Origin: a virus
Direction: 5' to 3' (one strand)
Length of the DNA stretch: 24,866 nucleotides
Virus record (IMG/VR): IMGVR_UViG_3300034980_000473
Span: 1-24,866 of that record
Numbering within the stretch: the first letter of the stretch is position 1; every line of letters starts with the position of its first letter. Below, piece by piece: positions 1 through 24,866 of the stretch. The position numbers and the translations under genes were made by a program. The notes beneath the pieces were generated by a model, which saw only the letters and a program-made list of their open reading frames with translations, ran no database searches and had not been told where the DNA came from.

Positions 1-7
1 TGTTAAC

Positions 8-12
8 TCCTG
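8..12 (-). promoter_or_regulatory. Shine-Dalgarno for a gene just beyond the left edge
   Basis: The minus strand reads AGGAG here, followed by six bases (TTAACA) up to the window edge. That is ideal spacing for a start codon just outside. It lies about 45 bases downstream of the dnaE stop, so a separately translated gene probably follows dnaE. It could be the missing C-terminal half of the polymerase or a homing endonuclease ORF. The call rests only on motif and spacing. Confidence 0.45.
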
Positions 13-57
13 AAGTAAAGTTTGATATACTATCCAGGGGATTATAAACCTAAAACC

Positions 58-1905
58 CTAAGCTTTCGAGGTTCTATCTATTTTCGTTAGAGCAGATACG
101 CCTAGGATATCGAATTTCACCGCTCCTAAATTTTCGAGGCACCCGAGTTCCATTCCGGCTATCTTTCCGCCCCCCTTCGTTTCCTTTACTAGAGGTACGA
201 TACTGTCGACTCTTGTCGATGCCACAACAACTCCAGCGGCGTGTTTGCCCTGGCTCTTGAAAGGTCCCTCAATCCTCAGTGCTTGAGCGAAATCTCTAGC
301 GAAGTCACCCTTCAGTTCTCCATCTTCTTCCCAACAGTACTCCTTGAGAGCATCCGGGTCGTTTTCCAAAGCCCATCTAATGACAGAAGGTTCGTCCATT
401 TCTTCTAATTTATCAGAGATTGCAGCTTCTTGGGGGATTTTATTAGTTATCTCGTTCATCTGATCGAAGCCGCAGCTATCGTTTACTCGCAGCACTTCCT
501 TCAGTGCCGATCTACCCTGTAGTCTACCAAATGTTAACATCTGGCAAACTTTATCGTCTCCGTATTTTTCCTTGAGGTAGGTAATTACGTTCTCTCGTTC
601 TTCCGGGGGAAAGTCAATATCAATATCCGGAAGCGAGCCTTTACGTGCAGAGTTAAAGAACCTAGAAAAGATAAGGCCATACTTAACGGGATCAATCAGT
701 GTAATACCCACAAGATAAGAAACAAGACATCCTGCGGCACTTCCTCGTCCCGGACCAACCAGCACGCCCCTACTGCGAAACTCTCTAACATAATCGGCAA
801 CAATTAAGAAGTATCCGGCAAGGTCCCCATCCTCAATAACTTCAAGCTCTTGTAGAACCCTGTCCCTATATCTTTCAAGGTCTTCCTTTTTATCAACAAC
901 CCCGGTTGGTTTCAGTACGTCACTCCAGCCATCACGGCAGAGTTGTTTAAGTTGCTCAATCTGGGATACGTTATTTACGGTTTCTACCTGTGGTAGATTA
1001 GGGGCTGAAAGAATAGTGTAATCATCGCACCTGTTATTGATCTTGCCCACGTTCAACACGTGTTTTTTGTCGTATACCTTAAGCTCTTTCTTGCTGGGGA
1101 TATAGTATTTACTACTACGGAAAAATCGGGAGTACTTAAAGTTATCTTCCTTCTCAAGAGCTACGTCGATCTTGCTGAGAGTGGTCTTCATTTTAGAACA
1201 TAATACAACCCTGTGGTCCCTAGCGTCTTTTGCTTCCCCGTAATAGATATTTGCTCCAGCAATAATATTATCAAAACCTAGACTATGCGCCACTGAAATG
1301 ACGCAGTTGGAGACAAGCTTGGTTGCCGAAAATAGTTCTGAGTCCAGATTGTTTACTTCAAGAAAATAGTCTTCACCAAACTTCTCTCGAAATTTTGAGA
1401 TATGTAAAACACAATCCTTTTCGTACTGTCTCTTTAGGCATGATCCAGCATCGTCATACTCCGACGCCGTGTAGATGCAGTGATGGTCTTCGATCATTTC
1501 ATCAAAAAGGACGCTACCTACATAACCGTCTATGCAGATAAAATTATCATCAACCATATCAAATAGATCGTCAATGCCTATTGCCGGATGTTTTTTGAAG
1601 TTTTCTACATCATTGCAGACAGAAACTATGTGTAGAAGTTTCTTCCAGGCTTCAATGTTTTTACATATAAGGGTAACAGTTGAGTTACGTGAGGTGCTAA
1701 TCGGTATCTCACAACCCAAGATAGGCTTTATATCGTTATCCTTGCATTCCTGCATAAACTTCACTGCTCCTGAAATTGAGGCGAAGTCTGTCATTGCTGC
1801 GGCACTATAGCCTAGCTCTTTGCAGATTCTAACTATATTCTTTGGCTTCAGCGTTGACTGAAGCAATGAGTAATGAGAGTGAATTCTAGTAGGGAACCAC
1901 ATCAT
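58..1905 (-). CDS. dnaE: DNA polymerase III alpha subunit (DnaE), N-terminal half only
   Basis: C-family replicative DNA polymerase that would extend primers at the phage fork. Seen: an N-terminal PHP domain (HSHYS near residue 9, then TDF as in E. coli DnaE), GPGRGSAAG at 384-392, PDIDIDF carrying catalytic D427 and D429, and KFDILG carrying the third aspartate D599. The 615-residue protein then stops at TAG (58-60), about 16 residues after D599, whereas family members run to about 1100-1200. The fingers end, helix-hairpin-helix, beta-clamp-binding and OB regions are therefore absent. No frame in the remaining 57 bases resembles a DnaE continuation. The ATG overlaps the stop of the upstream small gene (TAATG), suggesting translational coupling. 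Family identity is secure. Whether the gene is split, intron-interrupted or truncated cannot be settled here. Confidence 0.93.
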   Translation of the reverse strand: MMWFPTRIHSHYSLLQSTLKPKNIVRICKELGYSAAAMTDFASISGAVKFMQECKDNDIKPILGCEIPISTSRNSTVTLICKNIEAWKKLLHIVSVCNDVENFKKHPAIGIDDLFDMVDDNFICIDGYVGSVLFDEMIEDHHCIYTASEYDDAGSCLKRQYEKDCVLHISKFREKFGEDYFLEVNNLDSELFSATKLVSNCVISVAHSLGFDNIIAGANIYYGEAKDARDHRVVLCSKMKTTLSKIDVALEKEDNFKYSRFFRSSKYYIPSKKELKVYDKKHVLNVGKINNRCDDYTILSAPNLPQVETVNNVSQIEQLKQLCRDGWSDVLKPTGVVDKKEDLERYRDRVLQELEVIEDGDLAGYFLIVADYVREFRSRGVLVGPGRGSAAGCLVSYLVGITLIDPVKYGLIFSRFFNSARKGSLPDIDIDFPPEERENVITYLKEKYGDDKVCQMLTFGRLQGRSALKEVLRVNDSCGFDQMNEITNKIPQEAAISDKLEEMDEPSVIRWALENDPDALKEYCWEEDGELKGDFARDFAQALRIEGPFKSQGKHAAGVVVASTRVDSIVPLVKETKGGGKIAGMELGCLENLGAVKFDILGVSALTKIDRTSKA

Positions 1906-2063
1906 TATTTATCCACCTTTGAAATTTCATGTGCCATCATGCATAAATTAGCTAGGAAGTAACAGAACCACAATCCGGAATGCGGTATATCACCCTGCCT
2001 AAAATTATCAACAGCAGTTATAAGATAGCACACAGAGGCTATGCCGATAAAATAGAGTCCCAA
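1905..2063 (-). CDS. Small two-segment membrane protein, TTG start
   Basis: A 52-residue ORF starting at TTG, with AAGGA eight bases upstream. It begins four bases after the preceding small gene ends, and its TAA shares one base with the dnaE ATG (TAATG). It has two hydrophobic stretches, roughly residues 2-17 and 31-43, joined by a short polar loop containing D, R, Q and H residues, and ends in a charged tail (HEISKVDK). This suggests a small helical hairpin in the inner membrane. Holin or membrane-anchor roles are possible but unsupported by any motif. The gene is called from packing, ribosome-binding-site spacing and composition. Confidence 0.55.
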   Translation of the reverse strand: MGLYFIGIASVCYLITAVDNFRQGDIPHSGLWFCYFLANLCMMAHEISKVDK

Positions 2064-2067
2064 TGCA

Positions 2068-2217
2068 CTAGTCCTTTTTCTTGAGCTTTAAAAACAAATA
2101 AGCCAATATAATAGCGGTAATGCATAAGGTAACGACATAACTAATCGGATCGTTCTCCAAGGTTACTTTTGCTCCGGAGTATTCCACGGTGGCTTCTTGT
2201 GCTAGTACTTTTATCAT
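2068..2217 (-). CDS. Small single-pass membrane protein
   Basis: A 49-residue ORF starting with ATG, the first gene after a well-formed promoter (-10 at 2224-2229). Residues 1-26 are polar and acidic. Residues 27-43 form one transmembrane helix rich in I, L, T and V, and the C-terminus is KLKKKD, so the positive-inside rule places the tail in the cytoplasm. The predicted transcript start lies so close to the ATG that the leader is very short and carries no clear Shine-Dalgarno, so initiation may be near-leaderless. No family is recognised. It forms a compact operon with the next small membrane gene and dnaE. Confidence 0.6.
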   Translation of the reverse strand: MIKVLAQEATVEYSGAKVTLENDPISYVVTLCITAIILAYLFLKLKKKD

Positions 2218-2223
2218 CGTAAT

Positions 2224-2252
2224 ATTATATCCCTATTGCGAACAAAAATCAA
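2224..2252 (-). promoter_or_regulatory. Sigma-70 promoter for the small membrane genes and dnaE
   Basis: The minus strand reads TTGATT (2247-2252), exactly 17 bases, then a consensus TATAAT (2224-2229). It sits in the 81-base gap between the nuclease gene and the first small membrane gene. The -35 flank CCTTGATTTTTGTT and the -10 flank GGGATATAATA recur in the promoter at 10866-10894. A 13-base AT-rich palindrome (TAGAAA-T-TTTCTA, 2261-2273) lies nine bases upstream of the -35. It could be an operator but may be chance. Confidence 0.8.
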
Positions 2253-2298
2253 GGCCAATCTAGAAATTTTCTAAGTAAACGTAGATGTCTTGTCGCGC

Positions 2299-3351
2299 TT
2301 ATTCGGTTTTTTTATCCTCGTCTGACAATACGCCCCCGCCGCTTCCATATTTTGAAATATGCTCAAGTCCTTTACCGTATTCTGCGACGACCTTGTTGAT
2401 GCCCTTTTTTCGTACCTCGTCCTGTATGTGATGGCAGACGCTTTTGCCTGTGTTTTTGTACTCTTCGATGAACGCACAGAGGTACTTACACTTGAATGAC
2501 CTATGTTCCTGAGATAGAAGCTTCGGCCTTTCCACACTCTTTATGTATTCAAACTTCTGCCGAAGCATGTTCTCGGCTTTTTCGTAGTCCGATTCATCAA
2601 AAACTATGTCGAAACATCCACCTTTAACTTCCTGTCCATCTATCTTACTGTCGTTGATGTAGTAAATCGATACATAAAACTCATAGTCGGGAAACATGTT
2701 TTTAAGAGCGTAGTAGTACAAAAGAAGCTGAACGTCCTTTTCCAGCTTTGCTTGGGTCTTTATATCGCCGGATGCCCAATCTATTCGCTTACCAGTTTTA
2801 TAATCCAATATTTGAAAATACTTTTCGTCATGCTTAACAATAACATCGACAGTGCCTTTAATAGAAAGGTTTCCCTCAATCACCTCGCCATCAACATCAT
2901 ATCGGTATTTAGCCCAAGGCTTCTTGATTTCAATATCGAAAAACTGCTCTACCGCAAAGATGTCCTGGTTTCGCGGGTCCATTTCACCATCCCTGTAGGC
3001 CAGGGCCTTCAAGAACCAATCATGGCACTGCTTGTAGACCTTCGGGGTGAATTTTGCCGACAGCTCGGGAACGTGCTTAGAGTAATAATCATAGCACATC
3101 TTACTGATGAACTCAAGGTCTTCCAACTGCTTAAATGTATGATTAAAGATTTCATCCTTGACTTTTCGCTTACCCTCTCTCTTGGCGATAAGAACATTTC
3201 CCAAAGTCTCCATACACTTATGGACAACTGTTCCCATTGTTGCTTTAAGATTTTGCTTGTCCTTCATGCCTAGATTATAGGTGAGGAAATATTTTTGCTC
3301 ACAGAAAGAGAGCGTCCCAATTGACGATGACCGGTGATAGCAGACTAGCAT
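2299..3351 (-). CDS. PD-(D/E)XK nuclease, Cas4/AddB/RecB-like with a predicted Fe-S cluster
   Basis: A 350-residue nuclease probably acting on DNA ends during replication or recombination. Seen: GTVVH early in the protein; the nuclease core KGTVDVIV with D169, then LDYKTGK with D183 and K185; and the downstream QLLLYYYAL, a RecB-family QxxxY-type helix. One cysteine near the N-terminus (C17, in SFCEQ) and three near the C-terminus (KCKYLC, then SVC) match the iron-staple arrangement of Cas4 and AddB, where four cysteines hold a 4Fe-4S cluster. The ATG has AAGGA about nine bases upstream. It is the last gene of the replication operon, with no cas1/cas2 or helicase fusion nearby. The exact substrate cannot be read from sequence. 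Confidence 0.82.
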   Translation of the reverse strand: MLVCYHRSSSIGTLSFCEQKYFLTYNLGMKDKQNLKATMGTVVHKCMETLGNVLIAKREGKRKVKDEIFNHTFKQLEDLEFISKMCYDYYSKHVPELSAKFTPKVYKQCHDWFLKALAYRDGEMDPRNQDIFAVEQFFDIEIKKPWAKYRYDVDGEVIEGNLSIKGTVDVIVKHDEKYFQILDYKTGKRIDWASGDIKTQAKLEKDVQLLLYYYALKNMFPDYEFYVSIYYINDSKIDGQEVKGGCFDIVFDESDYEKAENMLRQKFEYIKSVERPKLLSQEHRSFKCKYLCAFIEEYKNTGKSVCHHIQDEVRKKGINKVVAEYGKGLEHISKYGSGGGVLSDEDKKTE

Positions 3352-3385
3352 ATTAGTTAATCCTTATTTATTATGTAGTTAATTA

Positions 3386-3733
3386 TTAGTCGAACATTCT
3401 ACGGCGCTCAATATCGTCTTCGCTAGAGTCTCCTAGCCACGTCTCGATGACCACCACATTCTCCCGTCCAAGATTGTGAGGCCTATGCCAGCATCCTTGG
3501 GGGATATAAAAATCTTCAACGCCATCCGACACCATTTTTTTTGGTGGAAGACCGGGTCTCTGAAAATCTATACGCAGAGTCCCCTTAATTACCAACCAGT
3601 GTTCAGACCTATTAAAGTGTCTCTGGTCTGACAGGGTTTTCCCTGGAAAGATGGTGAGTTCTTTTACCGTAAACCCATCCCCTTTGTGCAGGACCTTGTA
3701 GTGTCCCCACTTGCGATCAACTTGTTCAGACAT
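3386..3733 (-). CDS. Stand-alone cupin, mannose-6-phosphate isomerase type II / ManC C-terminal-like
   Basis: A 115-residue single-domain cupin. It closely follows the pattern of the isomerase domain of bifunctional ManC/AlgA: RKWGHYKVL near the start, PGKTLSDQRHF, RSEHWLVIKGT, and IPQGCWHRPHN. Candidate metal ligands are H39, E44 or H45, and H83 or H86. In the parent family this domain interconverts mannose-6-phosphate and fructose-6-phosphate, but here the nucleotidyltransferase half is missing. It lies between the Cas4-like nuclease and dNMP kinase genes, an odd place for sugar metabolism. Small phage cupins may have been repurposed, so the fold is secure but the reaction is not. Confidence 0.75.
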   Translation of the reverse strand: MSEQVDRKWGHYKVLHKGDGFTVKELTIFPGKTLSDQRHFNRSEHWLVIKGTLRIDFQRPGLPPKKMVSDGVEDFYIPQGCWHRPHNLGRENVVVIETWLGDSSEDDIERRRMFD

Positions 3734-3744
3734 TCCGCTTTTCC

Positions 3745-4512
3745 TTATAGGTTCCTAGGGAGGATTCCCCAATCGTATAGATGTTTAATAACTGATTCGT
3801 TTTGTTCTTCGATGCCCATGTTTGCGTTATCAATAATCGCATCACACACATCTTTGTTTTTTGATGCTTGTTCGCTCTCATGACCGTCTGAGGACCCTTC
3901 GTTTCTTGTAAAATACAAGACTTTTCCGCCCTCTTTGTGGACCGCTTCGATTTCGTTCTTGAATCTACAATCCCCAATAGCGGCAACCTCAGCCCCTTCT
4001 GCTTTGATCTGGTCAATAGTGGGGTTGATATGCGCCCCATCATTCATTTTGCGACAGACGTTTGTACCAAAAAATTGCATAAACTCGCGGGCAGTCATTG
4101 GGCCTGCGGCGAAACCGTCAGTAATCCCTGGCATGTCTTCCCAAGACATAGATGTTAGACTATTCTTTTGATCGTCAGTACCATGACACTGTTCTTTTGT
4201 TAGTCCAAACATCCCCATGCAGATTCGCTTTAGTGGGTCCGCAAAGTTATAGCCTTTAATCAATGGCCAAAAGGTACTAGCCGCATAAGTAATGAACGCC
4301 TCATCTTCCTGAGTCAGGTCGAAGACCCCCATTCTTTCAAATTTTTTATTATTTTCCCCATGATACTCAGCATTGACTACGAGCCTGCCATGTTCATCAA
4401 TAAAGAACTTCTTGATTATTCCATGACTAAGCATCACGTGACCGTGAAGATAGTTTAGGGCGGTAGTCTTTCCCGATTGTTTTGACCCACTCAGGGCAAT
4501 GAGATTTCCCAT
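3745..4512 (-). CDS. Deoxynucleoside monophosphate kinase, T4 gp1-like
   Basis: A 255-residue P-loop kinase that would phosphorylate dNMPs to dNDPs for phage DNA synthesis. Seen: Walker A GSKQSGKT at 9-16; FADPLKRICMGMFGLTKEQ; TAREFMQFFGTNVCRKM; and IGDCRFKNEIEAV followed by GGKVLYFTR. This order and spacing are typical of phage dNMP kinases related to T4 gene 1. The ATG overlaps the stop of the primase gene, with an AGGAAAG ribosome binding site shortly upstream. Its position in a replication operon agrees with the role. Base specificity cannot be judged. Confidence 0.88.
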   Translation of the reverse strand: MGNLIALSGSKQSGKTTALNYLHGHVMLSHGIIKKFFIDEHGRLVVNAEYHGENNKKFERMGVFDLTQEDEAFITYAASTFWPLIKGYNFADPLKRICMGMFGLTKEQCHGTDDQKNSLTSMSWEDMPGITDGFAAGPMTAREFMQFFGTNVCRKMNDGAHINPTIDQIKAEGAEVAAIGDCRFKNEIEAVHKEGGKVLYFTRNEGSSDGHESEQASKNKDVCDAIIDNANMGIEEQNESVIKHLYDWGILPRNL

Positions 4513-5567
4513 TATACATTCTTTCCTAATTGTGGGATTACCACGGTTTTAATTTGTTCTAATGAAAGTTCCCCCGCGTCTTTCGTCGGGAAAACAACGG
4601 GTTTTACATTAAATGTGTGAGCAAAATTGTCTAGGATCTTCTTTGTTCCCTTCTTGCCCGCTTCGTCATTGTCTAGCATGAGAAAAATATTATCAACCGC
4701 AGCTCTCTCCAAAAGGATGCTCTGGTCGTCACTAAGATCACAACCAAAAATTCCAACACAGTTAATAATGCCCGCATCATAAAGCTTTACTACATCCCCC
4801 TGCCCCTCGACTAGTACGGCAGAGTTGGTTCTCTTCATTTTGTCGAAGGCCTTATTGTAGTTAAACAAGTGCTTACCGGAAGAAAACCCCTTGCTGAACT
4901 TCCACTTCTCTCTTGGGTTGTCCTCTGTTGATCTGCCTACAACTCCAACGACCTCGCTATTTGTAGTATCTCCAGATCTGAATATTGGAAACACGCTTCT
5001 TTTGTACATGGGTTTCTTGGGGTTGTTGCACATTCCTATACTAAACTCTTCAAGAACCTCTCTTGAAAACCCCCTACTTAAAAAGTAAGGACAGGGAATA
5101 CTTAGTTCAGATGTTAATCGACCCCTTTTGCATATAACGTCACTGGATTTTTTAGAAAAGAAAACCTTGTCTATATTATTCCTATTGGTATTCATTTCTA
5201 GATTTGTATCAATAGAAATTGTGGATTCTATATACTCTATTGTATCCATAAAGGTGACACTCTCGTCACGAATTCTGGTTAGAATGCCTTGAATTAACCC
5301 AATTGGATCGTTGTGATATCTCTCATGACATTTTTGTGTATTGCAAAACCAACTACCAAACCATTCAGAATGTGGGTCAACATTGACATTCCAAGCCCCT
5401 TCATTATCTCCAGCATGAACGGGGCATGAGGTGGTTAGTCTGTCTTGCTCATCAAAAAAGTTGACTTCCAGATGGTTCAACAAATCCCTCATCTGATTTG
5501 CTGCTGACATCTTGATCTGGTGTTTCCTCAAATCCTGTTTTGAGGAGTTTACTTGCTCTTTCTGCAT
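4512..5567 (-). CDS. DNA primase, DnaG-type with zinc finger and Toprim
   Basis: Makes RNA primers for the phage fork, working with the DnaB-type helicase encoded immediately upstream. Residues are counted from the furthest ATG (5567). A zinc-finger-like site has C48, H51, C75 and C80. The catalytic core has RSVFPIF, VVGVVGRS and FSSGKHLFN, then Toprim LVEGQGD (E254) and MLDNDEAG (D299, D301). At about 351 residues it lacks the helicase-binding C-terminal domain of bacterial DnaG. The start is uncertain. The 5567 start overlaps the helicase gene by 116 bases and has only a weak AAGAAAG site. Later ATGs at 5510 (GAGGAA upstream, long spacing) or 5492 keep all domains and overlap less. Confidence 0.88.
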   Translation of the reverse strand: MQKEQVNSSKQDLRKHQIKMSAANQMRDLLNHLEVNFFDEQDRLTTSCPVHAGDNEGAWNVNVDPHSEWFGSWFCNTQKCHERYHNDPIGLIQGILTRIRDESVTFMDTIEYIESTISIDTNLEMNTNRNNIDKVFFSKKSSDVICKRGRLTSELSIPCPYFLSRGFSREVLEEFSIGMCNNPKKPMYKRSVFPIFRSGDTTNSEVVGVVGRSTEDNPREKWKFSKGFSSGKHLFNYNKAFDKMKRTNSAVLVEGQGDVVKLYDAGIINCVGIFGCDLSDDQSILLERAAVDNIFLMLDNDEAGKKGTKKILDNFAHTFNVKPVVFPTKDAGELSLEQIKTVVIPQLGKNV

Positions 5568-6969
5568 CTTTCTTAACCCCTATTTCTTCAAGTCTTGATC
5601 TATCGCCAGTCATTCGCATGTAAATACTTCCGCCCTCAAGCCCTGGTCCATGACGGGAGACAACGGGGATTAGTCTCCTGTTGATGTTTTTGGCTATTGA
5701 CGACTCTTCCTGTATCTCTTCTTCGTTTCTAATCTTAAAGATGGAGAATGAAGTACAAAGCCAGATAAGTCTGTCCGAACCAGATACCGCATCTTCTGTT
5801 TCCTTGGTGATACCGTCCCTATTAAGCTGAGCAAATGAAAGACATGGGACCTGATATTCGACACAGAAGTTATGCAACTGCGTAATCTGAAAACCAAGAG
5901 CCTGAAATTCCGCCACGTTATTGAGACTGTTTGTATCCATGATCTTAAGATAGTCATAAACCAGAAGACAGTCTCTCATCTTGCCTTCTTCGTTATACCC
6001 CACATGCTTCAATAACCACCTACGGCAGATTCCTAGAATTTCATCAAAGGGCTTTCCTGCGACACTAATGAAGTGATAGGGAACGCTCTTGATTTTCTCC
6101 CTAGCTTTATCAAAAGCCTTGACCTTATTCGGGTCACTAGAGAAGCTTCCGGAATTAATCTCATCCAAAGGAATATCAGAGAAGTTAGCTAGGAGTCTAG
6201 TCCAGTGATCTTCGTCGCTCATTTCTGTATCAAGAACAAGTACTGGAATGCCCCTACTAGTAATGTTCATTGTTATGTTATCAACGAGAGTACTCTTACC
6301 CGTTTTAGCCCTGGCTCCAATAAGGTCCACACATCCAGGCCGGAACCCTCCACCAATAGCCGCATCATAACATGGGAACCCACTGCTAATCCCAGGGGAT
6401 TTAATGTCTCCAGATTTTAGCTCGTCTGCGAACTCATCAAGACCTTCGCCAATCAACTTTGTGGAACTATGGTCCTCCGTTAAATAGCTCTGGCAGATGC
6501 TTTGGATTTGAGCCTCTGGGATTGCAACAATCTCAGTGATACTTTCGTCGCCATCGATCTTGTTTAGATTGAGGTAAATTTCTCTTAGTTCGCCCTGAAT
6601 ATCCCTAGCTAGCTGCAACCTCCGAACCTTTGCTGCGTGAGGTCTAACGTTATCGATATGAACATTGTAGTTCATTAGGTGATTAACGTGCTTGAGCGTG
6701 TTGGTTTCGTTGATGTAGTCAGACAGACTAAGCTGACTTGCGGCAGAAAGGATAGAGGTTAAGTCAATGTTTTCAGATGTCTCAAATGCCTTACATAGGC
6801 ACTTATAGATAACCTTATTCTGATCAACCGAGAAACTTTCTTCCACAAGTAGAGACTGAACATCGACATAGCACTCAGAACCATGCTGGATAAGACCACT
6901 AAGGACAGCCTTTTCCGAAGCGACATTACTTAGCGTTTGGGCATTTTTGTCCGAGTTTGATGAGGTCAC
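5452..6969 (-). CDS. dnaB: Replicative DNA helicase, DnaB family
   Basis: A 505-residue hexameric helicase that would unwind DNA at the phage fork and recruit primase. The N-terminal helical DnaB_N-like domain spans about 15-120 (SEKAVLSGLI near 18-27). The RecA-like motor follows, with Walker A GARAKTGKST at 218-227, DTEM with E249, Walker B LLVYDYLKIMD with D339, and FAQLNRDG with Q381 as the motif III region. The C-terminal 50 residues are acidic and low in complexity. It overlaps the upstream zinc-motif protein by 44 bases and the primase start by 41-116 bases, so helicase and primase are co-translated. No separate helicase loader was recognised. Confidence 0.93.
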   Translation of the reverse strand: MTSSNSDKNAQTLSNVASEKAVLSGLIQHGSECYVDVQSLLVEESFSVDQNKVIYKCLCKAFETSENIDLTSILSAASQLSLSDYINETNTLKHVNHLMNYNVHIDNVRPHAAKVRRLQLARDIQGELREIYLNLNKIDGDESITEIVAIPEAQIQSICQSYLTEDHSSTKLIGEGLDEFADELKSGDIKSPGISSGFPCYDAAIGGGFRPGCVDLIGARAKTGKSTLVDNITMNITSRGIPVLVLDTEMSDEDHWTRLLANFSDIPLDEINSGSFSSDPNKVKAFDKAREKIKSVPYHFISVAGKPFDEILGICRRWLLKHVGYNEEGKMRDCLLVYDYLKIMDTNSLNNVAEFQALGFQITQLHNFCVEYQVPCLSFAQLNRDGITKETEDAVSGSDRLIWLCTSFSIFKIRNEEEIQEESSIAKNINRRLIPVVSRHGPGLEGGSIYMRMTGDRSRLEEIGVKKDAERASKLLKTGFEETPDQDVSSKSDEGFVEPSGSQLF

Positions 6970-7522
6970 AGTAATATGGCTCCTTCTTAAACATTGGGTC
7001 TACTGAAATAGTCTTTTTGCAATCTTGACAGAATACTTCCGATTGTTTGTGCGCCCTTCGGGTCCTAGCCACTGGCTTTACCGCGTCATTGATCTTATCA
7101 TACCCTTCTTCATCGTCAATTTCAAGCCCTGGACTGAACTTATTTTCAAAAGCTGAACTTTTTTTCTGTTCTAATGACGATTCGTCATTGCTAGGGACTT
7201 TTGCTGCGGACTTATTCATTGTGAAGTCAAGGTCGAAATCTCTGATGGGTGCTGAGATATCCTCAGGTGGCGTTGGGACATCTTCTATTGGAATACAGGA
7301 GAAAATATTCCCGGATATAGAATAAAGTTCTGAACTCAAAGATAAAAACTCAGGACCTTCTTGCTCACCATCTTTGCCCGTATAACTCCCGCAACTGCCT
7401 GAACACCCAGCGGGGAATTGGGCGACCTCTCCGGTAATCAGAACAAAAGCTTCTTCTATTGCGCTTCTATCGTTTGTCTCAATACCTGATTTAAGTCTAA
7501 TTAATCCTTGTAGTAACTTCAT
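6926..7522 (-). CDS. Unknown protein with a C-terminal zinc-ribbon-like motif
   Basis: A 198-residue protein with no family I recognise. The N-terminal 35 residues look helical. Residues 36-150 are acidic, Ser/Glu/Pro-rich and probably disordered. The C-terminus has a basic patch (RTRRAHK, 153-159), then C165-x2-C168 and C185 and C194, a plausible zinc site. It lies directly upstream of the helicase and overlaps it by 44 bases, so a replication-associated DNA- or protein-binding role is a reasonable inference. Its stop-start junction with the upstream gene is ATGA-like. Confidence 0.7.
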   Translation of the reverse strand: MKLLQGLIRLKSGIETNDRSAIEEAFVLITGEVAQFPAGCSGSCGSYTGKDGEQEGPEFLSLSSELYSISGNIFSCIPIEDVPTPPEDISAPIRDFDLDFTMNKSAAKVPSNDESSLEQKKSSAFENKFSPGLEIDDEEGYDKINDAVKPVARTRRAHKQSEVFCQDCKKTISVDPMFKKEPYYCDLIKLGQKCPNAK

Positions 7523-8022
7523 CTTTTTCTTCCTATCGTATATAGTAGATCAACCTGTTTTTCAAGAGGGGCGATCTTGCCGTCAAACAAACTAACAACC
7601 GTCTCTATTTTTCGCTTTAGTTGTCTTAGTTTCTTAAGTAGGGGGACCTGTTCGCAAATTAGCTGCTCTTTTGATGAGTTGGACGTGTATTCAGGAAACT
7701 TCATCTTTCCTGGGGCTAGGTAATAACCCATACCATCCTCGTAAGGCCAGGATACATTATTAAGAATTGCCGTTTGTCTATTTAGCTCCGATCTTAGTTT
7801 GGAAACATGTCCAGTTATTAGATAGGCGTTATGGAGTATCTGCTCCCCCGTCATTTCCGATAGTTCCTCACCACCAAGATTGACGGCGCTGTATATCTCC
7901 GGTGGGGTTACTGCAAGATCTAGGTTATTAGCCATTTCATATCGGGTAATTAACGTCTCTATGGCATCCAATATCTCCCTGTCTTCTTCGTTTATTTCAT
8001 ATCGTTTATTAAAGTTTTCCAT
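7519..8022 (-). CDS. Helical protein, possible UvsY-like recombination mediator
   Basis: A 167-residue, largely helical protein. It has a helix with Y and basic residues (HNAYLITGHVSKLRSEL), a middle segment rich in Y, G, P and K, and a C-terminal helical pair (LLKKLRQLKRKIETV to the end). T4 UvsY has a similar layout: an N-terminal DNA-binding helix with tyrosines, a loop, and C-terminal oligomerising helices. The gene sits two genes downstream of RecA/UvsX. No diagnostic motif supports the match, so this is inference. Otherwise it should be read as an unknown recombination-region protein. It overlaps the endonuclease gene by 31 bases. Confidence 0.65.
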   Translation of the reverse strand: MENFNKRYEINEEDREILDAIETLITRYEMANNLDLAVTPPEIYSAVNLGGEELSEMTGEQILHNAYLITGHVSKLRSELNRQTAILNNVSWPYEDGMGYYLAPGKMKFPEYTSNSSKEQLICEQVPLLKKLRQLKRKIETVVSLFDGKIAPLEKQVDLLYTIGRKR

Positions 8023-8411
8023 GTCTCGTCCTTGTCAAAAGGCAATACTACCATATCAAGTTCGTTTAGTTCGCACCACTCTATCTTTTTCTTGTCTCTT
8101 CTTTTGGATTTTATGAAATCCATTTTGGTTTTATGAAAGAAAGAACAGAATTCATAATGCTGTCTTCCGTGTACCTCAACCATTAAGAACATCTTGGGCA
8201 AGAAGAAGTCAGCATATAGTATTCCCGTTGTTTGAGTCCTAGAGCCGGGAAGTGTAACCTCTTCGTATATTTGCTCATAAGGAAGGAGTTCCTTTAGTAG
8301 GTCCCTAGCCTTTAGGTGGTGTGATGACTTATTTTTCGTTCTCCTTGAGTTATACCTATGCTTTTTAAAAGAGAGGTCGTGGTCCCTTCCGTCGAAGCCG
8401 AGTACTTTCAT
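7992..8411 (-). CDS. Small PD-(D/E)XK endonuclease, Vsr/DUF559-like
   Basis: A 139-residue protein. Its core YADFFLPKMFLMVEVHGRQHYEF matches small restriction-like endonucleases of the Vsr/DUF559 type. D68 is in ADFFLP, E79 is in VEVHG, and Q84-H85 follow. Histidine (H81) occupies the usual lysine position of the E-x-K motif, a variation also tolerated in related nucleases. The N-terminal 35 residues are very basic (RYNSRRTKNKSSHH), suggesting DNA contact. It lies directly downstream of RecA/UvsX, overlapping by 4 bases, so a recombination, repair or host-DNA degradation role is likely. Activity is not proven by sequence. Confidence 0.7.
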   Translation of the reverse strand: MKVLGFDGRDHDLSFKKHRYNSRRTKNKSSHHLKARDLLKELLPYEQIYEEVTLPGSRTQTTGILYADFFLPKMFLMVEVHGRQHYEFCSFFHKTKMDFIKSKRRDKKKIEWCELNELDMVVLPFDKDETWKTLINDMK

Positions 8412-9433
8412 GTGAGAAACACCTTCATTTCCTTTTCTAGTAAGTCCATTACGTTTGGGTTTTCTTCAATGTAGTTATAGAGTTTAGAAACCCCCTGGAA
8501 CTTATACTTCTTTTCCGTGTAATCATCGTCGTGATTTTTCATAAATGGTAGTGCGTACCAGGCCCCGGCTTTATCTACTACATCAAAAGCCTCTGCCAGT
8601 TCAATCATTTCCTGAACCCCGTCCAACCCTCTGTTATAACGGAAGTAGCCAACAGCCTCTGTACCAGAAGCCCCAAGTGATGAAGTCTTAATGGTCCAAG
8701 TAATGATCTGACCAATCTTAGAACCGTCAACAAGCCAAGGATCGCTTCTCTTGACTTCTATCTGAGTATCTGCTTGGTACTGAATCTTAATACCACCATC
8801 GGCCACATTCTTTTTGCCGTAACCAGAAGTATTAGCGATTAGATGACCAATAAGAACGACAACATTACGAGTTCTCGGAATAACCTGCCCCATACGCCTA
8901 GTGAAGTCACCAAGAATTTTAGGTAGTCCGGGTCTACGTTCCCCATCAACCATCGTCTCAATGTCTCTTTTGGGAATCAAAGAGGAAACGGAGTCAATGA
9001 CAACCACTGCCCCAGCGTTCTCTGGCTGCTGAATCATGGTCTCTAGGATGGTGAGAAACTCTTCTGCGCTCAGGATACTTCCTTCCGGGGCGCGAATCAT
9101 TTCCATATTGTCAAGATCAAGTCCGTCAATACCGCCAAGGTTATGCTTCTTCATACGTCCTTCAGCGTCCAGGTAGATAACCTTACGTCCTTCCTGTTGG
9201 GCATTAGCACAAATCTGAAGAACGGTGCTCGTCTTACCAGTCTTTGGCATACCGATTACACTAACCCAAGAACCTTCTTGGATTCCGCCATTAAGTGAGA
9301 AGTCCAGTGCGGGACTAACCTTAATGTTTTTCAGGTTGTTCTTTTCTTCGTATATCTCAGACGCTTTGAAGATACATTTTCCGATGTCCTTGCGCAACTT
9401 TTTCAGTTGTGCTTCTTTGTCTTTAGCTGCCAT
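8408..9433 (-). CDS. RecA/UvsX-family recombinase
   Basis: A 341-residue strand-exchange protein that would polymerise on ssDNA for phage recombination-dependent replication and repair. Seen: Walker A GMPKTGKT at 61-68; DAEG at 89-92 with E91 matching RecA's catalytic glutamate; Walker B VVVIDSVSSL with D147; loop 2 region around GYGKKNVADGG; and a C-terminal EMIELAEAFDVVDKAGAWY, a strong RecA/UvsX match. The usual RecA NQI sensor reads GHLI here, as in some phage recombinases. The ATG directly follows the TAA of the preceding gene, with GGAG upstream. Neighbours are a nuclease and a possible mediator. Confidence 0.92.
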   Translation of the reverse strand: MAAKDKEAQLKKLRKDIGKCIFKASEIYEEKNNLKNIKVSPALDFSLNGGIQEGSWVSVIGMPKTGKTSTVLQICANAQQEGRKVIYLDAEGRMKKHNLGGIDGLDLDNMEMIRAPEGSILSAEEFLTILETMIQQPENAGAVVVIDSVSSLIPKRDIETMVDGERRPGLPKILGDFTRRMGQVIPRTRNVVVLIGHLIANTSGYGKKNVADGGIKIQYQADTQIEVKRSDPWLVDGSKIGQIITWTIKTSSLGASGTEAVGYFRYNRGLDGVQEMIELAEAFDVVDKAGAWYALPFMKNHDDDYTEKKYKFQGVSKLYNYIEENPNVMDLLEKEMKVFLT

Positions 9434-9841
9434 TTATAATTGACTCCACAGGTTCTTCTTACCTGTTTTCTTTCTTTTGGGTAGGATGTCCTCTTTTTTA
9501 GACTCTTCAAACACAGAGTCTTTTATTTGAGACTGCATCCGTTCTATGATGGGGATTAGCTTTTTGTTTGTTAGCGACAAGATATACTTCGCATCCTTTG
9601 AGTCCAATGCTCTGCATATTGCCAGCATTGAATATTTCTTCAGTAAACGATTTGCTGCAACAATCTGTCCTGTGTAGGGACCCTTGTATTTTGCCATCTT
9701 CCAGAACTTGTCGGGAAGTTTTCCCTCGTTGTTCTTCTCTGCTCTTTTCTGAAAGATTTTTTCACAAATCTTGTTACCGTCTGTTATCTTATCGTCATCA
9801 TTAAAAGCGCCAAATTTACTATCGTATTTTTTGGGTGACAT
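9434..9841 (-). CDS. Unknown basic protein upstream of the recombinase
   Basis: A 135-residue protein with no family recognised. The middle (about 45-105) looks like a compact helical domain: KLPDKFWKMAKYKGPYTGQ, ANRLLKKYS, ICRALDS, then a repeat-like LTNKKLIPIIERM. The C-terminal 30 residues are highly basic (PKRKKTGKKN), suggesting nucleic-acid binding. Its TAA abuts the recombinase ATG with no gap, so the two are probably translationally coupled. The upstream gene overlaps it by 23 bases. Confidence 0.72.
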   Translation of the reverse strand: MSPKKYDSKFGAFNDDDKITDGNKICEKIFQKRAEKNNEGKLPDKFWKMAKYKGPYTGQIVAANRLLKKYSMLAICRALDSKDAKYILSLTNKKLIPIIERMQSQIKDSVFEESKKEDILPKRKKTGKKNLWSQL

Positions 9842-10172
9842 TTTTATACAGATCGCTTTTCATTCCTGATTTTTTTGATGAGTCTCCAACCTGGGAAGCT
9901 GCCGGTGTCATGATTACAACCCCCCGTTCTCGATTATGAATCATAAGTTCGTCAACAGTCTGCTTTTTAATTTCGGATGTTGAAGTCTTTGGCTCTACCT
10001 TTTCTTCTTCTTTCTTTGTTTCTCTGGCTTGCTTTTTTTGGTATCTAACGATAGCGTCTTCTGGGGCACCAACATCCTTCGACAACTGAGCAATGTCCAT
10101 ATCTTGGTTCTGATCGATATAAAACTTCTGGGCCTTACTCATTCTCACCCTGCTTGTTACCTTCTTAGACAT
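9819..10172 (-). CDS. Unknown small protein with an HTH-like N-terminus
   Basis: A 117-residue protein. Residues 12-45 (SKAQKFYIDQNQDMD, IAQLSKDVGAPEDAI) resemble a helix-turn-helix of the kind that recognises DNA or forms sigma-factor region 4-like folds. A charged Lys/Glu linker follows (about 46-72), then a conserved-looking tail VVIMTPAASQVGDSSKK. I recognise no family. A transcription or recombination accessory role is possible. The start overlaps the upstream gene by eight bases. Confidence 0.68.
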   Translation of the reverse strand: MSKKVTSRVRMSKAQKFYIDQNQDMDIAQLSKDVGAPEDAIVRYQKKQARETKKEEEKVEPKTSTSEIKKQTVDELMIHNRERGVVIMTPAASQVGDSSKKSGMKSDLYKNVTQKIR

Positions 10173-10488
10173 AGGTATTTCTCTCCGCTATTGTTAGGAA
10201 TCTTCTTTGTTTTGTTTTCAGATATTTAATGTAGGCCTCAAAAGAGTCCTTCGTTACTTTTTTGAATCTACAGTCTCGTAACCTTCTAAGACCCGAATCT
10301 TCCCCCCAGGGGTCTACCATCGTATTGATCTTAAAAAGAATGTGATAACTTAAAGTACTAATCTGATCGGAAGTTTTAGTTACTTCCTTTGCTAGAGCAT
10401 GAACGGAACCAGTGTCATCAACACATATCGAACCATTTCTGTCGTAATAGACCTCATCGTAAGAAATGGGTCTTAAAAAATCATCCAT
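10165..10488 (-). CDS. Unknown 107-residue protein
   Basis: The start is placed at the ATG at 10488 (MDDFLRPISY), because it overlaps the FmdB-like gene's stop in an ATGGATGA junction and has AAAGG about ten bases upstream. In-frame codons further up lie inside the preceding gene. The N-terminus is acidic, and the C-terminal half is basic and probably helical (RRLRDCRFKKV, YIKYLKTKQRRF). No family is recognised. It is in the replication operon, second gene after the promoter at 10866. Confidence 0.68.
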   Translation of the reverse strand: MDDFLRPISYDEVYYDRNGSICVDDTGSVHALAKEVTKTSDQISTLSYHILFKINTMVDPWGEDSGLRRLRDCRFKKVTKDSFEAYIKYLKTKQRRFLTIAERNTYV

Positions 10489-10822
10489 TGTCAATAAACC
10501 TTTCTTTTTGAGTGTCAGACATTTTACCCACACGTTTAATTTCTTCTCTGTGGGATTTAAGTCCTTGATTGACCTGTTCCTGCTTTATTGCCTCTCGTTC
10601 CTCAATCCCTGACTTGCCCATTTTCTTGGAGTTTCTTTCGGCTAACTGTCCGAGAGTGGTCGCGTCCCCCCTAACAAAAGGCTCAACACCTCCGAAGATA
10701 ACCCGTTCCAGAGTCATTTTTTTACATCTTGGACATTTTTTCTTTGGCGGGTCGTTGATGCTCTGCTGAATATCCTCCCATGAAAAACCGCAACAATTAC
10801 ACCCGTAGTCATACTTTGGCAT
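10481..10822 (-). CDS. FmdB-family zinc-ribbon protein
   Basis: A 113-residue protein whose first 35 residues form a CxxC...CxxC zinc ribbon: C8 and C11 (MPKYDYGCNCCGFSWE), then C30 and C33 (KKCPRC). IFGGVEPFVRGDATTLGQ follows, then a charged helical tail. This pattern matches FmdB/CxxC_CxxC_SSSS regulatory-type proteins, frequent in phages and bacteria and of uncertain function. It is the first gene after the promoter at 10866-10894, so it leads the replication and recombination operon. An early transcription-regulator role fits the position but is inference. Confidence 0.8.
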   Translation of the reverse strand: MPKYDYGCNCCGFSWEDIQQSINDPPKKKCPRCKKMTLERVIFGGVEPFVRGDATTLGQLAERNSKKMGKSGIEEREAIKQEQVNQGLKSHREEIKRVGKMSDTQKERFIDNG

Positions 10823-10865
10823 TTTAAACCTCTAGTGAAATGTTCGAATAAAGGGTCCGTACCCT

Positions 10866-10894
10866 ATTATATCCCAGACAAAAACAAAAATCAA
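10866..10894 (-). promoter_or_regulatory. Sigma-70 promoter for the replication/recombination operon
   Basis: TTGATT (10889-10894), exactly 17 bases, then TATAAT (10866-10871), all on the minus strand. The flanks CCTTGATTTTTGTT and GGGATATAATA are the same as at 2224-2252. It lies in the 231-base non-coding gap (10823-11053), downstream of the terminator at 10960-10989, and points into the FmdB-like gene. The rest of that gap is AT-rich with no convincing gene. Confidence 0.82.
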
Positions 10895-10959
10895 GGTATT
10901 TTTATCGCTTTCGTGGTGCTTTGTCAGAATTCTATCGCAAAAACCAATCCGAGACAGAA

Positions 10960-10989
10960 AATAAAAACCTGGCTGTGTGCGCAGCCAGG
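10960..10989 (-). terminator. Rho-independent terminator ending the nucleotide operon
   Basis: On the minus strand, CCTGGCTG and CAGCCAGG form a perfect 8-bp GC-rich stem (10968-10975 with 10982-10989) around a 6-base loop. TTTTTATT follows directly (10960-10967). It lies about 65 bases past the stop of the small gene at 11054 and separates the nucleotide/PhoH operon from the next promoter. Confidence 0.88.
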
Positions 10990-11053
10990 CATAAAACGAT
11001 CAAAACTTCAAAACAAAAAACTAGCGTAATTAAAGGATACGTCAATACTCGTT

Positions 11054-11269
11054 TTATAATGGATGAATATCCTTTTCCACCAATTCGCATTCTACCACCT
11101 TTAACTCAGAGAACGTTATCCTATCTGACTTGTCTAGTCTTCTATTCTTTCTGTTTATGGACTGCTTTGCTGCTGACTTTGCCCCCTTTAGAGTTTTATA
11201 GCACCAAGTTTTTTTTCGGGTTTCCAGAGGTACGCCTTCTGCGTCCTCGACAAAAAATATTCTATTCAT
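11054..11269 (-). CDS. Unknown 71-residue protein after PhoH
   Basis: A small Lys/Arg/Glu-rich protein beginning MNRIFFVEDAEGVPLETR. It may contain one short beta region and a basic helix (KGAKSAAKQSINRKNRR). No family is recognised. Its start overlaps the PhoH stop by eight bases (ATGAATAG), and it is the last gene before the terminator at 10960-10989. It is called from packing and composition. Confidence 0.6.
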   Translation of the reverse strand: MNRIFFVEDAEGVPLETRKKTWCYKTLKGAKSAAKQSINRKNRRLDKSDRITFSELKVVECELVEKDIHPL

Positions 11270-11945
11270 TTTCTAGCGCCACCAAAATAGATTTAATGAT
11301 ATCGTTTCTTTGAATGTCTGAGTTACTAAACTCACAAACCCCAACTCCGTTTATTTCCCTAAGCCTGTCAACGCATATCCTTAACCCACTTCCCCCTTTG
11401 AGGTCGGTCTGTTTTACGTCACCATTTATTATAACTTTACTATTCTGTCCTATTCTCGTTATGAACATTTTTATCTGCTCAAGAGTACAGTTCTGTGCTT
11501 CATCCAATATCATATAGGCGTTATGAAAGCTAGCTCCTCTCATTAACTCAAGAGGTTCAAACCTTATGATTTCTTCATCGATATACTTATTCAATCTTTC
11601 TGAGCCAAGGAAGAACCTTAAGTTTTCTTCCATAGGTTTTAGGTATGGCTTAACCTTGTCCCCTACTTCCCCAGGCACAGACCCAAGACTTTTTCCCGCA
11701 CAAACCAAAGGTCTAGTAACAATTATTTGTGAGGTTTTATCATGAATCAAATGCTCTGAGGAAACTCCTGCGGCTATAAATGTTTTTCCTGATCCTGATG
11801 GTCCGAAGCAAAAGGTTATATCGTTTTCTACTATAGATCTGATATAGTTCTTTTGATTAATCGTTTTAGCAGTTAGAGTTTTTGGGAATTTTTTTATTTC
11901 CAGGTCTTTCTCTGTCTGTTTAATTGACGGTCTTCGTTTTGCCAT
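11262..11945 (-). CDS. phoH: PhoH-family P-loop ATPase
   Basis: A 227-residue protein. Seen: Walker A GPSGSGKT at 48-55; VTRPLVCAGKSLGSVPGE; Walker B YMILDEAQN with D148 and E149; and GDVKQTDLKGGSGL, the PhoH-family order of motifs. It is related to the ATPase half of superfamily I helicases. PhoH proteins are common in marine phages. Their phage role is unsettled, with RNA processing or phosphate-stress response proposed. The ATG follows the dUTPase gene after a 25-base gap with a weak GAGAA site. Confidence 0.9.
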   Translation of the reverse strand: MAKRRPSIKQTEKDLEIKKFPKTLTAKTINQKNYIRSIVENDITFCFGPSGSGKTFIAAGVSSEHLIHDKTSQIIVTRPLVCAGKSLGSVPGEVGDKVKPYLKPMEENLRFFLGSERLNKYIDEEIIRFEPLELMRGASFHNAYMILDEAQNCTLEQIKMFITRIGQNSKVIINGDVKQTDLKGGSGLRICVDRLREINGVGVCEFSNSDIQRNDIIKSILVALENE

Positions 11946-11970
11946 GCTGGTTCTCGCTTAAAAGGAAAAA

Positions 11971-12543
11971 TTATTTGCCACTACTACCAAATCCCTTCTC
12001 TCCCCTATCCGTCCCATCCAAAGAATCTACTTCCTGCAACACAAAATGTGGCGCTTCTTGTATAACGATCTGAGCAATACGGTCTCCTTTATTAATAAAA
12101 TAAACGTTACTCGTCCACTTTTCATGAGATAGGCTATTCGATAGAGCAACCTTGATTTCTCCACGATAGCTAGAGTCAACAACACCCGCGTGTCGATGTA
12201 CGCCCTTGACGCCCATCCCAGACCTGTCCCAGATAAATCCGGCCCATCCTTCGGGGATAGCCATTGAAACGCCTGTGCTAATCAATACGGTCTCTTCAGG
12301 ATATATCACAATATCCTCATCTGCGTACAGGTCGTATCCAGCGTCTGTTTCATTGTTTTTTGTTGGGATAGTCGCTGTTGCGGTTAGTTTCTTTACTTCG
12401 ATTGTTTTTGCTTCTACTGGTGGTATCCACACTGGTCTTTGTCCTTTGTTTTTCCAAAAAGAGTAGGCTTTAGTCATTATCTTGCTCGTTAAAAAATCAC
12501 CCAGAAACCGCGAAACGTAAAACTTAATTAGCGTAAAACTCAT
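11971..12543 (-). CDS. dut: dUTPase, trimeric type
   Basis: Hydrolyses dUTP to dUMP and pyrophosphate, preventing uracil incorporation and supplying dTMP precursor. All five motifs are visible: AGYDLYA (68-74), DRSGM (106-110), GVVDSSYRGE (120-129), GDRIAQIV (153-160), and RGEKGFGSSG (180-189). The first 45 residues are an unusual hydrophobic, aromatic-rich extension. A later Met at residue 23 is possible, but the 12543 start has the better AAAGGA ribosome binding site. It is cotranscribed with ribonucleotide reductase and dCMP deaminase. Confidence 0.93.
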   Translation of the reverse strand: MSFTLIKFYVSRFLGDFLTSKIMTKAYSFWKNKGQRPVWIPPVEAKTIEVKKLTATATIPTKNNETDAGYDLYADEDIVIYPEETVLISTGVSMAIPEGWAGFIWDRSGMGVKGVHRHAGVVDSSYRGEIKVALSNSLSHEKWTSNVYFINKGDRIAQIVIQEAPHFVLQEVDSLDGTDRGEKGFGSSGK

Positions 12544-12554
12544 TACCTGGTCCT

Positions 12555-14768
12555 TTATAGTCTTGTTATATCACAACCAGAAGCCCCAGAGCAGGCAGAC
12601 TCTCCCTCAAAATTAGTTTTGTCCTCCTTTTCCGTAACGTTCTTGAAATCCACTTCTACATATTCACGATTTAGTTCTGTCCATAGTTTGTAGTTATAGA
12701 CATCTTTCATGCAATAGGTTAACCTCCTAAGGTCTGACTCGAAGTACTTATCCGCAAACTTTTCGCAACGCAGAATCCATTGTCTCTTTGATCCCCCTTT
12801 TGGTCTTTTACCGTTACCAATAAGAGAGTCACAGGCCTCCCAGAGATTATCTTCCCATAGCTGCATCGCCTGCTCAATGAGTCCGCTAGCAAACATTGCT
12901 CCGTCACCATAGTGAGAGATAATTTTACTAGGAAGGTAAACCGCAGTAAAGGGTGCTTGAGGATAGTCTTTATCCCCCGTAACTGGAAGCAAAGAAATAC
13001 CACAAAACCATTTTCTGTTTTCGTAGATAAAGCTTTCTACTTCCCTCCATTCATCGGCAGTTACATTTATTGTGTTACTTACGTTATGGATAAGCCAGGG
13101 CTGTGTACATAGATGTTTGTTAGTTCCTGACGAAACCCAATTCTGCTGAGTTGACTTAACTGTGCTTAGTAGGTCCAATGCGCTAATTTGGTTCTTAGTT
13201 TTTGATCCGTCGGGAACTTCAACGCAGAATGAGATAACATCATCCGTATCGTTAGCTGACCACACAGACTCTTCACAAGCCCTGGGGTTAATGCCTTTGA
13301 AGTACTTGTAAATCTCCTCCAGTTTATTTGCTTGTACACGTCTAATATATCGCTTGGCATGATGTGGATGTATTCCGCTAGACGTACCCAGAATACAACT
13401 CGCCGTACCCTCTGGCTTAACGCATGTGCATCTAGCGGCTTGATTAATTCCTATCTTTTTGGCTATTTCTTTATTTATCCTTTTGACCATCTTCGCTGCT
13501 TCTTTTTGCAGTTCCGGAGAAAGGCATATTTCATGACGTTCCATGATGCCCGTCATAGAAACGCCAATAAGAGCTTCTCGTTCAATGATGGACTTACTAG
13601 TGTTTTCAAGATATCCGACATCCGAGAACCCTGCTTGTAGCGTACCGATAATAGCAGCAGCCTTAGCCGCCTCAAAGAAATCATCTACGTCTTTAATCTT
13701 GCTACAATTAATTGTTGAGAGGTTACATGCCTGCCAGCCAGACTTACCAGTCTTTTCATCTACGGGCCAAAATGATATTTCAACACAAGGATTCACCAGA
13801 AGTTCTGTACTGTCAGACCAAACGAAGCCTGGTTCACCATATTCTTTCACGGACTTCATTAGTTCAGAGAACTGTTCTGGAGTAGTCTCGTCACGAACCA
13901 GCAACGCGGAGTTGTTTGATCGCCCCCTCTGTGGATTTTCTACAAACCAGTTTCCAGTCTTGGCTTCAGCCATTTCCTTATCGTCAGGACTAAACACCGC
14001 AATAGTAGCTGATCGCCTAACGCCACCAGAAATAACAGCGTCTGAAGAATGCATGATTACGTCGTAGCATTCGATTGGTTTTAGTTTAGACCCACCGTTC
14101 TTGACCGCTGACTCAAGAACATCTTTAATTTTATTCAAGGCGAGTCTCAGTGGTTCAGGACCAGGAGCTTTTCCACCATGAGATAGCTTAGTTCCAGCCC
14201 CCCTGATAAGTGAGTAGTCAAAACTAATCTTCTTACCCAGGTATTCACTTGCTACATGGCAGTTGTCTCCCCATGTGGGCTTTTTCATATTGACGTAGGA
14301 ACCAACCAGTACACCTACGGCATCTGACCATCCCTCAATGGAGTCTTCGATCATCCACTTGCGACTACCACCGCGATCCTTTAGGAGTTTTGGCATCTTC
14401 GCTACGTGATGTTTCTGTACAGAAAAGCCTGTGCCACAACCGCAAAGCAGTAGGTACATACACTCTTGAAAGAACCTTGGTCTGTCACAGAACGAAGAAA
14501 TGCAGTTATATAGCCTCATATTATGATCAAGGACTGCTTTTCCACCAAACTGCAAGGCTCGCTGAGAACCAAGAACTCTTCGTTTGCGCATCATGTCATA
14601 CGCCCACTCAATATCTTCATGCACTTCGGGACAATCCGAGTACTTTTCCATCATCATGCTTTTGACACGATCAACGGTTTCGGACCATGTTTCTCTTCGT
14701 TTCTGTTCTGGTAGGTATCTTGCGTATTTTGAGACAAAAGTGTAGTCCTGTAGCGCTTTGATTGACAT
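12555..14768 (-). CDS. Class II (adenosylcobalamin-dependent) ribonucleoside-triphosphate reductase
   Basis: Reduces ribonucleotides to deoxyribonucleotides using coenzyme B12, independent of oxygen. The ATG at 14768 gives 737 residues, matching the monomeric Lactobacillus-type RTPR (739). An in-frame TTG further up lies inside dcd and has no good ribosome binding site. Key residues: C89 (YNC) and C348 (ACNLSTIN) as the redox pair, NPCVE (326-330) with thiyl C328 and E330, SGGVRRSATI at 247-256, and C726 and C732 near the C-terminus as the external dithiol pair. The gene starts seven bases after the dCMP deaminase stop and is followed by dUTPase. The host or environment must supply B12. Confidence 0.92.
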   Translation of the reverse strand: MSIKALQDYTFVSKYARYLPEQKRRETWSETVDRVKSMMMEKYSDCPEVHEDIEWAYDMMRKRRVLGSQRALQFGGKAVLDHNMRLYNCISSFCDRPRFFQECMYLLLCGCGTGFSVQKHHVAKMPKLLKDRGGSRKWMIEDSIEGWSDAVGVLVGSYVNMKKPTWGDNCHVASEYLGKKISFDYSLIRGAGTKLSHGGKAPGPEPLRLALNKIKDVLESAVKNGGSKLKPIECYDVIMHSSDAVISGGVRRSATIAVFSPDDKEMAEAKTGNWFVENPQRGRSNNSALLVRDETTPEQFSELMKSVKEYGEPGFVWSDSTELLVNPCVEISFWPVDEKTGKSGWQACNLSTINCSKIKDVDDFFEAAKAAAIIGTLQAGFSDVGYLENTSKSIIEREALIGVSMTGIMERHEICLSPELQKEAAKMVKRINKEIAKKIGINQAARCTCVKPEGTASCILGTSSGIHPHHAKRYIRRVQANKLEEIYKYFKGINPRACEESVWSANDTDDVISFCVEVPDGSKTKNQISALDLLSTVKSTQQNWVSSGTNKHLCTQPWLIHNVSNTINVTADEWREVESFIYENRKWFCGISLLPVTGDKDYPQAPFTAVYLPSKIISHYGDGAMFASGLIEQAMQLWEDNLWEACDSLIGNGKRPKGGSKRQWILRCEKFADKYFESDLRRLTYCMKDVYNYKLWTELNREYVEVDFKNVTEKEDKTNFEGESACSGASGCDITRL

Positions 14769-14775
14769 AAGTGGT

Positions 14776-15273
14776 TTAGTCCAAGTAAGAGAAGTATTTT
14801 TGGTTTTCAGATGATAACGTAACAAGGTCAGCTATTTTAAAGTCTACGTATTCTATTTCCAGTCCGCTTTTTAGTAATAATTTAAGAACCTGCTCTTCTT
14901 CTTCAGAGTATGTTTTTATGTTGCCACCATTAGCGGAACCAAGGGGGACATACCATTTCTTTATGTTGTTTTGCCATAGTAACTTAGAGCAATTAAGGCA
15001 GGGCATTCTTGTTGAGTAAAGTTCTGCCGATTCTGGTTTGATCGCCATGCTCGCCAGCATATTGGCTTCAGCGTGAACTATGTATTTATACTTGCCTGGG
15101 CGCGTTCTGTCAAGACCTTCTTCCTCAACTCCCGAAGGAAACCCGTTATACCCCCTGGCTATCTCAACCTTATCCTTAACTAGGACCGCCCCAACCTTTG
15201 ACTCAGCATCGTGTGAACGGAAGGACGCTAAGAAGGCAGATGCCATGAAGTACGTGTTCCAGTCTGGTCTCAT
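14776..15273 (-). CDS. dCMP deaminase
   Basis: Deaminates dCMP to dUMP, feeding dTTP synthesis. It is a 165-residue zinc hydrolase with HAEAN (H67 ligand, E69 proton shuttle) and PCLNC (C92 and C95), and the N-terminal motif SHDAESKVGAVLV typical of the family. The start has a strong AAGGAG site five bases upstream, and it is the first gene of the nucleotide operon. Promoter candidates lie at 15309-15314 and 15371-15399. Fold identity is clear. Specificity for dCMP over related cytidine substrates is inferred from family and operon. Confidence 0.9.
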   Translation of the reverse strand: MRPDWNTYFMASAFLASFRSHDAESKVGAVLVKDKVEIARGYNGFPSGVEEEGLDRTRPGKYKYIVHAEANMLASMAIKPESAELYSTRMPCLNCSKLLWQNNIKKWYVPLGSANGGNIKTYSEEEEQVLKLLLKSGLEIEYVDFKIADLVTLSSENQKYFSYLD

Positions 15274-15308
15274 AAAAACTCCTTGTGGTGAGTCAAACTA
15301 TATATTCT

Positions 15309-15314
15309 ATTATA
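15309..15314 (-). promoter_or_regulatory. Consensus -10 element upstream of dCMP deaminase
   Basis: The minus strand reads TATAAT with a GGGG flank, 36 bases upstream of the dCMP deaminase ATG. No good -35 lies at 16-18 bases (best TCTGGT). A CCCC-AAAACC-GGGG inverted repeat (plus strand) sits in the spacer and could be an operator or hairpin. It may need an activator or be secondary to the site at 15371-15399. Confidence 0.45.
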
Positions 15315-15345
15315 CCCCAAAACCGGGGACTACCAGAGAAAATTC

Positions 15346-15406
15346 CAAAATAAAAACCCCGCCTGTCCCAATGATACCAAATAGTATCGTCAGAATCAAG
15401 CGGGTT
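15346..15406 (-). terminator. Terminator after the envelope cassette, with a long loop
   Basis: On the minus strand, AACCCGC (15400-15406) pairs with GCGGGG (15357-15362) through a 5-bp GC core plus two A-T pairs past a bulged G. TTTTTATTTT follows directly, the same T-tail as at 10960-10989. The loop is about 37 bases and holds a small inner hairpin (GATAC/GTATC). A promoter-like site lies within the loop. The terminator is 30 bases past the protease stop, as expected. Confidence 0.55.
15371..15399 (-). promoter_or_regulatory. Promoter-like site nested in the terminator loop
   Basis: TTGATT (15394-15399), exactly 17 bases, then TATCAT (15371-15376), a one-base variant of TATAAT. The -35 matches the promoters at 2247 and 10889. 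A transcript starting about seven bases downstream would carry only the second arm of the terminator, so it would not be attenuated and could serve the nucleotide operon. This is a motif-based prediction. Confidence 0.45.
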
Positions 15407-15435
15407 CTTTAATTTTTTTGAGGTTTTAGGGTAGA

Positions 15436-17337
15436 TTAACCAGTCACTTCTTCCATTCCTGGAAGAGCAGGTTGCGAAGGGGTCTCAGCGACGACCTCGT
15501 CCTCTTCCTCTTCTTTTCTTCCCCAAGGTAGCCTAGATGCGATTCTGGACTTCAAAGCCCCCCCGAGTCCACCAGTGGCCTTTCCTAGGCCAAAGAGGGC
15601 CAATAGACCCGCTGTTACCCGAGTGACCAAACTAAGTTCTTTTCCGTTTTCGTCTTGGGTTTTTTGAATCTCTTCAATAGCGGGACCAAGATTGCCAACG
15701 ACAGAAGAGGTTAACTCTTCCTTTGAAGGAACAACGATTCCAGTAAGCTGACCTTTTACTCCAGAAAGTTCCTGCTTCAAAGACTCTCTGAGAGATGCGA
15801 CAATTTCGTCCTTCATGCTGTCTTCTTTAGATGGTTCAACAGGAGGGGCATCAAAAACCTCAAGAGACTTCGTTATTGCCACATACTGACTTCCGTGAAT
15901 TCTCTCAAAGACAATTTCAATGGGGGTTTCTGGCGGAATCTTAGCCATTATTGACTTCTCGACTCGTCCAGCGATGAGGCTCTTAAGACCAAGCGACTGT
16001 TTCTTAACGAGAACCATAATGTAGAAAGAGGCAGGGTCGATACCTGCGGCTGTTACAAAAGAGTTGTAACGAATAGGCTGAGTTCTTTCATCAACAAAGT
16101 CGATATTGGCTTTGCCATCAAAGTATTCAGCGTTTGCTCTAGCAATTGGCCCTTTGATTGACTTAAGCAAAATCTTAACTGCTTCACCCCTTGTGTAGCC
16201 CAAGTCTTGCTTCTTGGCGACAATTATGATTGAAATGTTTTCCCAATCAACTTCTTGTTCGATAGGTCCCCGTTGTCCTAAATCGCCCTCAATTGGCGAT
16301 ACTGGAGCATCTAGGACCGGAGGAACAGAACCGGCATCCGGAACGGGGTTGTAGTCAGGAGTATCTGGTTCTACGATTTCTCCGTCTCTTCCATTACCAA
16401 AAAGAAGCATACCCAAACTCTTAACGCCCTTTACAATCCATCCCAGGACAGAGAGTTTAGCGCTGATGCTGGCGTTGTAGCCAGTCTTGTATTCTGAGCT
16501 ACCACGAATCCAGATGGTGGGCAGTCCAGGAATATCCTTACCCGTCTTTGCTTTGAATTCCCGAACTAAAGCCTCGTTGGTCCATTTTCCGTTTTCGTTC
16601 TTGACCTTAATTCGATTAAGCCCGCGAGAACGGTAGTCTTGTTCCGTGATGTCCCTATCTAGAACCTTGCAGGCGGAACACCAGTCCGCCGTAAAAATAA
16701 CCACATCAGCAGTTCTACCACGTTTGGGCGCGGGGACAACATCCCCACCTGAAGTAACAGCAGCGATTGCTTTACTTGTTGACCCCCAACTACTGAAGTA
16801 AGACTTGTTACTAGTCAAGGGGACATCAACAGCCTCAGTGATTCCAACAACCTCATCGTCTTCATTAAGTAGTGGTCCACCAGAGTTACCCGGAGAAACA
16901 CGCATTGAAACAATGTTAACCTCGCCCTTTCCGTCACCACTAATTACCCTACCGTAGGTAACAGCATAGTTTCCGCCAGGGAAACCAACGGTATGAACAA
17001 GTTCGCCAACTTTTGGCTTGTTTTTAGAAACCTTAAAAGAGGGGTATGTGTTGTATTTTGAGTTGGGGGCCATTTTGTACACAATCGGACCATCTTTGGT
17101 CGGAGAAGTGTAGATTAGGTCGCACTCAACATTCCCGTAGTTCTTGCTTTTCAGTAGTAGTTTTTTACCTAGATTACCAAGACAGTGCTTGGCTGAGAAT
17201 AGGTAGTTTCCATTAACGATAAAGCCAGTACATCCAGGCAACTGAACAACTCTAGCATCCGTGTTGATCGTTTCGGTCTTTTCCGCATGGACTACTGAGC
17301 CAATGAGCATTGCCGAAATAAAAAGTAAAGCCTTCAT
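15436..17337 (-). CDS. Secreted trypsin-like serine protease fused to a thioredoxin domain
   Basis: A 633-residue protein starting at the ATG at 17337, with AGGAAAA upstream. Earlier in-frame codons read into the upstream gene. A signal peptide spans residues 1-18 (MKALLFISAMLIGSVVHA). A trypsin-like protease domain (about 25-195) has H51 (AKHC), D82 (TKDGP) and S152 (PGNSGGP), plus C36 and C52 placed to form the disulfide next to the histidine. A thioredoxin-like domain (about 208-315) has WCSACK (C220, C223) and GLPT with cis-Pro 273. A proline-rich linker (about 325-360) follows, then two similar repeats (about 366-427 and 436-493), a charged helix, and a hydrophobic segment (about 570-590) before an acidic tail. 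It probably acts in the periplasm or at the envelope. The fusion is unusual in a phage. It is followed by the terminator at 15346-15406. Confidence 0.88.
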   Translation of the reverse strand: MKALLFISAMLIGSVVHAEKTETINTDARVVQLPGCTGFIVNGNYLFSAKHCLGNLGKKLLLKSKNYGNVECDLIYTSPTKDGPIVYKMAPNSKYNTYPSFKVSKNKPKVGELVHTVGFPGGNYAVTYGRVISGDGKGEVNIVSMRVSPGNSGGPLLNEDDEVVGITEAVDVPLTSNKSYFSSWGSTSKAIAAVTSGGDVVPAPKRGRTADVVIFTADWCSACKVLDRDITEQDYRSRGLNRIKVKNENGKWTNEALVREFKAKTGKDIPGLPTIWIRGSSEYKTGYNASISAKLSVLGWIVKGVKSLGMLLFGNGRDGEIVEPDTPDYNPVPDAGSVPPVLDAPVSPIEGDLGQRGPIEQEVDWENISIIIVAKKQDLGYTRGEAVKILLKSIKGPIARANAEYFDGKANIDFVDERTQPIRYNSFVTAAGIDPASFYIMVLVKKQSLGLKSLIAGRVEKSIMAKIPPETPIEIVFERIHGSQYVAITKSLEVFDAPPVEPSKEDSMKDEIVASLRESLKQELSGVKGQLTGIVVPSKEELTSSVVGNLGPAIEEIQKTQDENGKELSLVTRVTAGLLALFGLGKATGGLGGALKSRIASRLPWGRKEEEEDEVVAETPSQPALPGMEEVTG

Positions 17338-17342
17338 TTTTC

Positions 17343-17978
17343 CTACCTTCCGTCTATTGTGAACAGATATTGAATTAGTGGAGACCTGGCTAGGTCTGCG
17401 GGTGACACCCTGTCGTCTGCCAAGTACGGAACTGGGTCCATGTAGTTCTTTCTTAGCGAAACTGTGACCGCTGTTGAGCAAACTTTTGCTTCAGCGACAT
17501 CGTCATCGTTTCCAATCCGTTGAAAAAGTCTTACTCCGGGGACGTACCTTAAGAACATCTTAAATATATTTGACCATCCGTAAGGCTGACCCGTCCAATT
17601 GATTATATCCCTGGTTACTGCTCCTCCTACGGTTTTTGTGTACTCTTTTCGAGAAGATTCAGTAAAAATGTCGCATTTGTCGTCTACGTTAAGTATATCG
17701 AAATCAATCTTTTTAATTGGGCGAAATACATCAATCTCTTCTGGTAGTAATTTTACTTGATTCGCCAAAGAAACCGTTCTGCCCCCCATGAATTCCCTAA
17801 ATTCAACACATTGCCAATCCCCTCCGTCATTATGAGCAACAGCAACGTGGCTATGGACACCTCTTGTATATCTTTTAAGTAGAAAGCTTATGATGCCCTT
17901 GCCCCTAAAAAGCAAGATATCTCCCTCTTCTAGGACGTCCTGAGCATCTGCCCAGGGTATCATTTTATGATCATGCAT
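17343..17978 (-). CDS. Circularly permuted papain-like (YiiX/NlpC-P60-type) hydrolase
   Basis: A 211-residue protein. EEGDILLFRGKGIISFLLK then HSHVAVAHN holds the likely catalytic histidine H44. E59 (CVEFRE) is a possible third residue. C167 in AKVCSTAV is near the C-terminus, in the order typical of permuted NlpC/P60 families such as YiiX and LRAT-like. These enzymes act on peptides, amides or thioesters, sometimes in peptidoglycan. No signal peptide is seen. It overlaps the PAS-like gene by eight bases and lies just upstream of the secreted protease. An envelope or lysis role is inferred from context, not proven. Confidence 0.72.
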   Translation of the reverse strand: MHDHKMIPWADAQDVLEEGDILLFRGKGIISFLLKRYTRGVHSHVAVAHNDGGDWQCVEFREFMGGRTVSLANQVKLLPEEIDVFRPIKKIDFDILNVDDKCDIFTESSRKEYTKTVGGAVTRDIINWTGQPYGWSNIFKMFLRYVPGVRLFQRIGNDDDVAEAKVCSTAVTVSLRKNYMDPVPYLADDRVSPADLARSPLIQYLFTIDGR

Positions 17979-18552
17979 CTTTTTCTTCTCCCGCTGTAAT
18001 TAAAAAACCGTCTGATAATTTCAACACAGTAACTCTAATAGTAACTAGCTCACCAGAAAATGCCTGTATTGTTGAATTGAACTTATCCACCATTCCCTCT
18101 TCATTTAAGTCTTTTAGTCTTTTTATTTTAAGCTCTATGGATTTTCTTAGGTTTTCCGTTGGATAAAAAACATCTAGAACCGACTTAGAAAATATCTCCA
18201 TTGGATCAAATCCGTATATGTCACCTGAGTTACTTCTGGCTGAAAGTATGTTCATTTCCGGTAAATGACCCACTTTTAGTATTGTGATTGCAGAAGGAAT
18301 GTTGATCTTCTCTTCCATAATTAGTATTTTCCTATTTTGTTTATCTATCTCTTTGGTTATTATCTCTATTCTCTTAATAAAGGTCCTAATCTCAATTTCT
18401 GAATTCATGCCTTGCATCTTTAGTGAATGAACCGACTCAAGAAGTTCCCCAAGAACCAGCCCTTCCTGCTTCTGCATGGTTGATGAGACGTGAATTATAA
18501 CTAAAAAACAACAACCTATGTATAAAGAAAAATAAAATAAGGAGGCCCGCAT
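17971..18552 (-). CDS. Membrane-anchored coiled coil with a PAS-like domain
   Basis: A 193-residue protein. The start is placed at the ATG at 18552 because AGGGAG lies seven bases upstream. A further TTG in frame has no such site. Residues 2-24 form one transmembrane helix (LFYFSLYIGCCFLVIIHV), 28-85 are a coiled coil rich in E, K and I, and 87-190 resemble a PAS domain: SNSGDIYGFDPMEIFSK, then FYPTENLRKS, and a closing strand pair VTVLKLSDGFLITAG. PAS domains sense ligands, redox or light, or mediate dimerisation. No kinase or output domain follows. A membrane sensor in a phage envelope cassette is unexpected. The TM helix and coiled coil are clear, the PAS call moderately so. Confidence 0.65.
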   Translation of the reverse strand: MRASLFYFSLYIGCCFLVIIHVSSTMQKQEGLVLGELLESVHSLKMQGMNSEIEIRTFIKRIEIITKEIDKQNRKILIMEEKINIPSAITILKVGHLPEMNILSARSNSGDIYGFDPMEIFSKSVLDVFYPTENLRKSIELKIKRLKDLNEEGMVDKFNSTIQAFSGELVTIRVTVLKLSDGFLITAGEEKDA

Positions 18553-18591
18553 TAATCGCTCCCTGTGTAAATGTTGAATCAATTGTTGCTG

Positions 18592-18978
18592 TCATTCTCT
18601 ATTTGTGTTTTTTGATATCTTTTCGTGTAGTTCCTCTATTGATGGTAGAACGTATTTTTCATAATCACGCATATGAAAACCATCTCTTCTGTATAGCTCC
18701 AGCTCTTGTTCAATTTTTAATATCTTTGAGTGAATGACAGATATTTCGTTTGAGTTTTGTATTACGTCTTCCTTTGTCTTAAGATTTTCTTCTATCTTTT
18801 CCTTTAGGTTATTAACTATTTCACTGTTTCTAACCATAGATATCTGTAACTCGCTAAGTTGGGCAGAAACCCCGGTAAACCACCAGAACATCCCCATACT
18901 AAGTACGGTTCCAATTCCCGCGAGTGCGCCAAAAACAATCTTACTGGCAGTTACGGACTCTTCGTTTTTGACAGGCAT
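18592..18978 (-). CDS. Small TM-coiled coil membrane protein
   Basis: A 128-residue protein starting at ATG 18978 (MPVKNEES). A longer in-frame start would begin in the terminator hairpin and lacks a ribosome binding site. One transmembrane helix spans about 11-37 (IVFGALAGIGTVLSMGMFWWF), followed by a coiled coil (about 40-95) and a charged tail. A terminator T-tract lies immediately before the ATG, so expression probably needs read-through or processing. It has the same TM-plus-coiled-coil layout as the next gene. No family is recognised, but spanin or membrane-scaffold roles are possible. Confidence 0.7.
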   Translation of the reverse strand: MPVKNEESVTASKIVFGALAGIGTVLSMGMFWWFTGVSAQLSELQISMVRNSEIVNNLKEKIEENLKTKEDVIQNSNEISVIHSKILKIEQELELYRRDGFHMRDYEKYVLPSIEELHEKISKNTNRE

Positions 18979-18989
18979 AATAAAACCCC

Positions 18990-19026
18990 AAAAAAAGGGG
19001 CCGCCCACCATGAGGCGGGACAGCCC
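18990..19026 (-). terminator. GC-rich terminator after the Ala/Thr-rich gene
   Basis: On the minus strand, CCGCC (19014-19018) pairs with GGCGG (19001-19005), and an outer GGG/CCC pair can extend the stem. Seven Ts follow (18990-18996), then GGGGTTTT. It lies 19 bases past the stop at 19045, and the tail runs into the leader of the next gene (ATG at 18978). The T-tract is also framed by CCCC and GGGG, which could form an alternative hairpin. Confidence 0.72.
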
Positions 19027-19044
19027 TCTTGTTATTGTTTAGTA

Positions 19045-19662
19045 TTACATACCTGTTCTGGCGGAGTAGTCATCCTGCTTAGGATCTTTCGCGCCATACA
19101 TGTAAGTAAGCTCACCAGGAACAACACTAGTTCCAACAGCACCATCTGGAACGGCAGTTTCCGAACCCGTTGCTGGATCGTAGAAGCTAGTGGCATTCAT
19201 AGCGGTAGGAGCAACACTCCAGTTTGTTCGCTGCCCGGAAATACCCAGTGGCATCCATCTTTGTGCAGCAAAAGCGGTAAGAGTCTTACCACCAATAGGC
19301 TTAACAGAAGCTCTATTGCCGTCAACGGAGGCATCGTTACCGTTCAGAACCAAAGCAGTGCTTGCACTGTTGTTGATTTTGTTATTGGCTTGGTTACCAA
19401 TAATCATGAACGCGGACTGATCGTAAGCAAAAGTACCCGTAGCAGCCAAAGCTTCCACCGTATTGGCAGTGTCTTTAGGAGCTGTTCGTCTAGAAACACC
19501 ATCGACACCCTGATCTTTAAGATCAAACGTTCTGGTAATCGGGCTACCGGCAGTCGTCGTTGTGGCAGAGGTGATACCAATAACGGCCCCACCAATAGAC
19601 TCAACGGGGGACGTGTCAGTGTTGTCAGTCGTACTTACTTTGTAGCTTGAAGGAATTGTCAT
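19045..19662 (-). CDS. Ala/Thr/Gly-rich protein, candidate virion protein
   Basis: A 205-residue protein with no recognised family. It is rich in A, T, G, S and N with few charged clusters, and the N-terminus (SSYKVSTTDNTD) is polar. Patches such as SATTTTAGSP and NNKINNSAST suggest beta-rich structure. There is no signal peptide or TM helix. The start has GGAG seven bases upstream, a promoter candidate lies at 19721-19749, and a GC-rich terminator follows, so it appears to be its own transcription unit. That arrangement fits an abundant structural or decoration protein, but this is inference. Antisense ORFs here look like shadows. Confidence 0.75.
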   Translation of the reverse strand: MTIPSSYKVSTTDNTDTSPVESIGGAVIGITSATTTTAGSPITRTFDLKDQGVDGVSRRTAPKDTANTVEALAATGTFAYDQSAFMIIGNQANNKINNSASTALVLNGNDASVDGNRASVKPIGGKTLTAFAAQRWMPLGISGQRTNWSVAPTAMNATSFYDPATGSETAVPDGAVGTSVVPGELTYMYGAKDPKQDDYSARTGM

Positions 19663-19720
19663 TTGTTTTCTCCATGACCCAGCCTTCTATTCCTTTTTTT
19701 CCTAAAAATTAGAGTTCCTT

Positions 19721-19749
19721 ATCCTAATTGTTAATACACCCAGAACCAA
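19721..19749 (-). promoter_or_regulatory. Promoter candidate for the Ala/Thr-rich gene
   Basis: TTGGTT (19744-19749), 17 bases, then TAGGAT (19721-19726) on the minus strand. The site falls within the 91-base gap after the 19754 gene. Spacing is ideal, but the -10 is only 4/6. No other convincing promoter was found in this gap. Confidence 0.35.
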
Positions 19750-19753
19750 ACCT

Positions 19754-20362
19754 CTACACATCTTCTGAAGAGATTATTAAATACTGTGCGTCCCTCTTGC
19801 AGGTACTTAGTTCCATATCGTATTGTTCATCGACATCTTCATTGGTTACGAGGCATTTTACTATGTTTCCGTCTGTGACTGAGTAAACTACCGCCCATCT
19901 CTTATGTTGAATGACATTATCGTACATATCATCAGTAGAACCCTTAAGGGTAACATGAGATTTCCAGCCTGGTTCGACTATACTATCCTGTATTTCCTGT
20001 CTAACTTCCCTAAAATTAAATAGTTTTTCAACACCAATAAAGAATCTGTAGCGAGAAAGTGACTTAAAAGCACCTATTCCACTAATGTTTTCGATGTCTT
20101 CAGCGATGCCTTGGGTTATTTCGAAGTTGGTGTGACCAACCCAGCACTCAAACATCCTGAGTGGTGACATCGGATCGTCCATAGTAAAGAAACCATAGGG
20201 GGTCCTAACTTTTGGTACAATGCCTAGGCCAAAATTTAAAAAATCTAGTTCCGGTTCTCCCTCCTCCGCAAAAGGCGACTTTTCTTTTGTATTTTCTTCA
20301 ATCTGTGGGATTTCCGTTATTGGTTTATCTTCCCAGGGTTCCCAAGCTATTTTATTTGTCAT
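19754..20362 (-). CDS. Unknown 202-residue phage protein
   Basis: No family is recognised. The N-terminal 35 residues are acidic and proline-rich (EPWEDKPITEIPQIEE), probably disordered. The rest appears folded: PLRMFECWVGHTNFEITQG then IGAFKSLSRYRFFIGVEKLF, an alternation that looks like a conserved phage domain. A beta-rich C-terminal half (VVYSVTDGNIVKCLVTNED) ends in KRDAQYLIISSEDV. It begins nine bases after the preceding gene, with AAGGC upstream. It belongs to the unit between the glycosyltransferase and the Ala/Thr-rich gene. Confidence 0.75.
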   Translation of the reverse strand: MTNKIAWEPWEDKPITEIPQIEENTKEKSPFAEEGEPELDFLNFGLGIVPKVRTPYGFFTMDDPMSPLRMFECWVGHTNFEITQGIAEDIENISGIGAFKSLSRYRFFIGVEKLFNFREVRQEIQDSIVEPGWKSHVTLKGSTDDMYDNVIQHKRWAVVYSVTDGNIVKCLVTNEDVDEQYDMELSTCKRDAQYLIISSEDV

Positions 20363-20371
20363 GATGAAGCC

Positions 20372-20632
20372 TTATACTTTGAATTCAGAAGGTCTAATGA
20401 CTGGTCCGTCCTTTTTTTTGGCGAACATATTTATAAAGTTTTGTCTAGACGCATCGTCGTCTATCGAATCAGAAACTCCTTGTAATAACTGCCGCCCTAT
20501 TTCCCCGGAGATTATCATTTTTAGCATTTCAGAGAAAGCTTCAATGTCATCAGCGGAATAATTTACGGCAATCTCTCCGTTTTCTAATAGATTTAGACTT
20601 ATGTGGGTTTGCGGTGATTCATTATCGGTCAT
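20372..20632 (-). CDS. Unknown 86-residue acidic protein
   Basis: A small acidic protein. Residues 10-25 look beta (ISLNLLENGEIAVNYS). Two amphipathic helices follow (about 27-45 and 52-72), ending in KDGPVIRPSEFKV. No family is recognised. AAAGGATAACAGA precedes the ATG, and the AAGGA lies across the upstream stop, so it is coupled to the 20637 gene. Confidence 0.68.
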   Translation of the reverse strand: MTDNESPQTHISLNLLENGEIAVNYSADDIEAFSEMLKMIISGEIGRQLLQGVSDSIDDDASRQNFINMFAKKKDGPVIRPSEFKV

Positions 20633-20636
20633 TCTG

Positions 20637-21401
20637 TTATCCTTTGTCTTTTCCCATCTTGTTATACCAGTAAGCCGACTGTTGTGCGTTTAGTCCTTTT
20701 GTGATATGTTTAGACCTAAAATCTTTGATTGACTCTTCTGTGATTTCTTGGTCCGGATCACCAAAATTAACCATAACAACACTATCTGCCGTCTTTACGC
20801 ACACAGAGAAAGCCTTGGGGCCATCTTTGTTTACGAGGGGTTTATTAAGCGGTATCTGAACTAGTGAGGACTGAGGTGACTCCGGAGAAGAGTATTCAAT
20901 CGATGCCGACTTTGTTACGACCAGAAAACTCTCCTGAGAGAGGAACACGGCAAATTCTTCCTCAAGCCCCAAGTCAACACTCTCTAATTTACTTAATGCT
21001 TGAGCCTTGGATTGAGTAATTACCTCAATATCTTGCTCACAGTTATTACATCCTTGGCAAAACTCTTCTTTTTTTTGCGAATTAAAATAAAGTACCTGCC
21101 TAAGTTCAGCCATATCTTTTCCTGGCATCCAGAAAACCGCGCCAGTATCTGTTTCATGACTGTGGATCATTTCCAAACCAAGCTTTTTGGCTGACTCTTT
21201 TGCTTCTTCTTGTGTTTCGAACTGGTATTTTTCTGACTCGCCTGTATAGTCCTCTTCTTGCACTTTGTCCATATTGGCTTTTGCGTACTCTAGTCTTTCA
21301 CTATAGGTGAAGACACCCCTAAGACAAGGATTAGATACACATCTGTTTGTAAAATCACCCTCTGTTTCAGAACTTCTTCTTTTTGGACCATCGTTTTTCA
21401 T
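20637..21401 (-). CDS. Unknown 254-residue protein with Cys clusters
   Basis: No family is firmly recognised. Near the N-terminus C21 and C26 occur as CVSNPC. A mid-protein cluster FCQGCNNC has C-x2-C-x2-C spacing. Residues about 75-100 (AKKLGLEMIHSHETDTGAVFWM) look like a small alpha/beta unit. The C-terminal MVNFGDPDQEITEES, followed by DFRSKH and YWYNK, weakly resembles the FGD...FRARH...YWxCxxW tail found in some phage head-associated proteins, but the usual cysteines and arginines are changed. GAGAG precedes the ATG. Function is unknown. Confidence 0.72.
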   Translation of the reverse strand: MKNDGPKRRSSETEGDFTNRCVSNPCLRGVFTYSERLEYAKANMDKVQEEDYTGESEKYQFETQEEAKESAKKLGLEMIHSHETDTGAVFWMPGKDMAELRQVLYFNSQKKEEFCQGCNNCEQDIEVITQSKAQALSKLESVDLGLEEEFAVFLSQESFLVVTKSASIEYSSPESPQSSLVQIPLNKPLVNKDGPKAFSVCVKTADSVVMVNFGDPDQEITEESIKDFRSKHITKGLNAQQSAYWYNKMGKDKG

Positions 21402-21469
21402 TGTGTTGCTCTCTATTTTTTATGTAGATAACTTATTATAAGATGTCTTTAACGTTTTTTTCTGACTAC

Positions 21470-22537
21470 TTATATTACCTTTAATAACTTTTGGGCTGAC
21501 TCTTTCCAGGTGAAATCACTGGCAGTTTTAATACCTTCTTCGTTTTTATTTAGTTCTCCATGTTGTTTCTTCTTGTGTATTGCTCTCATATGTTCTGAAA
21601 TCTGATCAATATTTTCATTTTCTATCTTATGCCAGTCACCCTGGCCATTAAAAAATACACCATCATAAGCGAGTTCTAAGTCAGGTAAATCAATTAACAT
21701 GCTGTTTTTATTGTTACAGAACTCAGTATGTCCCGTAACGTTAGTTGCTATAACCTCTTTTCCGCATGACATCATTTCCAAAAGCTCTAGATTCCAGCCT
21801 TCCGCCCTTGCGGGAAACACGCCACAATCCATTTCTTTCATTATGTTATACACCTGTTCCTGGGTTTCAACCCTCTTTCCAAACTTGATTTTATTACCAA
21901 GCTTTGTGTTGATATAATATGTCATCCACTCGTTTGATTGGTGGGGTTTCAAGAACACATTTTCTGAAAACATGTGTAACTCAACATCATCGGAAGGCTC
22001 AAAAGCATCATTAAAGGCTTTTATTAGTACATCATGCCCTTTACGGACTTCCCACTTACCATAATTAACAAACCTTGTGGGACCCTCTCTGTTGACCGGT
22101 ACGTCCCTAAAAACCCCCCTGTCAACCCCAAGAGGCACAACGTGAACCCTGTCTTCCGATACTGAACATTGGTCTAGCACGACCTTCTTAGCCCACTCAG
22201 AACAAACAATTAATTGATCTGGGTATTCTAGGTTATGCTTCTCTGTTTCGTTAAACCTGTTTAGTTCAAAGATAGGAAACCCTATAGTTGGTCCACTACC
22301 AGTAAAGCCAGTCATGTCGAACTGATGCCACACCTTCAAAGAAGGAGCGTCGTAATGAAACTCTTTCCTAAAGGATTCGACTTTTGGTTTAATGTAGTTA
22401 AACCTTGGTTCAGCAGAAAACTGACTAATACAGTTGGGCTTTACGTCAATTAGTTTACTTAGTTCTTCAAACAAAAAACACCCAACATAACCATATGACA
22501 TGGTATTGAAGGGCGCTATCATATTTAACTTATTCAT
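21470..22537 (-). CDS. GT-B glycosyltransferase, GT4-like
   Basis: A 355-residue protein that would transfer a sugar from an activated donor, perhaps onto phage DNA bases, virion proteins or host surface glycans. Seen: an N-terminal half with VCSEWAKKVV and VHVVPLGVDRGVF (136-143 region), then NYGKWEVRKGHDVLIKAF starting the donor domain, and the EX7E motif at E246-E254 (AEGWNLELLEMMSCG), followed by VIATNVTGHTE. This is a textbook GT4-type order. The start overlaps the upstream small gene by eight bases (ATGAATAA). The sugar and acceptor cannot be inferred. Confidence 0.88.
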   Translation of the reverse strand: MNKLNMIAPFNTMSYGYVGCFLFEELSKLIDVKPNCISQFSAEPRFNYIKPKVESFRKEFHYDAPSLKVWHQFDMTGFTGSGPTIGFPIFELNRFNETEKHNLEYPDQLIVCSEWAKKVVLDQCSVSEDRVHVVPLGVDRGVFRDVPVNREGPTRFVNYGKWEVRKGHDVLIKAFNDAFEPSDDVELHMFSENVFLKPHQSNEWMTYYINTKLGNKIKFGKRVETQEQVYNIMKEMDCGVFPARAEGWNLELLEMMSCGKEVIATNVTGHTEFCNNKNSMLIDLPDLELAYDGVFFNGQGDWHKIENENIDQISEHMRAIHKKKQHGELNKNEEGIKTASDFTWKESAQKLLKVI

Positions 22538-22817
22538 AATCTGGCATCATTCCTAGTTCTGCAAGGTGTACACACAAAACATACATTACTTCGCTTGGGG
22601 ATTCGCTAATCTTTCCGTCCTCTATCTCTACTTGATCGAATGGACACTTTTGGTGCATTGCTAGGGCAATATCGTGGGCTTTATAAAGGTAGTCCCTGTC
22701 TTTCGTATTGTTGTAGTTTCTAATATGTCCAATAAAATGAACAGAGTTACTTATTGTGTTTGGGTTATAATAAAAACTAACTAGGTCGGCAGGATCGATA
22801 TCTGTTGGTAATGACAT
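22530..22817 (-). CDS. Unknown 95-residue protein
   Basis: A small protein with no family recognised. It has a central helical region (DRDYLYKAHDIALAMHQKCP) and an acidic segment (VEIEDGKISES), then a helix VMYVLCVHLAELGMM. It lies between the tRNA-Glu gene and the glycosyltransferase, overlapping the latter by eight bases. The leader is A-rich with only a weak AAAG site, so it may be read from the tRNA transcript. Confidence 0.68.
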   Translation of the reverse strand: MSLPTDIDPADLVSFYYNPNTISNSVHFIGHIRNYNNTKDRDYLYKAHDIALAMHQKCPFDQVEIEDGKISESPSEVMYVLCVHLAELGMMPDYE

Positions 22818-22833
22818 TATTTTTCTTTATTTT

Positions 22834-22850
22834 GTTTATGTTTATGTTTA
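22834..22850. repeat. Short GTTTAT tandem repeat
   Basis: On the plus strand, GTTTAT-GTTTAT-GTTTA lies directly downstream of the tRNA 3' end. The minus-strand transcript reads AAACATAAACATAAAC. This is a simple AT-rich repeat of about three units, possibly an unstructured spacer between tRNA and the next ribosome binding site. Confidence 0.6.
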
Positions 22851-22854
22851 AATA

Positions 22855-22927
22855 TGACCCCAACGGGATTTGAACCCGTGTTGCTGGCGTGAAAAGCCAG
22901 AGTCCTAGGCCACTAGACGATGGGGCC
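22855..22927 (-). tRNA. tRNA-Glu (anticodon UUC)
   Basis: A 73-base tRNA on the minus strand. The acceptor GGCCCCA pairs with TGGGGTC, including one G-T pair, with discriminator A. The D arm contains TAGTGGCCTAGG. The anticodon stem CTGGC/GCCAG encloses TTTTCAC, giving anticodon TTC at 22891-22893. The T arm GTTCGAATC is standard. It resembles bacterial tRNA-Glu closely. CCA is not encoded, so the host must add it. It has its own promoter at 22946-22975. Phage tRNA-Glu genes may support Glu-rich phage proteins reading GAA. Confidence 0.96.
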
Positions 22928-22945
22928 TTGTGCGTTTATATAGAT

Positions 22946-22975
22946 ATTATATCGTAGCTAAACACAAACAAACAA
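22946..22975 (-). promoter_or_regulatory. Promoter of the tRNA-Glu gene
   Basis: TTGTTT (22970-22975), 18 bases, then TATAAT (22946-22951) on the minus strand, with the predicted start about 12 bases before the tRNA 5' end. No terminator separates the tRNA from the next genes, so this promoter may also serve the 22817 and glycosyltransferase genes. Confidence 0.65.
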
Positions 22976-22986
22976 GAAAAACTCAG

Positions 22987-23592
22987 CTAATCCAGAAAAA
23001 ACGGCTTTTTTAAAAGGTCTGGCCTCGGAGGAAAGGCGGGCTTCGGAAGGGGAACATACCCTAGGTCTTCAAGGGGTTTAGATTTTCCGTCGCTATAAAC
23101 ATAGAAGTCATCATAGTAGTCGAACACGTCTATACTCTCTTCGAACTGTTTATCTATTATAAACGCATATCTCCTAGAGGACTCGACAGACTCCCACATC
23201 ATCATAATGCTCTTCTTTTTTTGTTCCCAAATATCAATATCAATATTTTTAAAGTGATCTGAAATTATCCACTCCATCATTTCAAAGGCTCTCGGGGTCT
23301 CTATGGTTCTTTTTACTTTATGCCTAATCCTGTTTATTGAGTAATAAGAATAGTCACCGTCTTTCTTATGTGTGATTTTACACCTATCTAGGATTCTTCT
23401 GGACCTCTGATTCATTTCTTCGCCAACATGGTATGTAACCCTAGAGTCCTCGTCAACCGGATCAATCCCGGCAGTCCAGTCACGTTGCAGATCTCTCTGG
23501 ATTTGTGGGACGTTAACAATCTCAATCTTTAAAGTAAAATCTTCGCGTGTTTGTGTCTGCATCATGGAGGCAAGCAGTATTATTGTGTACAT
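22987..23592 (-). CDS. Unknown 201-residue protein
   Basis: No family is recognised. The first 13 residues are hydrophobic (MYTIILLASMMQT) but too short for a confident signal peptide. Residues 50-110 are basic (RRILDRCKITHKK, RIRHKVKR). The middle is helical (AFEMMEWIISDHFKN) and the C-terminal 60 are acidic then proline-rich (PLPKPAFPPRPDLLKKP). The start has GAGG about eight bases upstream and lies three bases from the upstream gene's stop. It is the last gene before the tRNA promoter. Confidence 0.7.
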   Translation of the reverse strand: MYTIILLASMMQTQTREDFTLKIEIVNVPQIQRDLQRDWTAGIDPVDEDSRVTYHVGEEMNQRSRRILDRCKITHKKDGDYSYYSINRIRHKVKRTIETPRAFEMMEWIISDHFKNIDIDIWEQKKKSIMMMWESVESSRRYAFIIDKQFEESIDVFDYYDDFYVYSDGKSKPLEDLGYVPLPKPAFPPRPDLLKKPFFLD

Positions 23593-23595
23593 AAA

Positions 23596-24150
23596 TCAAA
23601 CCTCGTTGTATAGTTTTTTCATATCCATGAATCTCCAACGGTTATGATCATCAACCTCATCGGCTGTATCAACATGCTTCAAGTAGGCGATCAAAGACTC
23701 CCAGTCGTCAAAATTAAACTGTGGAGGGTTTACTCCAGCCCACCAATGCGGAGTCTTCTCTCTACCGCCTTTTATTACCGTAAGAACAGGTTTCTTCTGG
23801 TATGCCGCAGCATGACAGGACTCCATATAGGACCCGCAGATGTGTGCCTCTGTGTCTAAAAAGAAGATTAGGAAGTGGGCTAGGTCAACAAACCTCATGT
23901 CTTCATTTACTACAGGTTTCATACACCCATGAAGCCCATCGAAATCCCCATCGGCGGCAAGCTTTTCTTTTTTTGTGCGAAAATTAAGATCTTCAGTAAG
24001 AACCCCTGGCTTATCGCATGGATCAATAACTCCGATATTCATATCGAATAAGATAGGCTTAATCATATCTCGCCATTCTGTGGCTTCCCCCCAGGCGACT
24101 CTATCCATTGGTCCACTACAGTAGCATATTGATTTATATAATCGATTCAT
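23596..24150 (-). CDS. Nucleoside 2-deoxyribosyltransferase-like protein
   Basis: A 184-residue Rossmann-like protein. SICYCSGPMDR (7-17) matches the family's GPM(D) loop, VIDPCDKP follows, and VDLAHFLIFFLD precedes the catalytic-type GSYMES with E110 in the place of the nucleophilic glutamate, then AAAYQKKPVLTVI. Family members exchange or hydrolyse bases on 2'-deoxynucleosides in salvage or nucleotide sanitation. Phage relatives may modify bases or act in anti-defence. The ATG shares one base with the upstream stop (TAATG), with GGAG upstream. The fold call is good, the substrate unknown. Confidence 0.8.
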   Translation of the reverse strand: MNRLYKSICYCSGPMDRVAWGEATEWRDMIKPILFDMNIGVIDPCDKPGVLTEDLNFRTKKEKLAADGDFDGLHGCMKPVVNEDMRFVDLAHFLIFFLDTEAHICGSYMESCHAAAYQKKPVLTVIKGGREKTPHWWAGVNPPQFNFDDWESLIAYLKHVDTADEVDDHNRWRFMDMKKLYNEV

Positions 24151-24569
24151 TAGCCTTTTACTCCATGAGTGTTACCAACCACAAACGCACTAGCTTTCAT
24201 CCAGTGACTGTTCAAAACAAGCTCAATACCATCACCGCGTCGAAGAGAAAACCCCGCGTGTTTACGATCCCAAAATATCTCGTATACAACACCATCCGAT
24301 TCAGCGATTGGTTCGGGAGCGTAACTTCGAGGACTATCAACGCTCCTTTGATTAGGAAACTTAACTAAATCCCCCTCGTAAATATCATTACCTTCATTAT
24401 CTATTAGTCCGGTAAATACTTGGACACCACCCATTCCGTCCAATGACGGGTCCGGTAGTTGCTCATACGAAGCGAAGAAGCTGGATAGGTTGAAGTAATG
24501 CTCCGACTTCGCAAAACGATTATTGATTAAGTATCGGTACTTAGGGTTAGTGTCTTTAGAGCAATTCAT
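24150..24569 (-). CDS. YopX-family protein
   Basis: A 139-residue protein with the YopX signature. FTGLIDNEGNDIYEGDLVKF (about 52-71) is followed by a strand pair GVVYEIFWDRKHAGFSLRR and the closing ASAFVVGNTHG. YopX proteins are small beta-barrel-like proteins common in Gram-positive and other phages, with unknown role. The N-terminal 45 residues are a separate, weakly structured region. AGGACACC precedes the ATG. The next gene starts at its stop (TAATG). Confidence 0.82.
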   Translation of the reverse strand: MNCSKDTNPKYRYLINNRFAKSEHYFNLSSFFASYEQLPDPSLDGMGGVQVFTGLIDNEGNDIYEGDLVKFPNQRSVDSPRSYAPEPIAESDGVVYEIFWDRKHAGFSLRRGDGIELVLNSHWMKASAFVVGNTHGVKG

Positions 24570-24578
24570 TATGGTGTC

Positions 24579-24824
24579 CTACTTATCTGGATGGATTCTC
24601 ATGTACTCTTCCATGATGTCCTCTGATGAATATATTTCCTCATTCGTAGAAATCTCAGTTGGTTCCCTATCCATAACGAACCCTCTTTCACTCACAACGA
24701 AACAAGGGGCTAACTCAAGGTCCTCATCAAAGGATAAGGCCAATGCCCTAACGCTAGCCTCAAAGGGTTCTCGCGCCATTAGAACTCGTTTGAGAGAGCC
24801 TGACTGAACATAGAACTTATTCAT
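24579..24824 (-). CDS. Unknown 81-residue conserved-type phage protein
   Basis: A small protein beginning MNKFYVQSGSLKRVLMAREP, with ALALSFDEDLELAPCFVVSERGFVMD in the middle and an acidic tail. The pattern resembles a small beta-alpha-beta phage protein seen in large dsDNA phages. I cannot name it. GGAG with an AAAAATA spacer precedes the ATG. The ATG overlaps the upstream partial gene's stop (ATGAATAA). Confidence 0.72.
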   Translation of the reverse strand: MNKFYVQSGSLKRVLMAREPFEASVRALALSFDEDLELAPCFVVSERGFVMDREPTEISTNEEIYSSEDIMEEYMRIHPDK

Positions 24825-24866
24825 TATTTTTCTCCGTCACTGTTTCTTCACCGGTTGACTCTGATC
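24817..24866 (-). CDS. C-terminal end of an upstream gene (partial)
   Basis: One of three frames entering from the right edge reads SESTGEETVTEKNNE then TAA, ending in an eight-base overlap with the next ATG, the same junction type as other genes here. The other two frames stop within 31 bases of the right edge. This is most likely the acidic end of a larger protein. Only 15 residues are visible, so no function can be given. Confidence 0.4.
   Translation of the reverse strand, partial: SESTGEETVTEKNNE

Follow-up and report, generated by a model that had tools for sequence, protein, structure and literature searches.

A recurrent phage gene unit combining an exported protease-thioredoxin with a papain-like enzyme: a candidate envelope-disassembly module of Planctomycetota phages

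What does a phage do with a secreted protease fused to a thioredoxin and encoded directly behind a papain-like enzyme and two membrane proteins? The question is raised by a virus record of 24,866 bases (the window, meaning the whole stretch analysed), in which ORF calls place four consecutive, packed minus-strand genes, A1-A2-A3-A4, at 18978-15436 (Table 1). An earlier note, made from the letters alone, had described them as a terminator-bounded envelope cassette and had suggested periplasmic remodelling with sensing, with lysis timing, superinfection exclusion or processing of host envelope proteins as possible outcomes. The analysis below follows the proteins, their recurrence in phages and planctomycete genomes, and the readings that these data allow.

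Table 1. Features of the four-gene unit, with positions in the window
Feature	Position	Strand	Basis
Terminator hairpins, upstream boundary of the unit	18985..19024 (about)	-	pattern scan; RNA fold -22.8 kcal/mol, z -3.4
A1, 128 aa, N-terminal TM segment and coiled coil	18592..18978	-	ORF, PHROG, homologues, hydropathy and charge
A2, 193 aa, TM-coiled coil-PAS (PAS from slot homologues and model)	17971..18552	-	slot homologues, PAS secondary-structure order, Foldseek
A3, 211 aa, permuted papain-like (YiiX/C92-type)	17343..17978	-	PDB 3kw0 profile match, invariant residues, phrog_1128
A4, 633 aa, signal peptide-protease-thioredoxin-C-terminal region	15436..17337	-	Pfam, alignment, AlphaFold model, Foldseek
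Downstream terminator hairpin	15358..15404 (about)	-	RNA fold -25.7 kcal/mol, z -6.0; T-rich tail after hairpin

The unit and its proteins

Both boundaries of the unit consist of hairpins followed by T-rich stretches, so that the four consecutive genes are bounded by terminators as had been claimed. The upstream hairpins are positioned after a structural-looking gene (19045-19662) that adjoins the unit in the window family, and the stability of the downstream hairpin was equalled in 0/200 shuffles. Within the unit A2 shares 8 nt with A3, and 5 nt separate the stop codon of A3 from the ATG of A4 at 17337. An ATG at 18552 is a better start for A2 than the TTG at 18582, and A3 has a second in-frame ATG at 17963 that agrees with the N-termini of its homologues. 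A listed ORF of 681 aa from 17481 is an upstream extension of A4. A further ORF of 52 aa with a TM segment (18437-18595) overlaps the start of A2 in another frame and was considered as a candidate holin. The surrounding genes of the window encode dCMP deaminase, ribonucleotide reductase, dUTPase, PhoH, UvsX, helicase, primase and DNA polymerase.

A1 carries a single N-terminal TM segment followed by a coiled coil, as judged from hydropathy and charge and as first proposed, and its topology is probably N-in/C-out. A homologue is found at the same place in three further loci (L009-L011). It was not counted as a classic spanin or holin, its PHROG matches being weak (lipoprotein, 1e-6; Rz-like spanin, 0.03). 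In the A2 of the window the PAS domain lies below Pfam detection. The protein is too diverged for Pfam, and the assignment is therefore taken from homologues of the same slot, where PAS scores above the cut-off (PAS_3, 4e-8; PAS_9, 2e-7), and from a low-confidence model (pLDDT 50), in which the predicted secondary structure follows the PAS order and, among the Foldseek matches listed against the PDB, 50/50 are PAS-containing structures. On these grounds the PAS-like call survives.

The family profile of A3 matches the cysteine peptidase 3kw0 in the PDB with its N-terminal half (E 3e-6), and H44, E59, E62 and C167 are invariant in 12 diverse family members. The residue order is permuted, with a conserved N-terminal His before a C-terminal Cys, and the original assignment to the permuted papain-like fold holds. 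A3 has no signal peptide. No relevant Pfam family was found for A3 and two homologues, phage records gave three weak matches only, and a pattern scan of bacterial species genomes gave none. A3 does match phrog_1128, a family that PHROG classes as moron/host takeover; its present label, enoyl-CoA hydratase-like, is probably wrong.

A4 is composed of a signal peptide, a trypsin-like protease (residues ~30-195), a thioredoxin (~205-290), an uncharacterised alpha/beta domain (~365-495) and a C-terminus with a coiled coil and a weakly hydrophobic segment, where the TM signal is weak. Its N-terminal domain is a PA-clan trypsin-like protease by family score (Pfam Trypsin_2, 2.8e-12, 48 bits against a cut-off of 27.6), by fold (Foldseek matches to Spl and HtrA-type proteases) and by a triad (H51, D82, S152) that is invariant in the alignment of homologues. 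The thioredoxin region is sub-threshold for Pfam in the window protein (0.009); it forms a compact alpha/beta domain in the AlphaFold model, and its CxxC (C220, C223) and P273 are invariant in all A4 homologues. In a sister phage, an exported thioredoxin scores above the Pfam cut-off. The secreted serine protease fused to thioredoxin is thus as the earlier note had it. A protein search of phage records returned no A4.

Recurrence in phages and in planctomycete genomes

Dozens of marine phages carry the unit, and it is present in planctomycete prophages as well. In eleven viral contigs an A3 with 58-66% identity is immediately followed by A4, and profile searches yield 46 A3, 65 TM-coiled-coil and 11 PAS-type loci, which overlap in that many lie on the same contigs. 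A TM protein is encoded directly upstream of A3 in 46/46 viral loci, the window counted. A secreted trypsin-like protease follows directly downstream in 35/46, a count that includes the A4 of the window by hand and several contigs that are near-duplicates. A3 is also among the genes common to three large divergent contigs (G009, G013, G014). Phage records contained no near DNA match to the window and no match to the TM-coiled coil protein of one further locus (L042).

Of the conserved co-occurrence proposed for the four genes, one part stands: the TM gene, A3 and the secreted protease remain linked in most loci and in the planctomycete prophages, which speaks against independent genes lacking synteny. 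The four do not form a fixed unit, as PAS is optional, the TM slot is variable, and the TM or PAS gene is kept with other enzymes in some phages. Upstream of A3 the slot is filled in one of three ways: by a TM-coiled coil protein, by a TM-coiled coil-PAS protein or, in the window for example, by the two together. Where A3 is absent, the occupants are a membrane dipeptidase (Pfam 1e-50 in a sister phage), a PHROG holin (family E 1.7e-6, likewise in a sister phage), a pair of thioredoxins, or papain-C1-like proteins accompanied by an exported thioredoxin; the papain-C1-like name was given by eye from sequence motifs, and family and structure searches gave it no support. More distant phages encode a different secreted protease with a coiled coil, a TM segment and a basic tail, which often precedes a 262-aa gene and then a second secreted protease. 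Protease and thioredoxin belong together: the window group and planctomycete prophages have them fused, and in G013, where the protease is of this more distant type, the thioredoxin gene (108716-109042) is a separate one that comes next after the protease gene (109044-109979).

An A4 profile search of Planctomycetota genomes uncovered the protease-thioredoxin fusions of the prophages (E 6e-25 to 2e-31); against the phage families, the E values of the prophage fusion and the 262-aa gene range from 1e-22 to 1e-31. In prophages of four genomes the cassette runs TM-coiled coil, papain-like gene, protease-thioredoxin-TM and 262-aa gene, with HK97 gp10-like genes on one side and tail-tube-like genes on the other. 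In a tandem prophage of 36,168 bp, scanned with PHROG for the best 25 of 77 families, the papain-like gene and the protease-thioredoxin lie between replication genes and the terminase. The papain-like gene adjoining the prophage protease-thioredoxin matches phrog_1128, as does A3, and a TM-coiled coil gene with a weak match to A1 (0.005) usually adjoins too. The prophage papains had no PDB match, and their hhalign profile comparison with A3 was not significant; the two are linked through the common phrog_1128 match, their motifs and their position. The prophage proteases have Glu at the catalytic Asp position.

Two relatives encode a protein that we take to be DUF1501-like, and most of its best matches lie in Planctomycetota and Verrucomicrobiota. 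This protein and the A4-type prophages make it likely that the host of the window phage belongs to the phylum Planctomycetota.

A second form of the module lies in planctomycete chromosomes. A papain-like gene precedes a protein with a signal peptide, an HExxH motif, a thioredoxin and a TM segment in G165 and G115, and apparently also in G052. Judged from sequence, a metalloprotease-like domain appears to have replaced the serine protease in these loci, with the papain partner, the thioredoxin and the TM anchor kept; the PDB matches of the G165 protein confirm the thioredoxin part, and the metalloprotease call is the HExxH motif. No phage genes are visible around the three loci, so that a cellular or domesticated version exists.

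Envelope disassembly and its rivals

Searches of the relatives for five standard endolysin families came back empty. Amidase_2 had no match in nine related phage contigs (47-164 kb; control positive), and Phage_lysozyme, M23, SLT and M15_3 had none in nine contigs of 77-173 kb (controls positive), two overlapping sets of contigs that are not necessarily complete genomes. Other lysin families may be present in the relatives, including GH108 and GH19 (for which the controls were silent), CHAP, NLPC_P60, Amidase_3, GH25 and glucosaminidase. The host link, the missing endolysin families and the protease swap had no place in the earlier note.

The common core has three components: a protease that is exported, retained at the membrane and coupled to a thioredoxin, a hydrolase of the papain type, and a TM-coiled coil protein. 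This core points to a module that attacks the envelope. The earlier idea of a conserved phage unit, not described before and directed at the envelope, is supported. That this unit serves Planctomycetota-infecting phages to disassemble the envelope in the lytic phase, probably for lysis, is the reading favoured here, and it has about an even chance of being right. A4 would be exported through its signal peptide and retained at the inner membrane, where its protease domain would cleave host envelope proteins and its thioredoxin domain would open or exchange their disulfides. A1 and A2 would sit in the inner membrane as trigger or scaffold, exerting a holin-, spanin- or sensor-like control over when and where this occurs. 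A3, as a cytoplasmic papain-type hydrolase, may be released like an endolysin through a membrane lesion or may process a membrane-linked substrate.

Lysis is favoured by the conservation of the unit, its invariant active sites, the protease-thioredoxin pairing and the protease swap. It is favoured also by the prophage position, the holin and dipeptidase in the sister slot, the five lysin families without a match and the disulfide-bonded sacculus of the presumed hosts (PMC2754498). It is weakened by the order of genes in marine phages, where the unit stands before nucleotide-metabolism genes and the structural module does not adjoin, and by an A3 without an export signal. Chromosomal loci without phage genes weaken it in allowing a cellular role, as do the weak C-terminal TM in A4, the Glu for catalytic Asp in the prophage proteases and the non-significant comparison of A3 with the prophage papains.

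The wall of Planctomycetota was long described as protein and not peptidoglycan. Planctomycetes have a protein sacculus with disulfide bonds (PMC2754498) and possess peptidoglycan as well (PMC4432640), so that a peptidoglycan enzyme may still be required. A bolder version of lysis, offered tentatively and with chances well below even, is that Planctomycetota phages exit without a standard endolysin, a membrane-tethered protease-thioredoxin and a papain-type enzyme using proteolysis and thiol exchange to dismantle the disulfide-bonded protein sacculus, with the TM-coiled coil and PAS proteins setting the time.

A non-lytic modification of the envelope is the foremost rival, though an unlikely one. 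The enzymes would destroy or remodel surface proteins (receptors, secretion or stress systems) during infection; PAS would sense the redox or energy state, and the outcome would be host takeover or the exclusion of superinfecting phages. The signal peptide, the sensor-like PAS, the position of the marine unit ahead of nucleotide-metabolism genes and the moron/host takeover class of phrog_1128 are all consistent with this, whereas the holin family and membrane dipeptidase in the sister-phage slot are not. Prophage copies in the structural operon or beside the terminase are unexpected for lysogenic exclusion genes, since genes at such places should be silent in a lysogen, and superinfection exclusion, one of the functions first suggested, is accordingly disfavoured.

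The chromosomal loci raise a second rival, namely that phages captured a planctomycete envelope-processing system that keeps its cellular job, for example the maturation of disulfide-bonded surface proteins. The papain and metalloprotease-thioredoxin genes of G052, G165 and G115, free of visible phage neighbours, fit such an origin. Strong A14 matches (E <= 1e-15) in only 6/392 genomes of the phylum sample argue against a core cellular system, and the serine-protease form was located in prophages wherever its neighbourhood was read, which leaves this rival quite improbable. Proteins of virion morphogenesis or entry, maturing or carried in the particle, would suit the place of the cassette in several prophages, with gp10-like genes on one side and tail-tube-like genes on the other, and the structural-looking gene upstream in the window family, but the signal peptide and membrane-anchor-like C-terminus of A4 and the N-terminal TM of the A1/A2 slot proteins make them very unlikely.

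Paper searches turned up no account of a module of this kind, nor of phage lysis proteins with a PAS domain, and to our knowledge phage lysis of Planctomycetota is unstudied. A module with a protease-thioredoxin pairing and a swapped protease class, from phages in whose relatives five standard endolysin families had no match, makes the question of planctomycete lysis testable with defined genes. If the lysis reading is true, it adds a mode of phage exit and offers a proteomic entry point to the question of how the planctomycete envelope is held together.

Comparison with known systems

The individual proteins have known counterparts. A4 shares the protease fold and triad residues of secreted trypsin-like proteases of the HtrA/MucD and Spl types; unlike these it is fused to a thioredoxin and a new C-terminal domain, with no PDZ seen by Pfam. 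It has the CxxC, conserved proline and export signal of periplasmic thioredoxin/Dsb-type oxidoreductases, from which it differs in the fusion of its thioredoxin to a protease and in being encoded by a phage. A3 has the profile relation and the permuted His/Cys order of the YiiX/YaeF-type enzymes (peptidase C92; 3kw0; phrog_1128). In contrast to them it is phage-borne, lacks a signal peptide and occupies a fixed position, with a TM protein on one side and a secreted protease on the other. Permuted papain-like amidases have been noted in Alteromonas phage V22 (PMC7289586) and in tyroviruses (PMC9703825), where they are classed as a metabolism-related gene or with the tail proteins. In the parts of these two sources that bear on them they have a broad fold name in common with A3 and, unlike A3, no protease-thioredoxin or PAS partner is described there.

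The lysis genes of lambda, S-R-Rz/Rz1, lie upstream of the terminase. The unit resembles such holin-endolysin-spanin cassettes in being small and compact and in combining TM/coiled-coil proteins with hydrolases. Its copy in the tandem prophage lies, like the lambda lysis genes, between replication genes and the terminase, and a PHROG holin family occupies the equivalent slot in a sister phage. Unlike the holin-endolysin-spanin cassettes it has no recognised peptidoglycan hydrolase within it; it has an exported protease-thioredoxin and a permuted papain enzyme, and its membrane protein bears a putative PAS domain.

Genes bordering the unit

Directly upstream of the four-gene unit lies a gene for a structural-looking protein of unknown family, and a homologue of this protein is kept in that position in most of the close viral relatives. 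A 52-aa ORF with a single TM segment starts at the stop of A1 (TM-coiled coil) and overlaps the start of A2 (TM-coiled coil-PAS) in a different frame. In the close relatives (L002-L012) the protease-thioredoxin gene A4 is followed directly on its 3′ side by A5, a small hydrophobic protein of about 80 aa, whereas A5 is absent after A4 in the window. In one of these relatives, L004, about 1 kb of inserted sequence, perhaps an intron or an intein, interrupts a ribonucleotide reductase gene.

Positions of features in the window and in compared loci
Feature	Sequence	Position	Strand
52-aa ORF	window	18437-18595	minus
Structural-looking protein	window	19045-19662	minus
Interrupted ribonucleotide reductase gene	L004	12291-13333	
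Tandem prophage (L283-L285)	G052, contig 1	190-250 kb	

Replacement of A3/A4 in related phages

Phages of the same group can carry other genes in place of the papain-like A3 and A4. At L110, L140, L148 and L151 this place holds a membrane dipeptidase (M19) or similar-looking gene together with small TM proteins, and the latter three loci also have one or two thioredoxin genes there. At L174-L181 a small TM protein comes next after the TM-coiled coil-PAS protein, and most of the loci read then have, in place of A3/A4, either an exported thioredoxin or a papain-C1-like protein.

Planctomycete loci

The planctomycete genome G052 contains a 36,168-bp prophage as a perfect tandem repeat (100% identity over at least 23.8 kb). 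A chromosomal locus of three genes, apparently outside prophages, is found at L299, L300 and L301. It encodes a papain-like protein, a signal peptide-HExxH protein-thioredoxin-TM protein and a product of about 220 aa; at L300 and L301 the second of these was inspected over its whole length.
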